In this document: positions 1-64,000 of the stretch, piece by piece | How the letters are laid out: each line of letters begins with the position of its first letter | Position numbering within the stretch: the stretch's first letter is position 1 | From: Rhodothermales bacterium | GTDB taxonomy: Bacteria; Bacteroidota; Rhodothermia; Rhodothermales; UBA10348 | Length of the DNA: 64,000 bases | NCBI GenBank assembly: GCA_040221055.1 | Contig: JAVJVN010000015.1 | Span: 1 to 64,000 of the forward strand | Direction of reading: 5' to 3' | The notes under the pieces: generated by a model | The model's database searches: none | Seen by the model: the letters and a program-made list of their open reading frames with translations, nothing else | What the model was told of the DNA's origin: nothing | Translations under genes and position numbers: made by a program

Positions 1-44
1 CCGGTCTGTCTCAAGCCCGAAAGAGGGTCCAGGACGGACGCTGA

Positions 45-512
45 CCCGGCTCTGAGCCACCGGAACGTCCGGGGCGTGGTTCATCACAGACAAATCAGCG
101 ATATTGGACACGTCACAAATACGAATCGCTCAGCTTAGGTAGGAATAACAACCTGCAGACGGCGCGGCTGAGAACAGAGCAGGACCGCTTGCAGCGCAAT
201 GTGGACTTCAAGTCCCAACTGTACCGAGAACTTCAGTCACAGGTCACTCAGGAAGAAATCAGTTTGCAGAGATCGGTGCCGGTCGTGACGCTGCTCGAGA
301 ATCCTGTCGCCCCTCTGGCGCCGAGTGGTCCGAACCGCAGGTTTATTGTCATGCTGAGCCTCGCGCTGGGCGGCATGCTTGGTGTGGTCGTCGCATTTAT
401 CCGCTCGGCGATGAACAGGGACATAGAGGACGAAGAGGAGCGCGCGAAAGTGGAAGAAATCAAGTCCAGACTGAATCCGCGACGCTGGGTTGCGGGGATG
501 TTCCGCTCGTAG
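45..512 (+). pseudogene. C-terminal fragment of a Wzz/GNVR polysaccharide chain-length protein
   Basis: The open frame reads as the end of a Wzz-type exopolysaccharide co-polymerase: a coiled-coil stretch (LRTEQDRLQRNVDFKSQLYR), the typical VPVVTLLENPVAP segment, then one membrane helix (about residues 53-72 when counted from the TTG at 189) and a short charged cytoplasmic tail. In the family this C-terminal half anchors the periplasmic coiled coil in the inner membrane. The frame is closed upstream by TGA at 42-44, and the other two frames of positions 1-44 show nothing Wzz-like. The large periplasmic domain and first membrane helix are therefore missing or frame-disrupted, so this is probably a remnant. 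A gene continuing left of the window in another frame cannot be excluded. Confidence 0.6.
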
Positions 513-521
513 ACGGTTGGG

Positions 522-1094
522 TCAGGCTCGGCGTACCCAGTCGGCAGGAATGTTGATTTTGACCGCCTGGCCTATGGAGTCCACGCGGACGATGATGTAC
601 TCCTGGTTGCGATGCACAATGACTTCGCCTTTCATGCCGGCCATGAGGCCATAGGTGACTTCGACGGGCGTGCCGATGGGCGGTAGCGGGAATTGCACGA
701 CGTCCAGGCGTTCGGGGTCGGTCTGGGAGTGGCGGAGCGCATCGATTTCCTCGGGGCGGAGCTGGGCGAAGCCCTCGGCGTCCCGGAGGGTGGTGAGGAT
801 GGCATCGTCCCTCAGGACATCCATCCTTCCCAGCTCGTTCACCTTCGCAAAGATGTAGCTGCGGAACAGGGGCTCAATGACTTTCTTCTTGCGGTCGGAC
901 CACGTGCGCAGGACGGAGCGCTTGGGCAGGAAAACCTCTATGCCGCGCTGCTGAAGGCGTTTCTCGGCGGCCATTTCGGCGCGGGGCTTCGTGTAGAAGA
1001 CGCGCCATAGATGCTGGTGGACCACGCGGATCCGGGGAGTCGTTCCGGAGGCGACGGTGATCGTACGCCGCCTGTCAATATCAAGGGTGCCCAT
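522..1094 (-). CDS. UpxY/NusG-like transcription antiterminator
   Basis: A 190-aa protein with an N-terminal NGN domain from about residue 29 (HLWRVFYTKPRAEMAAEKRL, then GIEVFLP and the PLFRSYIFAKV segment) and a C-terminal KOW-like segment near residue 150 (GLMAGMKGEVIVHRNQEYIIVRVD). This matches NusG paralogues of the UpxY/RfaH/LoaP type, which in Bacteroidota let RNA polymerase read through long capsule or exopolysaccharide operons. It converges on the Wzz remnant with a 9-bp gap, consistent with a former or neighbouring polysaccharide locus. The first 28 residues precede the NGN domain and the true start could be internal. Family assignment is firm; its target operon is unknown. Confidence 0.85.
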   Translation of the reverse strand: MGTLDIDRRRTITVASGTTPRIRVVHQHLWRVFYTKPRAEMAAEKRLQQRGIEVFLPKRSVLRTWSDRKKKVIEPLFRSYIFAKVNELGRMDVLRDDAILTTLRDAEGFAQLRPEEIDALRHSQTDPERLDVVQFPLPPIGTPVEVTYGLMAGMKGEVIVHRNQEYIIVRVDSIGQAVKINIPADWVRRA

Positions 1095-1282
1095 ACCAGT
1101 AATCTAACAAGCGGAATCGGTTCATGCACATGGGGGCGGGCCTTGATTTTGTCGTTTTGTCATGGCAGGGTATTTGGCGCGCGTGGCGTGACGAGCGGGA
1201 TGCACCATTGTCCGGCATGATGATACCGCTTTCTTCTGGCGCTCGTGTAAGCGGAATGACTACGCGGGGCTGGGAGCGTTCG

Positions 1283-1333
1283 GCGGTGGCACGGCGGGCG
1301 GCGGTGGCTCGGCGGGCGGCGATTCGGCGGGCG
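1283..1333. repeat. 18-bp GC-rich tandem repeat between genes
   Basis: Two near-identical 18-bp units (1283-1300 and 1301-1318, differing at one base) and a third shortened unit (1319-1333) lie in the roughly 300-bp stretch 1095-1396 between the antiterminator start and the next gene. If the downstream frame were extended upstream they would encode alternating Arg/Ala, but nothing supports translation there. Apart from this repeat and presumably the antiterminator promoter, I see nothing in 1095-1396. Confidence 0.6.
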
Positions 1334-1396
1334 TTGGGGCGGTTGCGTTTCCGGACATTGCGTGTCTATAGGTCTGTAACACGAACGGCCGAACCC

Positions 1397-1855
1397 ATGG
1401 ACTACAGCGCTATCCTGGCAATACTCGCTATTCTCAGCATGTTCTGGGCCATGATGAGGGTCTTGCTCACCGCGTTCACTACCCTGAATGAGAGGCGAGA
1501 CACCATCGCAACCGGGCACTTGGATGGCCACCCGATTACGCTGGAACACCGGAAAACGATCTTTTTTCACGACTGGCTGCCGTTGAGCGGTGCAGCGATA
1601 TTCTTCATGCTGTTGGTGGGATTCATGATCGCCAAACTCCCGTCACTCATCCTTTCGGACTCCGAATCCATTCTCAACAACAGATTGTCGACACTGACCG
1701 GCCTGGCCGCTATTATGCCGTTCATGCTCGCTGTAGGATATTTTTGCATGACCGTCGTCGGCACGATTTTCATAGGCAGGGTGCTCTCGGGCAAATCGCC
1801 GGGTTCCTTGCTGGCCACGCGTCCGGGCGAAACCGGACACACGTATCCTTTGTAG
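1397..1855 (+). CDS. Small membrane protein of unknown function
   Basis: A 152-aa protein read from ATG 1397 (MDYSAILAILAILSMFWAMM). Three hydrophobic segments are visible, about residues 4-27, 60-80 and 98-124, separated by short charged loops. The same frame is open back to 1124, but that extension is low-complexity Arg/Ala encoded by a tandem repeat, so the start at 1397 is preferred; no clear ribosome binding site precedes it. It lies upstream of another tiny membrane protein and a lipoprotein on the same strand. I do not recognise a family. Confidence 0.55.
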   Translation: MDYSAILAILAILSMFWAMMRVLLTAFTTLNERRDTIATGHLDGHPITLEHRKTIFFHDWLPLSGAAIFFMLLVGFMIAKLPSLILSDSESILNNRLSTLTGLAAIMPFMLAVGYFCMTVVGTIFIGRVLSGKSPGSLLATRPGETGHTYPL

Positions 1856-1893
1856 AGTAAGAACACCAGTTACCAGATAGACGAGGAGGCACC

Positions 1894-2016
1894 ATGAGCA
1901 CCGAATCCGCCCCCGACAAACTTCCGTGGCACAAGCGCTACGAAATCCTGGGACTCATTTACTTCTTCACTATGATGGCAGGAATGGCGGCCATCCTCTG
2001 GTACATACTCAGGTGA
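1894..2016 (+). CDS. 40-aa single-pass membrane peptide
   Basis: A short frame starting at ATG 1894, preceded by a good ribosome binding site (GAGGAGG, ending about 4-5 bases before the start), unusual in this window. It encodes MSTESAPDKLPWHKRY followed by one hydrophobic segment of about 20 residues and ends in TGA at 2014-2016. Its stop overlaps a GTG start (GTGA at 2013-2016) of the lipoprotein frame that follows, the arrangement expected for translational coupling. It lies 38 bases after the preceding small membrane protein. No family is recognised; the strong binding site, clean topology and coupling argue that it is real. Confidence 0.65.
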   Translation: MSTESAPDKLPWHKRYEILGLIYFFTMMAGMAAILWYILR

Positions 2017-2924
2017 TCGCGCCCCGGACAGCCGTTTTGGCCGTTTTGGTGCTCGCGGGGTGCGGGGGGCCGGAGCGGGGTGCCGAGGCGCCGACCGATG
2101 AACGAAGCGCGCCCACTTCCGAGGCGCGCCCTCCTGCCCTCCGTCCAGCGCTCAACATTGACGTCGCGTCCTCTGGCGAGCTTTCCATCTATTTCCCGGA
2201 GTACGCCGTGGATTTGCTGACGGAATTCCAGCGGCGCTTCGTCGCCGTGCAGACCGACATGGACCTCGCCCGCATGTACGATGCCGCGCTCGGCCTCGAC
2301 CAGCGCACCCTCGGCGAGATCGACCTCATGCCCTTCGTCGAGTCCGAGTTGCCCCTCGCCGGCCTCGCGCCCGCCTGCGTCGCCGAATGCACCGAGCCCG
2401 CCTGGCTCCTGGACACGCCCGATTGGATCGCCGCCGCCCGCCACATCGACTCCCCCAATGCCATCGCTTTTTTCGATGCACTCTCCACCCTCTTCCCCTA
2501 CCCCACCCTCTACGACGGCCGCATAGCCGCCTACCCCTCCCACTTCGAACGCACCTGGGACTACGGCGGATACTCCCTCCTCGGCTCCGGCCGCCACACG
2601 GGTCTCTTAAGCGCCTTCGCCCGCGTCTCCCCCGACTCGGCCGCCACCAACCCTGGTGACACTGAACCCGGCCCCTTCGCCCGATATGCCCGTGAGTTCT
2701 CCCGCTCCATCCTCATCGATGCGCTCGTCCAATCCTGCATAGGCCCCTCCGCCGCCGATGCCCGCACCGAACTCCTCTCCCTCGCCGGCACAGCCACCGA
2801 AGAAGACCGGACCCGCCTCCTCGAGCGCGTTGAAGCCCTCCGCAACCCCACCGCCCACGACATCCAAACCAGCTGCGCCCCCGGCCGCTCCTCCTCCACC
2901 CCCTGCACCTGCATGGGCGGCTGA
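2013..2924 (+). CDS. Lipoprotein of unknown function
   Basis: Read from GTG 2013, the protein (303 aa) starts VIAPRTAVLAVLVLAGCGG, a lipoprotein signal with lipobox LAGC about 17 residues in, so it is probably exported and lipid-anchored. The GTG overlaps the stop of the preceding 40-aa membrane peptide (GTGA). An in-frame start at 1926 would place the signal internally and is rejected. After a Pro/Glu/Arg-rich linker the body contains conserved-looking acidic and aromatic stretches (LNIDVASSGELSIYFPEYAVDLL, TWDYGGYSLLG). Codon use is extremely C-rich at third positions. I do not recognise a family or catalytic motif. Confidence 0.6.
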   Translation: MIAPRTAVLAVLVLAGCGGPERGAEAPTDERSAPTSEARPPALRPALNIDVASSGELSIYFPEYAVDLLTEFQRRFVAVQTDMDLARMYDAALGLDQRTLGEIDLMPFVESELPLAGLAPACVAECTEPAWLLDTPDWIAAARHIDSPNAIAFFDALSTLFPYPTLYDGRIAAYPSHFERTWDYGGYSLLGSGRHTGLLSAFARVSPDSAATNPGDTEPGPFARYAREFSRSILIDALVQSCIGPSAADARTELLSLAGTATEEDRTRLLERVEALRNPTAHDIQTSCAPGRSSSTPCTCMGG

Positions 2925-2976
2925 CCCTGCTCCTTTCGCGCCGACGCAGGCTGAGACTGCATGTGCATAGGAGGTT

Positions 2977-3045
2977 ATGAAGCTGTACCCCGCGTGTCTG
3001 GTACGGTATACACAGGGCGACGTGCAGCGTCTTGGTCGTCAATAG
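2977..3045 (+). CDS. Candidate 22-aa leader peptide with strong ribosome binding site
   Basis: ATG 2977 is preceded at 2969-2974 by a perfect AGGAGG and opens a frame of 22 codons (MKLYPACLVRYTQGDVQRLG and two more residues) closed by TAG at 3043-3045. It ends 23 bases before the DUF433 gene. Strong Shine-Dalgarno sequences are rare in this window, so it may be a translated leader or the stub of a degraded gene. No similarity is recognised. Low confidence. Confidence 0.3.
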   Translation: MKLYPACLVRYTQGDVQRLGRQ

Positions 3046-3068
3046 AACCCATGGTAGGAGATTTGCGT

Positions 3069-3311
3069 ATGCTTGAAGAACAGCTGATAGCCACTTCAAT
3101 GGAACGTCACGACGTTTATCTGATTGACCCAGCCATTCTCGGTGGCACGCCGGTCTTCGCCGGGACTAGAGTTCCGGTCCAAACGCTACTGGACCACCTG
3201 GAAGCGGGTGACAGCCTGGAAGACTTTCTTACAGGGTTTCCATCCGTTCAGCGGGAGCAAGCAATAGCGTTTCTTGAATTGGCCAAAAACGCCCTGCTGG
3301 CTGCTTCCTGA
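3069..3311 (+). CDS. DUF433 family protein (antitoxin-like)
   Basis: An 80-aa protein from ATG 3069, with TAGGAG about 9 bases upstream. It carries the DUF433 signature: ILGGTPVFAGTRVPVQTLLDHLEAGDSLEDFLTGFPSV, followed by the helix QREQAIAFLELAKNALL. DUF433 proteins are small winged-helix-like proteins usually placed next to a DUF5615 PIN-like toxin and regarded as antitoxins. Here the expected partner is absent: the stop overlaps an ATG (ATGA at 3311) opening only 21 codons without resemblance to DUF5615. It therefore looks like an orphan antitoxin or the survivor of a decayed module. Family call is confident; function is inferred. Confidence 0.8.
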   Translation: MLEEQLIATSMERHDVYLIDPAILGGTPVFAGTRVPVQTLLDHLEAGDSLEDFLTGFPSVQREQAIAFLELAKNALLAAS

Positions 3312-3433
3312 TGAAGAGCGTACTCTCGGTATTGAGAACCGTCCAGAATGGACGTGTCTATACCGTTTCTCTGTGAACCCGCGAAATCGTGCGCCAGACG
3401 AATTCCTACGCACAGCCGGACCTGACGCCGCCG

Positions 3434-4420
3434 TCACAGTTGCTTGCTCACCCATTCCACCAGGCGATCCAGCCCGATGATCGGATCGCGGTACCAATCC
3501 GCCGGCGGCCGGCCGGTATCGTGCCGCCACACCAGCTGCGCGCCCACGCGCATCCAATCCGGCCAGATCCACCGCCGATGCGCCAACTCGGGCGGCATCC
3601 CCAACGCCTCCATCCACGGACCCCGATTCGTCGACCAGTACGCCGGCTGCGTATCGCTCCCGCAAACCGCACCCCCGCGCCGCATCCCATCCAGCGCCTC
3701 CCGCGTCGACACCTTTGAATACAGCATGTAGTGCGCGATTTCCTCCACCGTCGCATGCGTCGAATCACTCCCCAGCAGATACGCCATGATATCGGCCCGC
3801 GCACACACCCCGAACGCGCCCCGCAGGCGGATCATGAGCGCCGGCCACGATGAAAGATCCGGCTCGGTCGGCGCCCAATTATCGGGCTCGCACCACCCGC
3901 CGCCCAAATCCACCATCCGGGGATACGCCGGCGTCCGCCTCTTCCCTTTCCGCATTTTGAGCGATGCGAACTGCGCCGCCCGCTCTTCGCCGCGCGGCCC
4001 ATAAAGCTCCGCCATCCGCTTCATCCGGCCCCAGTTCGTAAACGATGCGCCCGCGCTCGCCCACCACTCGAGTCTGCCGATGAGCTCCGGCGCATGTTGC
4101 GCCGCGTCCCCCTTGCCTTCCCCAAACTCATCGTCCGCGAAGGCCAGAGTGGTCAGCACCAGCGCCTCCGGATCGATGATGGAGCGTCTGGCGGTCTCGC
4201 GAAACGACTTCAGCTCGCGCGACGGAGCGTAATCCCCCTCCGTCAACACCTTCCACTGCGCACGCACCATATTCAGCGCCGCCCACCGAACTATATCTTC
4301 TGGAGCCGCACCGTCTCGCTCCGGGTCCTGCTCCTTCGGCTCTGGCTGCGGCACCGGGCTCCACTCCCAGTCCTGTTCCTGCTCCCAGTCCTGTTCCTGC
4401 TCGGTTTCGAACTCGGCCAT
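3434..4420 (-). CDS. Hypothetical protein with probable winged-helix domain
   Basis: A 328-aa protein. Residues 1-45 are acidic and low in complexity, with a direct duplication EQDWEQ/EQDWEW encoded by an 18-bp tandem repeat near 4366-4405. Residues about 198-255 (LRGAFGVCARADIMAYLL...TVEEIAHYMLYSKVSTREAL) look like a winged-helix DNA-binding fold of the ArsR/MarR kind: a helix, a short turn, a recognition-type helix, then a Gly-rich wing. The C-terminal third is rich in Trp and Pro (RRWIWPDWMRVGAQLVWRHDTGRPPADWY). No enzymatic motif is seen. It is a single gene read away from the repeat cluster upstream. Similar actinobacterial proteins of unknown function come to mind, but I cannot confirm homology. 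Confidence 0.6.
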   Translation of the reverse strand: MAEFETEQEQDWEQEQDWEWSPVPQPEPKEQDPERDGAAPEDIVRWAALNMVRAQWKVLTEGDYAPSRELKSFRETARRSIIDPEALVLTTLAFADDEFGEGKGDAAQHAPELIGRLEWWASAGASFTNWGRMKRMAELYGPRGEERAAQFASLKMRKGKRRTPAYPRMVDLGGGWCEPDNWAPTEPDLSSWPALMIRLRGAFGVCARADIMAYLLGSDSTHATVEEIAHYMLYSKVSTREALDGMRRGGAVCGSDTQPAYWSTNRGPWMEALGMPPELAHRRWIWPDWMRVGAQLVWRHDTGRPPADWYRDPIIGLDRLVEWVSKQL

Positions 4421-4497
4421 CGCTCCCCTCCACCCGAAAAATGCGTAAACGGATCTTTCGTGGTTGACCCCGGGGGCCGCTTTCCATAACCAGGGTG

Positions 4498-4550
4498 CTG
4501 GCAGAGCCTCTGCCTTTTAATCGGAGGGTGTCCCCCCGTTCGGCGCCCAC
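4498..4550 (+). pseudogene. Probable degenerate tRNA-Lys fragment
   Basis: Positions 4498-4529 match the D-arm end, anticodon arm and variable region of the functional tRNA-Lys of this window (46720-46751) at 28 of 32 bases, including the whole TTTT-containing anticodon loop. The match resumes weakly around the T loop (GTTCGGCGCCCA, compare GTTCGAGCCCA). The acceptor stem, first half of the D arm and a proper T stem are absent, so it cannot fold as a tRNA. The same bases also contain a short hairpin followed by TTTT, so an unrelated terminator is the alternative. No gene upstream on this strand would need one. Confidence 0.45.
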
Positions 4551-4572
4551 TCTCCCCACACACACGGTCGGG

Positions 4573-4793
4573 TAGGATCAGCCTACTCCGAACAGAATCA
4601 TCCTGACCCGAGCAGGCTCATCCTATCGAATCGGAATGGGGTGCTTGTGCAATTTTCCGTGCGCTCCAAAAACAGGATCAGCCTACCACTTCAATAGGAT
4701 CAGCCTACCGCTTCGATAGGATCAGCCTGCTTCCGGACCCCCACTTCGCGACGCCACACAAAGGCCACTTTCTCATTCAATAGGATCAGCCTA
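4573..4793. repeat. Cluster of seven 13-bp near-palindromic intergenic elements
   Basis: Copies of YAGGMTSAKCCTA lie at 4573-4585, 4593-4605, 4613-4625 (20-bp period), 4673-4685, 4695-4707, 4717-4729 (22-bp period) and 4781-4793. In the second group a 9-bp linker of the form CCRCTTCRA separates the boxes. The copies at 4593 and 4613 are in the inverse orientation. The cluster fills most of the 386-bp gap between the start of the winged-helix-like gene (4420) and the end of ispG (4807); besides it and the tRNA-like remnant I see nothing else there. Confidence 0.85.
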
Positions 4794-4806
4794 CCCCGCA
4801 AACGTG

Positions 4807-5868
4807 CTAAAACGCCTCGATTTCGTCCATGAGCGCCTGCACGATATCACCCTCATCGACGGTGCGGAGGATTTTGCCTTTCTTGAAAAGGTGGGCGCGG
4901 CCGCGGCCCAAAGATACGCCCAGGTCGGCGCCGGCGGCTTCGCCGGGGCCGTTGACGGCGCATCCCATGATGGCGACGTTCAGGTCCTTTTCGTATTTCG
5001 CCTTGGCGACGGCGGCCTCGACGGCCTCCACGATCGGGAACATGTCCCCGGCCAGACGGCCGCAGGTGGGGCACGCAATGATGTTCACGCCGGGCCGACC
5101 CAGACGCAGGGACTTCAGGATCTGATGCCCGACTTCGACTTCGTGCACGGAGTCGGTGGCGAGGCTGACGCGAATGGTATCGCCAATGCCATCGGCCAGC
5201 AACGCGCCGAGCCCGATGGAGCTCTTTATGGTCCCGGTCTTGAGGCTGCCGGACTCGGTTACGCCCAGATGCAGCGGAAAGTCCGTGCGCTCGGCCAGCA
5301 ACCGATACGCCTGGATCATGAAGAACACGTCGGAGTGCTTGACGGAGATGACAATGTCCTCAAATCCGGACCGGGCGCAGATTTCCACGTGGCGCATGGC
5401 GCTTTCGTAGAGGGCCTCGGGCTGCGGATACCCATACTTGTCCAGGATATCCCGCTCCAGGGACCCTGAGTTCACCCCGATCCGGATGGGCACGCCCTTC
5501 TCCTTGGCGGCCAGCAGGACTTCGTGCTCCCACTCTTCCTTGCCGATGTTGCCGGGGTTTATCCGGACTTTCGCTACGCCAGCCTCGAGCGCAATCAGCG
5601 CGTAGTCGTGATTGAAATGGATGTCAGCGACGATGGGTACCGGCGATCCCTGGACGATGTCGCGCAAGGCAGCCGCATCCTCGGGACGCGGGACGGCCAC
5701 GCGCACGATGTCGGCGCCAGCTTCGGCGAGCGTGCGGATTTCGGCCAAGCTTTTCTCGACGTCGTGGGTCTTGGACGTCGTCATGGACTGGACGGAGATG
5801 GGGGCACCTCCTCCAATCTGAACGCCACCGACGTTGACGGAGCGGGATTTGCGGCGCGGACGTTCCAT
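4807..5868 (-). CDS. ispG: 4-hydroxy-3-methylbut-2-en-1-yl diphosphate synthase
   Basis: IspG (GcpE) catalyses the penultimate step of the MEP isoprenoid pathway, converting MEcPP to HMBPP with a [4Fe-4S] cluster. The sequence shows the N-terminal TIM-barrel signatures (VQSMTTSKTHDVEKSL, GADIVRVAVPRPEDA, PIVADIHFNHDYAL, VRINPGNIG) and the C-terminal Fe-S domain with ACPTCGR and IMGCAVNGPGEA supplying the three cluster cysteines. I start at ATG 5868 (MERPRRKS), giving 353 aa, close to the compact bacterial form. The frame is open to 5976, but that 36-residue extension is Pro/Arg-rich and begins inside a 26-bp direct repeat. Another MEP gene, ispE, lies at 17.5 kb. Confidence 0.93.
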   Translation of the reverse strand: MERPRRKSRSVNVGGVQIGGGAPISVQSMTTSKTHDVEKSLAEIRTLAEAGADIVRVAVPRPEDAAALRDIVQGSPVPIVADIHFNHDYALIALEAGVAKVRINPGNIGKEEWEHEVLLAAKEKGVPIRIGVNSGSLERDILDKYGYPQPEALYESAMRHVEICARSGFEDIVISVKHSDVFFMIQAYRLLAERTDFPLHLGVTESGSLKTGTIKSSIGLGALLADGIGDTIRVSLATDSVHEVEVGHQILKSLRLGRPGVNIIACPTCGRLAGDMFPIVEAVEAAVAKAKYEKDLNVAIMGCAVNGPGEAAGADLGVSLGRGRAHLFKKGKILRTVDEGDIVQALMDEIEAF

Positions 5869-5964
5869 GGGCGGGTCTGGGTTTGGTTCGGGCGAGGCCG
5901 AACGGGACAGGAATGGGGTTTTGCGCTCGAACACGCTCGGGTCGGACTGTGTTCTCCGGCCCGA

Positions 5965-5990
5965 GCGAATTCGCATGGAATGAACGCGGG
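5965..5990. repeat. 26-bp direct repeat, left copy
   Basis: Positions 5965-5990 are identical to 7094-7119 over 26 bases, in the same orientation. The repeat contains the palindrome GCGAATTCGC followed by ATGGAATGAACGCGGG. This copy lies just upstream of ispG. The two copies bracket the Rpn-type nuclease gene and its flanks (about 1.1 kb). Confidence 0.9.
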
Positions 5991-6043
5991 TTATTCTAAT
6001 GGCACGCCTGGGTCATAAATGGGAGAACCACTCGCCGCGGCCG

Positions 6044-6991
6044 ATGAAGCCCACGACTGACGAATATGACAGCCCATGGAAGGAAGCACTGCACGAATTC
6101 TTTCCGGAGTTCCTTGAATTGCTGTTTCCGGACCTACATAAAGGCGTGGACTGGTCCAGGCCCATTAAATTCCTCGACAAGGAACTGGAGAAGCTGTACC
6201 CCGGCGGGAATTCGCGTCAGCGCCGTGTCGATAAGCTCGTTGAAGTAGGACTCGCCGATGGCACGACTCGGTTGATTCTCATCCATGTTGAAGTACAATC
6301 CCAGATGGAAACGGCATTTGCGCAGCGAATGTATATGTATCACTACCGGCTATTCGACTACTACCGCCAGCCGGTCATCAGCTTGGCGGTTCTGGCGGAC
6401 GGAAGCAAGCGATGGCGACCCACATCGTTCAGTTACGAGAATTTCGGATGCCAATTGGCATTCGATTTTCCGACAGTGAAGTTGATGGACATCCGGGACG
6501 AGCCGGAGCCAGGCGGGAATCCGTTTGCAGTCATTATCCTCGCCCATAACCGGACTCGTGAGACGCGCCGCGCCGCCCCGGAGCGAAAGGCATGGAAACT
6601 TGCTATTATCAAAGGACTTTTAGGAGCAGGCGGCTCTCAGGACCTGATTGCCAAACTTTTACGGTTTGTCGATTGGATTATGATCTTGCCGCCTGATCTG
6701 GAACACGAACTCACGCGAGAAATCGCAGAATCGTTGGAGGTTGATCACATGCCGTACATCACCAGCTGGGAGCGAATGGGGATTCAGCGGGGCCGAGAGG
6801 AAGGTCAACTTATCATGGCCAAATCGAGTGTTGTCGATGCGCTCGAAACACGATTCGGGGACGTTCCAGACACCGTCCGGGCTCGCATTGAGCAGCTCGA
6901 TGATGTCGCCACATGCAAATCGCTGTTGACAAAAGCCATCCGCGCAAACTCCTTGGCGGAATTCAATGACAAGCTTGAGGAATCACCCTGA
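6044..6991 (+). CDS. Rpn family PD-(D/E)XK nuclease-like protein
   Basis: A 315-aa protein from ATG 6044; the frame is also open from ATG 5999, but the family normally begins close to the DEYDSPWKEAL motif. The N-terminal half carries the Rpn/transposase-like PD-(D/E)XK core: D63 in RRVDKLVEVGLADG, then LILIHVEVQSQ with E83 and Q85 as the metal-binding pair, and AFAQRMYMYHYRLFDYY. The C-terminal half is helical. Family members (E. coli RpnA-E) are DNA endonucleases that promote RecA-independent recombination. The gene is bracketed by exact 26-bp direct repeats, suggesting acquisition as a discrete unit. Its stop at 6991 is followed by AT-richer spacer with one 13-bp intergenic element. Confidence 0.82.
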   Translation: MKPTTDEYDSPWKEALHEFFPEFLELLFPDLHKGVDWSRPIKFLDKELEKLYPGGNSRQRRVDKLVEVGLADGTTRLILIHVEVQSQMETAFAQRMYMYHYRLFDYYRQPVISLAVLADGSKRWRPTSFSYENFGCQLAFDFPTVKLMDIRDEPEPGGNPFAVIILAHNRTRETRRAAPERKAWKLAIIKGLLGAGGSQDLIAKLLRFVDWIMILPPDLEHELTREIAESLEVDHMPYITSWERMGIQRGREEGQLIMAKSSVVDALETRFGDVPDTVRARIEQLDDVATCKSLLTKAIRANSLAEFNDKLEESP

Positions 6992-7045
6992 ATCCGCCAC
7001 TCAGAAACTGGCTCTTCCTGAGCGGGGTAGACTGTTACTGTCGGG

Positions 7046-7058
7046 TAAGCTCAGCCTA
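7046..7058. repeat. Single copy of the 13-bp intergenic element
   Basis: TAAGCTCAGCCTA, one mismatch in the left arm of TAGG-N5-CCTA, followed on the right by a linker-like TTGAGCGGG whose complement resembles the CCRCTTCRA linker of the other clusters. It lies between the Rpn gene and the right-hand 26-bp repeat. Confidence 0.6.
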
Positions 7059-7093
7059 TTGAGCGGGGCAAAGCAAGGCGCCCATGCGCAGGC

Positions 7094-7119
7094 GCGAATT
7101 CGCATGGAATGAACGCGGG
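7094..7119. repeat. 26-bp direct repeat, right copy
   Basis: Exact copy of 5965-5990. It overlaps the ATG at 7109 used as the first possible start of the following outer-membrane protein, so either that start is artefactual or the insertion brought a new start region to that gene. Confidence 0.9.
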
Positions 7120-9931
7120 AGGCCATACGTCAGACAGGTACGAGCATCGAAAACCTGTCCCGCGAGCCACCGTGACGAGCCGAATCGAGCCAAGTCCAAT
7201 CGAGCCCAGCAGAAACTCACGCCCCTTGGTCGCTTGGGGAACGGCGTTTTTCGCCACGCTGACCCTGGCGCTGGCCCTCGCGCTCGCACCCCCCGCCGCC
7301 GCCCAGTCCGCCGAAACCGTCCTGGTGACCGGATTCGTGGTGGAAGCGGCATCGAACCTGCCCATTGAGGGCGTCAATGTGCAGCTGACCTCGGTGGCCG
7401 ACACCACCGTGACGCGCGGGACCGCCACGTCTCCGTCGGGCGCGTTTACCGTGCGCGGCGCATCGACGGGCGAGTGGCGACTCCGCGTATCGTTTGTCGG
7501 ATTTGAGCGCATTGAGCGCATCATCCGGATTGGAAACAGCAACCTCGACCTGGGCACGCTCCGGCTGGAAGATGACGTGGCGTTCCTGGACGAGGTGCGC
7601 ATTGAGGCGGTGCAGGAGCGCGTCACCGTCCGGGGCGATACCACGTCCTACAACGCCGCGGCCTTCCAGGTCAACCCCGATGCATCGACCGAAGACCTGC
7701 TCGCGAAACTCCCGGGCGTCACCGTCGAAAACGGCCAGGTCCAGGCGCAGGGCCGGGCAGTTCAGAAAGTCCTCGTGGACGGGCGTGAGTTTTTCGGGGA
7801 CGATCCGTCGGCCGCATTGCGCAACCTGCCCTCCGAGATCGTGGACCGGATAGAAATCTTCGAACGGCAATCCGACCAGGCCCGATTCACGGGTTTCAAT
7901 GACGGCAACGAGCAGATGACCATCAACGTGGTGACGCGTGAGGGCCGCTCGAACGGGCAATTCGGCAAGGTATATGCCGGCGGCGGGACCGTTGAACGGT
8001 ATCAGTCGGGCGGGAGCGTGAACGTGTTCGACGGCAATGAGCGGATTACGCTGCTCGGCCTGACCAACAACATCAACATCCAGAATTTCTCGCGCGGCGA
8101 CCTGTCCGAAGTCGGCCGCGGGCGCGATTTTCGCTCCGGGAGCAATGCGGGCATCAACCGCACCCACGCATTCGGCGTGAACTACGCCAACGAGTGGAAC
8201 GACAAGACGGAGCTCACGGCCAGCTACTTCCTGAATCGCTCACTGAACGAGACCGACACGGCCATCGACCGCGAATACATCCTTGGGGACGATACATGGA
8301 CCGAGTCATCCATCGATACAGGCTCGGAAACCCGCCACCGGCTGTCGGCCCGCCTGGAGCACGAGCTGAACGACCGGCACTCCCTAATTGTATCGCCCCG
8401 ATTGAGTTTCAACAGCGATGCGACGACCTCCGACGACGTGGCCTTCGGTACCCTGGCCGGGCCGACCACCAACGCCCGCGAGGACGACAGTCGTTCCTTG
8501 GATGCGTCGACCTGGCTGCTCTGGCGGATGCGTTTCGACAAACGCGGACGGACGCTTTCCGCCAACGCCAACGCGAATGTGGATAATCGCCGGAGCAACG
8601 GGACCCTCCTGGCATCGACGAGCGACGAGCTCATTGACCAGATCAACGAGCGTGAACAGGATGGGCGCTCGATTTCGGCGCGGATTTCCTTCACCGAGCC
8701 GCTGGGCGAGGACGGACAGCTGCAGCTCTCCTGGAATCCGTCCGTGTCGCGGGGGCAGAGCGATCGGGCCACCTACAACATGGATCCGTTGACCGCCGCC
8801 TACACGCTGGCCGACGTATCGCTGACCGGGGATTTTGAAACAGAGACGCTCCGGCAGCGCGGAGGCATCGGATACCGGCTGAACAAGGAAAAAGTGCGCA
8901 TCCGCCTGGAAATGGATCTGGAGAGCGAGCATCTCACGGGAACGCAGGTGTTGCCCGTGGCCGCGCACGTGGATCGCCGGTTCTCGAGCGTGGAGCCCAG
9001 CGCCGAGCTCCGCTACCGCTTTTCCTCATCGAATGAGCTGCGGCTGCAGTACCGGGCCAACACGTCCACACCGGGCGTAGGGCAGCTGCAGGATGTGATT
9101 GACAACACGAATCCGCTCAGCATGTCGTCGGGCAACCCCGACCTCGAGCAGTCGTTCTCGCACGATTTTTCCGTGCGGCATCGTCGTACGAGCGAGGACC
9201 GCGGGAACGTGTTCGTGGCATCGGCCAGCTACGAAATCAATACGAATGCCATCGGCCGGGAGTCATTCACCGCCCAGACCGATACCGAGTTGGCGCCCGG
9301 CGTCATCCTGGCGCGCGGCGGGCGCTTCTCCCGTCCTGTGAACGTGGGCGAGAGCTCGGCGGCGAGGGGATATCTGTCGGTGGGGCGTCCGCTGGGGCTT
9401 CTGTCCAGCAATATGAACCTGAACGCCCGCTATTCGCGGAGCTCGACGCCGGCATTGCTCGACGGCGTGATTGCACGGACGGTTGCGCAGACCGTGTCCG
9501 GCGGTGTTCGGCTGGGCAGCAACGTGAGTGAGAGCGTGGACTTTTCGGTTTCGTACGATCTGTCCGTGAGCCAGGCCGAAAACGACCGCCACAGCGCGCT
9601 CGACCGCGACTACGCATCGCACCGTGGCTCGGCCCGCGTGGACCTGCTGCCGAAGGGCCGTTTCGTAGTATCGTCCGACGTGTCCGTCACGCAGTACGTG
9701 GGGCTCGGCGGCATTGCTGACAACACGGTCCGCTGGAACGCCGCCGTCGGCTACAAATTCCTGAAGAGCTACGGCGGGGAGCTGCGGCTCATGATGGCCG
9801 ACAACCTGGACTCCGAGCAATCGATTGGCCGCTCCGTCAACGAGCTCTACATAGAAGACCGCCAGACCAGCGTGCTGGGCCGCTTCATCCTGCTGAACTT
9901 CACGTATACCGTGCGGGATTTCCGGCAATAG
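7109..9931 (+). CDS. TonB-dependent receptor-like outer membrane beta-barrel protein
   Basis: A 940-aa outer-membrane protein. A signal peptide (AFFATLTLALALALAPPAAAQS) ends near residue 66. A carboxypeptidase-regulatory-like beta-sandwich follows (VTGFVVEAASNLPIEGVNVQL...GAFTVRGASTGEWRLRVSFVGFE), then a plug-like domain (STEDLLAKLPGVTVENGQVQAQGRAVQKVLVDGREFFGDD...IVDRIEIFERQSDQARFTGF) and a long beta-barrel typical of the OMP_b-brl_3 group, ending in FTYTVRDFRQ. Such proteins take up or handle ligands at the outer membrane; the substrate is unknown. The start is uncertain: ATG 7109 lies in a direct repeat, and GTG 7172 would leave a more normal leader. The TAG stop is itself part of a 13-bp intergenic element. 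Confidence 0.88.
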   Translation: MNAGGHTSDRYEHRKPVPRATVTSRIEPSPIEPSRNSRPLVAWGTAFFATLTLALALALAPPAAAQSAETVLVTGFVVEAASNLPIEGVNVQLTSVADTTVTRGTATSPSGAFTVRGASTGEWRLRVSFVGFERIERIIRIGNSNLDLGTLRLEDDVAFLDEVRIEAVQERVTVRGDTTSYNAAAFQVNPDASTEDLLAKLPGVTVENGQVQAQGRAVQKVLVDGREFFGDDPSAALRNLPSEIVDRIEIFERQSDQARFTGFNDGNEQMTINVVTREGRSNGQFGKVYAGGGTVERYQSGGSVNVFDGNERITLLGLTNNINIQNFSRGDLSEVGRGRDFRSGSNAGINRTHAFGVNYANEWNDKTELTASYFLNRSLNETDTAIDREYILGDDTWTESSIDTGSETRHRLSARLEHELNDRHSLIVSPRLSFNSDATTSDDVAFGTLAGPTTNAREDDSRSLDASTWLLWRMRFDKRGRTLSANANANVDNRRSNGTLLASTSDELIDQINEREQDGRSISARISFTEPLGEDGQLQLSWNPSVSRGQSDRATYNMDPLTAAYTLADVSLTGDFETETLRQRGGIGYRLNKEKVRIRLEMDLESEHLTGTQVLPVAAHVDRRFSSVEPSAELRYRFSSSNELRLQYRANTSTPGVGQLQDVIDNTNPLSMSSGNPDLEQSFSHDFSVRHRRTSEDRGNVFVASASYEINTNAIGRESFTAQTDTELAPGVILARGGRFSRPVNVGESSAARGYLSVGRPLGLLSSNMNLNARYSRSSTPALLDGVIARTVAQTVSGGVRLGSNVSESVDFSVSYDLSVSQAENDRHSALDRDYASHRGSARVDLLPKGRFVVSSDVSVTQYVGLGGIADNTVRWNAAVGYKFLKSYGGELRLMMADNLDSEQSIGRSVNELYIEDRQTSVLGRFILLNFTYTVRDFRQ

Positions 9932-10291
9932 ACTCATCCTATGGTCCCATCGGAATAGGCTCATCCTATAGAATGACGGAGCCCCCGTTTCGTGGTGTTC
10001 GATATCGGCCAGCAAGAAACAGACTGATCCTACCGAAGAGGTAGGCTGAACCTTCTTCTGTACCCCACTTCAGGAAAGCGCGCCAACACTCGAATTCCGA
10101 TTCGATAGGAAGAGCCTAACCTGCACGGATTAACGGCAGCAACGCAACGCTACGCAGCAACGCGCTCATGCGCGGGCGCGGATTGAGGGATTTGCGGGCC
10201 TCCATCTCCCAGGGAGGGGCGACACCGTGGGGCAAAATTGGAGATGGCCGACCGGAAATCCCTGCAATCCGTGCCAAGCAGGCTGAGCCTA
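9929..10291. repeat. Cluster of six 13-bp near-palindromic intergenic elements
   Basis: Copies lie at 9929-9941 (its TAG is the stop codon of the preceding gene), 9956-9968, 10020-10032, 10042-10054, 10106-10118 and 10279-10291. The pair 10020/10042 is spaced 22 bp with linker CCGAAGAGG, the inverse of the CCNCTTCRA-type linker seen near 4.7 kb. The copy at 10106 and its preceding CCGATTCGA match the inverse of 4613-4634 almost perfectly over 22 bp. They occupy the 380-bp gap between two convergent genes; I see no gene in the gap. Confidence 0.82.
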
Positions 10292-10311
10292 TCCCAGCAT
10301 GCGCGCCGGGG

Positions 10312-11268
10312 TTATTCGCCGCTGGCTTCGTACAGGATGCGCTTCTCTTCCGCAGACAGCGAATCGTAGCCGCTCTCGCTGATTTTGTCCAGGATGGCGT
10401 CTACATCCTTGGCGCGGGAGGATTTGGGGCTGGAATCGGCCGAGCCAGAGCCGGCCGAACCGGTGCCAGACCCGCCGGAGGTTTTCTTGTTCGCCAGCCG
10501 TTCTTCCAGTGCCTGAAGCACACTTTGGCTGGAGCGCGGCCGACGGGCAGAGCCCGAGCCTGAGCCGGTTCCGCCGCGGCGAAACCCGCCGCCCCCAAAA
10601 AAGACTCCCGCCCATGCCGTGGCGCCGGGGCCGACCCGGGCCAGAACGTATCCGGTGAGGATGCCGCCGAGATGCGCCGAAACGGACGTGCCGCCGCCAG
10701 CCAGGAACAGGATATCCAACGCGATGAATCCCCAGACCACATACAGCAGCCGGACCACGCCGATGAACATGAGCGCAATCGCCTTGTTCGGAAACTCGAT
10801 CGCGACCGTCATCATGATGGCCAACACGGCCGCCGAGGCCCCGTTCACGATCCCGCCGAACACCGCCACCCCCGGAAACAGCGCATGCAGCACGACCGTC
10901 AGCAGCGCGCCGCCCACCGCGCCGAGCACGTAAACGCCCAAAAAGCGCCCCGGACCGCGCATCTGCTCGTAATCGCGTCCTATCCACACCATCCAGAGCA
11001 TGTTGAACAGGATGTGCAGCAGGCCGCCGAGCCCCGTCCCGAGGTGCAGGAACGCATACGTCAACAGCTGCCACGGCTCGAACAACACGCCCGGCATCCC
11101 CGGATTCAGGGCCACGTGCTGATACACGAAGTCCCGCGTCACGGGAATGTGGATGAGCACCACCTGCCAGAGCAGGTACACCACCACGTTCGCGGCCAGC
11201 AACGTCCGCATGGCCACGGGCTGCGCGGCGTACCAGAGCCGGAATCTCAAGAGCGGGTTTCCTTCCAT
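10312..11268 (-). CDS. Rhomboid family intramembrane serine protease (C-terminally extended)
   Basis: A 318-aa membrane protein from ATG 11268. It has about six transmembrane helices, the rhomboid signature HILFNMLWMVWIGRD (residues 85-99), the serine motif in NGASAAVLA (S145, GASA instead of the usual GASG) and the histidine in SAHLGG (H199), forming the Ser-His dyad that cleaves transmembrane substrates. After the membrane domain come a Gly/Ser-rich linker and a short helix DAILDKISESGYDSLSAEEKRILYEAS, typical of Bacteroidota rhomboids. It lies 4 bases downstream of a second rhomboid gene, so the two are probably co-transcribed. Confidence 0.88.
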   Translation of the reverse strand: MEGNPLLRFRLWYAAQPVAMRTLLAANVVVYLLWQVVLIHIPVTRDFVYQHVALNPGMPGVLFEPWQLLTYAFLHLGTGLGGLLHILFNMLWMVWIGRDYEQMRGPGRFLGVYVLGAVGGALLTVVLHALFPGVAVFGGIVNGASAAVLAIMMTVAIEFPNKAIALMFIGVVRLLYVVWGFIALDILFLAGGGTSVSAHLGGILTGYVLARVGPGATAWAGVFFGGGGFRRGGTGSGSGSARRPRSSQSVLQALEERLANKKTSGGSGTGSAGSGSADSSPKSSRAKDVDAILDKISESGYDSLSAEEKRILYEASGE

Positions 11269-11272
11269 CCCC

Positions 11273-11932
11273 TTACCAGTACATCCTGTGGGACGGCTTC
11301 CAGGGGAGCTTGCCCCGCCAGTACTGGATGAGCAGGAAACCGAAGAGCATGCCGCCGAGGTGGGCGAAGTGCGCCACGGTGCTTGAGCCCGATACGCCGC
11401 CAATCAGTTCAAGCAGCCCGTATCCGATGACGAACCACTTGGCTTTCACCGGAAACATGAAGTACAGGTAGATGGGCTGGTTCGGAAACATCATCCCGAA
11501 GGCAAGCAGCAATCCGAACACGCCGCCCGATGCGCCCACCGTCGGATACCATCCCGGACCGGAGGTGGCCACCACCAACTGGATCAACGCCGCGCCTATG
11601 ACGCATACGAAGTAGAAGACCGCGAATCGCTGTGATCCCCACGTATTCTCAACCTGGACACCGAACATCCACAACGCGAACATATTGAACAGGATGTGGG
11701 TCAGGTTGCCATGCAGGAAACCATAGGTCACGACTTGCCAGGGCCAGAATTCACCCAGTCCGATCATGGGCGGGGTGCCGAGCGGCCACAGCCCGAACCA
11801 CGTGATGAGCATCTCGTTCGTCTGCGGCACGATCTGGGCCATGAAGACCAGCACATTCAGGATGAGCAGGTTCTTGATGACCGGCGGGAAGACCGAAAAT
11901 TGCGTTGGCGGCTGATACGTGCCCTGATACAT
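11273..11932 (-). CDS. Rhomboid family intramembrane serine protease
   Basis: A 219-aa protein from ATG 11932 (MYQGTYQPPTQFSVFPPVIKNLLILN). Canonical rhomboid features are visible: HILFNMFALWMFG (79-91), the catalytic GASGGVFGLLLAF with S135, and FAHLGGMLFG with H191, across about six membrane helices. The open frame extends to 11992, but that extension has no signal or family resemblance. First gene of a two-rhomboid unit; substrates are unknown. A paralogous pair of this kind is common in Bacteroidota. Confidence 0.9.
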   Translation of the reverse strand: MYQGTYQPPTQFSVFPPVIKNLLILNVLVFMAQIVPQTNEMLITWFGLWPLGTPPMIGLGEFWPWQVVTYGFLHGNLTHILFNMFALWMFGVQVENTWGSQRFAVFYFVCVIGAALIQLVVATSGPGWYPTVGASGGVFGLLLAFGMMFPNQPIYLYFMFPVKAKWFVIGYGLLELIGGVSGSSTVAHFAHLGGMLFGFLLIQYWRGKLPWKPSHRMYW

Positions 11933-12010
11933 CTGCAGGTGTTCTTTCGAGTGTGGGGACGGGATACCGAATGCCCCGCGTTTGGTTCTCAACTGTTAGA
12001 TTGCCGGTAG

Positions 12011-14209
12011 ATGCCGAAGCCTCCCTCCCATACTGCTCCAGACAGTGCGTCGCGTGGATATTCGCGGGGCGCGGCGCCTGCATGGGTTCCAGTGGCTGCG
12101 TACGTGCCGCCGCGCGCCCACAAAGGCCGAGGGTGGGCGGGAAATGCCCGGCTCCGCTGGAGCGTACGTGCCGCCCTCCTCATCGTTGCGCTGGCGCTCG
12201 TCATCCCGCCGTGGCGGTTTGTTTCCCGGATGCAGGCAGCGCTGCCCGCTATTCCGGCGCATCCCGCGGCCGCGGCGCCCATGGGCAGCCGGGTCCTGGC
12301 GGCCGACGGGACCGAAATCGGGCGCATCTTCCGGGTGAGACAGACGTGGATTCCGTTGGATGCGATGTCCCCCAATGTGATCGATGCGCTCCTGGCAACC
12401 GAGGACCATCGCTTTTTTGAGCACGGCGGCGTGGATATCGTGCGTCTGGCCGGGGCGGCGTGGTATACCATGCTGGGCGATCCGCAGGGTGCATCGACCG
12501 TACCCATGCAGCTCGCGCGCGGGGCGTTCCCGTCCATCGCCGAGGGGTCCATCTGGGAGCGCAAGACCCAGGAGATGCTCATGGCGCGCCGCCTGGTGCG
12601 GGAGATGCCGCGCGAGGCCATCCTGGAATGGTACCTGAACACAGTGCCCTTCGGATACAACACGTACGGCATTGAGGCCGCGGCCGAACGGTTCTTTTCG
12701 ATGCACGCCGCGGATTTGTCCGTCGCGCAGTCGGCGCTCCTCGTCGGGATGCTGAAGGGCACGAGCCGATACGATCCGTTCAAACGGCCATCGCGCGCCC
12801 TGGACCGCCGCGCCACGGTCATCGGACGCATGTTCGACGATGGGCGGCTGACCCTGGCGGAAGCGCGTCGCGCGACCGCCGAGCCCCTCGCCCTCATCCC
12901 CTCCACCGAGGACCCCGCCACCTCCCCCGCCCCGCATTTTCTGGCCTACGTGAAGGCGTTCGTGGAATTCCAGGGGCTGGACGCCGAAACCGACGGGCTC
13001 ACCATCCACACCACCCTCGATCTTGACATGCAGGCCGTCGCGGTCGGCGCGGCCGAACGCCAGGCGGCCCGGCTCCAGCGCGTGGTCAACCGGGAGTGGA
13101 GTCCCGAGGAACGGCTCTCCGTCGGGATGGTGGCGCTGGAGCCGGGCACGGCGTTCGTCCGCGCCTGGGTGGGAGACCTCGACTGGCGCGTGGACCAGTA
13201 CGACAAAGTGGGGAGCGCGCTGCGGCAGCCCGGCTCCACCTTCAAACCCTTCCTGTACGCCGCCGCGCTCGAGGCCGGCTTTTCGCCCTGGTACATGGTC
13301 CAGGACCGCGTCCGAACCTTCAACGTGCCTGGCCGCGGAAACGTCTGGACCCCCACCAATTCCGGCGGCGGCGCAAGTGGCCGCGTATACACCCTCCGTG
13401 ACGGCCTCGTCTGGTCCAAGAACACCGTGGCCGCGCACGTCATGTCGCGGCTCGGACCCGCCCGCGTGGCCGCCACCGCCGAGCGCATGGGCATCGCCTC
13501 CCCGCTCTTGCCCGTCCCCTCCCTGGCGCTCGGCACCTCCGAAGTCACGCTCCTCGAGCTCACCGGCGCCTACGGCACCATCGCATCCGGAGGCGTGCAG
13601 CGCGACCCCATCGTCGTCACCCACGTCACGGATAGGAATGGCCGGACCGTGGCCTCTTTTGCGGCTCCCTCTTTTTCGGCTGATGCGCCTGGCACGGCCC
13701 AGGCCCAAGCGGCCGCCGGCGCTACTCAGGCCCTCGAACCTGATATTGCGTATACCCTGCTGGACATGATGCGCGGCGTCGTCGATCAGGGCACCGGAAG
13801 CCTCATCCGCACCGAATTCGGTGTCCGCGGCGACCTCGCCGGCAAGACCGGCACCACACAGAACAACGCCGACGGCTGGTTCGTCCTCATGCACCCCGAC
13901 CTCGTCGTCGGTGCCTGGGTCGGCTTCAACGACCCCGCCACCACCTTCCGCTCCAACTACTGGGGCCAGGGCGGCCACAACGCCCTCCTGCTGGTCGGGG
14001 ACTTCATGCGGATCGCCACCCGCGCTGGCTCCAATTCCGGCACCGGCTCTTCCTCCCCATTGGTAAATCCCCGCGCACGCTTCCTCGCGCCGCCCGGATA
14101 CCGCGCCCCCGCCCCGCCCGTGTACAACACACCCACCCCTCCCGACTCGCCCGCTTCGCCCGCCGCCACGGAATCGGAGCCCGTCGCCCAAATCCCGGGC
14201 GGACCATGA
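12011..14209 (+). CDS. Class A penicillin-binding protein (transglycosylase/transpeptidase)
   Basis: A 732-aa bifunctional peptidoglycan synthase. One membrane anchor lies at about residues 50-68. The GT51 domain follows with ATEDHRFFEHGG (catalytic E131), GASTVPMQLARG (a variant of the usual GASTITQQLxRN) and RKTQEMLMARRL. The transpeptidase domain shows the three active-site motifs: GSTFKPF (S409, K412), SKN (469-471) and KTGT (612-615). The C-terminus is a Pro/Ala-rich tail. It polymerises glycan strands and cross-links peptides in the periplasm. Its ATGA overlaps the next gene. Pair with the second class A PBP at 15.1 kb. Confidence 0.93.
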   Translation: MPKPPSHTAPDSASRGYSRGAAPAWVPVAAYVPPRAHKGRGWAGNARLRWSVRAALLIVALALVIPPWRFVSRMQAALPAIPAHPAAAAPMGSRVLAADGTEIGRIFRVRQTWIPLDAMSPNVIDALLATEDHRFFEHGGVDIVRLAGAAWYTMLGDPQGASTVPMQLARGAFPSIAEGSIWERKTQEMLMARRLVREMPREAILEWYLNTVPFGYNTYGIEAAAERFFSMHAADLSVAQSALLVGMLKGTSRYDPFKRPSRALDRRATVIGRMFDDGRLTLAEARRATAEPLALIPSTEDPATSPAPHFLAYVKAFVEFQGLDAETDGLTIHTTLDLDMQAVAVGAAERQAARLQRVVNREWSPEERLSVGMVALEPGTAFVRAWVGDLDWRVDQYDKVGSALRQPGSTFKPFLYAAALEAGFSPWYMVQDRVRTFNVPGRGNVWTPTNSGGGASGRVYTLRDGLVWSKNTVAAHVMSRLGPARVAATAERMGIASPLLPVPSLALGTSEVTLLELTGAYGTIASGGVQRDPIVVTHVTDRNGRTVASFAAPSFSADAPGTAQAQAAAGATQALEPDIAYTLLDMMRGVVDQGTGSLIRTEFGVRGDLAGKTGTTQNNADGWFVLMHPDLVVGAWVGFNDPATTFRSNYWGQGGHNALLLVGDFMRIATRAGSNSGTGSSSPLVNPRARFLAPPGYRAPAPPVYNTPTPPDSPASPAATESEPVAQIPGGP

Positions 14210-14991
14210 ATCCCCAGCCGCCCGACTCCGTCCAGGCCCAATCCCTGATCTTCGCGGACCTGCACCTCGGCCGCGATCCTGCCGGCGACCCCGCCCGCCT
14301 CGCCGACCTTCTGGACTGCGTCTCCGCCCATGCTTCCCACGCGGTTCTCGAAACCGTCATTTTTCTCGGGGATACCTTCGATGCTTTCATCGATGCGCCC
14401 GGCCGGGTGCCGCCGGCCTTTCCGGCGTGGGCGGATGTGACGCATCGGATACGGGAGATGGGGGCCGCGGTGCGGTTCTTTTCCGGCAATCACGACCGGT
14501 GGCACCTGAGCGCTGCCGCTGGAGGCACCATTGCCAGCCTTATCGGCAGCGTGCCGCACCGCGGCCCCCACTTGTCCACGCTACACGGCTTCCGATGCTT
14601 CATGAGCCACGGCGACGAGTACGATGCGCTCTCCCCTGCGGCGCATCTCATGAAAAAAATGTCTGATACCCGCCTGGCGTACGCGGCCTACCGCACCGCT
14701 CTGCCGTTTGGCGGCGCGCAGTGGTTGGCCCAGAGCGTGAGTTCGCGGCTGGCCTCGTTCGATCCCCAAGCGCGCACCGTCGGGGCGCTTCGCGCGACCG
14801 CCGAGCGCATTCTGGCCCGCGATGACGCCGACATCGTCGTGTTCGGCCACGCCCACCACTCCGAATGCACGCGCATGGGCGACGGTTGGTACGTGAACAC
14901 CGGGGACTGGCACCATGGTCGCTCGTACGTCGTGATCACGCCCGAAGGCCCTGAACTTCGGCAGTTTCGGCGTACGGCAGACATTGAATGA
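14206..14991 (+). CDS. LpxH-like UDP-2,3-diacylglucosamine pyrophosphatase family metallophosphoesterase
   Basis: A 261-aa calcineurin-like phosphoesterase with the full metal-binding set: ADLHLG (D18, H20), FLGDTFD (D56), SGNHDRW (N95-D97), SHGDE and the C-terminal FGHAHH. The arrangement and length fit the LpxH family, which hydrolyses UDP-2,3-diacylglucosamine in lipid A biosynthesis at the inner membrane; a related phosphoesterase role is possible. It starts with an ATGA overlap on the PBP gene, so the two are translationally coupled, linking it to envelope synthesis. Confidence 0.82.
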   Translation: MNPQPPDSVQAQSLIFADLHLGRDPAGDPARLADLLDCVSAHASHAVLETVIFLGDTFDAFIDAPGRVPPAFPAWADVTHRIREMGAAVRFFSGNHDRWHLSAAAGGTIASLIGSVPHRGPHLSTLHGFRCFMSHGDEYDALSPAAHLMKKMSDTRLAYAAYRTALPFGGAQWLAQSVSSRLASFDPQARTVGALRATAERILARDDADIVVFGHAHHSECTRMGDGWYVNTGDWHHGRSYVVITPEGPELRQFRRTADIE

Positions 14992-15034
14992 AGAAGTGGC
15001 TTTTGCGCGGAGTCGCGGGAGTGGGGTCCAAAAC

Positions 15035-15069
15035 CAAGATCATCCTATCTGTTCAACAGGATCAGCCTA
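15035..15069. repeat. Two 13-bp intergenic elements spaced 22 bp
   Basis: CAAGATCATCCTA (15035-15047) and CAGGATCAGCCTA (15057-15069) are joined by the 9-bp linker TCTGTTCAA. They sit 51 bases before the start of the downstream PBP gene and after the stop of the phosphoesterase gene. Confidence 0.8.
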
Positions 15070-15120
15070 CCCGGACAGGCCGGCCCGAACCCCGCCGCCG
15101 AAATGGCGTAGCAGGGATTT

Positions 15121-17487
15121 ATGTACTCTGACGACGACCTGAGAGAATATTTTGAGCGTCCGGAGAACCGGAAGGTTCGCCGGAGCGCCGAGCGTGGCGC
15201 AGGCCCACCCCGCCCCCGCACGCCCATCGGCCGTTTCTGGCATGCAAAATTCGTCAACGCGGACAAAGCCCGCGCGGCGACCGCCGTGACGTACGTCGCG
15301 GGCGCGGCCCTGCTGGGCACGCTCATCCTGGGCCTGTATTTCTGGACGCTGCTGGATGAGCTCCCGCCCATGCGGGAAATCGAGAACCCGGACTTCCAGC
15401 TGGCCACGGTGGCCTACACGGCGGACGGCGAGATGCTCATGCGCTATGCGTATCAGAACCGCTCATGGGTGAATTTCGAGGACATCTCCCCCCACGTCAT
15501 CAATGCGTTGTGGGCGACGGAGGATCATCGATTCTACGCGCACTGGGGCATCGACATGACGGGCATGCTGTCCATTCCGCTCAGCATCCTGAAGGGCGAC
15601 CCGCGCGGCGCATCGACCATCTCCCAGCAATTGGCCCGGAACCTGTACAACGCACGCATCGGACGGGACGTCACCGTATCGCGCAAATTGAAGGAAATGG
15701 TGACGGCCGTGCAGCTGGAACGCCGGTACACGAAGCCGGAAATCATGGAGATGTACCTGAACACCGTTGAATTCGGCAACGGCGCCGGCGGGAACGCGGT
15801 GTACGGCATAGAGTCGGCGGCGCGGGTGTATTTCGGGAAGCCGCCGCTGGACCTGAACATCCTGGAGAGCGCGACGCTCGTGGGCATGCTGCAGGCCACG
15901 TCCGCCTACAATCCCATCCGGAATCCGGAGCGGTCGCAGCAGCGGCGCAATATCGTTTTGGTCCAGATGACCCGTCGCGGTGTCCTCCCGGACGGTTTCC
16001 TGGATGAGAACCGGGACGTCCCGGTGGAAACGGACTACCAGTCCGACGGCCTTTCGCAGTCGATTGCCCCGTATTTCGCCGAGCATGTGCGCAACGAACT
16101 GGAGGATTGGGGCGAGCGCATGGGATACGACATCTACGAGGACGGCCTGGTCGTCTACACGACGCTCGACTCCCGCCTGCAGAAGATGGCCATGGCAGCG
16201 GTCGATTCGGTGACGACCTGCCTGCAGAAGGTGGCCGACTTCGAATGGAGCTCCGAGGGCAGCCCGACGCGGGTCTGGAGCGCCAGCATGTGCGATTACA
16301 TGCGCTTCGAGGATGAATCCTGGTCGGCGCTCTATGCGAAGCAGCCGAATCTGCTGAACAATATCATCGTGGATACGGACCGGTACCAGTCCATGCGGCG
16401 CAGCGGCATGCCCCGGGATGTCGTGTTCGATTCGCTCCGCGCCAATACTGCCTACATCGATTCGCTGAAGCACTCGAAACAGCGGATTGAAGCCGGTTTT
16501 GTGGCCCTCGATCCGCAAACAGGATACGTCAAGGCCTGGGTCGGCGGCCGCGAGATCACGCGGGACTGGTATGACCACGTATCGATTGCTCGACGCCAGG
16601 CCGGATCGACCTTCAAACCCTTCGTGTATACAGCCGCCATCGACAACGGGTGGTCGCCGTATTACACGCTGATGGACGATTCCGTCAAGTATGTCGATCC
16701 GCAGTCGGGCGTGGAGTGGAATCCCACGAACTTCGAGGAAATCTCGGGCATGCCCATGACCCTGCGTCAGGCGCTTGCCCGGTCGGTGAATACGGTCACG
16801 GCCAAACTCATGCTGGAGGTCGGCCCGCCCGAAGTAGCGTTCTACGCCAAGCGGATGGGCATTGAGAGCCCCCTGCAGGAGGTGCCATCCCTGGCCCTCG
16901 GCACGAGCGATGTAACGCTCCTTGAGCTGACCAAGGCCTACAGCACATTCGCCAACGGCGGCCTGCTGTACGAGCCGACGTCCATCACGCGGATTGAGGA
17001 TCGCAGCGGCAACGTGCTCTACGAGGCGGCGTCCGCGCCCAAGGAGGCCCTGTCCGAAACCACGGCCTACACCATGGTCGACATGCTCCGCGCGGTCATC
17101 CGCCAGGGATCCGGCATCCGCATGGTGGCCGGCGAATACCAACTCGGGGAGTACGACCTGGGCGGCAAGACGGGCACGACGCAGAATGCGGCCGATACGT
17201 GGTTCATGATGATCCACCCGGACCTGGTCATGGGCTCCTGGATCGGGTTCAACGACATGCGCTACCGGTTCCGCGCCGAACATTACGGCCAGGGTGGCCG
17301 GACGGCGTTGCACGTGGTGGGACGGTTCTTCCGGAGTGCCGCCAATTCGGATGAGGCGTTCGTGAGTCCGGATTCGCGATTCCCTGCGCCGGGGCTCTTC
17401 GGAGGCCTGCCCTATCCGGCTCCCGATTCACTTCGCGTGCCGGAGAAAGAAGATCCGCAGCCGCGCCGCGGCCGCGTGAGCTGGTAG
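15121..17487 (+). CDS. Penicillin-binding protein 1A-type bifunctional peptidoglycan synthase
   Basis: A 788-aa class A PBP. Short cytoplasmic tail, membrane helix at about 55-77, GT51 domain with WATEDHRFYAHWG (E134), GASTISQQLARNLY and RKLKEMVTAVQLERRY, then a transpeptidase domain with GSTFKPF (S496, K499), SVN (555-557) and KTGT (683-686). Compared with E. coli PBP1A, about 90 residues (370-455) are inserted before the transpeptidase core, a layout I associate with Bacteroidota PBP1A. It assembles peptidoglycan from lipid II. ATG 15121 is chosen because it gives the usual charged cytoplasmic leader. It abuts ispE convergently with no gap. Confidence 0.93.
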   Translation: MYSDDDLREYFERPENRKVRRSAERGAGPPRPRTPIGRFWHAKFVNADKARAATAVTYVAGAALLGTLILGLYFWTLLDELPPMREIENPDFQLATVAYTADGEMLMRYAYQNRSWVNFEDISPHVINALWATEDHRFYAHWGIDMTGMLSIPLSILKGDPRGASTISQQLARNLYNARIGRDVTVSRKLKEMVTAVQLERRYTKPEIMEMYLNTVEFGNGAGGNAVYGIESAARVYFGKPPLDLNILESATLVGMLQATSAYNPIRNPERSQQRRNIVLVQMTRRGVLPDGFLDENRDVPVETDYQSDGLSQSIAPYFAEHVRNELEDWGERMGYDIYEDGLVVYTTLDSRLQKMAMAAVDSVTTCLQKVADFEWSSEGSPTRVWSASMCDYMRFEDESWSALYAKQPNLLNNIIVDTDRYQSMRRSGMPRDVVFDSLRANTAYIDSLKHSKQRIEAGFVALDPQTGYVKAWVGGREITRDWYDHVSIARRQAGSTFKPFVYTAAIDNGWSPYYTLMDDSVKYVDPQSGVEWNPTNFEEISGMPMTLRQALARSVNTVTAKLMLEVGPPEVAFYAKRMGIESPLQEVPSLALGTSDVTLLELTKAYSTFANGGLLYEPTSITRIEDRSGNVLYEAASAPKEALSETTAYTMVDMLRAVIRQGSGIRMVAGEYQLGEYDLGGKTGTTQNAADTWFMMIHPDLVMGSWIGFNDMRYRFRAEHYGQGGRTALHVVGRFFRSAANSDEAFVSPDSRFPAPGLFGGLPYPAPDSLRVPEKEDPQPRRGRVSW

Positions 17488-18447
17488 TTATCCCCTCAGC
17501 GACCCCATCCAGGTGCGGGATGTGGGATGCTCCTTCCGGATGCGCGCCCATGCGACTTCCGGATGCGCGGCGAACAGTCCGAACACCGCCGACCCCGATC
17601 CGCTCATGGCGGCATACAGCGCCCCGCTGTCGTACAGCAGATCCCGCAGTTCGCCAATGACAGGATACTTCGCCGTGACGCTCGCCTCGAAGTCGTTCAC
17701 GATCGTGTCCTTCCAGGTCTCAATGGGCTCCCGCACGGCCTCACGGAGATCGGGCCGATCGCGGTCGTTCGGCGTCACGTTGGCGTAGGCCTCGGCGGTC
17801 GACACGTGCACATCGGGCACCACCACGAGTACCTTCAGATCCTTAATGGGTGCGGATTGGGTGTCAGAATGGGTGTTTTTTGGTTGTTCACGCGGAGTGG
17901 GGTCGGCGATTGAATCCAAACGCTCCAGCTGCTCCCCGATCCCGGACGCGAACGAAGGTCGGCCGTTCAGGAAAAACGCCACATCCGCGCCCAAGCCTGC
18001 GGCAATGCGCTCCAGATTGGTGGTATTCAAACCCCAAATGGCCGCGCAGCCCTGCAGTGTGGCGGCGGCATCGCTCGACCCACCGCCGAGCCCCGCCCCG
18101 TACGGAATGTGCTTTTCCAGGTGTATATGTACGCCGCGCCCCTCTGTGGCCAAAGCCCGCGCCGCCTTCATGCACAAATTCGACTCATCCGTCGGCAGGC
18201 TCGCGTCCGTGCACGTCATCCGGATGTCGTCGGCGGGCCGGAACGTCAACCGGTCGCTCCAGCCAATCGGCAGGAAGATGGTCTCGATGTCGTGGTATCC
18301 GTCCGCGCGGCGCCGCAGCACGTGGAGACCCAGGTTGATTTTTGCGACGGCGTCTTTGGTGAGGAATTCCAAAAGCGTTGGGGTTCGGTTCGGGGCGGGA
18401 AGGGGCAATTCAGGACGGCGGACTGAAATTGCACCCGGGCGGGGCAT
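17488..18447 (-). CDS. ispE: 4-diphosphocytidyl-2-C-methyl-D-erythritol kinase
   Basis: IspE phosphorylates CDP-ME in the MEP pathway. This 319-aa protein shows the GHMP-kinase landmarks: AVAKINLGLHVLRRRADGYHDIETIF (31-57), the ATP-binding loop IPYGAGLGGGSSDAAA (114-129) and the C-terminal AMSGSGSAVFGLF motif. Residues 183-205 (DSIADPTPREQPKNTHSDTQSAP) form a low-complexity insertion not normally present. About 28 residues precede the conserved core and the start may be internal. The gene converges on the PBP1A gene, stop to stop with no spacer. Confidence 0.92.
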   Translation of the reverse strand: MPRPGAISVRRPELPLPAPNRTPTLLEFLTKDAVAKINLGLHVLRRRADGYHDIETIFLPIGWSDRLTFRPADDIRMTCTDASLPTDESNLCMKAARALATEGRGVHIHLEKHIPYGAGLGGGSSDAAATLQGCAAIWGLNTTNLERIAAGLGADVAFFLNGRPSFASGIGEQLERLDSIADPTPREQPKNTHSDTQSAPIKDLKVLVVVPDVHVSTAEAYANVTPNDRDRPDLREAVREPIETWKDTIVNDFEASVTAKYPVIGELRDLLYDSGALYAAMSGSGSAVFGLFAAHPEVAWARIRKEHPTSRTWMGSLRG

Positions 18448-18608
18448 GCCTTATTTTCCCGCGTGCCAGTCGCCGGCCCAGCGCCGCGTCCAGGGTCAAA
18501 GTAGTGCAATTCCCCAACAATCCGCCACCGTTTGCCTGAACCGGTTACTGTTTCGACCTTCCAATCAGTTTCTGTCCAGTTTCCAAGGCCCATTTCCGGC
18601 GGTACACG

Positions 18609-20369
18609 ATGATGAATGACAGACGTCTCCCGCGTTGGGGAGTGTTTTCTCTGGCGATGTTCGCCATACTCGCGCTCGGCGGTGGCGGCATCCAGACGGC
18701 CCAGGCACAGGTCCTCGGCGGCGGCAGCCTGCTCGATACGCCGGGTGCCAACCCGCTGACCCTGCTCCGGCAGCGCCTGGCCCAGTCCGGCATTTCTTCG
18801 GCATCCGTGCCCCTTGAAGGCGCGGTAGACGGCGCTACCTACATCGTGGGTCCGGGCGATGCGTTCAGCCTGACCGTCAACGGCGCATCCATGACCACCG
18901 TCCCGGCCGAAGTCAGTGCCGATGGCATGCTCATGCTGCCCGATGCGGGCGCGGTCCGGGTGGGCGGCATGACGCTGGACGATGCGAAACGCGCATCGAT
19001 GACCCTGCTGGAGCGCGCCTACCGGAACGCCGAGATCTCCCTGGCCCTCGTGCAATCACGCCAGTTCTACGTGCACGTATCGGGCGCCGTCCCCGCGCCG
19101 GGCCGATACCTCGCGCTCCCGGTGGCCCGCGTATCGAGCATCCTGGAACTGGCGTTCGCGGACACCCTCGCACAGCCGGTCACGAACCGCACGTTCCGTC
19201 CCTCGCTGCGCAACATCCGCCTGCTGCACACGGACGGTACCGAGTCGGGCGTGGACCTCATCCAGTATTTCTCGTCGGGCGATCGCGCAGCCAACCCCTA
19301 CCTGCGGGACGGCGACGTGATTTTCATTCCGGCCTACCAGCCGGCGAACAGCAGCATTTTCGTGGACGGGGCCGTTCCGTTTCCGGGTGACTACGACTAC
19401 CGCCCCGGCGATACGGTCCGCGACCTCATCCGCCTGGCCGGCGGGGTGGATGCCGGCGCGGCGCGCGCGGTGCGCCTCATCAGGCAGGACGGCACGACCG
19501 TGGACATGACCATCGACGAGGCGCTCGGCGCGCGCGGCGCCGGCACCCCGGTCGCGGCCCGCGACCACGTCCAGGTGGTCATACCCGCCGAGCTGAGGGG
19601 TCAGGCAAATGTAACCGGCCAGGTTACATTTCCAGGTACGTACCCCATAGTCGAAGGCGAGACCACACTCAGGGATCTGGTGGCCACGGCCGGTGGCATC
19701 CGGGACGAAGCCCTGCTCCGGGGTGCGTACCTGGAGCGCAGGGCGCTGCCTGACCCCCTCGAGACCCTGCGCGGCAACCGCTTTGGTCCCGAACCCCCGC
19801 TGGCCGAGATGATTTCCCTGGCGGATACCACCGCCATCATGCAGCGCCTGCGCCTGAGTGACATGGACTTCATGAGCCGGGCCTACTTCGCCCAGGAAAT
19901 GCGCCTGCAGAACCGCGTGAGCGTCAACCTCGAGGAGGCCCTGGAGGACGGTGCCCGTGAAGTGTACATCCGGAACGGCGACCGCCTGGTCATCCCCCGG
20001 AATCCCAACGCCGTGTTCGTGTTCGGCCAGGTCAACCGGCCCGGCTTTGTGGACTTCCAGCCCGGCCTCACCGCCGAGCAATACGTTAACGTCGCCGGCG
20101 GCCGGAGCGCCGTGGCCGAGGACGTCTACATCATCCACCCGGCCAGCGGGCAGATCCTGCCGGCTGGCAGCCGCGCCCTGGAATCGGGCGATTTCGTGTT
20201 CGTGGACCGCAAGGTGGACATCGCGGACAGCCCCGAACTGCAACGGCTCCTGATCGAGGAGAACCGGACGCGGGCCGATGCACGCATCCGAACGCTGCAG
20301 ACCGTCGTGCAGAGCGTCGGCACCCTGGCGTCGGTCGTTGCACTCATCATCAGCATCCGCCGGAACTGA
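18609..20369 (+). CDS. Polysaccharide export protein with SLBB domains (Wza-like)
   Basis: A 586-aa exported protein: a signal peptide (VFSLAMFAILALGGGGIQTAQAQ) is followed by a Poly_export domain (YIVGPGDAFSLTVNGASMTTVPAEVSADGMLMLP), then several SLBB repeats (YVHVSGAVPAPGRY, IFVDGAVPFPGDYDYRPGDTVRDLI, ANVTGQVTFPGTYPIVEGETTL, VFVFGQVNRPGFVDFQPGLTAEQYV), and a hydrophobic C-terminal segment (LASVVALIISI). Such proteins form the outer-membrane or periplasmic conduit for exopolysaccharide. It is the first gene of a compact cluster; the next starts 4 bases after its stop. The gene is distant from its antiterminator-type neighbour at 1 kb but could be served by it. Confidence 0.9.
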   Translation: MMNDRRLPRWGVFSLAMFAILALGGGGIQTAQAQVLGGGSLLDTPGANPLTLLRQRLAQSGISSASVPLEGAVDGATYIVGPGDAFSLTVNGASMTTVPAEVSADGMLMLPDAGAVRVGGMTLDDAKRASMTLLERAYRNAEISLALVQSRQFYVHVSGAVPAPGRYLALPVARVSSILELAFADTLAQPVTNRTFRPSLRNIRLLHTDGTESGVDLIQYFSSGDRAANPYLRDGDVIFIPAYQPANSSIFVDGAVPFPGDYDYRPGDTVRDLIRLAGGVDAGAARAVRLIRQDGTTVDMTIDEALGARGAGTPVAARDHVQVVIPAELRGQANVTGQVTFPGTYPIVEGETTLRDLVATAGGIRDEALLRGAYLERRALPDPLETLRGNRFGPEPPLAEMISLADTTAIMQRLRLSDMDFMSRAYFAQEMRLQNRVSVNLEEALEDGAREVYIRNGDRLVIPRNPNAVFVFGQVNRPGFVDFQPGLTAEQYVNVAGGRSAVAEDVYIIHPASGQILPAGSRALESGDFVFVDRKVDIADSPELQRLLIEENRTRADARIRTLQTVVQSVGTLASVVALIISIRRN

Positions 20370-20372
20370 GTC

Positions 20373-21551
20373 ATGGAAGCCAACAACAACATGTCCGAAT
20401 CGTGGTGGAACATGCTGGGCGTGCTTTACCGCTGGCGCCGCTTCATCGTCATCGTGACGGGCGTCATGGCGGTGCTGTCCGTCATCATCAGCCTCATGCT
20501 GCCCCTCTGGTACAAGGCGTCCTCCCGCCTCCTCCTGCCTGAATCCAGCGGTGGCGGCCTGGCCAGTGCCCTCCTGGGCGACCTGGGCTCGGCGGCCAAG
20601 TCGCTGCTCGGCGGCAGCAGCGGGGATTATGTCCGTTTCATGGCCATCCTGGACAGCCGCGCCGTCAAGATTTCCGTGATTGAAGAGTTCGACTTGATCA
20701 ACGTCTACGACGTCGCAGGAAAGAAGGCCCCGCTTGAGGAAGCCATCGAAGCACTGGAAGACAACGTGGAATTCGTGGTGGACGACGAATACGATTTCAT
20801 GTCCATCGAGGTGTACGACCGGGATCCCGTACGGGCGGCCGCCATGTCCAATTTCTATCTGTCGCAGCTCGACAGCATCAACAACCGTTTGAACCGGCAG
20901 ACGGCGGGCAATTTCCGGGCGTATGTTGAGGAGCGATACGAACGCGCAGCGGACGAGCGCCAGACCCTGCTCGATTCGCTCCAACAGTTCCAGGAGCGCT
21001 ACGGCGTGTTCAACCTGGAAGCGCAGACGGAGGCGTTCTTTACCCAGATAGCCGAGGTCCGGGCCAACGCCGTCCAGGTGGAACTGCAGTATGAGGCCCT
21101 GCGTCGGCAATTCGGAGACGACAACCAGCAGGTCCAGCAGCTCGCATCGCTGGTCTCGGCGGCCGATGCCCTGTACCGGGACATGTTGCAGGGACGCGAG
21201 GCGGTCCTGCCCGTCGACCTGGATGCTGCACCGGCCATGGTGCGCGCCTACGCGGACATCGCCATGGAGCGCCTCATCCAGGAAACCATCCTGGAAATGG
21301 TCGCCCCCATCCTGGAACAGGCACGCTTTGAAGAGGAGCGCCAACAACAGGCCCTGCAGATCGTGGACGAAGCGGTGCCTCCGCATCGCAAGGCAAAACC
21401 GAAACGCGCCATTGTCGTGATTTCCGCGACCCTTTCGGCCTTCATCCTGGCCGTCCTCTATGCGCTGATGACCGATTGGTGGCGGCGGCGTCACGCGGTG
21501 TTCACCGAGCGGCTGCGCACGGCGGCGGCCAGCCGGGGCCATGGCCAATAG
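20373..21551 (+). CDS. Wzz-type polysaccharide co-polymerase (chain-length determinant)
   Basis: A 392-aa inner-membrane protein with two membrane helices (about 22-45, and near the C-terminus, AIVVISATLSAFILAVLYAL) enclosing a periplasmic region of predicted coiled coil (RYERAADERQTLLDSLQQFQERYGVFNLEAQTEAFFTQIAEVRANAVQVELQ). No C-terminal tyrosine-kinase domain is present, so it is a kinase-less PCP-2-type protein. It regulates chain length together with the export protein upstream and the polymerase downstream, whose start overlaps its end by 11 bases. Compare the broken Wzz fragment at the left edge. Confidence 0.85.
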   Translation: MEANNNMSESWWNMLGVLYRWRRFIVIVTGVMAVLSVIISLMLPLWYKASSRLLLPESSGGGLASALLGDLGSAAKSLLGGSSGDYVRFMAILDSRAVKISVIEEFDLINVYDVAGKKAPLEEAIEALEDNVEFVVDDEYDFMSIEVYDRDPVRAAAMSNFYLSQLDSINNRLNRQTAGNFRAYVEERYERAADERQTLLDSLQQFQERYGVFNLEAQTEAFFTQIAEVRANAVQVELQYEALRRQFGDDNQQVQQLASLVSAADALYRDMLQGREAVLPVDLDAAPAMVRAYADIAMERLIQETILEMVAPILEQARFEEERQQQALQIVDEAVPPHRKAKPKRAIVVISATLSAFILAVLYALMTDWWRRRHAVFTERLRTAAASRGHGQ

Positions 21552-22980
21552 TGCCACAAACCACACCGTGCCCAACACGCCCCTCTTGCCCGGTGATACC
21601 TGGCTGCTGAATTGGGGCCGCTTCCTGCTCGGAGGCGCCCTCGCCCTGGGCCTGCTTGTGACCGTCTACCTGACGGCGCTCGCCCCGGACCTCCTCCCCG
21701 CCCTGCCCATCCTGCTCCTGGCCGGCCTGGCGGGCTGGTGGCTGTTCACGCATCCGCTGGCGAACCTGTTCGTCGTGTTGTGTGCTTTTGTACTCGTCGC
21801 CAGCCACGAAGAGGGTATCCAGGCCACGGAAGCCCTCTATGCGCTTTATTTCCTGGCATTCCTTGGGCACTGGGTGGTCGTGCACCTGTTCATGCGGAAG
21901 GACCACGTCATCCGGACGCGGGAGGACCAGGCGTTGATCCTGTTCCTCGCGTTCATGACGCTTTCCATTCCCCTGACCCTGGTTTTCGGAGGCAGCCTGA
22001 AAGGCGCACTCACGGAATGGCTGGCCTACATGCTGCTCGGACTCTACTTCCCGGTTCGCGCGGCTGTCCAGTCCTCACGCCGAGGGGTGATGGTCGTGTT
22101 GGTCGGCGTTGCGTTTGTCGGCTTTTTCGTGTTGATACGGAACGCACTGAATTTCCAGGAAATCATTGTCGATGCGACCGCACCCTGGCAGGTTGCACGC
22201 GGTCGCGTTATCACGAACTCGGCATTGATTCTTGTCCCATCATTCATTGCCTTGGGATTATTCCTGGCAGCGAGGACCGTACGCGAGTTGGCGCTGTGGT
22301 TCGGATTCTTCATGATGTTTGTAGCCGGGCTTCTTCTGACTCAGAGTAGAGGTTACTGGTTGGCATTTGCTGTCGGCGCCTTTGTCATCTTCCTGCTGGT
22401 GGGCGCTCCGTCGCGTCGCAGACTGCTCTGGTCCGGTATCGTGTCGCTTCTGGGTGTTGTGTCCGTCGCGTATATCCTTTTTCCAGACGCCTTCCTTCTG
22501 ATGGCCACGGGAATGATCAACCGGCTGTTTTCGATCGGATCGGCTATTTCAACGGATCCGTCCATGGTGAACCGATACCTGGAAAGCCAGGCGGCCATGG
22601 AGCATGTGAAATCGAATCCGATACTGGGTCACGGGATGGGCACGCCATTCCGATTCTATGACATCACCTGGGAGTATTCCATGAATCGTGCGTTCATCCA
22701 CAATGGCTATGTCTCGTTGTTGTTCAAATTCGGCTTGTGGGGAACGGGCCTCGTCCTCTTCTTCCTGGGAGCCATTTTCGTACGGTCCACACAGAGTTTT
22801 CGCCGCAAGCTGGGCTCCCGTACACACCAGGCCATGGCATTGGGAGTGGCCGGCTGTCTCGCCGCTTTCTCCATTCTTACCATCACATCCAATCCATTCT
22901 ATTTGAAGGATACACTCTTCATCCTGGGTGTGCTCTCAGGAATCGGTGGTGGTGCATGGGCGCTTCGAATGGATTCGTGA
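21541..22980 (+). CDS. O-antigen polymerase/ligase family membrane protein (Wzy/WaaL-like)
   Basis: A 479-aa protein with about 11-12 hydrophobic segments. The O-antigen ligase/polymerase hallmark is a large loop late in the protein (SQAAMEHVKSNPILGHGMGTPFRFYDITWEYSMNRAFIHNGYVSLLFKFG) containing the GHGMG and FIHNGYVSLLFKFGLWG motifs. It would polymerise or ligate polysaccharide repeat units at the periplasmic face of the inner membrane. It overlaps the preceding Wzz gene (11 bases) and its TGA overlaps the GTG start of the next glycosyltransferase. The base composition becomes less GC-rich from about 22.1 kb, which may indicate transfer of this part of the cluster. Confidence 0.85.
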   Translation: MANSATNHTVPNTPLLPGDTWLLNWGRFLLGGALALGLLVTVYLTALAPDLLPALPILLLAGLAGWWLFTHPLANLFVVLCAFVLVASHEEGIQATEALYALYFLAFLGHWVVVHLFMRKDHVIRTREDQALILFLAFMTLSIPLTLVFGGSLKGALTEWLAYMLLGLYFPVRAAVQSSRRGVMVVLVGVAFVGFFVLIRNALNFQEIIVDATAPWQVARGRVITNSALILVPSFIALGLFLAARTVRELALWFGFFMMFVAGLLLTQSRGYWLAFAVGAFVIFLLVGAPSRRRLLWSGIVSLLGVVSVAYILFPDAFLLMATGMINRLFSIGSAISTDPSMVNRYLESQAAMEHVKSNPILGHGMGTPFRFYDITWEYSMNRAFIHNGYVSLLFKFGLWGTGLVLFFLGAIFVRSTQSFRRKLGSRTHQAMALGVAGCLAAFSILTITSNPFYLKDTLFILGVLSGIGGGAWALRMDS

Positions 22981-24110
22981 AGAGCCATTCCCACATCGCG
23001 CTGGTCGAATTGTATGCTGGGGGCCATCACAGGATGTACCTCGAATTGCTGGTGCAGCAGTGGTTATCCGGCGCATACCCCGGAAAACTCTCACTCTGGG
23101 TGTCATCAGTCTTCGCCGAGTCGCATGCTGATTTCATTTCGGCTCTGGTGGATTCTCCCGTCGAGATCCACGTGCTGGATGAAATCCCGCGTGACCTGGA
23201 GTCCGGAAGCGGGGCGAAGCATCTCCTGAAGTGTGATCGGTGGCATGGCCATGCACTGAAACACGCGTGCGATGGCGGCGCCAAGCATGTTGTATTCATG
23301 TACCTGGATCATGCCCAACTGGCGGTAGCGCGGCGTTCGACCATGAACGTCCGTGTGTCCGGAATCTTGTTCAAGCCACCGGAGCGTGTTCACTCCTGGG
23401 CGCTACCTGGTGTCGTGCGACAGGTTCGGAAACGATTCATCCTGAACCGGTTGACCCGATCGCCGAGCTTGCACACCATTTTCGTCCTGGACCCCGCAAT
23501 TCCAGTCGAGCGTCCTTTCGTATACATGCCGGACGGCATCACGCAACCGGATCCCGATCTGTCACCGGACGAAATCCGTGCACAAACCGGAAGCGGACGT
23601 GCGCGCCTTTTCCTGATGTTCGGCGACCTGAGCCTGCGGAAAGGCATTCATCGTCTGGCGGATGCCTGGAGTGGACAGGGACACCTGCTCCTGGCGGGTC
23701 GCGTACCCGAAAACGAGCCGGAAGCGCAAGCGGCTGTCGACCGGTTGGCGAATCGTCAAGATGTGTCGTATTACTCGGGATACGCATCGAATGAACGAAT
23801 GGCGGCCTTTTTTCGCGCATCTGACGTTGTGTTGCTCCCTTACGATGGCCACGTGGGATCGAGTAATGTTCTGATTCGGGCAGCACACGCCGGAAAGCCT
23901 GTCATTGCGTGCAGCGATGGACTGGTCGGTCGTCTGGTCGAGCAAAATGAACTGGGACGCACCGTGAATCCGACAGATGCGACAGCATTCGGATCCGCAC
24001 TCGACCGCCAGGAAATCGCCTTCAATCCGTCCAAAATGGCACAGTTCAGTGCCCTTCATTCGCCAGAGGCCATGGGGCAGATATTCTTTTCGACCATCCT
24101 GACCAACTGA
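22977..24110 (+). CDS. Glycosyltransferase (GT4-like)
   Basis: A 377-aa protein. I choose GTG 22977 as start because it overlaps the preceding TGA (GTGA) and begins VKSHSHIALVELYAGGHHRMYLELL, a plausible first strand of the N-terminal Rossmann half. The C-terminal half carries GT4-type features: FLMFGDLSLRKGIHRLADAW, LLLAGRVPENEP, VSYYSGYASNERMAAFFRASDVVLLPYDGHVGSSNVLIRAAHAGKPVIACSDGLVGRLVE. It likely adds a sugar to the exopolysaccharide precursor in the cytoplasm. ATG 22956 is an alternative start. It is followed after 2 bases by a second glycosyltransferase. Confidence 0.8.
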   Translation: MKSHSHIALVELYAGGHHRMYLELLVQQWLSGAYPGKLSLWVSSVFAESHADFISALVDSPVEIHVLDEIPRDLESGSGAKHLLKCDRWHGHALKHACDGGAKHVVFMYLDHAQLAVARRSTMNVRVSGILFKPPERVHSWALPGVVRQVRKRFILNRLTRSPSLHTIFVLDPAIPVERPFVYMPDGITQPDPDLSPDEIRAQTGSGRARLFLMFGDLSLRKGIHRLADAWSGQGHLLLAGRVPENEPEAQAAVDRLANRQDVSYYSGYASNERMAAFFRASDVVLLPYDGHVGSSNVLIRAAHAGKPVIACSDGLVGRLVEQNELGRTVNPTDATAFGSALDRQEIAFNPSKMAQFSALHSPEAMGQIFFSTILTN

Positions 24111-24112
24111 AA

Positions 24113-25360
24113 ATGAGTCCGAAGCTTCGCGTTTGTATCCAGTGGCCGCGGTTCGGACCCTATCACATGGGCCGGCTCCAGGCGGTTCATGAAAGGCTGG
24201 CCGCGGATGGAATGGAACTCGTGGCCCTCGAAACGGCCTCGAAGGATGCTCTCTATGCATGGAGCGAGATGGAGGCGACGACGGATTTCCAGCGGGTCCA
24301 GGTTTTTCCGGGTCAGGTATTCGAGTCCATTCCTCCCGCCGTCATGCACGCCGAAGTGGTAAGCGCACTGGACAGGATGGACCCGGATATCGTCTTCATC
24401 CATACCTACAGTTTCCCGGACAGCCGGGCATGTCTTGAATGGTGCAAGAAGAGAAACCGGTCGGCGGTCGTCATGACCGATTCTAAGGAAGACGATGCTC
24501 CGCGCAATGGCTTTCGGGAATGGTTGAAGTCAGGACTCATTCAGTCCTACGATGCGGCACTGCTGGGTGGAACGCCGCAGCGACGGTATTTCGAAAAACT
24601 GGGATTTCCGCCGGATGGCATTTTCCTGGGCTACGATGTTGTCGACAATGCCTACTTCAGGCAGGCCGCTGAAAAATCCAAGGCATCGGATTTGTCCGGA
24701 CTCCCGGGCCTTGGTCCGGGCGACGGACCAGACCACGCCCCGTTCTTCCTCGCATCGAACCGATTCATTCCGGCCAAGAATCTGGATAGGCTGTTGATGG
24801 CCTATTCCGCCTACAGGAGATTGTCGGATAATCCCTGGCGACTGATCATGCTCGGGGACGGAGAATTGCGTCCCCAACTGGAGGCCGCCGCGCCAGACGG
24901 TGTCGTTTTTGCCGGATTCAGGCAAATCGAAGACATCCCCGCCTACTATGGCGCCGCTGCATGTTTCATCCATCCGTGCCTGAAGGATACGTGGGCACTG
25001 GTGGTAAATGAGGCCATGGCGTGCGGACTACCCGTCCTTGTTTCCACCCGTGCGGGTTGTCATGTCGACCTGGTGGAACACGGTGAAAACGGATACCGAT
25101 TCGATCCTGAAGACGTGGGTACCATGACATCACTCATGATGCGGGTGGCCGAGCACACCGATTGGCGCAAACGTGCTGGCCGCCGGTCTCTCGAAATTAT
25201 CGCCGAATGGGACCTGGATCGCTTCGTGAGTGGAGTATATGATGCCATGGTTTATTGCAAAGAGACACCCAGGGTGCCGTACCATGCCCGGGGACGGGCC
25301 ATCGTCGCCCTCATGAAGCGCACCCGCTCGACGACGGCGTTCCACACGGCCGAAATATAG
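24113..25360 (+). CDS. Glycosyltransferase family 4
   Basis: A 415-aa GT-B glycosyltransferase. The N-terminal half (MSPKLRVCIQWPRFGPYHMGRLQAV) would bind the acceptor. The C-terminal half has the donor-binding signatures FFLASNRFIPAKNLDRLLMAYS, RLIMLGDGELRPQLE, VVFAGFRQIEDIPAYYGAAACFIHPCLKDTWALVVNEAMACGLPVLVSTRAGCHVDLVEHGENGYRFDPEDV, including the E-x7-E-like element at NEAMACGLPV. It is the last gene of the compact polysaccharide operon (18.6-25.4 kb). Donor and acceptor cannot be told from sequence. Confidence 0.87.
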   Translation: MSPKLRVCIQWPRFGPYHMGRLQAVHERLAADGMELVALETASKDALYAWSEMEATTDFQRVQVFPGQVFESIPPAVMHAEVVSALDRMDPDIVFIHTYSFPDSRACLEWCKKRNRSAVVMTDSKEDDAPRNGFREWLKSGLIQSYDAALLGGTPQRRYFEKLGFPPDGIFLGYDVVDNAYFRQAAEKSKASDLSGLPGLGPGDGPDHAPFFLASNRFIPAKNLDRLLMAYSAYRRLSDNPWRLIMLGDGELRPQLEAAAPDGVVFAGFRQIEDIPAYYGAAACFIHPCLKDTWALVVNEAMACGLPVLVSTRAGCHVDLVEHGENGYRFDPEDVGTMTSLMMRVAEHTDWRKRAGRRSLEIIAEWDLDRFVSGVYDAMVYCKETPRVPYHARGRAIVALMKRTRSTTAFHTAEI

Positions 25361-25431
25361 CTTCGCCGAGTGGCTGTAACTCTCCCGGCGGCTGAGGCGT
25401 AACTCGGTTGAACGTCCAAAAAAATGCCATC

Positions 25432-27210
25432 ATGTCCCGATCCCTGACCTTTCTTCTGGCCGCCTTCCTGTTCCTTCTGCCCGCCATCCAGCCCGTCGGC
25501 GCGCAGAACCAACCGCCGAACCGCGCCGACGCGGGAGAGCACGCCGGCGCTGGCGAATACGATGCACTTGTCAGCGCCATGCGCGTCGTGGTATCCATCC
25601 TGCACGATGCGACCACGCGGCACGCCGCCGAGCCGATTTCCGACCAATTGCGCAGCGTATCGCTGAAACTGAACGATGCGGCGCCGTCCACCGGCGGATT
25701 CCGGGGGCCCTCCCGCAACCCGGACGAGTTGGTGCGCATCCTGAAGGATGTCCGCTATCAATTGTTCGACATGGCCCACGAAACGAGCGATCGCGACCTC
25801 GCCATCAAATTGTATGACATGGTCGATGCGCTCGACGAGGCGGTCGCCCTGGCTGAGAACCGCGAGGTCAACTACGTGGAGCGCCCCAGCGGCGATTACT
25901 ACACGGAAGGAACGTGGCAGGATGGCCGGCGCACCGGCGGCTCCACCGGGGACCGCTACCGCGATCGGGACAAGGATCGGGACGATGACAAACACTGGCG
26001 GCGCGGCGACCATAATTGGAATCCGGATTGGGACTGGGACTGGAATTGGGATCGGGGATGGTCCCACGGCAGGATCTCCTCTTCGGGATTCATCGGGGAA
26101 AGCGCCAGCAACTGGCCATATGCCGACCGGAGCCTGTACCGGTTCACGCCGGCCGTCCGCTACAACCGCGTGGAAGGACTCGTCCTGGGCATTGCCCAGG
26201 ATCCCCTGTCATGGACGTCGCGGGACCGGGGTCGGATCTTCGGCCAGGTCAGTTACGCGTTCGGTCTGGATGACCTGCGCTACGAAGTGGGCGCCGAGAC
26301 CCGGATTGGCCGCCCCGACGACGTGGTGGACATCAAGTTCGGGGGCGCCTACCACCAGAACACCGGCACGGAAGACCTCTGGAAATCCAACTGGGTGGAG
26401 AACAGCCTGGCATCGGCCCTTTTCAAGACCGATTTCTTCGACTACCACGAGACGGAGGGCTGGACCCTGTACACCGTCATGCGTGTCACGCCGTACGTCC
26501 AGATGTCGGCCGGTTACCGGAGCGATGCCTGGCGCTCGCTGTCCCGCAACGTCAGTTGGTCCCTGTTCGGGGGCGACGGCTTCCGCGTGAACCCCGGCAT
26601 CGTCGAAGGCGACATGCGTTCGCTGGTGCTGTCGCTCGAGGGCGGCAAGGTCGTCTCGCTGAACCGGCATCCGCGCGGCGTGGCCTTCCGTGCCGAGGCG
26701 GAAATCGGGCAGGGACTCGGCGGTGACTTCGACTACTCGCGCTATGTGGGTGATGTGCGCGGCTATGCCCGCCTGTCCCGCGTGTCGGGCTTCAGCCTAC
26801 GCATGCGAGGCGGCTTCACCGAGGGCAGCGTCCCCGTCCAGAAAGCCTTCACGCTGGGCGGCGCCGGCACCATGCGCGCGTATCCCCAGAACATCTACCA
26901 GGGCACGCGGATGCTCCTGGCCAACGCCGAACTCGCCCTCCACGAGCCCGATGTACTCGATTGGCTGCTGGACGACATGATCCTGCTGGGTCTGTTCGAT
27001 GCGGGCTGGACCAACTCCGGCAGCATTGTCTCCGGCGGCGCGGGCAGCGGCGCTTCAGATGCGTTCGCCTGGAAGGATGTCGTCCCCTCGGCCGGCGTCG
27101 GACTGGCCCTCGACGACCGCAACCTCCGATTCGAGCTCGCCTGGCCCCTCCGCGACCTCGGCACCGGCCGCAGTCCCACCTTCTGGCTGCGCCTGAACCC
27201 GACGTTCTGA
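25432..27210 (+). CDS. BamA/TamA-like outer membrane beta-barrel protein with Asp/Trp-rich linker
   Basis: A 592-aa exported protein from ATG 25432 (MSRSLTFLLAAFLFLLPAIQPVGAQ, a clean signal peptide). Residues about 45-150 are helical. They are followed by a striking low-complexity segment rich in Asp, Arg and Trp (YRDRDKDRDDDKHW, then NPDWDWDWNWDRGW). The C-terminal two thirds resemble an Omp85/BamA-type barrel: FTLGGAGTMRAYPQNIYQGTRMLLANAELAL is close to the family's G-G-x-R-G motif region, and the protein ends VPSAGVGLALDDRNLRFELAWPL...FWLRLNPTF with a terminal Phe. No POTRA domains are evident. It follows the polysaccharide operon by about 70 bases; a link to export is possible but unproven. 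Confidence 0.75.
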   Translation: MSRSLTFLLAAFLFLLPAIQPVGAQNQPPNRADAGEHAGAGEYDALVSAMRVVVSILHDATTRHAAEPISDQLRSVSLKLNDAAPSTGGFRGPSRNPDELVRILKDVRYQLFDMAHETSDRDLAIKLYDMVDALDEAVALAENREVNYVERPSGDYYTEGTWQDGRRTGGSTGDRYRDRDKDRDDDKHWRRGDHNWNPDWDWDWNWDRGWSHGRISSSGFIGESASNWPYADRSLYRFTPAVRYNRVEGLVLGIAQDPLSWTSRDRGRIFGQVSYAFGLDDLRYEVGAETRIGRPDDVVDIKFGGAYHQNTGTEDLWKSNWVENSLASALFKTDFFDYHETEGWTLYTVMRVTPYVQMSAGYRSDAWRSLSRNVSWSLFGGDGFRVNPGIVEGDMRSLVLSLEGGKVVSLNRHPRGVAFRAEAEIGQGLGGDFDYSRYVGDVRGYARLSRVSGFSLRMRGGFTEGSVPVQKAFTLGGAGTMRAYPQNIYQGTRMLLANAELALHEPDVLDWLLDDMILLGLFDAGWTNSGSIVSGGAGSGASDAFAWKDVVPSAGVGLALDDRNLRFELAWPLRDLGTGRSPTFWLRLNPTF

Positions 27211-27255
27211 ATTGTTATCCTTGCATATTTAAAGCCTTGCTTTTAATTTGCACGG

Positions 27256-28443
27256 ATGATACCTCGCCGTGCCTATACTCTCGTCCGCGAAGGCTTGCGC
27301 CGTCAAGCCGCTGTGGCGCTGATTGGTCCGCGTCAGGTTGGGAAGACAACCCTCGCCCATGAGATTGGGGATGAAACTGGCGCACTCTACCTCGACCTGG
27401 AAGCCAGGGCGGACCGGGACAAGCTGGCCGATCCTGCACTGTTTCTCCGTGCGTATGCGGATCGCTTGGTCATTCTGGACGAGATTCACCGGGTCCCGGA
27501 ACTGTTCCAGGAACTGCGTGGCCTGATTGACGAGGGACGAAGGACCGGCAAACGGAACGGGCGTTTTCTCATTCTGGGTTCGGCCTCAATGGATCTGCTT
27601 CGGCAATCGGGAGAAAGCCTTGCCGGTCGGATTGAATATGTGCACCTCTCCTCACTGGATGCGCTTGAAGCCACGGACGACGCGGATTCATTGCGGCGTC
27701 TGTGGGTGCGTGGTGGCTTTCCGGACAGTTTTCTGTCTGAACGGGAATCGGACAGCTTTGCCTTCCGTCAGAACTTCATTCGAACGTATCTCGAGCGCGA
27801 CGTGCCCCAATTCGGTCGCCGTATTCCGGCAGAAACACTGGAGCGACTGTGGACCATGCTGGCACACAGCCAGGGTGCGCTGCTGAATGCGTCCAAACTG
27901 GCCGCTGGGCTTTCCGTTACGGCGCCCACCGTGACCGGATATGTTGACCTGCTGGTTGATTTACTGCTCGTACGGCGTCTTAGACCGTTTCACGGCAATA
28001 CGAAAAAACGCCTGGTAAAATCCCCCAAGGTATATGTCCGGGACAGCGGACTGGTACATGCCCTGCTCGGCATTCAAGATTACAATGACCTTGCCGGCCA
28101 CCCGGTTGTCGGCATGAGTTGGGAAGGCTTTGTGATAGAAAACCTGATCAGTATCGCGTCGCCGCAAACAAAAGCCAGTTTCTACCGCACATCTGCCGGC
28201 GCTGAAATCGACCTGCTTCTTGAGTTGCCCGGAAAAAACGGGCTCTGGGCGATTGAGATCAAACGCGGCCTCTCAGCGAACCTCAGTAAAGGATTCCATA
28301 GTGCCCGCGCCGACCTCAATCCGGACCGCTCCTTCGTGGTGACATCTGCCAATGACCGATTCCCCGTCGCCGAAGGCGTAGAGGCCATCGGTCTCAGGGA
28401 ACTGGCGAAACTCCTGATGGAGTTTGGCGCCGCTCAACCCTGA
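27256..28443 (+). CDS. AAA ATPase with DUF4143 domain
   Basis: A 395-aa protein of the AAA_14/DUF4143 type: P-loop IGPRQVGKTT (23-32), Walker B LVILDEIHR (71-79), sensor-like FLILGSASMDLL, then the DUF4143 region with RTYLERDVPQFGRR, KLAAGLSVTAPTVTGYVDLL (a winged-helix-like segment), KVYVRDSGLVHALLG, and the C-terminal nuclease-like core SFYRTSAGAEIDLLLEL...WAIEIKRG (D-x-ExK pattern). Such genes are abundant, mobile and of uncertain function, possibly defence-related. The upstream 45 bases are conspicuously AT-rich. The gene stands alone between the barrel gene and an FkbM methyltransferase. Confidence 0.9.
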   Translation: MIPRRAYTLVREGLRRQAAVALIGPRQVGKTTLAHEIGDETGALYLDLEARADRDKLADPALFLRAYADRLVILDEIHRVPELFQELRGLIDEGRRTGKRNGRFLILGSASMDLLRQSGESLAGRIEYVHLSSLDALEATDDADSLRRLWVRGGFPDSFLSERESDSFAFRQNFIRTYLERDVPQFGRRIPAETLERLWTMLAHSQGALLNASKLAAGLSVTAPTVTGYVDLLVDLLLVRRLRPFHGNTKKRLVKSPKVYVRDSGLVHALLGIQDYNDLAGHPVVGMSWEGFVIENLISIASPQTKASFYRTSAGAEIDLLLELPGKNGLWAIEIKRGLSANLSKGFHSARADLNPDRSFVVTSANDRFPVAEGVEAIGLRELAKLLMEFGAAQP

Positions 28444-28514
28444 TCGGCATGGATTGTAGATTGAATTGACAATCCATGCCATACGATGAGTGTTGCCATC
28501 CCTAAATTGGCGGC

Positions 28515-29291
28515 ATGAATTCCCTCTCCCTCCGCCTCAAACACGCGCTCAAGCACTTCGTGGGCCGCTTCGGCGTCGAACTGCGGCGTACGCGGTCCGG
28601 CTTCGGCCCGGCGACGGCGGCCCGGCCCCTGGCGGTCACGAATTTGTTCTATGAGGACCTCCGCGCCCGCGGTTTCATGCCTGCGTTCATCGTGGACGTG
28701 GGCGCCAACCGGGGCGACTGGACTGAAATGACGTTGGGCGTCTGGCCGGACGCCCGGTTCCTCCTCCTGGAGCCCCAACCGGAGTTCGCGCCCGGATTGG
28801 ACCGACTGTCGGCCGCGCATCCCAACGTGGAGTGGCTACCCCTGGCCGCTGGCCCCGAGGACAATGAACTCATGCTGACGTTGTGGCCGGACCTGAACGG
28901 ATCGTCCCTGACCCCCACCGAGCGCGAGCGCACCGCCGAAATGAAGAACCAACGGCAGGTTTCGGTCCGGCGTTTGGAGGATCTGGTCCAGAACGGTGGC
29001 ACCGTCCCGAATCTGGTCAAACTGGATATCCAGGGATTTGAACTGGAAGCCCTGAAAGGCGCCGAGTCCTTCTTCGGCGTCACCGAGCTCTTCGTGCTCG
29101 AGGTTTCGTTGTACCCGTTCTACGAGCGGACGCCCATTGTGAGCGAGGTCGTGGCGTTCATGCACGATCGAGGCTACGAACTCTATGACGTAGCCGATTA
29201 CATTCGCCGCGCATCGGATGGCGCGCTCGCCCAGATGGACATGGCGTTTGCGCGCCAGGGCGGCATGTTGCGCGCATCGAACACGTGGTAG
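28515..29291 (+). CDS. FkbM family methyltransferase
   Basis: A 258-aa SAM-dependent methyltransferase. The SAM-binding loop IVDVGANRGDWTEM lies at residues 59-72, the acidic motif after strand 2 at LLLEPQPE, and the FkbM-specific LVKLDIQGFELEALKGA near residue 175. FkbM enzymes methylate hydroxyls of polyketides or sugars; the substrate here is unknown, but glycan modification is plausible given neighbouring polysaccharide genes. Its TAG stop begins a 13-bp intergenic element that ends in a T-run and may also help termination. A second FkbM gene lies at 37.2 kb. Confidence 0.88.
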   Translation: MNSLSLRLKHALKHFVGRFGVELRRTRSGFGPATAARPLAVTNLFYEDLRARGFMPAFIVDVGANRGDWTEMTLGVWPDARFLLLEPQPEFAPGLDRLSAAHPNVEWLPLAAGPEDNELMLTLWPDLNGSSLTPTERERTAEMKNQRQVSVRRLEDLVQNGGTVPNLVKLDIQGFELEALKGAESFFGVTELFVLEVSLYPFYERTPIVSEVVAFMHDRGYELYDVADYIRRASDGALAQMDMAFARQGGMLRASNTW

Positions 29292-29301
29292 GCTGAGCCT
29301 T
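29289..29301. repeat. 13-bp intergenic element overlapping a stop codon
   Basis: TAGGCTGAGCCTT, followed by TTTT. The first three bases are the stop codon of the FkbM gene. The AGGC/GCCT arms could form a small hairpin before the T-run. It sits in the 15-bp gap between convergent genes. A more degenerate copy (GAGGTTGGGCCTA, 29937-29949) overlaps the stop codon of the POT transporter on the other strand. Confidence 0.65.
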
Positions 29302-29306
29302 TTTCC

Positions 29307-29747
29307 CTACTCCAGGTTTTCCAGATCAGCCCAGTCCTGGTGCCTGCCGAGGGCTCGCTTGTTTTGCTTGAGGCGATCAAGGTTGATGAATGGAACCGAA
29401 ACATCGTCCACGACCACCTCAACCTTTTCCTGATAACAGGAATCGAATTCAACTCCCTTCAGGCTCGTGAGGAGGTCAATCCGGTTTGGAGGGTATCCCA
29501 ATTGAACTACACGGTCGGGAGCCACGAAATCTGCTTCGGTCAGATCTGTTGACCCGAATCCGAACTCGCGCAGTGCATCCATCAGCCTGCGGGCATTTTC
29601 CGGGTTGAAGTCCACCCACAAATCGATGTCCTTTGTATACCTGGGGTGTCCATGAAACGCGACCGCGTAACCGCCCACGACCAGGAATCGGACCTCATGA
29701 GAGGTCAATAACGCGATAAACTCTTTGAAGTCGGGGCTGAGATTCAT
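29307..29747 (-). CDS. Nucleotidyltransferase (DUF6036/AbiEii-like), module partner
   Basis: A 146-aa protein from ATG 29747 (MNLSPDFKEFIALLTSHEVRFLVVGGYAVAFHGHPRYTKDIDLWVD). It has the minimal nucleotidyltransferase core: the GG motif at 25-26 and the D-x-D pair D40/D42, which bind NTP and metal. Small enzymes of this type occur as one half of toxin-antitoxin-like pairs. The frame is open to 29828, but a start at 29747 overlaps the upstream 62-aa partner by 53 bases, typical of such pairs. It converges on the FkbM gene. Confidence 0.75.
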   Translation of the reverse strand: MNLSPDFKEFIALLTSHEVRFLVVGGYAVAFHGHPRYTKDIDLWVDFNPENARRLMDALREFGFGSTDLTEADFVAPDRVVQLGYPPNRIDLLTSLKGVEFDSCYQEKVEVVVDDVSVPFINLDRLKQNKRALGRHQDWADLENLE

Positions 29748-29883
29748 CTTGCCAACCGTGGTATTCGCGTCGAATGGATTCGAGTGCTTCCAGGCGCCGC
29801 TCATATGATTGCGACTGCCAATAGGCAAAATCGCTGGGGGCCTCGTCTATCTTGAAGATCTTGACGGCTTTGCGATCAATCAT
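29695..29883 (-). CDS. Small partner protein of nucleotidyltransferase module
   Basis: A 62-aa protein, MIDRKAVKIFKIDEAPSDFAYW followed by SYERRLEALESIRREYHGWQ and ending RLQRVYRVIDLS. This pattern (an xxExP-D-x-x-YW segment, R-L-E-x-L-E-x-x-R, and a final LQRVYRVI strand) recurs in small proteins encoded immediately upstream of, and overlapping, minimal nucleotidyltransferases. I infer the first gene of a two-gene toxin-antitoxin-like or regulatory module; which partner is toxic is unknown. It overlaps the nucleotidyltransferase start by 53 bases. Confidence 0.7.
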   Translation of the reverse strand: MIDRKAVKIFKIDEAPSDFAYWQSQSYERRLEALESIRREYHGWQDESQPRLQRVYRVIDLS

Positions 29884-29946
29884 GATAAGGATGGCTTTGG
29901 CGGAAGTGTACTTCTGTTATACTCTTGAACCTGCTCGAGGTTGGGC

Positions 29947-31431
29947 CTATTCAATGCCTGCAGCCACCAGCTTCTTCATGGGCTTGGCCAGAATAAGCGC
30001 GACGGCGCCAGCGGCCGCTGAAATCAACGCCACCTGGTAGAAGAGCCCTTCGAAGCCGAGGGCTTCCACGTCGCCGGCCACGAGACCGGCGAACAAGTTG
30101 CCGAGCGCCGTGGCCACGAACCAGATGCCCATCATCTGGCTCACGCGCCCCGTCGGCGCAAGCTTCGTGATCGACGACAGGCCGACCGGAGACAACGACA
30201 GTTCGCCCACGGTGTGGAAGAAGTAGGTCACGATCAGGAAGATCATGGCCGCATTGGCACCTTCAGCCGCCGCCTGGGCCGCGCCCCAGGCCAGCACGAA
30301 GAAGCCGGCGCCCAGGCCAATCAGGCCGAACGCGAACTTGAACAGGAACGAGGGGTGCTTGTTGATGCGCGCCAGCGCCAGCCACAGCCAGCCAAAAATG
30401 GGCGCAAAAATGATGATGAACATCGAGTTCACCGACTGCAGCCAGCTGGCGGGCACTTCCCAGCCGAACGCACTGCGATCGGTGGCCCGCTCAGCGAACA
30501 GGTTCAAGCTGGATCCGGCCTGTTCAAAACCGCTCCAGAAGATGGCAGCCAGCACGAAGAGCCACAGGATGATCACCAGATGCTTCTTTTCCTGGGTGTT
30601 GTGGCCGCCGAACAGGAACAGATACGCGAAATACAGCCCCACGATGATCAGGATACTCGACCCCAAGCCGCCGGCAATCTGCTGGATGGTGAGCGGAATA
30701 ATGCCCCACGAGACCAGGAATCCGAACAGCACGGTGAGACCAAGTATGCCCGCGCAAATGGAATAGAAACGCTTCGAGCGCGTTGAGATTTCCTGAGCCG
30801 ACGAGGCGGACACAAACGTCCCGGCCTCCCCCAGGTACTTGTAGCCCAAGCGGTACTGTATGAGTCCGAGGACCATGCCGAAGCCGGCCGCCGAGAATCC
30901 CCAGTGCCAATTGACTTCCTGCCCGAAGTACCCGCAGACGAGCGGCCCGAGGAATCCGCCGAGGTTGATGCCCATGTAGAAGATTGAGAATCCCGCATCG
31001 CGCCGGGCGCCGCCCTCCGGATACAGATCCGCCACGATCGAACTCACGTTCGGCTTCAGGAGACCCGTCCCGATGACAATCAGGATCAATCCGGCAAAAA
31101 ACGTGAACTGGGACGGTATGGCCATGCTGAAGTGACCCGCCGCAATAATGCATCCCCCCACGAAAATGGACTTCCGCTGCCCCCAGATCTTGTCCGCCAC
31201 CCAGCCTCCGGGCAACGACAACAGGTACACGAAACTGGTGTACAGGCCGTAGATGGCGGCCGCCGTACCGTCCGAGAGCTCCATGCCGGGATTCATTCCG
31301 GTCGCCGCGGCTGTCATGAAAAGGATGAGCAGCGCACGCATCCCGTAGTAACTGAACCGCTCCCACATTTCCGTGAAGAACAGGGTGGCCAGACCACGGG
31401 GGTGACCGAAGAACGAAACGTCTGTGGACAT
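29947..31431 (-). CDS. Proton-dependent oligopeptide transporter (POT/PTR family)
   Basis: A 494-aa MFS protein with about 14 membrane helices. The POT signature is clear: TEMWERFSYYGMRALL (residues 20-35), containing the ExxERFxYYG proton-coupling motif, and GTGLLKPNVSSIVADLYPEG...GFSIFYMGINLGGFLGPLVCGYFG. These inner-membrane symporters import di- and tripeptides with protons. It follows the secreted propeller gene on the same strand by about 80 bases. Its stop codon (TAG on the minus strand) is part of a degenerate intergenic element. Confidence 0.92.
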   Translation of the reverse strand: MSTDVSFFGHPRGLATLFFTEMWERFSYYGMRALLILFMTAAATGMNPGMELSDGTAAAIYGLYTSFVYLLSLPGGWVADKIWGQRKSIFVGGCIIAAGHFSMAIPSQFTFFAGLILIVIGTGLLKPNVSSIVADLYPEGGARRDAGFSIFYMGINLGGFLGPLVCGYFGQEVNWHWGFSAAGFGMVLGLIQYRLGYKYLGEAGTFVSASSAQEISTRSKRFYSICAGILGLTVLFGFLVSWGIIPLTIQQIAGGLGSSILIIVGLYFAYLFLFGGHNTQEKKHLVIILWLFVLAAIFWSGFEQAGSSLNLFAERATDRSAFGWEVPASWLQSVNSMFIIIFAPIFGWLWLALARINKHPSFLFKFAFGLIGLGAGFFVLAWGAAQAAAEGANAAMIFLIVTYFFHTVGELSLSPVGLSSITKLAPTGRVSQMMGIWFVATALGNLFAGLVAGDVEALGFEGLFYQVALISAAAGAVALILAKPMKKLVAAGIE

Positions 31432-31511
31432 GAGCTATGCTGTCAGATAGATGGGTTTGTCGGGACGGGCTTTTCTGTCAGGTTTGCGTGAAGATAGAAA
31501 AACCCGCCGGG

Positions 31512-33545
31512 CTATTCCGCATCCATTTCGGCTTTCTTTGTGGAATGGGTGATGATCGGAATCCAGGCGGGCTCGCCGTCATAGCCCGGATTCATGGTCA
31601 GACGCTTTACTTCCGTACCGTCCGGATTCATGATGTAGATATCGTCACTTCCGTCCCGGCGAGATTGGAACGCGATTTTCTGCCCGTCAGGAGACCAGAC
31701 CGGATGGCCGTCGAACGCATGGTTGTCAGTAATTTTCCTTGCATCGGAGCCATCGGCGTTCATGACGTACAGCTCCGAAGCTTCTCCTTCACCGCGGGTC
31801 ATCACCATGCGGGTCCCGTCGGGCGACATGTTCGCGGACCGTTCTGATGGCGGCGGCTCGGGAACGCCCTGGATTCCCAGCCGCTGCGCCTCGCCGCCCC
31901 ACGCATTCACACGCACCAAATGCCGCCCCCCATGTTCGTATACGAGGGCGTTCCAGGCATCAACCCAACGTGGCGCGCGATCCTCGCCTTCGTGGGTCGT
32001 CAGACGGCGCTTGCCTCCACCCGTGGCTTCCATAACGTATACATCCAGATTTTCATCACCCCACTGGCTGACGAATGCCAGCCGTTGCCCGATGAGATCG
32101 CCTGTCTCCCGCGCCCTCTCCGATTCGGCCGAAAGCACAATGCGCCGGAGCCGGTTTTCCGGATACACCCCCGCTACCGGATCCACCAGTTCGGCGACAT
32201 ACAACGTGTCCGCGTCCGGGGTGACCGCGATCCCATTGGGAGCGCGGAACCGTGCATTGTGCGCCGCCCCGTCCCGATGCCCGGGCAATCCATCCCCAGC
32301 AACCACACGAAGGGTGCCGGTAACCGTATCGTATGCGTATACCTGCTCCGCCGAGAACTGGGTGGTATACAGAACCCCGTCCGCCATGGCCATCCACGCC
32401 ACGCCGCTCCCGGATACCGCAGGAATGTCGACCACCTCCCTGACCTCGCCCTCGGCTGAGACGGAGATGATATTCCCGTCCCAGGATGCGAGGTACAGCC
32501 GGCCCGTGTCATTGTCGAACGCCGATCCCAATCGGTTCCGCAGCCGTTCGTCACGTGCCAGGACTGACATCTCCCCTTCCGGAGTCGTCTTCAACAGGAC
32601 CGGTTCATTGAAGTCGGTCGTATAGGCGTTGCCGGTACGATCCACGGCCAGTCCGTCGCCAGGCGCATCGGACAAATGCCGGACTGTTCCATCCGGCGAT
32701 ATCCGTACCAGGCGACCTCCGGGCACATCGTGCGCCTTGGCGTATACGTGACCCTGACTCCACGCCAATCCGGCCGGTTTCAGGCCTTCAGCCAGCACCG
32801 TTTGCCGGCCGTCCGGGGAAACCCGAACAATTGCACCGCCATCGGTCCCCAGGATGACGCTCCCGGCATCGTCCAATGCAATTCCACGGGACCCGGTAAA
32901 ACCGGTAAGGATCGTCTCGACATGCGCCCGTTCCGAGAGCGGACCCGGCAGCAGGACGCGCCCCTCTGCTGTTGTCGGAAGCCGCTCGGCTTCCATGAGG
33001 ACCCATGAAAACCAGTTCATGCCCCCATTGTACGACCGCTCCGCGTTCAGGGACCACCCGTCTGCATTGACCAGGTCGATGGTCAACCGCTGGAGATGCG
33101 GTCCCGTGATATCGGTCATGGGCGTCTCGGGCATGACCACCTGCGTGCCACGGCGTTCATAATGCGCGAATTCCGGCCAGAATGCAGGCGTAGTTGACCC
33201 GTTGTAGCGCATGTGCCAGGCTGCACGCTCGGGATGGTACACCCGTTCAATCCACCCGAGCGACGGCGGGCCGAACAGGGGAGCATGGACCGGCCACCAC
33301 GCTTCGCGGATGCTGGGCCACGGACCCTGCCATGCGGGTTGGATATGAACGACCGCATCGAATGGCACCCACTTCCCACCCGGCCACGATTGCATGCCCT
33401 GCACGCGCCACACCCCCATCTGGAAGTCGAACGGATCCACGGAGGACTGCCGGGCCAACGCCGGGGTGGGCGACGCCAGCACCGTGAGTACCAACAGTAC
33501 ACAGGAAACGGAGGGAAGCCACAGGGATGCGAAACGGAGGGACAT
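31512..33545 (-). CDS. Secreted beta-propeller protein (NHL/SMP-30-like plus TolB-like PD40 repeats)
   Basis: A 677-aa exported protein from ATG 33545 (MSLRFASLWLPSVSCVLLVLTVLASPTPALA signal). Residues about 20-180 form a lipocalin- or DUF-like N-terminal module (DPFDFQMGVWRVQGMQSW, the pattern of DUF1579-type domains). NHL-type propeller blades follow (SRGIALDDAGSVILGTDGGAIVRVSPDGRQT, GDGLAVDRTGNAYTTDF, APNGIAVTPDADTLYVAE). The C-terminus holds PD40/TolB repeats (NMSPDGTRMVMTR, DGHPVWSPDGQKIAFQSRRDGSDDIYIMNPDGTEVKRLT). The function is unknown; sensing or lactonase-like binding at the envelope is a guess. It is divergent from the AraC regulator. Confidence 0.8.
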   Translation of the reverse strand: MSLRFASLWLPSVSCVLLVLTVLASPTPALARQSSVDPFDFQMGVWRVQGMQSWPGGKWVPFDAVVHIQPAWQGPWPSIREAWWPVHAPLFGPPSLGWIERVYHPERAAWHMRYNGSTTPAFWPEFAHYERRGTQVVMPETPMTDITGPHLQRLTIDLVNADGWSLNAERSYNGGMNWFSWVLMEAERLPTTAEGRVLLPGPLSERAHVETILTGFTGSRGIALDDAGSVILGTDGGAIVRVSPDGRQTVLAEGLKPAGLAWSQGHVYAKAHDVPGGRLVRISPDGTVRHLSDAPGDGLAVDRTGNAYTTDFNEPVLLKTTPEGEMSVLARDERLRNRLGSAFDNDTGRLYLASWDGNIISVSAEGEVREVVDIPAVSGSGVAWMAMADGVLYTTQFSAEQVYAYDTVTGTLRVVAGDGLPGHRDGAAHNARFRAPNGIAVTPDADTLYVAELVDPVAGVYPENRLRRIVLSAESERARETGDLIGQRLAFVSQWGDENLDVYVMEATGGGKRRLTTHEGEDRAPRWVDAWNALVYEHGGRHLVRVNAWGGEAQRLGIQGVPEPPPSERSANMSPDGTRMVMTRGEGEASELYVMNADGSDARKITDNHAFDGHPVWSPDGQKIAFQSRRDGSDDIYIMNPDGTEVKRLTMNPGYDGEPAWIPIITHSTKKAEMDAE

Positions 33546-33729
33546 ACGGTTGTACAAAGAATGTTTGATAAGGTGCAATGCGAGCGGCACATCGATGCCG
33601 GAGAATGCATCACGGAAAATGTGCCGTTCCGCACCGATCCTCGACTCACCCTATGCAGTGAGCCGTCTCCCGGAGCAACCAGACCCGACCTTTGACCGTT
33701 TGCAGATGCACAATTGACTCCACATTCCC

Positions 33730-34830
33730 ATGATGCTTGTCTGGACGGTGCTGCTCTCCTTCGGCGCCTTGCACGGGATTTTTCTTGCGGCGGCACTCCA
33801 ATTCCGGCCTGCCTCCGAGCCTACGTCACGCAGTCGGTCGGCAAGGCCGTTCTTGACCGTCCTTCTGCTGGCTTTGTCGCTCATGATTGCGGAGGCCGTC
33901 TACGCCATGCACGGCGGTTGGCTGCGGACACCGGGCCTGGCCTTTGCATCCGCACCATTGTGGTTCGCGGTAGCCCCGCTGCTGTACCTGTTCGTGGACC
34001 GGAGGACGAGCGATCCAACGGATGAACGCCGAGTGCACCCGCCCCGGGAATGGATGTGGCATTTTTCGGCCGCCGTTGCTGTACCTGCCTTCCTGGTCGT
34101 TCCGTTCTGGATTTTGCCTGCAGGCGATCAGTTGGACTTCATTGCCGCCACGCCGAGAGGGTGGCGATTCGTACTCTTCCATTCTGCCGTCATCGTGCAG
34201 TGGCTGGTGTATCTGTTCCTGGCATGGAGAAAGACCAGACGATGTACACATCCTGGTGTGATCCGGGGCCTGCTGCTGGGCATGATGATCTATGTAGTGG
34301 CCGCCGGCCCCGCCTACCTGCTGCCGGAAACCTGGCTTGGAAGATGGCTCGGACAGGTTGACTACATATTCATCCTGGCCTTCTTGATCCACGGCGTGGC
34401 CTGGACCGCCGTACGTACGCCACAGGCCCTGTTTGAATCTCCGAACCGAAAGCGCAAATACCAGCACTCGGGGCTCAGCGACGCCGATGCACAAGCGTTG
34501 GTCGAACGACTGGATGGCATCATGCATGATGAGGAACTGTTCAAGGACCCGGCCTTGACGCTCGACCGACTGGCCGCGACCGTACATGCATCCAGCCATC
34601 ACGTATCACAATGCCTGAATCAGATCCGTGGGGACAACTTCTACGCCTACGTTAACCGATTCCGGGCCGAGGAAGCCGCGCGTCGCCTGCAGGACCCTGC
34701 TCATGACCACCTCACTGTACTGGCCATAGCCGAAGAATCGGGGTTCAACAGCAAGGCCTCCTTCAATCGGGCCTTCCGCGCGGCCACGGGCATGTCCCCG
34801 AGCGAATACAAGGCCCGACGCGGCGCCTGA
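33730..34830 (+). CDS. Membrane-anchored AraC family transcriptional regulator
   Basis: A 366-aa protein with about seven hydrophobic segments in residues 1-230 and a C-terminal AraC/XylS double helix-turn-helix (LTLDRLAATVHASSHHVSQCLNQIRGDNFYAYVNRFRAEEAARRLQD...VLAIAEESGFNSKASFNRAFRAATGMSPSEYKARR). Such 7TM-AraC fusions are common in Bacteroidota and presumably sense an envelope or extracellular signal. It is divergent from the propeller protein gene with a 184-bp shared intergenic region that could carry both promoters, making that gene a candidate target. ATG 33733 is an equally possible start. Confidence 0.87.
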   Translation: MMLVWTVLLSFGALHGIFLAAALQFRPASEPTSRSRSARPFLTVLLLALSLMIAEAVYAMHGGWLRTPGLAFASAPLWFAVAPLLYLFVDRRTSDPTDERRVHPPREWMWHFSAAVAVPAFLVVPFWILPAGDQLDFIAATPRGWRFVLFHSAVIVQWLVYLFLAWRKTRRCTHPGVIRGLLLGMMIYVVAAGPAYLLPETWLGRWLGQVDYIFILAFLIHGVAWTAVRTPQALFESPNRKRKYQHSGLSDADAQALVERLDGIMHDEELFKDPALTLDRLAATVHASSHHVSQCLNQIRGDNFYAYVNRFRAEEAARRLQDPAHDHLTVLAIAEESGFNSKASFNRAFRAATGMSPSEYKARRGA

Positions 34831-34963
34831 ACAGAAATTTCAGCAGGAGGCCCGGTTCGGCGCAGTATCTTCGAGGATCGTTCGGGATTATCGAGACCTC
34901 CGGGATCGTTCTCGAACGTGTCCCCAGACGCAGCCCCAGACGCAGCCCAAGCCCCAGCCCACA

Positions 34964-36823
34964 ATGTCAGACTCGCTCCAATTCCAGAAAGATGCCCACG
35001 GCCACCGCACCCACACGTGTGGCGAGCTCCGCGCCGAGCATGCCGGCAAGACCGTCGTCCTGAAGGGCTGGGTCGATACGCGCCGAGACCTGGGTGGCCT
35101 GATTTTCCTGGATCTGCGCGACCGATACGGCATCACCCAGATTGTCCTCCATCCGGAGGAAAGCCCGGAGCCGTACCGTGGGGGCGAGTCGCTCCGCGGC
35201 GAATACGTCATTTCGGTGCGGGGAACGGTGCGCGAACGCGAGGTCCCGGCCAAGAACGCGGACCTGCCGACGGCATCCATTGAAGTGGCCGCCGAGGACC
35301 TCCTGGTCCTGAACACCGCCGCCCCGCTGCCCTTTCCGGTGTCGGTGCACGAGGGGCGCCAGCAGAACGCCAGCGAAGAACTCCGCCTGAAGTACCGGTA
35401 CCTGGATTTGCGCCGTCCGGAACTGCAGAAGAACGTCATCCTCCGCTCGAAGCTCTACCAGACCGTCCGCCGGTACTACGACAGCCACCAGTTCGTGGAA
35501 GTCGAGACCCCGGTCCTCATGAAATCCACGCCCGAGGGCGCGCGCGACTACCTGGTCCCTTCCCGCGTGCACCCCGGCAAATTCTACGCCCTCCCCCAGT
35601 CGCCGCAGACCTACAAGCAGATCTGCATGATTGCCGGCCTGGACCGGTACTTTCAGATCGTGAAGTGCTTCCGCGACGAGGACCTGCGCGCCGATCGGCA
35701 ACCCGAGTTCACGCAGATCGACGTCGAAATGACCTTCGCCACCGAGGACCTCATTTACGAGGTGACCGAAGGGCTCATGGCGGCCATCTGGAAGGATTTG
35801 AAGGGCACCGAACTGCCGCTCCCCTTCCCGAGGATGACGTATGATGATGCGATTCGCCGCTACGGCGCCGACAAGCCCGACCTGCGGTTCGGCATGGAGC
35901 TCGTGGACGTATCGGATGCGTTCCGTGGTTGTGGATTCCGCGTGTTCGATTCCATCCTGGACGACGGCGGCGCCGTCGTGGCCATCCGCGTGGAAGGCCA
36001 GGGCGACACGGGCCGCGGCAAACTCGATAAACTGGACAAGGACGTTGTCCGCGGCAAGCTGAAAGCCGGCGGACTCATCCACTTCCGGTTGCCGTCCGAC
36101 GGCTCGGAGCTGCAGTCCAGCGTGAAGTCCGAGGTGCTGAAGCCCGAGTTCGTTGAGGCCGCCGTGGCCGCCACGGGCGCCACCCAAGGCGACATGGTGC
36201 TCGTCCTGGCCGGCCCGCAGCCCAAGGTGTTCGAACAGATGGGCGCCCTGCGCCTGCACATGGCCCGCGACCTGGAATTGATTGCCGACAGCGCCGACGG
36301 CCCCTGGAAGTTCCTGTGGGTCACCGACTTCCCGCTGCTGGAATACAACGAGGATGATGACCGGTATTACGCCATGCATCACCCGTTCACGTCGCCCCAT
36401 GAGGACGACCTGGAGAAGCTCGCCTCGGACCCCGGGGCCGTCCGCGCCCGCGCCTACGATCTGGTGCTGAACGGGACGGAGCTCGGCGGTGGCAGCATCC
36501 GGATTCATCGATCCGACGTCCAGGCCCGCATGTTCCACGCACTGGGTATTGACGAGGAGGAGCAGGAAGCCCGTTTCGGGTTCCTGCTGGAAGCCTTCCG
36601 CTACGGGGCGCCGCCTCACGGCGGCATTGCATTCGGTCTGGACCGAATTGCAATGCTGCTCGCCGGCGCCCCCAGCCTCCGCGACGTCATCGTCTTCCCG
36701 AAAACCCAGTCGGCGCAGGAGCCCATGGTGTCCAGCCCGGACACCGTGGACGCCAAGCAGTTGGCCGAACTCCACATCCAGCTGGCGCCGCCAAAAGAAG
36801 AATCCAAATCCAACGCGGAATGA
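34964..36823 (+). CDS. aspS: Aspartyl-tRNA synthetase (bacterial type)
   Basis: A 619-aa class II synthetase that charges tRNA-Asp. It shows the N-terminal OB-fold anticodon-binding domain (HRTHTCGELRAEHAGKTVVLKGWVDTRRDLGGLIFLDLRDRYGITQIV), motif 2 (FRDEDLRADRQPEFTQIDVEMTF), the bacterial GAD insertion (about residues 290-420) and motif 3 (GGIAFGLDRIAMLLAG). Lengths and insertion match bacterial AspRS. Upstream, 34919-34954 contains short tandem copies of CCCAGACGCAG. The ATGA stop overlap leads directly into a pyrophosphatase-like gene. Confidence 0.95.
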   Translation: MSDSLQFQKDAHGHRTHTCGELRAEHAGKTVVLKGWVDTRRDLGGLIFLDLRDRYGITQIVLHPEESPEPYRGGESLRGEYVISVRGTVREREVPAKNADLPTASIEVAAEDLLVLNTAAPLPFPVSVHEGRQQNASEELRLKYRYLDLRRPELQKNVILRSKLYQTVRRYYDSHQFVEVETPVLMKSTPEGARDYLVPSRVHPGKFYALPQSPQTYKQICMIAGLDRYFQIVKCFRDEDLRADRQPEFTQIDVEMTFATEDLIYEVTEGLMAAIWKDLKGTELPLPFPRMTYDDAIRRYGADKPDLRFGMELVDVSDAFRGCGFRVFDSILDDGGAVVAIRVEGQGDTGRGKLDKLDKDVVRGKLKAGGLIHFRLPSDGSELQSSVKSEVLKPEFVEAAVAATGATQGDMVLVLAGPQPKVFEQMGALRLHMARDLELIADSADGPWKFLWVTDFPLLEYNEDDDRYYAMHHPFTSPHEDDLEKLASDPGAVRARAYDLVLNGTELGGGSIRIHRSDVQARMFHALGIDEEEQEARFGFLLEAFRYGAPPHGGIAFGLDRIAMLLAGAPSLRDVIVFPKTQSAQEPMVSSPDTVDAKQLAELHIQLAPPKEESKSNAE

Positions 36824-37185
36824 ACGCGCCGGGTTGGGTCGATTGGGAGATGTGGGACGGGATTTTCCGGCTTCGCGGCGTGACCGTGGAACGGGCTTCG
36901 GGCTCAGCGCATCTCCGGTATCCGGGCATCATCTACCCCATTGACTACGGGTTCGTCAACGACACGCTGGCCAATGACGGCGAACCGGTGGATGTTTTCC
37001 TGGGGAGCGCATCATCCGGACTGGTGGCGGCGGTGTTCACGGAGGACCCAAGGAAAGGCGACCGGGAAGTCAAATTCCTGTACAACTGTTCCCCGCGAGA
37101 AATCTACCTTGTCCACGGGTTCGTGAACTTCCCCCCGATGTCCGCCCGGCTGCTCATGCGCCGCCCCATGCACGAATTGTGGTAA
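36820..37185 (+). CDS. Short inorganic pyrophosphatase-like protein
   Basis: A 121-aa protein with the family I inorganic diphosphatase core: RYPGIIYPIDYGFVNDTLANDGEPVDVFLG, in which DGEPVDVFL (53-61) corresponds to the D-x-D-P-x-D-V metal-binding signature with Glu replacing the second Asp. Normal bacterial enzymes are about 170-200 aa; the C-terminal catalytic segment with the second Asp cluster and the FFExYK helix is missing, though the protein ends cleanly. It may be a divergent phosphohydrolase or an inactive form. Translationally coupled to aspS (ATGA), where removal of PPi from aminoacylation would make sense. Confidence 0.75.
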   Translation: MNAPGWVDWEMWDGIFRLRGVTVERASGSAHLRYPGIIYPIDYGFVNDTLANDGEPVDVFLGSASSGLVAAVFTEDPRKGDREVKFLYNCSPREIYLVHGFVNFPPMSARLLMRRPMHELW

Positions 37186-37189
37186 TTCC

Positions 37190-38074
37190 ATGCCTGTGAT
37201 CGATAATCTGAAAGCGTTTGCCGCGCGTAACCCGGTCGTGAAAACGGTGTTGTACCCGGCTTTCGAACTCCGCAGGCGGATACTCACCGCGAACCGGGCC
37301 CGCTACGAGCGACTGCTGGCCAATCTGTCCGGTCGATTGGCGGAAAGTCCCGTGCTGCACGTGCCCGAATTCGACGGTTTCTTTGAAATGGATGCGCGCA
37401 GCGACCTCCTGGAGCGCTTCCTGATTGACAATGAGTACGAGCCTGAACTCGTGGCCATCTGCCGCGAGCATGTGGATGCGTCGCGTGATGTCGTGGATGT
37501 GGGCGCGAACATCGGCCTGTACGCGGTATTTTTCGCGTCGCTTGTGGAGTCCGGCCGCGTATTGGCTGTGGAACCGACGCCGAACGCGCTGGCGCGCCTG
37601 CGTGCCAACCTGGATCGGAACGGGGTGACGGAACGGGTCCAGGTGTTTCCAGGCGTGTGTTCGGACCGCGAAGGCACGTTCCAGATCAAATCGGTCGCCG
37701 GAAAGGAAGAGTATTCCAGCCTGGGCGAAATGGAGCATCCCCGGATTGGGGATGACGCGTGGACGACGACAGAGGTCCCCGGTAAGACACTGGACGGCCT
37801 GATCGCCGACCACGGCCTCTCTCCCGGCTTTGTCAAAGTGGACGTGGAAGGCATGGAGCACGTCGTGTTTGCCGGCGCCGACGAGGTGCTTTCAACCCAT
37901 CGGCCGGTCATTCTTTCGGAGCTCTCCGACTATCTGCTCCGGCGGAACGGCTCGTCGGCCGCGGCCGTCATGGCGCGTATTGCCTCCTTCGACTACGAAA
38001 TCGTGGATCCGGTGCACGCGGGCGCCAAACCCGGGCGGGGAGACTTCGGCGACATCCTTTGTCTCCCACGGTAG
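37190..38074 (+). CDS. FkbM family methyltransferase
   Basis: A 294-aa SAM-dependent methyltransferase with VVDVGANIGLYAVFFASL (101-118) as the SAM loop, VLAVEPTPNALARLRANL after it, and FVKVDVEGMEHVVFAGADEVL, the FkbM catalytic-region signature. It starts 4 bases after the pyrophosphatase-like gene, so it is probably in the aspS transcript. The substrate is unknown. It differs clearly from the FkbM gene at 28.5 kb outside the core. The TAG stop is followed by an AGGCCT palindrome and an inverted repeat. Confidence 0.87.
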   Translation: MPVIDNLKAFAARNPVVKTVLYPAFELRRRILTANRARYERLLANLSGRLAESPVLHVPEFDGFFEMDARSDLLERFLIDNEYEPELVAICREHVDASRDVVDVGANIGLYAVFFASLVESGRVLAVEPTPNALARLRANLDRNGVTERVQVFPGVCSDREGTFQIKSVAGKEEYSSLGEMEHPRIGDDAWTTTEVPGKTLDGLIADHGLSPGFVKVDVEGMEHVVFAGADEVLSTHRPVILSELSDYLLRRNGSSAAAVMARIASFDYEIVDPVHAGAKPGRGDFGDILCLPR

Positions 38075-38079
38075 GCCTT

Positions 38080-38114
38080 TTCGCAAATTGCGAATCGCAT
38101 ATTGCGAATTACAT
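38080..38114. repeat. Perfect inverted repeat overlapping a 14-bp tandem repeat
   Basis: TTCGCAA-A-TTGCGAA (38080-38094) is a perfect 7-bp-arm palindrome. Two adjacent 14-bp units of the form ATTGCGAATYRCAT occupy 38087-38100 and 38101-38114. It lies in the 119-bp gap between the FkbM gene and the next small gene, and could be an operator or a hairpin. Confidence 0.5.
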
Positions 38115-38193
38115 TTCGGGATCACATCGCGCGATCAACCCTGCAGAAGGCCCACGCACGAAACCTGCCTATCATAAGCGGGTTTTGCTCAAC

Positions 38194-38460
38194 ATGAACG
38201 AACAGGTCCGAAATTATCTGGCCGAGATCGGCCGCCGGGGAGGGAAACGAAGCAAACGGGTGCTCAGCCCGGAAGCGGCCCGCGACATGGTGCGGGTCCG
38301 CGAGGCCAGAAAAGCCTTCAAACGGTTCCACACGCTCTGTTTTTGGTACACGCCGCCTGACCTTGCCATCGGCAAAGAGGACGTGGCGTGGGTCGCAGAA
38401 ACACTGAAGAAGAACGGAAACCAGGATGCCTGGGAAGTGGCCGAACGACTATGCCGCTGA
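38194..38460 (+). CDS. Small conserved protein, antitoxin-like (RGGKxSRR family)
   Basis: An 88-aa protein from ATG 38194 (MNEQVRNYLAEIGRRGGKRSKRVLSPEAARDMVRVREARKAFKRFHTLCFWY, then PDLAIGKEDVAWVAETLKKNGNQDAWEVAERLCR). This recurrent small-protein family starts with an IGRRGGKxSxR basic motif and ends W-E-x-A-x-x-LCR. It is usually the first gene of a pair with a nucleotidyltransferase-type toxin. Here the next gene (10-bp overlap) is an unrelated membrane-anchored protein; an AbiEii-like nucleotidyltransferase does occur 1.5 kb away on the other strand. I infer an orphaned module component. Family pattern recognised; function inferred. Confidence 0.7.
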   Translation: MNEQVRNYLAEIGRRGGKRSKRVLSPEAARDMVRVREARKAFKRFHTLCFWYTPPDLAIGKEDVAWVAETLKKNGNQDAWEVAERLCR

Positions 38461-39203
38461 CACCGCTGAAGAACGTGAAACCGTCCCGATTCAGCGTCTG
38501 GGGCGGGCGAATCCGGTGGTTCTCCGCTGAATTCTTTGTGGTGGTAGCCGGCATCCTCTTCGCATTTGCCATCAACACCTGGTGGCAGGATGCCCAGACC
38601 CGGCAGCGTGAGCAGGATTTCCTGGCTGATCTGATGGTGGACTTCGAGGAGAACGCCGCCCGTCTGCAGGAGGCCATTGACCTGGCGGGCGAGATCATGT
38701 CCGAAGCGCAGATCCTGCTGCACCTGGAAACGGCCGCCGGGGGCCGCGAACTCGGGCTCGATTCGCTGAACTACCACCTTCAGACGCTGTCGCTGCTGCC
38801 CACATTTCAGCCGGTCACGCGCACGTACGACAACATCATGGGCGCCGGAGAACTCCAGACCCTGTCCAACCCCGAGCTGCGCATGATGCTGGCGGACTTC
38901 GAAAGCCAGCTCCGTCTGGTGACCACCGTGGAGCAGACCCAGGAGCGCCAGTTCGTATCGCTGTTCCTGCCCTACATCATGGAACACCTGGATTATACGG
39001 CCGTGGCCATGTTTTCGAGCGAAACCGTGGAGATCCCCGACCCCACCCATGCCGAAACCATATTCGAGGAGTTGGGCACGCGGGAATTCCAGAACTGGGT
39101 CGTCCTGCGCCTGACCTGGGCGGACGACCTCCAGGGCGTCCACATGGGCGTCCTGAACCTGGTCAAGGAAATCAACGCCGAGCTGAAGAAAGAAGGCCCT
39201 TGA
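38451..39203 (+). CDS. Single-pass membrane protein resembling DUF6090
   Basis: A 250-aa protein from ATG 38451, overlapping the preceding stop by 10 bases. A basic N-terminus precedes one membrane helix (EFFVVVAGILFAFAINTWW, about 27-45), followed by a long, mostly helical, probably periplasmic part beginning RQREQDFLADLMVDFEENAARLQEAIDLA. This layout (Glu before the helix, A-x-N-x-W after it, then a D-F-E-x-N helix) matches DUF6090-type Bacteroidota proteins of unknown function. It converges with a DoxX-like gene. Confidence 0.65.
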   Translation: MPLTPLKNVKPSRFSVWGGRIRWFSAEFFVVVAGILFAFAINTWWQDAQTRQREQDFLADLMVDFEENAARLQEAIDLAGEIMSEAQILLHLETAAGGRELGLDSLNYHLQTLSLLPTFQPVTRTYDNIMGAGELQTLSNPELRMMLADFESQLRLVTTVEQTQERQFVSLFLPYIMEHLDYTAVAMFSSETVEIPDPTHAETIFEELGTREFQNWVVLRLTWADDLQGVHMGVLNLVKEINAELKKEGP

Positions 39204-39207
39204 ATAT

Positions 39208-39576
39208 TTACAGCCCCAGGATGGCGACGCACATCGCCAGCATCAACAAGGCCGGAACGGATTTCTTGGCCGGATCCTTGACCTTGACGTGCATGGCCAG
39301 CGCACCGACCATCAGGACCGCGACCACGCCAGCAGCGGGCGCGACCAGTTCCGGCATCCACAAGCCCGCAATGAGCGCGACCGCCGAGCCCACCTTGAGC
39401 AGGCCCACAATGTAGAACGCAATGTCGGGCAGGCCGTAGGCGGCAAACTCCGCCTTCAGCGACCGGGCATCGCCCCCCCGGTATTCCGTGGCCGTGCCGG
39501 AGCGGACCAGCCACACGTTCAGCAGCCCCAGGGCCACGACAATCTGGAGAATGGAGGAGACATTGAATTCGGGCAT
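39208..39576 (-). CDS. DoxX-like membrane protein
   Basis: A 122-aa protein from ATG 39576 (MPEFNVSSILQIVVALGLLNVWLVR) with four hydrophobic segments, LVRSG followed by a short loop, IAFYIVGLLKVGSAVALIAGLWMP and APAAGVVAVLMVGALAMHVKVKDP: the four-helix DoxX/SURF4-like pattern with the conserved Lys in helix 2-3 and H-x-K-x-x-D-P near the last helix. Function is not established for this subgroup. Divergent from a second DoxX-type gene with a 95-bp gap. Confidence 0.78.
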   Translation of the reverse strand: MPEFNVSSILQIVVALGLLNVWLVRSGTATEYRGGDARSLKAEFAAYGLPDIAFYIVGLLKVGSAVALIAGLWMPELVAPAAGVVAVLMVGALAMHVKVKDPAKKSVPALLMLAMCVAILGL

Positions 39577-39671
39577 GGCGCGTACTGGTGTCAATTTACG
39601 GTGGGGGTGGAAACGACACGACGTGCGTGCCGTTGAGCCATTATAACAACAATACGCAAGGTCGCGCTCAT

Positions 39672-40004
39672 ATGCTTCTCTTCCTGACCTTGTGTTCGGC
39701 GGCTCTCTTCTCCTATTACGGGATTGCCAGCCTGGTATCGAACGACCTCGTCCAGGAATTCGACCGGTGGGGCATGGCCCGCTTGCGACGCCTTACGGCC
39801 GCCCTGGAACTCACAGGAGCGCTGGGCTTGCTCGTCGGGTTGTTCATCCCGGTCGTCGGCCTGGTGGCCAGCGCCGGATTGTGCCTCATGATGATCCTTG
39901 CCACGGTGGTCCGCATCCGGATCCGCGACCCCTTCCACGCCATGATCCCGGCCATCATGCTGGCGGTCATCAACGCCTACCTGGTGTTCGCTACCATCTC
40001 CTGA
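39672..40004 (+). CDS. DoxX family membrane protein
   Basis: A 110-aa protein from ATG 39672 with four hydrophobic segments: LLFLTLCSAALFSYYGIASLV, then RLRRLTAALELTGALGLLVGLFIP, VVGLVASAGLCLMMILATVVRIRIRDP and MIPAIMLAVINAYLVFATI. It has the DoxX helix pattern and the R-I-R-D-P turn that parallels H-V-K-V-K-D-P of its divergent neighbour, suggesting a paralogous pair. Its last 28 bases overlap the 3' end of the convergent nucleotidyltransferase gene. The function is unknown. Confidence 0.72.
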   Translation: MLLFLTLCSAALFSYYGIASLVSNDLVQEFDRWGMARLRRLTAALELTGALGLLVGLFIPVVGLVASAGLCLMMILATVVRIRIRDPFHAMIPAIMLAVINAYLVFATIS

Positions 40005-40687
40005 AGGCGCGCCAGGTTCTCTTCTGTCTCGCCCATGGCAAGCAGCGGCTCCAGTTCCTCGTAAACAAGCGGCCAATCCATGGTCTCCCCGCTTCTTTGG
40101 ATGATGCGTTGCAAATCCACCCAATCCTGTCCCCGCCCGGCCACCGTCTTGGTGACGACAAGGTCCTCAGCACAACAGATGCGCAGCGGCACGCCAACTC
40201 CGTAGTCAACGTCCACCGCCCGTTCCATCATCCGCCGTTCATAGGGGGTGAATCCGAGCGATACGTCGACCTCCACCCCTTCCGGTGATCGACCCAGATA
40301 CATACGTGCTACGTGTACCATGTCGGATGCGTCCTCAATTCGTGCCGACAGATACTCCTCCAGGACTTGCAGCATTCCGGCCTCCTTCCCCAGATCACAA
40401 AACACGGTCAGGTCCACATCATTTGTATGCCGCGTTTCTCCCCAACGCTGCAAGGGTATGCCTCCAATAAAGCAAAACGTCACATTCTTGGCGTTGAGCA
40501 TGGACTGAACGCCGGCGGCGACCCGGAAGATGTTTTGATCGGGCTCATGGACTTTTGAGTGGACCACATCGAGTCCCCAAACCCACTCTTCGTGGGTCTG
40601 GCTGCGAAGGCGTTCCACCCGCAGCTCTTCCGCCCGGCGGTAACCCCATTCGCGGTCAATGTTCCTCTTCAGGGTCTCGATATCCAT
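39977..40687 (-). CDS. Nucleotidyltransferase, AbiEii/AbiGii toxin-like
   Basis: A 236-aa protein from ATG 40687 (MDIETLKRNIDREWGYRRAEEL). The nucleotidyltransferase core is FCFIGGIPLQRWGETRHTNDVDLTVF: GG at 75-76 and D90/D92 as the metal pair, followed by VEVDVSLGFTPYE as the third acidic strand. AbiEii-type enzymes act as toxins by modifying tRNA, with a DNA-binding antitoxin encoded beside them. Residues 1-60 are an extra helical segment that might represent a fused partner. No separate antitoxin lies upstream; a TetR gene is the upstream neighbour. Family confident, toxin role inferred. Confidence 0.78.
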   Translation of the reverse strand: MDIETLKRNIDREWGYRRAEELRVERLRSQTHEEWVWGLDVVHSKVHEPDQNIFRVAAGVQSMLNAKNVTFCFIGGIPLQRWGETRHTNDVDLTVFCDLGKEAGMLQVLEEYLSARIEDASDMVHVARMYLGRSPEGVEVDVSLGFTPYERRMMERAVDVDYGVGVPLRICCAEDLVVTKTVAGRGQDWVDLQRIIQRSGETMDWPLVYEELEPLLAMGETEENLARLQEMVANTR

Positions 40688-40764
40688 TTCGCGGGAGTCC
40701 AAGTATTGAATATAGACACGACTCGGTACCGATTGTAACCGGCTGGGTTGGCCTTCAGGTTGGC

Positions 40765-41367
40765 CTACACCTGGTCGCGAAACAGCAACTCCAGATACTG
40801 GATGAACAGGTCCAGCTGCCGCGCCATCAAGCGGGCATCCTGGTACGTCCGGGACAGGATGAGCCCCCCTTCGAAGATGACCATGGACATCTCGGCGAGG
40901 TCGTGTGCGGACACGGGCACGCTGGGCGGCCGGGCAGCGATGGCAGCCACCAATTTGCCTTCGACCACGTCGGTCCAATCGTGCAGGGCCCGCGTCACAC
41001 GCTCGTTCGTATCCTCGTCCAGCAGCCCCGCCTGGTAGCCGAAACTGGCAAAAAGACACCCCTTTGAGGGCTCCTCCGCCGTCGCCATCAGGTCGCGGTA
41101 CAGCCGGAAGATCGCCAGCACCTGTTCCACCGGATGGTCCGTTTCCCGCTCCGCCCGGTCCAGAATGGTATCCAACAGCGCGCGGTCCCGCTCGGCATAC
41201 CGGTCAATGATGGCCGTAGCCAGGTCCTGTTTTGACGGGAAATGATGGAAAAACGCGCCTTTCGTGAGCCCGACCACGTTCAGGATGTCCTGTACGGATG
41301 TGCCGCTGTAGCCGTTCAGCATGAACAGATGCTCTGCGGCATCCATGATATCGTCTTTCGTCTTCAT
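40765..41367 (-). CDS. TetR/AcrR family transcriptional regulator
   Basis: A 200-aa repressor from ATG 41367 (MKTKDDIMDAAEHLFMLNGYSGTSVQDILNVVGLTKGAFFHHFPSKQDLATAII), a textbook TetR helix-turn-helix with the K-G-A-F-F-H-H-F recognition helix (AcrR/BM3R1-like). The C-terminal ligand domain includes CLFASFGYQAGLLDED. Longer starts at 41382 and 41406 would fall inside the palindrome between this gene and its divergent neighbour, so they are rejected. That palindrome is the likely operator, implying autoregulation and control of the adjacent TPR gene. The ligand is unknown. Confidence 0.9.
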   Translation of the reverse strand: MKTKDDIMDAAEHLFMLNGYSGTSVQDILNVVGLTKGAFFHHFPSKQDLATAIIDRYAERDRALLDTILDRAERETDHPVEQVLAIFRLYRDLMATAEEPSKGCLFASFGYQAGLLDEDTNERVTRALHDWTDVVEGKLVAAIAARPPSVPVSAHDLAEMSMVIFEGGLILSRTYQDARLMARQLDLFIQYLELLFRDQV

Positions 41368-41379
41368 TTCTTCATGTAA

Positions 41380-41403
41380 CATACCGACCGGTCGGTCGGT
41401 ATG
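41380..41403. promoter_or_regulatory. TetR-type palindromic operator
   Basis: CATACCGAC (41380-41388) and its perfect complement GTCGGTATG (41395-41403) are separated by CGGTCG, giving a 24-bp dyad that contains ACCGACCGGTCGGT, the usual form of TetR/AcrR operators. It lies 13 bases before the TetR start and 31 bases before the divergent TPR gene, so it can control both. Confidence 0.8.
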
Positions 41404-41433
41404 CAAGCCCGTTCAATTTCAGCACCCAATACC

Positions 41434-42882
41434 ATGCATCGAATCTACAACACGCTCGCCATCCTGATCCTCACGGGTACGGCGTTCACACCCACCGCCC
41501 ACGCCCAATCTCCAACCGACACCCGAACCGAACGTCTGGCCCCGCCCGTCTACGCGGACCTCGGGACCTTCACCATGGAGATCTCGACGTCCAGCCCCGA
41601 AGCCGCCACGTACTTCAACCAGGGTATGCGCCTCTATTTTGCATTCAACCACGCCGAGGCCATGCGCGCCTTCCGGGCAGCCCTCGACCGGGACGAGAAC
41701 TGCGCCATGTGCTGGTGGGGTCTCGCCATGGCCCACGGGCCGAACATCAACATGCCCATGGACCCGGTTTCGGCGGCCTACGCCAATGAGTACGCACAGG
41801 AAGCCGCGGCGTCCACCGGACAGGCCACAACCCTCGAGAAAGCCCTCATAGAAGGCGTCACCAAACGATTCGCCGATCCCGAAAACACCGACCGATCCGC
41901 ATACGATCGCGCCTGGGCCGACGCGCTCGCATCCATCCGGCAACAGTGGCCGACGGATGCGACCATCGCAACCCTCTACGCCGAATCCCTCATGGATCTC
42001 TCCCCCTGGGATTACTGGCAGCCCGACGGCGAACCGAAGCCGACCACGCGCATCATCCTGGAAAACCTGGAATTCGCCATGGCCAAGGAGCCCGATCATC
42101 CGGGCGCCAACCATTTTTACATCCATGCCGTGGAAGCCGTCCACCCGGATCGTGCCGTCGCCGCCGCCGAGCGTCTGGCGGGTCTCATGCCCGGTGCAGG
42201 CCACATGGTGCACATGCCGGGGCATATTTACATTCGCGTGGGCCGTTACGAGGATGCCATTGAGGCCAACATGCATGCCATCCACGCCGACGAAACCTAC
42301 ATCCAGGACCAGGGCCCCGAGCCCGGCGTGTACGTCCTCGGCTACTATCCCCACAACTACGATTTCCTGGCGTTCGCCGCGAGCATGATCGGTCAGAAAG
42401 AGCAGGCCATGGGCGCGGCTGAATCCCTGCGCGCCCTCGTGCCGACCGAGCTCATGAACGAGCCCGGAATGACCTTCCTGCAGCACCACTACACGCGGCA
42501 TCTGCAGTACAAGGTGCGATTCGGGGAATGGCAGGCCATTCTGGATGATGCGATGCCCACCGACGGCGCCCTGCACGAACGGGCCATGTGGCATTACGCC
42601 CGCGGCCGGGCACTCGCCGCAACCGGCAAGCCGGAGGAAGCACGGGCCGAGTGGCGCCAGTTGTCAGCCATCCAGGCAGACGATGCGCTCGCAGGCGTCA
42701 AGCTCGAATTCAACATGGCCCCGGCAGTCCTGGCCATTGGTGTGCACGTACTCGACGCGGCCATTCACCATGCCGAAGGAAACGCCGTTGAAGCCGTGCG
42801 CGCCATGGAGTTGGCCGTGGCGGCGGAGGACGCGCTGACCTACGGCGAGCCGCCGGACTGGACGGTCCCCGTTCGACAGTAA
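41434..42882 (+). CDS. Secreted TPR-repeat protein, C-terminally truncated by in-frame stop
   Basis: A 482-aa exported protein from ATG 41434 (MHRIYNTLAILILTGTAFTPTAHAQ signal). TPR-like helices are evident (SPEAATYFNQGMRLYFAFNHAEAMRAFRAALDRDENCAMCWWGLAMAHGPNIN; HADETYIQDQGPEPGVYVLGYYPHNYDFLAFAASMIGQKEQA), with a conserved NHFYIHAVEAVHPDRA...HMPGHIYIRVGRYEDAI core. The frame stops at TAA 42880-42882, but the same frame continues for 35 more codons (to TAA 42988-42990) with clear TPR character: FGRMLTDMGRTEHAARIFQE, then DLARFPANVW. The stop therefore appears to be a nonsense change removing the final repeat. Probably controlled by the TetR operator upstream. Confidence 0.82.
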   Translation: MHRIYNTLAILILTGTAFTPTAHAQSPTDTRTERLAPPVYADLGTFTMEISTSSPEAATYFNQGMRLYFAFNHAEAMRAFRAALDRDENCAMCWWGLAMAHGPNINMPMDPVSAAYANEYAQEAAASTGQATTLEKALIEGVTKRFADPENTDRSAYDRAWADALASIRQQWPTDATIATLYAESLMDLSPWDYWQPDGEPKPTTRIILENLEFAMAKEPDHPGANHFYIHAVEAVHPDRAVAAAERLAGLMPGAGHMVHMPGHIYIRVGRYEDAIEANMHAIHADETYIQDQGPEPGVYVLGYYPHNYDFLAFAASMIGQKEQAMGAAESLRALVPTELMNEPGMTFLQHHYTRHLQYKVRFGEWQAILDDAMPTDGALHERAMWHYARGRALAATGKPEEARAEWRQLSAIQADDALAGVKLEFNMAPAVLAIGVHVLDAAIHHAEGNAVEAVRAMELAVAAEDALTYGEPPDWTVPVRQ

Positions 42883-43044
42883 TTCGGCCGGATGCTCACG
42901 GACATGGGCCGCACGGAGCACGCTGCGCGCATCTTCCAGGAAGACCTGGCTCGATTCCCCGCGAATGTGTGGTCAAAGAGCAATCTGTAACCTCATCGAC
43001 CACGCACTCGTAACGCGTCCGGTACCTTCATCCCATCGTTTCCC

Positions 43045-43386
43045 ATGGATTATCAGCTGACGCTCGAAAAGGCCGTTTTGGAACACGCCGCGACGGTCCG
43101 CCGCAACCCGCAGCACACCTACGACAAGCCCACCAAGATTCCGGGCTTTCCCGATACGCTGGTCTGGCAGACCGCCCGGCATCTGTCCGAAAAAGGATAC
43201 ATTTCCACGTCCTCCGTCGCCGAAGACGGAACCGTGATCGTCGCTGAATTGAAGGCCGAAGGCTCGGCCCGGCTCGAGGAACTCAAGAGCCAGGCCGAGC
43301 AGGAAGAGGCCCAACGGCAGCAGGAATACGCTGCCGCGGTCGCCGCCAACAAGAAAAAGAAGTCCTGGTGGCAGGTCTGGAAATAG
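43045..43386 (+). CDS. Hypothetical protein with coiled-coil C-terminus
   Basis: A 113-aa protein (MDYQLTLEKAVLEHAATVRRNP). Residues 45-80 (ARHLSEKGYISTSSVAEDGTVIVAELKAEGSARLEEL) have the strand-helix pattern of the wing and last helix of winged-helix proteins (an L-T-x-x-G-x-x-x-L-E-E-L motif). The tail is a charged helix rich in Glu/Gln ending KKKKSWWQVWK, which could touch the membrane. It is a single gene between the truncated TPR gene and the toxin-antitoxin pair. No family recognised. Confidence 0.6.
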   Translation: MDYQLTLEKAVLEHAATVRRNPQHTYDKPTKIPGFPDTLVWQTARHLSEKGYISTSSVAEDGTVIVAELKAEGSARLEELKSQAEQEEAQRQQEYAAAVAANKKKKSWWQVWK

Positions 43387-43480
43387 GGACGGCGCGAAAG
43401 CGCGTTGGCGACGAGGCGCGACCGGAACCCCATTGGCGAGTGCACGGTACCATTCCGGTACCACACACTGTTGCACGCCC

Positions 43481-43723
43481 ATGCCTGTCAATCTGTCCCT
43501 GAAGAACGTCCCTGAATCCATTCACAAGCGATTGCAAGACCAGGCTGAACGTCACGGTCGAAGCATGAACAGTGAAATCCTGCAGATCCTGACGGCCGCG
43601 ACACGCCGGGACGCGGCTGTCAGCGATCTCCTGAACGATCTCAATTCGTTCAATCTCCGCCTGGCGGGGCGCGAACTGGAATCCGTTGACGTTCGGGGAG
43701 CCATCCAAGAAGGACGTGAATGA
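43481..43723 (+). CDS. FitA-like ribbon-helix-helix antitoxin
   Basis: An 80-aa protein from ATG 43481: MPVNLSLKNVPESIHKRLQD followed by QAERHGRSMNSEILQILTAA. This is an Arc/MetJ-type ribbon-helix-helix domain (beta strand LSLKNVP, helix, turn with G-R-S-M, second helix) with a C-terminal tail ending RGAIQEGRE that would wrap the toxin. It binds its own operator and neutralises the PIN toxin encoded next, whose ATG overlaps its stop (ATGA 43720-43723). Family and pairing are clear. Confidence 0.88.
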   Translation: MPVNLSLKNVPESIHKRLQDQAERHGRSMNSEILQILTAATRRDAAVSDLLNDLNSFNLRLAGRELESVDVRGAIQEGRE

Positions 43724-44130
43724 TAGTCACCGATACGTCCGTTCTCGCTCACCTCATTATTCCGTCAGACAAAACCCCGACAGCCCGGAGTATTCTCAGT
43801 CTGGACCGTGATTGGTGCGCTCCCGTGTTGTGGGCCAGCGAACTCAGGAGTGTCCTTCGCAAGCATCTGTTGGTGGGCAACATCGACCAACAGGAGGCGA
43901 TCGATGCCATGCGCCTCGCCTACCACGTAATGGAAGGCGGCTCCGGCCGAGTAGATGACGACCTCGTGTTGAAGCTGTGTTCATCTACCCGCTGTTCCTC
44001 CTACGACGCCGAATATGTGGCCATGGCGATGACACTTGCGGTCCCACTTCTCACGTGGGACCGCAAGCTCATCAAACTCTTTCCGGAAGTCGCTCAGACG
44101 CCTGATCAGTTCGCCAGCGCGCGCAGCTGA
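43720..44130 (+). CDS. PIN domain ribonuclease toxin (VapC/FitB-like)
   Basis: A 136-aa PIN domain protein with the acidic active-site set D5 (VTDTSVLAHL), E41 (WASELRSVL), D96 (SSYDAEYVAMA) and D114 (LTWDRKLIK), which bind the metal for RNA cleavage. It is translationally coupled to the upstream ribbon-helix-helix antitoxin, giving a complete type II toxin-antitoxin module. Its last 25 bases overlap the 3' end of the convergent LVIVD gene, so the module may have been inserted or extended against it. Confidence 0.9.
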   Translation: MIVTDTSVLAHLIIPSDKTPTARSILSLDRDWCAPVLWASELRSVLRKHLLVGNIDQQEAIDAMRLAYHVMEGGSGRVDDDLVLKLCSSTRCSSYDAEYVAMAMTLAVPLLTWDRKLIKLFPEVAQTPDQFASARS

Positions 44131-45887
44131 GCCGCCAGACGGACCCGCGTCGAGTTGTGGTGTCCCGTATCGCCCATGGCGAGCGAAGACAGCGCCGCAT
44201 GCTCAAGGGTCGTGGAAGCCGCCAGCATGACGCCGAAATTCCCGGCATCGATGGCTGCGAACAACGCATCGGCATCGCTGCGGGACATGACATTGGCACG
44301 GACGAGCTGATCGCCGTACGCTTTGGCCACCAACGGGTGGTTCGGCCACGTGATCATGTCCTGGTTCTGCGGGTTGGACTCGGCGAACGAAACCAGCTTG
44401 GCTGCATCGATTTCATTCTGCGTCAGATGCTCGCTGGGCGTCAGTTCAAAGACGTCCATACCTCGCACCATCGCCGAGCCGTAGATGTAGCCGTTGTACC
44501 AGTACGTGGACCAGTACCCACCGCCCATCCGTTCGGTGGTCGACAAAGGACCGCGATCGAAGAAGGCGATTTCATGGGCGTTCGCCGCATCCGTGAAGTC
44601 GAAAATCGACAGGCCGCCCTGGTACCAGGCCTGGGCCTTGATGTCGCGGCCGGGCACCGGAATCAGGCTGCCGTTGTGCGCCACACAGTTCTCGTCGGCC
44701 GTCTGGGGGACCGGGAGCTTGTAGTAGCCGCCCAGCGTCAGCTTGCCGTTGCGGTAGTTGAAAATGGCGTTGGCACCCCACGTGGGCAGGTCGGTGCCCT
44801 GGCAGCGCGGTGCGTTGCCTCCTCCCCACTCGTCCGTGAACAGCACCTTCGTGCCGTCATTGTTGAACGTGGCCGAGTGCCAGTAGGCGAAGTTCGGGTC
44901 CGTGACCGCCTCAATACGAACCGGATTCGCGGGATCGGAAATGTCCAACAGGATGCCGTTACCGGCGCATGCGCCACCGGCAAGTCCCAACTCCGGATAC
45001 GCCGTAATGTCGTGGCACTGCGTGGTCATGCGGGAGCTCTGCGTGCCCGGGCCGTGGTCGCCGCCCTGCCACAGACCGGCAATGTTGCCATCCTGTTCGA
45101 AAATCCGGGGCATGTTGACAATGCGGGCGTCCTCCGGGCGATCCAGGGGCACTTCTATCACTTCAATCCGGAAGTAGGACGTATTGGGATCCTCGTTCGG
45201 ATCGCGCGTCGGGACACAACCGGGAAGCTCTTCGCCCGGACGAACCGAGCTCGTACCCGACACATACACGTACACGCGGTTGTCATTCGTCAAATCCGAT
45301 ACGAGCGAATGCGTGTGCGATCCGCGGCACGTCTGCACGGCAGCCACCTGCCGGGGATTGCGCATGTCGGAAATGTCAAAGATGCGCACGCCGCGCATGC
45401 GTTCATCGCTGACTTCTTCCTCCACACCTTCGGCGCCGCAGTCCAGCCGGCCCCGCGTTTCCTGTGCCGACATGAAAAGCAGGTTTCCGTAAACCGATAC
45501 GTCGCCCTGCCCACCCGGGCACACGATGGACACCGCCAACTGCGGGTCCGCGGGGTTGCTGACATCGTAGGCCAAAATGCCGCCGTAGTTGCCCACGAAC
45601 ACGTAGTTGTCGCGAAAGGCCAGGTCGGTGTTCGTGAACCGTCCACCCTGGGCCTCGTCGGCCAGCGTGAAGCCGGGGGCGCGCGGGACGCTGGCCAGCA
45701 GGTTCAGGTTGCGAATGGCCGAACCGGCATCTTCAATACCGGGCGCCAGGCCAATGCGGGGATCGTTCTCATCCCAGTCCCAGGTCGGCTTGGGAGCCTC
45801 CTCGGCCTCGTCATTGGCGGTCTGCTGCGCCAGGGCGGGGACCGCCATGAGCAGGAAAAGAAGCGTGGTCAGAAGGAATCGTGGCAT
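44106..45887 (-). CDS. Secreted LVIVD-repeat beta-propeller protein
   Basis: A 593-aa exported protein (MPRFLLTTLLFLLMAVPALAQQ signal). The body contains LVIVD-type blades: FRDNYVFVGNYGGILAYDVSNPADPQLAVSI, GVRIFDISDMRNPRQVAAVQTCRGSHTHSL, GILLDISDPANPVRIEAVTDPNFAYWHSATFNNDGTKVLFTDEW, GGLSIFDFTDAANAHEIAFFDRG. Such propellers are found on the cell surface of many bacteria and have no known catalytic role. It starts 5 bases after the stop of the DUF305 lipoprotein gene, so the two form an operon. Confidence 0.85.
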   Translation of the reverse strand: MPRFLLTTLLFLLMAVPALAQQTANDEAEEAPKPTWDWDENDPRIGLAPGIEDAGSAIRNLNLLASVPRAPGFTLADEAQGGRFTNTDLAFRDNYVFVGNYGGILAYDVSNPADPQLAVSIVCPGGQGDVSVYGNLLFMSAQETRGRLDCGAEGVEEEVSDERMRGVRIFDISDMRNPRQVAAVQTCRGSHTHSLVSDLTNDNRVYVYVSGTSSVRPGEELPGCVPTRDPNEDPNTSYFRIEVIEVPLDRPEDARIVNMPRIFEQDGNIAGLWQGGDHGPGTQSSRMTTQCHDITAYPELGLAGGACAGNGILLDISDPANPVRIEAVTDPNFAYWHSATFNNDGTKVLFTDEWGGGNAPRCQGTDLPTWGANAIFNYRNGKLTLGGYYKLPVPQTADENCVAHNGSLIPVPGRDIKAQAWYQGGLSIFDFTDAANAHEIAFFDRGPLSTTERMGGGYWSTYWYNGYIYGSAMVRGMDVFELTPSEHLTQNEIDAAKLVSFAESNPQNQDMITWPNHPLVAKAYGDQLVRANVMSRSDADALFAAIDAGNFGVMLAASTTLEHAALSSLAMGDTGHHNSTRVRLAAQLRALAN

Positions 45888-45892
45888 GGTGT

Positions 45893-46579
45893 TCAGTTGG
45901 CTGAGAGCATTTGCTGCATTCGAAGGATTTCAATTTGTTGGTCGGAATTGACTTCCGACGCGAACCGGAAAATATCCTGGTCCTGTCCGGCGCCCGGCTG
46001 GGCAAACAGTTCGTCGACCATGATGAGCGCACCCCGGTGGTGCTGGATCATGTAGGTCAGGAAAAGGCGATCAAACTCGGCGCCTTCGGCATTGCGGAGC
46101 GCATCCATTTGCTCGGCCGTGAGCATGCCCGGCATCATCATGTCGTGCATGTGTTCCATTTCGCCGCGGGTTTGGAGCCAGTCGCGCATCAACCGGATTT
46201 CCGATTCCTGCGAAACGTCAATGCGGTGGGCGAGCATGAGGACGTCCTGCCGGTTCGTGCGCTCGGGCGCGAGCGCCGACATTTCGATGGCCTGCATGTG
46301 ATGATGGATCATGCCCTGCATGAAATGTGTGTCGGCGGGCGTGTGCTCGGGGCGCTGCAAGTCCAGATCATCGGCCGATGCGAAGGATTTGGTGGGCTGA
46401 CCGGGCGCGCCGGGTTGCACAACCGCGGCCTGCGTGGCCGCCTGGGTGGCCGGCGTCCGGGAATCCTGCGTGACCGATGCGCTCGGGGCACATCCGGCGA
46501 GCAAGAAGGCGCCGAGAACCAGGGAGAGGGCGACCGGACCAAGTGCCGGGAGGGTTTTCACAGAGGCGGGTCTCATCAT
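45893..46579 (-). CDS. DUF305 domain lipoprotein
   Basis: A 228-aa protein with a lipoprotein signal (LSLVLGAFLLAGC, Cys at residue 30) and a ferritin-like DUF305 domain: ADTHFMQGMIHHHMQAIEMSALA, LAHRIDVSQESEIRLMRDWL, FDRLFLTYMIQHHRGALIMVDELF. The repeated M-x2-H-H-x2-A/G motifs are typical of DUF305 and often suspected of metal binding. It is probably anchored in the envelope and co-transcribed with the LVIVD propeller downstream. The function of the pair is unknown. Confidence 0.87.
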   Translation of the reverse strand: MMRPASVKTLPALGPVALSLVLGAFLLAGCAPSASVTQDSRTPATQAATQAAVVQPGAPGQPTKSFASADDLDLQRPEHTPADTHFMQGMIHHHMQAIEMSALAPERTNRQDVLMLAHRIDVSQESEIRLMRDWLQTRGEMEHMHDMMMPGMLTAEQMDALRNAEGAEFDRLFLTYMIQHHRGALIMVDELFAQPGAGQDQDIFRFASEVNSDQQIEILRMQQMLSAN

Positions 46580-46704
46580 GGATTTTCGGGTCAGTCCATC
46601 AAGTTAGTCCTTTCAACGGAATTCTGCTTCTCACCGAAGCTTAACGCGACGAGGCGGCGTGCGGGTTGCCCCCACCAGCCGTACGTCGTAGTTTTCCCGA
46701 CTTC

Positions 46705-46777
46705 GATCCCGTAGCTCAGTTGGCAGAGCATCTGACTTTTAATCAGAGGGTCCCTGGTTCGAGCCCAGGCGGGATCA
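46705..46777 (+). tRNA. tRNA-Lys (anticodon TTT)
   Basis: A 73-base cloverleaf: acceptor arms GATCCCG/CGGGATC with discriminator A, D arm GCTC/GAGC, anticodon stem TCTGA/TCAGA with loop CTTTTAA (anticodon TTT, Lys), T arm around GGTTCGAGCC. CCA is not encoded. It stands alone between two minus-strand genes, with no terminator-like hairpin immediately after it. Confidence 0.95.
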
Positions 46778-46788
46778 CATTTGAATGC

Positions 46789-48444
46789 CTACCGGAACCG
46801 CTCCGTCGTCTCGCGGGCCGGCAGCTGGCAGGATGGCCACTCGCGGGGCTCGCCCGAGCGTGGATCCATGCCGAGGTCTCGGCGGTCGCGTGAAATCCGG
46901 TCGCCTTCCGACGCCAAATACGTCAAGTACGCGGTGAGCGTCGCGTTGCCCTTCAGATCTTCCCAGGCAATCTTGTCGAACGTATCGCGGTTGGTGTGCC
47001 ACGTGGCGTTGCCGTAATCGTACGACGTGGCCGACAATGAAAACGCCGGCGCGCCCGCGCAGATGAACGAGGCGTAATCCGACCCGCCCCCGCCCGGGAA
47101 TCCCGGCACGTTCAGGTCGATGTTGCCGACCAGGATGTTCGGAAGCTGGGCGAACCAGCGCGCGAAATGCTCACCGGCCCCCACCAGGCCCTGCGTGGAA
47201 ATACTCGCAATCCGGCCCGTTCCGTTGTCCTGGTTGAGCAGCACCTGCAGCCCCTCCACGATTTCGGGATGATCCGCGGCGAACGCCCGCGATCCGTTCA
47301 GACCCTGCTCCTCGCCGCCCCACAGGCCGACTACAATGGTTCGCTTCGGGTTCGGATACACTTCCTTCAGGATGCGCATGGTTTCCAGCATGACCACCGA
47401 TCCCGTACCGTTGTCCGTCACACCGCTCGCGCCGTCCCATGAATCGAAATGGGCCGAAAGCAGCACGTATTCATTGGGCAGCTCGGTCCCGGGAATGGTC
47501 CCCACGACGTTGAAAACAGGCTGTTCGCCCAGGTCTTCGGACTCGGCGTTGGCGCGCAGTACCGGTCCCTGGCCATTTTCGGCCAAACGATACACCAGCC
47601 CGTAATCCTCGCAGCTCAGGTTGAAGGCCGCCGCCTCCCGGTTCATGGCGCGGAACGAATAGGTCATCGGGAAAATCCGCTCAATGCCCCATTGCCCCGT
47701 CCAGTAGTTGGTCAGGAATCCGAGCGCGCCGGCATCCTCAATCGCATTGATGATGTCCTGCCGTTCCATGCCGATGGCGTCAATACGCGCGTTCCAGGCT
47801 TCGCGGGCCGCGGCCCGGGCCTCATTGAACGACTCGACGGCGCCCCGCGGCCCGTGCTCTTCCCATGACGAAGCCGGACGGCAGCTGGGCTCGGCGTACG
47901 ACATGAGCACGAACTTGCCCCGCACACTTGGCAGCCACGCCTGGAAATCGCCCTCGGGCAGCATGGTCACACCGCCTTCGACCGGCCCGTTCGTTCCCAC
48001 GCTCCAGCCCAGGAGTTGTCCTTCAAGCGAACGTACGCGTGGCTCCAGCAAGTCGACATGCGATACGCCGCGCTGCCAGCCCCGCCACGTACCGTATTGT
48101 TCGAGCCCGGCATCAATCCCCCAGGAACGCATTTGCTCCGCGGCCCACTCGGCCGATGCGTCGTAACCCGGCGAACCCGTCAGCCGGGGCCCGAGCACGT
48201 CGGCCATGTACTGCGAAAGCGCGTAGACCTGCGACTGCTCCATGCCTTCTTCCCAGATGGCTTTCAGCACCGGATCGTCCACCGGAAAATCAGGACCCGT
48301 CGGGCCGCCACCGAATGGCTGCGCCAGCGCTGGCAGGGACGGAATGGTGAGGGCGACCAGCAGGGCCATCGCGCCCAGGCCGGCCCTCATCAATACAGAA
48401 TGGAAGCAGTTTTTCATGGATTTGGCAAATTTACTGAAAGACAT
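46789..48444 (-). CDS. M28 family zinc metallopeptidase
   Basis: A 551-aa exported peptidase. Signal region VLMRAGLGAMALLVALTIPSLPALAQ. The M28 catalytic set is visible: VLLSAHFDSWDGASGVTDNGTGSVVMLE (H and bridging D), GLWGGEEQGLNGS (catalytic Glu and metal Glu), VLLNQDNGTG (metal Asp) and NATWHTNRDTFDKI (last His). A PA-like insertion precedes the core. It is a two-zinc aminopeptidase or carboxypeptidase acting in the periplasm or outside. ATG 48417 is an alternative start giving a more compact signal peptide. Its C-terminus converges on tRNA-Lys. Confidence 0.92.
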   Translation of the reverse strand: MSFSKFAKSMKNCFHSVLMRAGLGAMALLVALTIPSLPALAQPFGGGPTGPDFPVDDPVLKAIWEEGMEQSQVYALSQYMADVLGPRLTGSPGYDASAEWAAEQMRSWGIDAGLEQYGTWRGWQRGVSHVDLLEPRVRSLEGQLLGWSVGTNGPVEGGVTMLPEGDFQAWLPSVRGKFVLMSYAEPSCRPASSWEEHGPRGAVESFNEARAAAREAWNARIDAIGMERQDIINAIEDAGALGFLTNYWTGQWGIERIFPMTYSFRAMNREAAAFNLSCEDYGLVYRLAENGQGPVLRANAESEDLGEQPVFNVVGTIPGTELPNEYVLLSAHFDSWDGASGVTDNGTGSVVMLETMRILKEVYPNPKRTIVVGLWGGEEQGLNGSRAFAADHPEIVEGLQVLLNQDNGTGRIASISTQGLVGAGEHFARWFAQLPNILVGNIDLNVPGFPGGGGSDYASFICAGAPAFSLSATSYDYGNATWHTNRDTFDKIAWEDLKGNATLTAYLTYLASEGDRISRDRRDLGMDPRSGEPREWPSCQLPARETTERFR

Positions 48445-48512
48445 TCGAGTGTCGGGGGTGGCGTAGTTTAGGCCGCCGCCGAGACAAAATCCCGAATACT
48501 GCCATTTTCAGC

Positions 48513-49604
48513 ATGACACGAATGAGAAACGGACGCCTCGTCAGATCATTTGCAGCCGCCGTCATCTTGTTTGGATCGACAGGTTGCGGTCCAAATTCGT
48601 CATGGGATGGCTCTGTAGAGCAGAGAGACGGAGTTTCAATCGTTACCAACTTCGGCAAGCCCCTTCTGACGGAGCCTCCGTTCATCCTGGAAGAACGGCT
48701 ACGCATTGGAGGCGACGACATGTTCGATGAGTTGCCCCTCAACCGGGTTTTCAGTGCGGTTCAGAATGACGCCGGGGAGATCTTTGCCTCAGACGTCGGA
48801 AATTACAGAATCCTCCAGTTTGACTCAGAAGGGGCATTCGTCAGATCGTTTGGAAGCCGTGGACAGGGTCCCAATGAATTCGGTTCTGTAGGCATTATCG
48901 CACTCAACAACGATAAACTCTTCGCCCAGGACACCCGAAAGCTCACGATTTCCAGCATTGATATGGACAAGGGATTGATCCTCGATCCCATCCACGTCGA
49001 ATGGTTTGGCTCTTGGGGCATCGATGACTCGGGTACCATACACATGTCCAACTTTCACGCTCTGTCGGCAGATGATTCCCCGAATGCAATCTCGTACTCC
49101 CGAACCGGCGAGGTAACAGGAGATTTCTTGTCATCGTACGATCCGATTCCGGACCTGAACAGTGTGGGGGCGCTTCCCAGTCTTCACTTTTCACCCTCCA
49201 GAGCCTATTTCGCGTGGCCGTATCCATACCGGATAGAAATACTCTCAAGCGACCTTCAGCCCATAAGCAACTTCGAGCTGAACGATGCTGAATTCATGCC
49301 ACCCTCCCAACCCAGAGTCGTGGACGGAATGAACCTGGGTGGCAGTCTGCCAACACAGATCAGCAACATCCTCGAGGTCGACGAGAAGTGGATCCTCGTC
49401 GAAGTGCGGTATTCAGACATGAAAAAGCCGCGCCGCGTCGACGTATTTGACATGGACGGCAGATACCTGTCCTATTTCCATCTTGAAGTGGGCGAAGGCA
49501 TTTCTTCCTACTCGGACGGAATGCTCTGGTCGACTATCAATGGCGGATTGCTGAGAGACGTGCTACCCTACATCATTGGCAAGCAGCTCCGCCCGACGGA
49601 ATGA
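48513..49604 (+). CDS. 6-bladed beta-propeller lipoprotein
   Basis: A 363-aa protein with a lipobox (AAVILFGSTGC, Cys at residue 25). The body resembles the 6-bladed propeller proteins of Bacteroidota: RVFSAVQNDAGEIFASDVGNYRILQFDSEGAFVRSFGSRGQGPNEFGSVGIIAL is the characteristic first blade, and RVDVFDMDGRYLSYFHLEV the last. Function unknown. It is noticeably less GC-rich than its neighbours, hinting at acquisition. It is divergent from the M28 peptidase and followed by the long repeat-bearing intergenic region. Confidence 0.8.
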   Translation: MTRMRNGRLVRSFAAAVILFGSTGCGPNSSWDGSVEQRDGVSIVTNFGKPLLTEPPFILEERLRIGGDDMFDELPLNRVFSAVQNDAGEIFASDVGNYRILQFDSEGAFVRSFGSRGQGPNEFGSVGIIALNNDKLFAQDTRKLTISSIDMDKGLILDPIHVEWFGSWGIDDSGTIHMSNFHALSADDSPNAISYSRTGEVTGDFLSSYDPIPDLNSVGALPSLHFSPSRAYFAWPYPYRIEILSSDLQPISNFELNDAEFMPPSQPRVVDGMNLGGSLPTQISNILEVDEKWILVEVRYSDMKKPRRVDVFDMDGRYLSYFHLEVGEGISSYSDGMLWSTINGGLLRDVLPYIIGKQLRPTE

Positions 49605-49639
49605 CGATAACCGCGACGCCGCACAAACTGGCTGAGAAA

Positions 49640-49652
49640 CAGGCTCATCCTC
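49640..49652. repeat. 13-bp intergenic element left of the 21-bp array
   Basis: CAGGCTCATCCTC, matching YAGGMTSAKCCTA except for the last base. It lies 36 bases after the propeller stop codon. Confidence 0.6.
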
Positions 49653-49692
49653 CGAAACTCACGGACCATTCGTGACTCCTCGCGCCCCGTTT

Positions 49693-49699
49693 TGGCGCG
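49693..49699 (+). repeat. Outlying TGGCGCG box in phase with the array
   Basis: TGGCGCG preceded by TT and followed by AAA, exactly 126 bases (6 x 21) before the first array box at 49819. The five intervening phase positions do not match the box. Confidence 0.55.
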
Positions 49700-49818
49700 A
49701 AACGAGTACGGGAACGGAATCATACGCCCGAAGGATTTGAATATCGCCCCGTATGACCCCTGAAGGCACGTTCCTCCTCATTGGCCGCTGAGTTGACGCT
49801 GAATAGCCACACTTAACG

Positions 49819-50019
49819 TGGCGCGAAACCGTCACTTTCTGGCGCGAATATCCCAGTATGTGGCGCAAAAGTGCAAAATAGTGGCGCGATTCGCCATGAT
49901 TCTGGCGCGCATTTCGCCGCCCGATTTGCGCGCCACAAACCGTGGGTTACGCGCCATGTTGATGTGAAAGCGCGCCACAAACCATCGTATTCGCGCCAGT
50001 CTTGCATCATTTCGCGCCG
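49819..50019. repeat. Inverted, 21-bp-phased array of TGGCGCG / CGCGCCA boxes
   Basis: TGGCGCG (third copy TGGCGCA) starts at 49819, 49840, 49861, 49882 and 49903, exactly 21 bp apart. The complement CGCGCCA (last copy CGCGCCG) starts at 49929, 49950, 49971, 49992 and 50013, also exactly 21 bp apart. Both halves are mirror images about position 49919. The 14-bp segments between boxes are largely unrelated, although CACAAACC follows two of the inverse boxes. A further inverse box sits at 50129-50135. Apart from the array and flanking 13-bp elements I find nothing in 49605-50269. A minus-strand frame crosses it (49832-50035) but is explained by the repeat. Confidence 0.93.
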
Positions 50020-50176
50020 CGTTTTGAACGCACACGCATGAATATTTCGATTATCTTGGTCGAAAAAGTGCCCTGACGCATCAGAATACGCCTTTGGACG
50101 CCTGCCAGTATTCCCGCGGGCGGTCTTTCGCGCCACTTTGGACGGAATGGGACGTGCGTAGCACATCTCCATTTAC

Positions 50177-50189
50177 AGGCTGAGCCTTC
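50177..50189. repeat. 13-bp intergenic element right of the 21-bp array
   Basis: CAGGCTGAGCCTT, matching the dispersed element. With the copy at 49640 it flanks the 21-bp-phased array on both sides. Confidence 0.65.
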
Positions 50190-50269
50190 CGCCGCGCGAA
50201 CCCCGACGGCCGCGAGCCGAGGCCGTCCGCGACAGGCCGCGCCGCGCCCGACCCAAGCCCCGCGCTACC

Positions 50270-51184
50270 TTACGAAACTTCGTACGCCCCGGCGTACCAG
50301 CGCTGGAGGCGGCCGCGGCCGTCGAAGATGAAGTCCAGGCGCCCGAGCCGGATGCCGGCGAAACCGACCTGGTTGACGAGCGCAGGCGGACGGCCGACCC
50401 GCTCAAAGGTGACGGGTTCGTCAAGGAATGTGTGGGTATGCCCACCCAGGATGACGTCGATTTCCGGGACCTCGGCGGCCAGGCTGACATCGTCCGGGCG
50501 GTCCTCGCCACGGTATTGATGTCCGAGGTGGGAGAGGCAGACCACGAGATCGCATCCGGCCTGGCGGAGCGCATCGGCCTGCTGCCGGGCCGTCAGGACG
50601 GGGTCCCTGTAGGAGACGCCCTCGTGGAGCGCATCCAATACAAGCCCATCAAAGTCGATCCCCAAACCGAAAATCCCGATCCGGATGCCGCCGCGCTCCA
50701 GGATGATGGAGGACCGCACGTGCGGCTCGAGGAGCGATCCCGCGACATCGTAGTTGGCGCTGACCCAGGCGAACCGGGCATGCGGGAGCATGTCCACGAG
50801 GCCCTGGACGCCGTTGTCGAAGTCGTGGTTGCCGAGCGTGGCCACGTCGTACTCCATGTCGGACATGGCTTTGAACTCGACTTCGCCCTTGAAGAAGTTG
50901 AAGTACGGTGTGCCCTGGAAGATGTCGCCACTGTCCAGGAGCAACACATTCCTGTGTTCGGCGCGGATGCGGTCAATCAGCGTCTTGCGCCGCGCGACAC
51001 CGCCGAGCCCCTCGTTCCGCCCCCCGTCCATCGGGAAGGGGTCAATGCGGGAATGCGTATCGTTCGTGTGGAGTATCACCAGGCGCCGCTCTCCGGCGGC
51101 CAGAACGGACTGCGGGAGCAGGAATGCGCCGGCCGTGCCGAGTGCCATCTGCCGGATGAACGTGCGGCGGGAAAACTCAGTCAT
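50270..51184 (-). CDS. 5'-nucleotidase/metallophosphatase catalytic domain protein (Tat-exported)
   Basis: A 304-aa protein with a twin-arginine signal (EFSRRTFIRQMALGTAGAFLLPQSVLAA). It carries the catalytic N-terminal domain of UshA-type enzymes: LHTNDTHSRI, LLDSGDIFQG, TLGNHDFDNG, CLSHLGH and ILGGHTHTF, which bind two metal ions for hydrolysing nucleotides or related phosphoesters in the periplasm. The usual C-terminal substrate-binding domain is missing from this chain and is encoded separately by the gene just upstream, overlapping by ATGA. The two products presumably work together. Confidence 0.9.
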   Translation of the reverse strand: MTEFSRRTFIRQMALGTAGAFLLPQSVLAAGERRLVILHTNDTHSRIDPFPMDGGRNEGLGGVARRKTLIDRIRAEHRNVLLLDSGDIFQGTPYFNFFKGEVEFKAMSDMEYDVATLGNHDFDNGVQGLVDMLPHARFAWVSANYDVAGSLLEPHVRSSIILERGGIRIGIFGLGIDFDGLVLDALHEGVSYRDPVLTARQQADALRQAGCDLVVCLSHLGHQYRGEDRPDDVSLAAEVPEIDVILGGHTHTFLDEPVTFERVGRPPALVNQVGFAGIRLGRLDFIFDGRGRLQRWYAGAYEVS

Positions 51185-51963
51185 TTGATACGCCCCTCCA
51201 GAACGGGTTCAATGGTGCCGCGGGACTGGACGTAGGCGATGAAGGCGTCCCGAAGCGTCACGAAGGGCTCTTCCCGATGCACATCCAGCCACAGCGCGGG
51301 CATGTTGCCGCCGCCGTTGGCCAGGTAATCGGACGTGGCTACCCGATACGTTCGGCCAGGCTCGACCGGCTGCCCGGCCACCCGAACGTTGCGGGCCGTG
51401 CCGCCTTCCGCGATTTCCAGGGAGATGCCCGCGACCGGCTCTCCGTTCGTCGCGGCCAGATCGTTGGCCAGCGCGAGGACCTGTTCGCCCGTCAGGTGCA
51501 GCACGACCAGCATGTTTTCGAACGGCATGAGCTCGAACATGTGGCCGACGGTGATGGGCCCTTCAGCCAGCGGAACGCGGAGGCCGCCGTTGTTCGTGAT
51601 GGCGATGTCAGCTGATATAGCGTGGAGCATGGCATCGGCCGCCATATTGCCGAGCGTACCTTCCGGGCTGTCCTTGGTCAGCGTGGCGGTGGCGTGGCCG
51701 ATGACGCGGGAGACTTCCTCGGCCATGTCTTCGCGATAGGGCTCGACCAGCGCTTCGAGTTCGGGGTCCATGCGGAGCGTATCGACCACCGTGAGGTACC
51801 CGGCCCCGTCTTCGGGCACATACTTTCCGGCGGGCTCCAGGCTCGCGCATCCTCCGAGAAAGAACACGAGGAACGCGGTTAATACGGCTCGACTCAGTAA
51901 CCGTGCGCGCGGTGGGAGTGGGTTCAGTGGACTTGGAGGCATGGACAAGGGATCAGGCGCCAA
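51181..51963 (-). CDS. 5'-nucleotidase C-terminal domain lipoprotein
   Basis: A 260-aa protein with a lipoprotein signal (AVLTAFLVFFLGGC, Cys at 39). The rest matches the 5'-nucleotidase C-terminal domain: EGTLGNMAADAMLHAISADIAITNNGGLRVPLAEGPITVGHMFELMPFENMLVVLHLTGEQVL and TYRVATSDYLANGGGNMPAL, the regions that hold the nucleotide base in UshA. It precedes the catalytic-domain gene with an ATGA overlap, so domain order is reversed relative to the fused enzyme. ATG 51942 is an alternative start. Confidence 0.88.
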   Translation of the reverse strand: MAPDPLSMPPSPLNPLPPRARLLSRAVLTAFLVFFLGGCASLEPAGKYVPEDGAGYLTVVDTLRMDPELEALVEPYREDMAEEVSRVIGHATATLTKDSPEGTLGNMAADAMLHAISADIAITNNGGLRVPLAEGPITVGHMFELMPFENMLVVLHLTGEQVLALANDLAATNGEPVAGISLEIAEGGTARNVRVAGQPVEPGRTYRVATSDYLANGGGNMPALWLDVHREEPFVTLRDAFIAYVQSRGTIEPVLEGRIK

Positions 51964-52143
51964 AATGCCAGCGATGGCAGTGGAACTATGGGCGGAACGG
52001 TTGCGAAGGAAGAGTGCCCCTGAATATACATCCTCGCCGAATGCGTGCCCGGTTTGAAGTGTACTTGAAATGACGGGCCGGGTTTGGGTAAATGCGCCGC
52101 GTGTCCTTAACTTGCCGTTCTGCCAGTCATGTATTGGCCACCG

Positions 52144-52227
52144 GCCCAGGTGGTGGAATTGGTAGACACGCCATCTTGAGGGGGTGGTGCCCGTAAGGGC
52201 GTGCTGGTTCGACTCCAGTCCTGGGCA
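52144..52227 (+). tRNA. tRNA-Leu (anticodon GAG)
   Basis: An 84-base class II tRNA: acceptor arms GCCCAGG/CCTGGGC with discriminator A, D arm with GGTAGACACG, anticodon loop TTGAGGG (anticodon GAG, Leu), a long variable arm (TGCCCGTAAGGGCGT) and T arm GGTTCGACTCC. CCA is not encoded. A strong terminator follows three bases later. Confidence 0.95.
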
Positions 52228-52229
52228 CG

Positions 52230-52265
52230 AAAAACCGCTTCAGCGCTTGCTGGGGCGGTTTTTTT
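52230..52265 (+). terminator. Rho-independent terminator of tRNA-Leu
   Basis: Stem AAAAACCGC (52230-52238) pairs with GCGGTTTTT (52255-52263); an inner CAGC/GCTG stem closes a GCTT loop, with a 2-nt mismatch between the two stems. Seven Ts follow the GC-rich part. Confidence 0.9.
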
Positions 52266-52300
52266 GTTTCCCGCCTCCGGCTCGCAGCGAACAAAACCCG

Positions 52301-53257
52301 CTATTGATCGGTGCTCTGTCTGGCGACCAGTTCGGAGATCCGGTCGCGGACCTCGCTGACCTGTGGCTGCAAATGTGCGTCCGCGTTCGCCCATCGGTCA
52401 ACGAAGGACTGATAGGCGGCTATGGCTTCATCCAGGTTGCCGGCATTCTCATAGGCCTCGCCCAACGAGCGGTAGGCCAGCGTGCTGTTGCCGTTGTCGT
52501 AGATGAGCGCCTGGAATCCCGGAGACTTCGTGGCTGACTCCAGGCGAGCAATCGCCTCATCGGTACGTCCAGCCCGCAGGAGAGCCAGGCCCAGCTCGTT
52601 CTCGTACATACGCGGAACCTTGAACAGCTCAATGACGCGCTCGAAGGACGCGACGGCATCATCGTAGCGCTCTTCATTGAGCGCAATCATGCCTTCGAGG
52701 GCTGGCGCATAGTAGTCGAACGCCAGCGAGTGGGGGGCTGCGGCGTCGGTATATTCCTTCATGACGCTCCGCGCCCGTTCCGCCTGCCCCGCTGCCGCGA
52801 GCATGTAGGCGCGTTCACCTTGGACCTGCGAGGTCTTCTCGGTATCGGAGAAATCGATGCCGGCCATCATTTCATCGTAGTCGGCCAGTGCCTTTGCCCG
52901 ATCCCCATCGGCCATTACGCGGTATGTGAGATACCAGACGTAGTCGAGCACTTCACTGTCCGGGCTTTCAATCTCCCGGGCAAAGCGGATGAGGCCTTGC
53001 AGGGAGCGCTCGGCAGCCCGGTGTTGTCCCAGCATCATGTGGATGCTCGTTTCAATCAGGTCCGTGTAGTACTCGGCACCTTGCGTCAAACCGCGTCCGC
53101 GAATGACCGTCACGCTGTCCAGGGCAGCCCGGTAGTCCCGGGTGCGTTCCGCATTGAGGACCAACTGGCGCCAGGGAAGGCCCCCGTAATCCGGTTCGCG
53201 AATGCGGATGGAATCGAGCATGGCCTGCGCCTGGTCGAAATTCCCCGTGCGCACCAA
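52301..53257 (-). pseudogene. C-terminal TPR part of the kinase, separated by a frameshift
   Basis: A 318-residue frame beginning VRTGNFDQAQAMLDSIRIREPDYGGLPWRQLVLNAERTRDYRAAL and continuing through several TPR units (AYMLAAAGQAERARSVMKEY; PALEGMIALNEERYDDAVASFERVIELF; LGLALLRAGRTDEAIARLESA; LGEAYENAGNLDEAIAAYQSFVDRW). It continues the TPR solenoid of the kinase frame upstream but is shifted by one base. No ribosome binding site precedes its GTG, so it is best read as the displaced end of the kinase gene. Confidence 0.8.
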
Positions 53258-55383
53258 CTGTAGTGATTGATGTAGCCCTGCACGGCATCGGGGTAATATT
53301 CAATGTATTGGGCCGTGTATTCCAGGGACTTCTGATAATCCCCGGTGAAGTACCGATGATGCAGGCTCAGGCTGTTGATGGCCCGCTGATCGCGGGGATC
53401 GAGCGCCATGAGTTCCTCATAGATCTGCTTCTGCCGATCCCGGTTTGGCTCAACCCAGCTGTAGAAGGCTTCCGTGGCGTATAGCTGCTCCCTGCGGGGC
53501 AATCGCTCTCTGAACTGGTATGCCTTGCGGGCATATTCAATCATGCGATCGTAGGAGCCCTGGCGGTTGTTTTCTGCCGTAGCGAGCAGCCGGAATGCCG
53601 ATGCGAATTCCGGGTCTATCTCTACGGCGGATCGGGCAAATCCGATGGTGGATACAGCGTCGTCGCGCTCATTGGATTCCATGGCCAAGGTATACAATCG
53701 AAGCGCCTCGAAGGAGGATGTTGTAACCTGGGCCAGCGGTTTACTCTGACGGATGGCCACCAGGGATTCCCCGATCTTTTCTCGCAGGCTTGCTGAAATC
53801 CGGTCAACGGCTCCCACGACCTCGTTGTCCGAGTTGGCGGTTTCCCGGAGCGAGACCAGTTCACTTCCCGACGCCGCGTCCACCAGCCGAAGATTGATCA
53901 CATAGCTCGAACCCAGGGCGGACACGCCGCCGATCAGCGCCGCCTTCAGGCCTTCGCGTTGCGCCACTTCGCGCGCAACTTCGGGTGTAATGGTCGTGCC
54001 TTCCGGAAGCTCCATCCGCTCGAGTGCAGCCGATACTGTGGACGCATCCATGAGTTTGACCACTCTGGACTGGCTCAGGTCCACACGCAGTGCTTCTGCG
54101 ATCGGGCGGCCCATGTTGCCGGCTGGCGTATTGTCCACAAAGTCTGCCACGACGATTGAATCGTCACCGGACAAGACCCCCGAAGTGATAAGCGTTGCTG
54201 CAGGGCCGATCCCCATGGCTCGCATGCCCATGTAAACGGCAGCAACCAGGCCCAGGGCAGCCAGTGCGAGGACCCCGCCCACGACTGCGCGACGCACCGT
54301 CAACCAGCCCGCCAAGCCCTTCAGGTTGACCCGCTGCGCGGTGTCCAGCAGCGCTTTTTTGCGCTCCATACGCGAGGCATAGAGCGTGATCGGTGCCCCG
54401 GCCAGTAGCAACAGCACCCCGACCGGAAAAATCCAGTCGGGCAGACCGAACGCCATCATGGCCGCATAAATGGCACCGAGTCCGACCGCTCCGCCAACCG
54501 CGAAGCCGCTCACCACCCTCATCATGGACGTCGCGTCTACCCTTGGAGCAGCGGCCTCCCCAGTAAATATCGTCCCCGTACTCCCGCCCAACATTTTTAC
54601 GACCTCGCCGGCCGTCTGAATGCGTTCCGCGGGATCCTTGGCCAGAAGGCCGTTCACCAATTTGGCGGTTTCGTCGCTGATGATGACACCCGTCGACGTG
54701 ATGTCCGTAGGCGACTCGTTCAGAATGGCATAGAGCAATGCCTGGTCGTACGTGGCATCGAAAGGCCGCTTTCCAGTCAGCATCTCATAGAGAAGCACGC
54801 CCAGTGACCACAGGTCCGATGTCGGCCCCACATTCTCACCCCGGGCCTGTTCCGGGCTCATGTAGGCAACCGTGCCCAGGGTTGACCCCTCGCGGGTCAA
54901 TTCGGAAGATTCACCCAGTTTGGCTATCCCGAAGTCAAGGATTTTGACCTCCCCGTGATGCGTAATCATCACGTTGGCAGGTTTTATGTCGCGATGCACG
55001 ATACCAGCTGCGTGTGCACGGGCCAGACCGGACGCTATCTGACGTGCCGTCCCGAGGGCCTCCGCTTCGGTGAACGCGCGCTCGGAGAGCAGGTACTTCA
55101 GGGTCTGTCCCTCGTAGTAGGACATGACGATATAGCTGGACCCGTCGACGTGTTCTCCGATATGATGGATGGTGCAGATGTTGACATGGTCCAATGCGGA
55201 CGCCGCCTTGGCCTCCTGGACAAAACGTTTTCTTGCGTTCTCGTCCTGACTCTGATGCCCTGGCAGGAATTTCAGCGCGACAATCCGATCCAGCTGCGTG
55301 TCGAGGGCCTTGTAGACAATTCCCATGCCACCCTGGCCCAACTGCTCCAGGATTTCATAGGGACCAATTTGACTGCCAATCAT
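53110..55383 (-). CDS. Ser/Thr protein kinase with membrane segments and TPR repeats, frameshifted
   Basis: Hanks-type kinase domain at residues 8-270: glycine loop GQGGMGIVY (16-24), K38, HRDIKPAN (130-137), DFG (150-152), MSPEQARG. Hydrophobic segments follow at about 290-340 and 370-395, then a TolB-like periplasmic module (DDSIVVADFVDNTPAGNMGRPIAEALRVDLSQS) and TPR repeats. The TPR homology stops near residue 709 (YPDAVQGYINHY); beyond it the frame reads as nonsense, and the repeats continue one base out of frame in 52301-53257. Joined, the two would give about 1027 residues; the combined length is 2 modulo 3, consistent with loss of one base near 53258-53270. Either a real mutation or a sequencing error. 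Confidence 0.9.
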   Translation of the reverse strand: MIGSQIGPYEILEQLGQGGMGIVYKALDTQLDRIVALKFLPGHQSQDENARKRFVQEAKAASALDHVNICTIHHIGEHVDGSSYIVMSYYEGQTLKYLLSERAFTEAEALGTARQIASGLARAHAAGIVHRDIKPANVMITHHGEVKILDFGIAKLGESSELTREGSTLGTVAYMSPEQARGENVGPTSDLWSLGVLLYEMLTGKRPFDATYDQALLYAILNESPTDITSTGVIISDETAKLVNGLLAKDPAERIQTAGEVVKMLGGSTGTIFTGEAAAPRVDATSMMRVVSGFAVGGAVGLGAIYAAMMAFGLPDWIFPVGVLLLLAGAPITLYASRMERKKALLDTAQRVNLKGLAGWLTVRRAVVGGVLALAALGLVAAVYMGMRAMGIGPAATLITSGVLSGDDSIVVADFVDNTPAGNMGRPIAEALRVDLSQSRVVKLMDASTVSAALERMELPEGTTITPEVAREVAQREGLKAALIGGVSALGSSYVINLRLVDAASGSELVSLRETANSDNEVVGAVDRISASLREKIGESLVAIRQSKPLAQVTTSSFEALRLYTLAMESNERDDAVSTIGFARSAVEIDPEFASAFRLLATAENNRQGSYDRMIEYARKAYQFRERLPRREQLYATEAFYSWVEPNRDRQKQIYEELMALDPRDQRAINSLSLHHRYFTGDYQKSLEYTAQYIEYYPDAVQGYINHYSWCARGISTRRRPCSIPSAFANRITGAFPGASWSSMRNAPGTTGLPWTA

Positions 55384-55473
55384 GTGGGGGTCCGGGCAGG
55401 TGAATCACGGATATTAGATCAAAGTGCCGTAATAAGGAAACGGACCCGGAATTCATGCCGATCGGCAAGCCGC

Positions 55474-56499
55474 TCACCCCAGTGCCGGCTTGACTTTTTC
55501 GCCGAGCAGGCGGGTGGCGGTCGAGAGGTGATCGTGGGTCAGTTCGGCGACGTTCATGTGGAGGGTGGCGCGGGCGAGGCCGCCCAGCGATTCCGCGTGG
55601 CGGGTCAGTTTTTCGGCCACGTGGTCGGGGTCGCCGACCATGAGGGCGCCGGTGGATCCAGTCTGGTCATCGTATTGTGCACGCGTCGTCGGGCCCCATC
55701 CGCGCTCCTCGCCGATCTGACTGAATGTTTTCTGGTAGCCGGGGAAGAACTCGGCGTGGGCGCGTTCGGTGGTTTCGGCGACGTATCCAATGAAGTGGAC
55801 GCCGACTTTCAGCGCCGAGCGGTCGTGGCCGGCCTGCTGGGCCGCCCGCCTGTACAGGACTACGTGCGGCCGGACGCGGTGCGTTTCGCCGCCGCTGATG
55901 GCCACCATGAGGGGAAGGCCGAGCTGGCCGGCCCGCGCAAACGATTCAGGCGTGCCGCCGACGCCCACCCAGACCTCGAGTTTGTCCTTGTAGGGCCGCG
56001 GGTAGACGCCCTGCCCCGTCAGTTCCGGCCGGAATTTCCCCTTCCAGTGCACGCGCTCGTTCTCCCGGATGGCCAGGAGCAGCTCCAGCTTCTCCCGGAA
56101 CAGCTCGTTGTAGTCCTTGAAATCGAGGCCGTACAACGGAAACGCCTCGCCGAACGACCCCCGCCCCACCACAATACCGGCCCGGCCCCGCGAAATCAGA
56201 TCAACGGTGGCGATCTGCTGGAATACGCGGACGGGATCGGCGGCGCTTAGCACGGTGACCGCGCTCATCAGCTGGATGCGCTCCGTTCGCGCGGCGGCGG
56301 CCGCCAGCAACAGGTGCGAGGCGGAGTCCAGGTATTCGGGCCGGTGGTGCTCGCCGATGCCGAACGAATCCAGGCCCACCCGGTCGGCCAGCTCAATGCG
56401 CTCCAGGAGCTGTTCGATGGCATCCGAACGCATGTCCGGCGTGGTTTTCCGGCCTTCGGCGGTCCGGACGGCCGCAAAACTGTCAATTCCGAGTTCCAT
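55474..56499 (-). CDS. LLM class flavin-dependent oxidoreductase
   Basis: A 341-aa luciferase-like TIM-barrel protein from ATG 56499 (MELGIDSFAAVRTAEGRK). Signatures: IELADRVGLDSFGIGEHHRPEYLDSASHLLLAAAAARTERIQLMSAVTVLSAADPVRVFQQIATVDLISRGRAGIVVGRGSF and LEVWVGVGGTPESFARAGQLGLPLMVAISGG. The G-E-H-H segment and the barrel layout match FMN-linked monooxygenase-like enzymes close to the LuxA/MsuD group. The substrate is unknown. An upstream extension of the frame to 56604 is Pro-rich and rejected. Divergent from the amidohydrolase gene. Confidence 0.9.
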   Translation of the reverse strand: MELGIDSFAAVRTAEGRKTTPDMRSDAIEQLLERIELADRVGLDSFGIGEHHRPEYLDSASHLLLAAAAARTERIQLMSAVTVLSAADPVRVFQQIATVDLISRGRAGIVVGRGSFGEAFPLYGLDFKDYNELFREKLELLLAIRENERVHWKGKFRPELTGQGVYPRPYKDKLEVWVGVGGTPESFARAGQLGLPLMVAISGGETHRVRPHVVLYRRAAQQAGHDRSALKVGVHFIGYVAETTERAHAEFFPGYQKTFSQIGEERGWGPTTRAQYDDQTGSTGALMVGDPDHVAEKLTRHAESLGGLARATLHMNVAELTHDHLSTATRLLGEKVKPALG

Positions 56500-56623
56500 G
56501 GGCTGAGCGGATGGGATTGGGGCGGATGAGTTGGGAGGCGGGATACCTGTTCGGGCGGGGCGTGGTTTCGCTGGATTCGTTCGTGTAAGTTGAATCGGCA
56601 TCACCCACCCACCGAATACCTAC

Positions 56624-57919
56624 ATGAAACACCTGCTTCCACTCGCCGCCCTCCTTCTTGTGCTCGCACCGAGCCTCGCCCCGCACGCCGCGCAGGCGCA
56701 AGACCAAGCCCAGACCGTCACCGCCATCCAGACCCGCGCGGTGGTGGACGTCGAAAACGGAACCCTCATAGACAACGCCATCGTGCTGGTGCAGGGCAAC
56801 CGGATAACGGCGGTCGGCGCCGACATCCGGATTCCGGCTGGCGCGCGCACCGTCGACCTGTCGGACCGTTACGTCCTGCCCGGCCTTATCGACACCCACA
56901 CGCACGTGACACTCACGCCCGGGTATGGCGACAACAACCCCATCCTGAACAAGTCCATCCCCTACCGGACCGTGGAAGCCGTGGCGGCCGTCCGAGCGAC
57001 GCTGATGGCCGGCTTCACCACCATCCGTGACCTGGATTCGGAAGGCGCCGACTGGGTGGATGTGGCGGTGCGCGATGCGGTGAACGACGACCTGGTGCCC
57101 GGTCCGCGCATGCAGGTGGCCACGCTGGCCATCTCCATCACCGGCGGATACATGAACACCGACGGATACGCTCCGCAACTCGACTTGCCGCAGTTCGGCG
57201 CCCTGGCCGATTCCCCTGCGGAAATCGTCAAAACCCTCCGGACCCAGGTCAAATACGGCGCCGACTGGATAAAACTCTATGCCACGGGCACCACGCGCCA
57301 CATCGACCTGGACAACATGGAGCCCCTGCCCCAATTCACCGACGAAGACATCCAACTGGTGGTGCAGGAAGCCGCGCGCTTCAACAAGCCCGTGGCCGCC
57401 CATGCCTACGGCGGACATGCGGCTCGCGCCGCGGTCGAGGCCGGCGTGCGCTCCATTGAGCACGGCATGATGCTGGACGACGCGACCCTGCGTCTCATGG
57501 CCGAAAAGGGCACGTTCTGGGTGCCGACCATCAACGTCTACTTCCCGTCCGAGCCCGGAGCGGCCCTCACCGAACGGGAGCAGGCCATCACGGATTCGCA
57601 CCGCCGTGTTTTCCGGAACGCCCTCGACCGGAACGTCAGGATTGCCTACGGCACGGATGCGGGCGCGCTACCACACGGCGACAACGCCATCGATTTCGCA
57701 CGGATGGTGGAATACGGCATGACGCCAGCCCAGGCCCTGCGCTCGGCGACCGCCACGGCCGCCGAGCTCATGCAATGGGATGATGTCCTGGGAACAGTCG
57801 AAGCCGGAAAACTGGCCGACCTGATTGCCGTCGAGGGCAATCCCCTGGAAGACATCGGGGCCTTGTGGAACGTCCGCTTCGTCATGAAAGACGGCGTGAC
57901 GTACCGGTACGACCCCTGA
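56624..57919 (+). CDS. Exported metal-dependent amidohydrolase (Xaa-Pro dipeptidase-like)
   Basis: A 431-aa protein with signal peptide MKHLLPLAALLLVLAPSLAPHAAQAQ. The amidohydrolase metal centre is visible: DTHTHVTL (two His), WIKLYATGT (carboxylated Lys), AAHAYGGHAA (His), SIEHGMML (His) and YGTDAGALPHG (Asp). The closing strand VLGTVEAGKLADLIAVEGNPLEDI is typical of the imidazolonepropionase/prolidase-like subgroup. It probably hydrolyses peptides or cyclic amides in the periplasm. It converges with an M19 dipeptidase gene (6-bp gap), so two periplasmic hydrolases sit side by side. Confidence 0.9.
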   Translation: MKHLLPLAALLLVLAPSLAPHAAQAQDQAQTVTAIQTRAVVDVENGTLIDNAIVLVQGNRITAVGADIRIPAGARTVDLSDRYVLPGLIDTHTHVTLTPGYGDNNPILNKSIPYRTVEAVAAVRATLMAGFTTIRDLDSEGADWVDVAVRDAVNDDLVPGPRMQVATLAISITGGYMNTDGYAPQLDLPQFGALADSPAEIVKTLRTQVKYGADWIKLYATGTTRHIDLDNMEPLPQFTDEDIQLVVQEAARFNKPVAAHAYGGHAARAAVEAGVRSIEHGMMLDDATLRLMAEKGTFWVPTINVYFPSEPGAALTEREQAITDSHRRVFRNALDRNVRIAYGTDAGALPHGDNAIDFARMVEYGMTPAQALRSATATAAELMQWDDVLGTVEAGKLADLIAVEGNPLEDIGALWNVRFVMKDGVTYRYDP

Positions 57920-57925
57920 ACCAGC

Positions 57926-59227
57926 CTACATATCCAACTGGATTTCCGCGGCAATCCGCTGGACGTCGTCCAGCACGCGAAGCAGGTTGCCGCTCCACAA
58001 CTTGCCGATTTCCTCTTCGGTGTAGCCGCGACGGACCAATTCGAGCGTCACGTTGAACGTCTCGGATGCATCCATCCAGCCATCCACGCCGCCACCGCCG
58101 TCGAAGTCGGAGGAAATGCCCACATGGTCAATACCAATGAGGTCGACCATATAGTCAATGTGGTCCACGAAGTCGGCGACGTTCACGGGCTCGACACCCA
58201 GGTCGCCCATCTGGGCCTGCAGGGCATCCTCAATGGGAGCAACGCGCTCGTTGTAGGCCGCCCGGTCCTCAGGCGACATTTCAAACAACTCACGGCGGCT
58301 GGAAACCAGTTCGATACCCATCTCAGCGGCAATCGCCGAGCGCACCGAATCGACGGCCGCGCGATACGCGGCATCCTTTTCTGAATCCACGTAACTGCGG
58401 AACGCAACGGTCTGCACAACGCCGCCGTTTTCCTTCAGCAGCAGGAGTTCTTCGTCATCCAGGTTCCGGCTGACATCGTTCAGGCCGCGCGCGGATGAAT
58501 GCGATGCCATGACCGGTGCCCGGGAGAGCTGCATGGTTTCCACGTTGGCCGCCTTCGACGGATGCGACAGGTCGATCATGATGCCATAGCGGTTCATGAG
58601 GGCGATGGCCTCACGGCCGAGATCGCTCAATCCGTTGTGCATCCAGATATCGTCCCGTTCGCCGGTGTTGGAATCCGAGAACTGGCTGTGGCCGTTGTGC
58701 GACAAAGACATGTAACGGGCACCCAGCTCGTGGAAGAGCCGGATGTTGTCCAGGTTCTCCCCGAGCGGGTAGGCATTTTCCACCCCGATCATGGCTACCA
58801 GCTTGCCCTCGTCCACCAGGCGCCGAACGTCGTCCGAATTCAGTGCGAGGCCGATCTGGTCCGGCGCCTTTTCCTGCGTCAGCCAGTGGATGGCCTCGAA
58901 CTTGGCCATGGCGTTCTCATAGGCTGCGGCATAGCCCTCGTCCGTCAGGTCGCCCTGTCCGGTGTAGACCACGAGCCAGGCCACGTCCAGACCCCCTTCA
59001 CGCATCTTGGGCAGCGTGACCTGGGTGGACAGGTCCATGGTGTAGTTCTGCTCTTCCGTGAAATTGCTGACGTTGATGTCGTCGTGCGTATCGAGCGTAA
59101 TGACGCGCTCATGGATGCCGCGCGCGCGCTCAACGAGGGCCTCTTCCGATTCGGTTTCCTGGGCGCAGCCGGCGACCAGGAGAAGCGCTGCCAACGGAAG
59201 GAATTTGAAGGCGGAATGTCGGATCAT
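57926..59227 (-). CDS. M19 family (renal dipeptidase-like) lipoprotein
   Basis: A 433-aa lipoprotein (FLPLAALLLVAGC, Cys near residue 21) with the membrane-dipeptidase signature: TLDTHDDIN (metal H-x-D), MIGVENAYPLGENLDNIRLFHELGARYMSLSHNGHS (bridging Glu and metal His), IDLSHPSKAA, MASHSSARGLNDVSRNL (metal His) and VGISSDFDGGGG (Asp). M19 enzymes hydrolyse dipeptides, including D-amino-acid-containing ones. Its stop codon TAG reads into GCTGGTTC, half of the dispersed 13-bp element. The last base of its start codon region overlaps the end of the RND gene by 4 bases (ATGA). Confidence 0.9.
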   Translation of the reverse strand: MIRHSAFKFLPLAALLLVAGCAQETESEEALVERARGIHERVITLDTHDDINVSNFTEEQNYTMDLSTQVTLPKMREGGLDVAWLVVYTGQGDLTDEGYAAAYENAMAKFEAIHWLTQEKAPDQIGLALNSDDVRRLVDEGKLVAMIGVENAYPLGENLDNIRLFHELGARYMSLSHNGHSQFSDSNTGERDDIWMHNGLSDLGREAIALMNRYGIMIDLSHPSKAANVETMQLSRAPVMASHSSARGLNDVSRNLDDEELLLLKENGGVVQTVAFRSYVDSEKDAAYRAAVDSVRSAIAAEMGIELVSSRRELFEMSPEDRAAYNERVAPIEDALQAQMGDLGVEPVNVADFVDHIDYMVDLIGIDHVGISSDFDGGGGVDGWMDASETFNVTLELVRRGYTEEEIGKLWSGNLLRVLDDVQRIAAEIQLDM

Positions 59228-62200
59228 GATGCTTGCTTTCGGTGAGTGATCCTTCCAATATAGGAAACGAGCGCAACCGCCATGACAGGGGCGAGCAGCG
59301 TACTTGCGGTAAGTCCACCGATGACCGTCACTGCGAGCCCCGTCCAGAAGTCGGCATTGTCAGCGTAGATCAGCATCGGCGCCATGGAAACAATGGAGGT
59401 CAGCGTGGTCGTGACCATGGGCCGGAGGCGTTCCCGTACGGCCAGCCGCATGAGTTGGCCCGCATTGCCCCAGGGGCGACGCTCCCGGTGCTGCCGGTAC
59501 CGGTCCACGAGCAATATCGAGTCGTTCACCGCAATCCCGACCATCAGGATGGATCCGATGAACGCCCCCTCGGCGAAATTCGCCCCCGTCCACGCGAAAC
59601 CCCAGGACACCCCGACAGCCGACAGCGGCACCGATACAATGACCACGAGCGGCAGCCGCCAGCTCTCGAACACGGCCGCCGTAACAATGAAGACCAGCAG
59701 CAGCGTCGCCAGGATCATCCAGGCAAAGGACTCCTTGACCTCATCGGTGAAGAAGCTGAACGACGCCATGTCGATGGAATACCCTACCGGCACGGCGAAC
59801 GCCGCCAGCTCGGCCTCCACGAAGTCGTTGGCCATCTGCCCCGGACCCCGGAAATCTACCGCCATGAACCGCTGATACTGCTGGTCGGCCCTTCGGACGC
59901 CCGACGGCCGCGTCTCAATGGTGTATTCCGCCACCTCCCCCATGAAGAGCTCCCGCCCGTTGCCCATGGCCAGAGGGCGCTCCATGACGTCGGCGATGTC
60001 GGCATCGTCGGCGCCCGATACCAGCACCCGCACCGGAATCTGCACATCTTCCTCGAGGTCGGCGTACGCCATGGGGAACCGCGTGCGGAAAACCGGGGCC
60101 AACGCGGCGGCCACGGCCTGCGCCGAGTGCCCCGACCGCTCCTCCGACTCCGGTGACCAGTCGAAGCGGAGCACCTGCCGCGCCGCCTGGAAGCGTCCGA
60201 ACTGGTCGGCATTTACATCCACACCCGCCACGCGGCGGCTCCGCCCCTCCAGGTGCCGCGCAAATTGCCGGGCCAACAGGTCCAGGTCCTCATAGTTGGG
60301 TCCACGCAGCTCCAGGCGCACCCCCGAAATTCCGCCCCCCACTCCGCTGAAATACCCGTCCTGCACCAGCCCGCCCACGCTTATCCGGAGGCCACCGATG
60401 TTCACGGCCTGCCCAATGAGCTGCTCCCTGAGCACGTACGGCTCGGCCGTCAAGAGCGATGCCTCATGGAATTGCAGCCGCATGTTCGCCGATTCCTCGC
60501 GCACGTTCAGGATGACCCGCTCCACGGAGGGCGACGCCAACGCCGTGCGCTCGAACTGCGACATGAGCGAATCGGCCCGGGCTATCGGATGCCCCGGCGG
60601 AAACCCCATGTTCACATACACTTCCGGTCTCGGCGACCAGGACCATCCGCGTCCGAAACTGACGCCGTTCCTGAATTTCCGTATGGCCCCGCCCAGCACC
60701 GGATCCAGCCATTCCCGCGTCGTGCGAACGGCCCGGTGGTCAAACGCCGCGTTGTAGACGGACGCCAGCCGCGCGGAGGGCGCCGTGTCCGGCACATCCA
60801 CCGTAATCCGCTCCGGCACGAGCCACACCGGGAGCCCCAGAACGAGCAGCAGCACCAGGACCGTCGTGCGCGGAAACCGGTCGGCCTGACGGTAGGGCCA
60901 GGCCAGGATTCGTCTGATGCGCCGCCCCGCCCTACCCGGCGGCGGATGCACGGGCAGGAAGCGGGTGGTTACGGGGACCACCAGGGCGGCCGCGCCCAAC
61001 GATGCGCCGAGCGTGACCGCAACCAGAATCCCGAACGGCAGGAACAGCGTCCGCAAATCACCGCTCAGGTACACGAGCGGCACCATGACGGACATCGTGC
61101 TGAGCGTGCCCCCAACGAGGGGCAGCCAGACCGCGCGGAGGGCGTCGGACGTGGCGCGCGGACCCCGCCGGATAAGGAGTTGCTCCACGACCACGACGGA
61201 ATTGTCCACCAGGAGGCCGAATACCAGCACGAGCCCCGCAATCGTCAGCAAATTCAGCGTCAGACCGAGCGGCTGCATGACCAGCATGGCCACGGCCAAG
61301 GAAACGCCCACGCTGAACACCACGACGACCGTGGCCCGCACACTGCGGAGCATGGTCAACAGCACAATCACGACCAGCAGGAGCCCGGCGCCGCCCCGCC
61401 AGCGCAGATCGTTCATCTGGTCGCGCACCTCTTCGCTCCGATCATCGGCCACAATCAGCCGCGCACCCTCCGGCAGGTCGGCCTCCAGCTCTTCGAGCGC
61501 CGTATACACGTCGCGGGCCACATCAATCAGGTGACTGCCCTTCGCCCGGTCAATGCGCAGCGTCACCACGGGCTGCCCGTCAATCCGGCTGATGGACCGC
61601 ACGGGCGCCGGCTCCATGTCCACGGCGGCCACATCCTTCAGCGTGACCTGCGCGCCGCCGGTTTCCCTGAGGACGAGGTCCCGGAACGCCGGTATCCGGT
61701 CTTCGGACGTCCGCATGAGGAGCGCGCTGCGACTGCCGTCGCGGAGCCGGCCGTACGCATCGTCCCCCAGCAGCTCCCGGATGCGCCCCGACACTTCCCC
61801 GGCACCGATGCCCGTGGCCGTCAACCGGTCCGGATTGAGGGTGATGCGCAATTCGCGCTGGGTCCCGCCGATTATTTCGATGTCGGACATACCCGGGATG
61901 CTCTGCAGGCGGGGCCGGATGCGCCGGTCGGCCAACGTGCGCACTTCATCCAGGGAGAGGGGCGCAATCAGCTGCACGGTCATGAACCCTTGTTCGTCGC
62001 GAAGCGATTCGGGGATCTGCTTGGTCAGGCGCGGCCACACACGATCGGGCAGCGTACCCCGGAGCACCGTCAATTGCTCGTTCAACTGCGCCACGTACAG
62101 GCCCACGTCCACGTCCTTCGATACGTGCAGCGTAAGCGAGGCCATCCCCTCCTCCGACAGGCTTTCGACGGATTCGGTGCCCGGGACGCGCTGGATGGCC

Positions 62201-62412
62201 CGTTCAATGGGCGCCGTTACGTAGCGTTCGACGGCCCGGGGCGATGCTCCCGGCCAGCCGGCTGATACCCGGACAATGGGCAATTCGACCTGCGGGACCC
62301 ATTCGAGCGGCACCTGGAACGTGGCCCAGATGCCAGCCAAAAGGATGGCCCCGGACCAGGCCAGGACGCCCACCGGACGCATCATCCACCGTTCAATCCA
62401 GTCGAAACTCAT
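59224..62412 (-). CDS. RND efflux transporter permease
   Basis: A 1062-aa inner-membrane HAE1-type RND protein. N-terminal helix (VGVLAWSGAILLAGIWATFQ), porter domains (VERYVTAPIERAIQRVPGTESVESLSEEGMASLTLHV), TM4 region with the proton-relay Asp in VFGLLVDNSVVVVEQLL, the second porter half, and the C-terminal membrane block with GIAVNDSILLVDRYRQHRERR. It would export substrates through a tripartite pump, but no adaptor or outer-membrane channel is seen in the window. It is coupled by ATGA overlaps to a second RND gene upstream and to the M19 dipeptidase gene downstream, forming a minus-strand operon. Confidence 0.92.
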   Translation of the reverse strand: MSFDWIERWMMRPVGVLAWSGAILLAGIWATFQVPLEWVPQVELPIVRVSAGWPGASPRAVERYVTAPIERAIQRVPGTESVESLSEEGMASLTLHVSKDVDVGLYVAQLNEQLTVLRGTLPDRVWPRLTKQIPESLRDEQGFMTVQLIAPLSLDEVRTLADRRIRPRLQSIPGMSDIEIIGGTQRELRITLNPDRLTATGIGAGEVSGRIRELLGDDAYGRLRDGSRSALLMRTSEDRIPAFRDLVLRETGGAQVTLKDVAAVDMEPAPVRSISRIDGQPVVTLRIDRAKGSHLIDVARDVYTALEELEADLPEGARLIVADDRSEEVRDQMNDLRWRGGAGLLLVVIVLLTMLRSVRATVVVVFSVGVSLAVAMLVMQPLGLTLNLLTIAGLVLVFGLLVDNSVVVVEQLLIRRGPRATSDALRAVWLPLVGGTLSTMSVMVPLVYLSGDLRTLFLPFGILVAVTLGASLGAAALVVPVTTRFLPVHPPPGRAGRRIRRILAWPYRQADRFPRTTVLVLLLVLGLPVWLVPERITVDVPDTAPSARLASVYNAAFDHRAVRTTREWLDPVLGGAIRKFRNGVSFGRGWSWSPRPEVYVNMGFPPGHPIARADSLMSQFERTALASPSVERVILNVREESANMRLQFHEASLLTAEPYVLREQLIGQAVNIGGLRISVGGLVQDGYFSGVGGGISGVRLELRGPNYEDLDLLARQFARHLEGRSRRVAGVDVNADQFGRFQAARQVLRFDWSPESEERSGHSAQAVAAALAPVFRTRFPMAYADLEEDVQIPVRVLVSGADDADIADVMERPLAMGNGRELFMGEVAEYTIETRPSGVRRADQQYQRFMAVDFRGPGQMANDFVEAELAAFAVPVGYSIDMASFSFFTDEVKESFAWMILATLLLVFIVTAAVFESWRLPLVVIVSVPLSAVGVSWGFAWTGANFAEGAFIGSILMVGIAVNDSILLVDRYRQHRERRPWGNAGQLMRLAVRERLRPMVTTTLTSIVSMAPMLIYADNADFWTGLAVTVIGGLTASTLLAPVMAVALVSYIGRITHRKQAS

Positions 62413-64000
62413 GATTCACGCGTGACGAGTGCGTAGGCTACAGGTACCACGAACAGCGTCAGCACCGTAGCGGCCATGAGGCCGCCCACGATGGCAATGG
62501 CCATCGGGGCCCGGAGCTCGGCGCCTTCCCCGAACCCGAGCGCCAGGGGCAGGAGGCCGAGGACGGTCGTGATGGTGGTCATCAGGATGGGCCTCAGACG
62601 GTCCCGCCCGGCTTCCAGGATGGCCGCGTGCGTATCCAGGCCGGCCGCCCGGCGCTGATTGATGAAGTCCACCTTGACGATGGCATCGTTCACCACAATG
62701 CCCACCAGGACCACGCTGCCGGTGAGGCTCATGAGGTTGATGGTCTGCCCGGTCATGGCCAGGACGGCGGCCACACCCGAGGCAGCCAAGGGTACCGTGA
62801 GCAAGACCACGAGGGGCTGCGTGAGCGACTCGAACTGGGCCGCCAGGATCAGAAACACCAGGACCACGGAGAACAGCAGGCTCCACAGCATGGCCTGCAG
62901 GCTGTTCCGGAAGGCCTCGTTGGCGCCCCCGACATTCCCCCGGACGGTGTCCGGAAGCCGTTCGGCCAGAACGGTTTCCGCCGCGCCGGAGGCTGATTTC
63001 AGGTCCGCTCCGGGCGCCACATCGGCCAGGATCCGGAGGACGGGCGATTGATCGGTTCGGTAGAGGGACGCCGGGAGCTCGACGAACGCGGCGGTGAGAA
63101 AGGTGGAGAGCGGCATGGGACCACCGGGCGTCACCACGCGCTGCGCCATCAGCTGCTGGATGCTCCCAATGCCTTCGGTCCGGAGTGTGATCGGGATGTC
63201 TTCGTTGATGGACCGCAGGTCCGTGGCGTGCACGCCACGCGCCCCGGCTTCCAGGAACGCCGTAATGGAGGACGCCTGCACGCCATACCGCGCCAGCGCA
63301 TCCCGCTTGAAATCCAGACGGTAGGCCGGCACGTTGAACGCATCGGCCCGGCGCACATTGTTGAGTTCGGGGCGGTCGGTGAGGGCGGCGAGCACCGCAT
63401 CGAACGGAACAGCCGCTTCCTCGCGGCGGTCCGCCACGAGATCGATGAACAGGTCCGACTCATCGCTGGCCAACAGCTCCTCCAACTGCGTCCGGACAAC
63501 GGTCACTTCCACGGTCATGTCCGCGGCGTGGGGTGCAGCGCGGGCAGCGTCCAGGGCCTCGTCCAGCGAAACGCCCGGCGCCAGCATGAGCGACAGGTCC
63601 CCTTCATAGGACGGCCGGGGGTCAATCTGCAGGCGGGCCTCATCGCGTTCGCCCAGGTCCGCCAGCACGTGATCGAAGGCCGCGTCCTGCAACAACACGG
63701 CGGCCAGGTCCGCCGATCGCGCATCCAGGAGCGGCAGGTCCGCGTCCGCGGGAAGTGAAACGTGAAGGTTCAGCCGCCCCTGATTGGTGCGTGGCACGAC
63801 TTCCCGCGGGAGTACGTCCAGGATGATGGTCGCTGCAGCCACCAACAGCACCCCGCCGGCCACGACCCAGCCTTTTTTGGCCAGCGCACGCGTCAGGGCC
63901 CGTTCGTAGTTCCTGACCAGCCGGGAGGCGCCGGAACTGGCGGGCGCGATCGCGGGCGCGACAACATCCGGGCCGGAGTCCAAACCCAAGCCCGTACCCA
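62409..64000 (-). CDS. RND efflux transporter permease (partial, runs off the window)
   Basis: About 530 C-terminal residues of a second RND permease; the frame is open to the last base. It contains the start of the second membrane half (KKGWVVAGGVLLVAAATIILDVLP), a periplasmic loop domain, and the final helices with FSVVLVFLILAAQFESLTQPLVVLLTVPLAASGVAAVLAMTGQTINLMSLTGSVVLVGIVVNDAIVKVDFINQ, including VVNDAIV, and DRLRPILMTTITTVLGLLPLALGFGEGAE. Two RND permeases in tandem with an ATGA overlap suggest a heteromeric MdtBC-like pump; an adaptor gene would be expected beyond the right edge. Confidence 0.92.
   Translation of the reverse strand, partial: GTGLGLDSGPDVVAPAIAPASSGASRLVRNYERALTRALAKKGWVVAGGVLLVAAATIILDVLPREVVPRTNQGRLNLHVSLPADADLPLLDARSADLAAVLLQDAAFDHVLADLGERDEARLQIDPRPSYEGDLSLMLAPGVSLDEALDAARAAPHAADMTVEVTVVRTQLEELLASDESDLFIDLVADRREEAAVPFDAVLAALTDRPELNNVRRADAFNVPAYRLDFKRDALARYGVQASSITAFLEAGARGVHATDLRSINEDIPITLRTEGIGSIQQLMAQRVVTPGGPMPLSTFLTAAFVELPASLYRTDQSPVLRILADVAPGADLKSASGAAETVLAERLPDTVRGNVGGANEAFRNSLQAMLWSLLFSVVLVFLILAAQFESLTQPLVVLLTVPLAASGVAAVLAMTGQTINLMSLTGSVVLVGIVVNDAIVKVDFINQRRAAGLDTHAAILEAGRDRLRPILMTTITTVLGLLPLALGFGEGAELRAPMAIAIVGGLMAATVLTLFVVPVAYALVTRES

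What the first reader, a model, noticed from the sequence alone, without database searches (positions are those of the whole stretch)
49819..50019. Mirror-symmetric array: 5 + 5 copies of a 7-bp box spaced exactly 21 bp
Seen directly: TGGCGCG(A) begins at 49819, 49840, 49861, 49882, 49903 and CGCGCC(A/G) begins at 49929, 49950, 49971, 49992, 50013. Spacing within each half is exactly 21 bp with no exception, and every left box mirrors a right box about 49919. An outlying box at 49693 is in phase (6 x 21 bp away). The 14-bp spacers vary freely, so this is not a simple tandem duplication: something preserves box and spacing but not spacer sequence. Twenty-one bp is two helical turns, putting all boxes on one DNA face, as for a cooperatively bound protein that nucleates from both ends, an iteron-like origin, or a nucleoid/partition site. 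No replication or partition gene is nearby. I know no described bacterial element with this design.
Basis: seen in the sequence. Interest (0 to 1): 0.88.

Follow-up and report, generated by a model that had tools for sequence, protein, structure and literature searches.

The report
Dispersed, helix-phased protein-binding DNA arrays
The window holds one copy of a small DNA element, scattered through this bacterial genome and its relatives, in which two facing rows of five short binding sites are placed every two turns of the double helix, most likely to be coated by a winged-helix protein whose close relatives sit in Fic toxin-family proteins and have similar rows of sites in front of their own genes.

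Summary
In detail: five TGGCGC(G/A) boxes and five inverted boxes at exactly 21 bp, plus a single outer box on each side (126 and 116 bp away). It is one copy of a dispersed element: four complete copies in this genome, at least eight loci in one congener, three in another, and many ~20-bp-spaced copies in a second genus of the family. Boxes are conserved above spacers between paralogues and orthologues. Outer-box distances (63 to 126 bp) fall on multiples of 10.5 bp, so the element acts as B-DNA, not as RNA or protein code. Spacers are not free: A/T and G/C sit at fixed positions. No Rep_3 initiator was found in the genus, and no target duplications were seen. The one gene class recurrently beside arrays encodes a winged helix (RR-T/S-x-Q-R type), stand-alone or fused to Fic. 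Fic genes elsewhere carry similar ~20-bp box arrays upstream, and box sequence follows the recognition helix (LQR with TGGCGC, LQY with TTGCGC). Best reading: an operator-type array for this winged-helix family, amplified and dispersed between genes. Binding, and what the dispersed copies do, are inferred, not shown.

The parts
49693..49699 (+). left outer box TGGCGCG(AAA), 126 bp (12 x 10.5) before the left array
49819..49909 (+). left arm: five boxes TGGCGC(G/A) starting 49819, 49840, 49861, 49882, 49903, 21-bp period
49910..49928 (.). centre between the two arms (19 bp); 32 bp in first-base register
49929..50019 (-). right arm: five inverted boxes CGCGCC(A/G) starting 49929, 49950, 49971, 49992, 50013, 21-bp period
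50129..50135 (-). right outer box (CGCGCCA on +), 116 bp (11 x 10.5) from the right arm
50177..50187 (.). AGGCTGAGCCT motif, also at an end of the C14 copy and at both ends of the C21 copy; may be the edge of the element or a separate repeat

Best explanation
The element is a dispersed, two-armed binding array for a winged-helix (wHTH) protein of the family found beside the arrays, whose closest relatives are the N-terminal wHTH domains of Fic proteins. Shown by sequence: boxes, spacing, inverted arms, outer boxes on integral helical turns, conservation of boxes over spacers, dispersal, and adjacency to wHTH genes. Inferred: one wHTH module sits on each box, on one face of the DNA; five sites two turns apart let the proteins coat the arm cooperatively while the A/T and G/C steps help the DNA bend; the in-phase outer box and the facing arm allow the two coated arms to pair or loop into one compact nucleoprotein complex. 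In front of a wHTH or Fic gene (G003:C99, G010:C77) such an array would act as an autoregulatory operator. The amplified intergenic copies, including this one, most likely form local silencing or insulating complexes, or titrate the same protein; this last step is the least certain. In this genome the candidate protein is the 182-aa wHTH encoded next to the C18 copy (G000:C18, locus L033:8348-8896).
For: Dispersed copies with the same anatomy. Helical phasing of outer boxes: period 10.5, R 0.735, n=27; period 3 gives R 0.06; sister genus R 0.93 at 10.5. Window and C14 copies are homologous, yet their left linkers differ by exactly 42 bp, four turns (126 against 84). Boxes conserved over spacers: 84% against 61% (window/C14, p=4.5e-4) and 87% against 68% (C99a/C99b, p=9e-4); 83% against 62% in G017/G020 orthologues (p=2e-5). 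wHTH homologues lie beside arrays in G000:C18, G003:C99, the orthologous locus of G007/G017/G020, and as Fic fusions in G017:C70 and G010:C77; none at E<0.01 in 2.0 Mb of unrelated loci. G010: six TGGCGCG-type boxes (the first reads AGGCGCG) at exactly 20 bp just upstream of a Fic gene with helix RRTLQRRL. Sixteen Fic upstream regions: 90 five-mer matches at 19-22 bp against 15 (sd 5, max 30) in shuffles, peaks at 20 and 40 bp; mean 5.6 against 0.98 in 900 control windows. Recognition helix LQY goes with TTGCGC (8 loci), [LVA]QR with TGGCGC (6 loci), no exception among those with either helix. Precedent: the Fic-wHTH protein CccR represses its own promoter by binding two inverted 10-bp boxes (PMC9755527).
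Against: No binding experiment. The window copy has no wHTH gene beside it and lies between convergent genes, so it is not an ordinary promoter operator. The stand-alone wHTH proteins match no Pfam or NCBIfam family at a meaningful score; their link to the Fic wHTH rests on a 28-residue match (E 0.002-0.25 pairwise). At several loci the array is at the 3' side of the wHTH gene. The helix/box correlation is confounded with phylogeny: all LQY cases are alphaproteobacterial plasmids. Some arrays (G003:C20, G003:C46, the window) have no wHTH gene within the fetched flank. The G017:C70 Fic gene has its own TGTCG-type boxes upstream, so its downstream TGGCGC array may be bound by another protein.
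Confidence: 0.62

Rival explanations
1. A miniature non-autonomous transposon whose ends carry several transposase-binding sites, as in Mu, Tn7 or IS21; the boxes serve transposition, the wHTH link is incidental or the wHTH is a transposition accessory.
For: Presence/absence at orthologous sites. In G007 at least five loci share 79-85% over several hundred bp. In genus g5 the two ends differ in a constant way, outer box at 62 bp on one side and about 115 bp on the other, as transposon ends do. The outer box begins with TG and ends with CA.
Against: No target-site duplication at the compared empty sites or flanks (sequence). Boxes stay conserved in resident copies, which a dead copy would not need. 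Similar arrays sit in front of Fic genes on unrelated plasmids. No Mu-transpos_C hit in the genus, although the control for that search was silent.
Confidence: 0.22
2. An RNA element: the transcript folds into one long interrupted hairpin.
For: The window array folds at -109.8 kcal/mol, z -8.9, and keeps z -5.4 when boxes are held fixed and only spacers are shuffled.
Against: With boxes fixed, most other copies show no clear excess pairing (z between -2.0 and +0.6). The outer boxes follow 10.5 bp, a B-DNA period, and the two sides have unequal linkers so they do not pair. No Rfam match.
Confidence: 0.06
3. Iteron-type replication origin or partition site.
For: Five direct repeats two turns apart resemble plasmid iterons; the C14 copy lies about 1.6 kb from dnaA.
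Against: Four or more non-orthologous chromosomal copies; no Rep_3 in the genus (controls rang); no A+T-rich centre; orthologous uvrC-DUF2461 and Gfo/Idh-LPD sites in congeners lack it.
Confidence: 0.03
4. Ordinary minisatellite expansion of a 21-bp unit without function.
For: Some arrays have similar spacers (G001:C64, G020 araB) and some lie in frame inside genes, where a multiple of 3 bp is expected.
Against: Spacer identity within an arm averages 31%, close to the 27% between arms, while boxes stay intact; outer boxes sit at half-odd multiples of 21 bp (73, 95, 116), which unit duplication cannot give.
Confidence: 0.04

Closest known systems
CccR (Yersinia pseudotuberculosis Fic-wHTH effector and repressor) and its operator
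   Same: A Fic protein with a winged-helix domain that represses its own gene by binding inverted 10-bp boxes (AGATAATCAT-N26-ATGATAATCT) by footprint and EMSA (PMC9755527)
   Different: Only two boxes, at one promoter; wHTH is C-terminal; here five plus five phased boxes with outer boxes, dispersed between genes, and the candidate wHTH mostly stands alone
Plasmid iteron arrays (P1, F, RK2 type; from general knowledge)
   Same: About five direct repeats two helical turns apart, bound cooperatively by a winged-helix protein
   Different: Inverted second arm, outer boxes, many chromosomal copies, no Rep_3 initiator
Mu/Tn7/IS21-type transposon ends and their MITEs (from general knowledge)
   Same: Several inward-facing binding sites at each end, unequal left and right ends, dispersal
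   Different: No TSD seen, no such transposase found, boxes maintained in resident copies
Intergenic repeats such as BIME/REP and Rickettsia palindromic elements (from general knowledge)
   Same: Dispersed, mostly intergenic, sometimes in frame in genes
   Different: Not a simple hairpin; built of a phased heptamer

Membership tests
Fic/wHTH autoregulatory operator | Boxes of one motif about 20-21 bp apart | tested here: met
Fic/wHTH autoregulatory operator | Array lies upstream of a wHTH or Fic gene | tested here: not met
   Not for the window copy; met for G010:C77 and G003:C99; other copies are at the 3' side
Fic/wHTH autoregulatory operator | Box sequence matches recognition-helix class (QR with TGGCGC) | tested here: inconclusive
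   The g5 and G003 proteins have Q-R as predicted; the G000:C18 protein, the candidate for this genome, has S-R (TLSR) with the R at the same place
Fic/wHTH autoregulatory operator | Protein binds the boxes | not testable with these tools
   needs EMSA or footprint
MITE with multi-site transposon ends | Target-site duplication at copies | tested here: not met
   flanks of outer boxes and two empty-site comparisons; old copies, so a weak test
MITE with multi-site transposon ends | Dispersed near-identical copies | tested here: inconclusive
   79-85% identical copies in G007; in the window's genome copies are only about 70% alike
MITE with multi-site transposon ends | Cognate transposase in the genome | tested here: inconclusive
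   PF09299 none, control silent
Iteron plasmid origin | Rep_3-type initiator | tested here: not met
Structured RNA | Pairing beyond the boxes across copies | tested here: not met
   only the window copy is strong

The most novel reading that the evidence does not exclude
A DNA-binding domain of the Fic toxin family has become a free-standing architectural protein in this bacterial family, with its own mobile, helix-phased array elements seeded between genes, so that toxin-type operators have turned into a dispersed chromatin-like silencing or insulating system.
Probability: 0.25. Interest if true: 0.87.

Novelty: new variant of a known kind. Interest (0 to 1): 0.72.

Why it matters
It gives a testable DNA code for the wHTH domains that accompany many Fic (AMPylation) proteins: the residue after Q in the recognition helix appears to go with the box, and box arrays about two helical turns apart occur upstream of most of the Fic genes examined. 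No description of such arrays was found in the library searched. It also shows that an operator-like array can spread through genomes as an element of its own while keeping helical phase.

Tried and rejected
Genome contigs and viral contigs pattern scans returned coding and tandem-repeat background and no convincing mirrored two-arm arrays; the single genome-contig scan was thus spent without giving the organism's name. Search with the whole element as DNA found only the C14 and C21 paralogues. sigma-54 -24 elements were considered because TGGCAC resembles the box, and dropped for want of a -12 element (sequence). Arrays in coding sequence (G007:C18, araB of G017/G020) were first taken as mobile insertions; the G007:C18 case is probably chance, the araB ones may be simple expansion. 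An early impression that G002 has no array is qualified by one weak profile hit (G002:C34, E 3.6e-5). wHTH and Fic searches of plasmids and viral contigs with the stand-alone wHTH gave nothing, nor did Fic in viral contigs. A PDB profile search gave only weak winged-helix hits.

Full report
Observation. The array is exactly as described, apart from one imperfect box in each arm. Each arm also has a single outer box, at 49693-49699 and 50129-50135.

A dispersed element. A spaced-pattern search shows further inverted arrays in the same genome at C14:384.65k, C18:170.7k and C21:26.5k, and in congeners: G003 (C20, C46, C96, two tandem copies on C99, more single arms) and G001 (C22, C64, C87). The typical plan is: outer box, linker, five (sometimes six) boxes at 21 bp, a centre of 19 bp to a few hundred bp (about 750 bp with a doxX gene in G001:C22), five or six inverted boxes, linker, outer box. 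A sequence-only profile of the arms finds all of these and many arms in a second genus (G007 11, G013 11, G017 7, G020 3), but almost none in 33 order-level genomes. There the period is 20 bp with an occasional 21, and the outer box is 62 bp away at one end and about 115 bp at the other.

Placement. The window copy lies between convergent genes, a beta-propeller protein and a 5'-nucleotidase. C18 and C21 are also convergent; C14 lies between uvrC and DUF2461, about 1.6 kb from dnaA. Orthologous junctions in congeners lack the element: 16 bp against about 640 bp for Gfo/Idh-LPD in G001/G003, and a very short gap against about 600 bp for uvrC-DUF2461. The same block upstream of an exopolysaccharide operon carries arrays in both G001 and G003. 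In G007 a ~600-bp element is repeated at several loci with 79-85% identity, some copies ending in an IS3-family transposase relic.

Selection acts on boxes and phase. Boxes are 84% identical against 61% for spacers between the window and C14 copies, and 87% against 68% between C99a and C99b; 83% against 62% between G017 and G020 orthologues. The distance from outer box to array takes mainly the values 63, 73, 83/84, 95/96, 105, 116 and 126 bp, multiples of 10.5 (27 distances, Rayleigh R 0.735, nominal p about 5e-7; no 3-bp period). The observations are not fully independent, because some loci are paralogues, but the window and C14 copies, which are homologous, differ by exactly 42 bp in the left linker. 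Centre lengths show the same tendency (7 of 9 within a tenth of a turn, p=0.03). In this genome the 21-bp unit has fixed A/T and G/C positions outside the heptamer, as expected for an extended, bent binding site. This is inference from composition, not a measured bend.

Not RNA, not an iteron. The window array can fold as RNA, but with boxes held fixed the other copies show little extra pairing, and no Rfam family matches. No Rep_3 protein is found in the genus, with controls ringing.

The likely protein. The gene beside the C18 array (182 aa), the gene whose start faces the G003:C99 array, and the 126-aa gene beside the orthologous arrays of G007, G017 and G020 are homologues (best E-values from 1e-8 to 1e-26). 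They share a winged-helix signature P-x-R-[ST]-x-[QS]-R...G-[IL]-[LV]-x-R-x-G-x-x-R-x-[ST]-x-Y. In G017:C70 the array's neighbour is a Fic protein with the same kind of wHTH, and in G010 six TGGCGCG-type boxes (the first reads AGGCGCG) at exactly 20 bp lie just upstream of a Fic gene with helix RRTLQRRL. The wHTH profile finds nothing in 2.0 Mb of unrelated loci. A caveat is that the profile was built from array neighbours; the G003 and Fic cases are the independent ones.

Fic genes elsewhere. Fic homologues on plasmids of Proteobacteria have arrays of 8-9 bp boxes at about 20 bp, often in both orientations, in front of the gene: over 16 genes, 90 five-mer matches at 19-22 bp against 15 expected, with peaks at 20 and 40 bp, and a mean of 5.6 against 0.98 in 900 control windows from the same records. 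The box follows the helix: LQY with TTGCGC in eight loci, [LVA]QR with TGGCGC in six, including Aromatoleum and Undibacterium where the same heptamer TGGCGCG occurs as in the window. Six further loci were fetched after the rule was written down: L491 (QY, TTGCGC) and L494 (QR, TGGCGC) obey it, L494 being close to an earlier one; in the other four no helix was extracted by the script. Phylogeny is a confounder.

Known precedent. CccR, a Fic protein with a wHTH domain, represses its own gene by binding two inverted boxes (PMC9755527). DNA binding by a Fic wHTH, without known specificity, is also reported for CbFic2 (PMC10628234). I found no description of phased arrays or of dispersed copies.

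Verdict. The element works like an operator array for a winged-helix protein of the Fic-associated kind. It is not filed as a Fic operator, because the window copy has no such gene downstream. Its spread resembles that of a MITE or intergenic repeat, but no transposase or target duplication was found. What the scattered copies do (silence, insulate, titrate) is open; local cooperative nucleoprotein complexes are the most economical proposal.

Noticed in passing
window 10280, 29290, 50177; G003 C31, C46, C50, C57, C69, C80 and others: A dispersed intergenic palindrome AGGCT(G/C)AGCCT, followed by TTCA in G001-G003 and TTCC in G000, sometimes in pairs about 150-160 bp apart with shared flanks; looks like a second, separate repeat family.
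   Followed up: partly
L041:4144-6372 (G020), L040 (G017): A 21-bp-periodic TGGCGC/GCGCCA region lies in frame inside the ribulokinase gene, adding about 150 residues of low-complexity sequence.
   Followed up: partly
L401:3-2168 (G003:C102): A six-box single arm lies in frame inside a DUF748-like protein.
   Followed up: no
window 46789-49604 against L363 and L364: The block M28 peptidase + beta-propeller + array is absent in G001, where 5'-nucleotidase is followed directly by DUF305; G003 has an AbiEii-like gene pair at the same place, so this is a variable site.
   Followed up: partly
L039, L456, L458, L460 (G007): Left ends of several arrays carry a relic of an IS3-family transposase (DNGSEFISKA...) and a run of 8-9 G about 18 bp outside the outer box.
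   Followed up: partly
L474 (G058): TGGCGCGATTC repeated at 11 bp, about once per helical turn, in a distant member of the order.
   Followed up: no
upstream of Fic genes, e.g. L475, L479, L482, L484: Box arrays at about 20 bp seem to be a general feature of Fic genes with an N-terminal winged helix; other loci show other boxes (L481 GGCGGATAAC, L490 AATCGTTTCA, L492 AATCTTGTCA).
   Followed up: partly
L037:8030-8080 and the equivalent in the second copy: The centre of the two tandem G003 arrays holds a strong hairpin GCAGCTCGAGC...GCTCGAGCTGC, conserved between copies.
   Followed up: no
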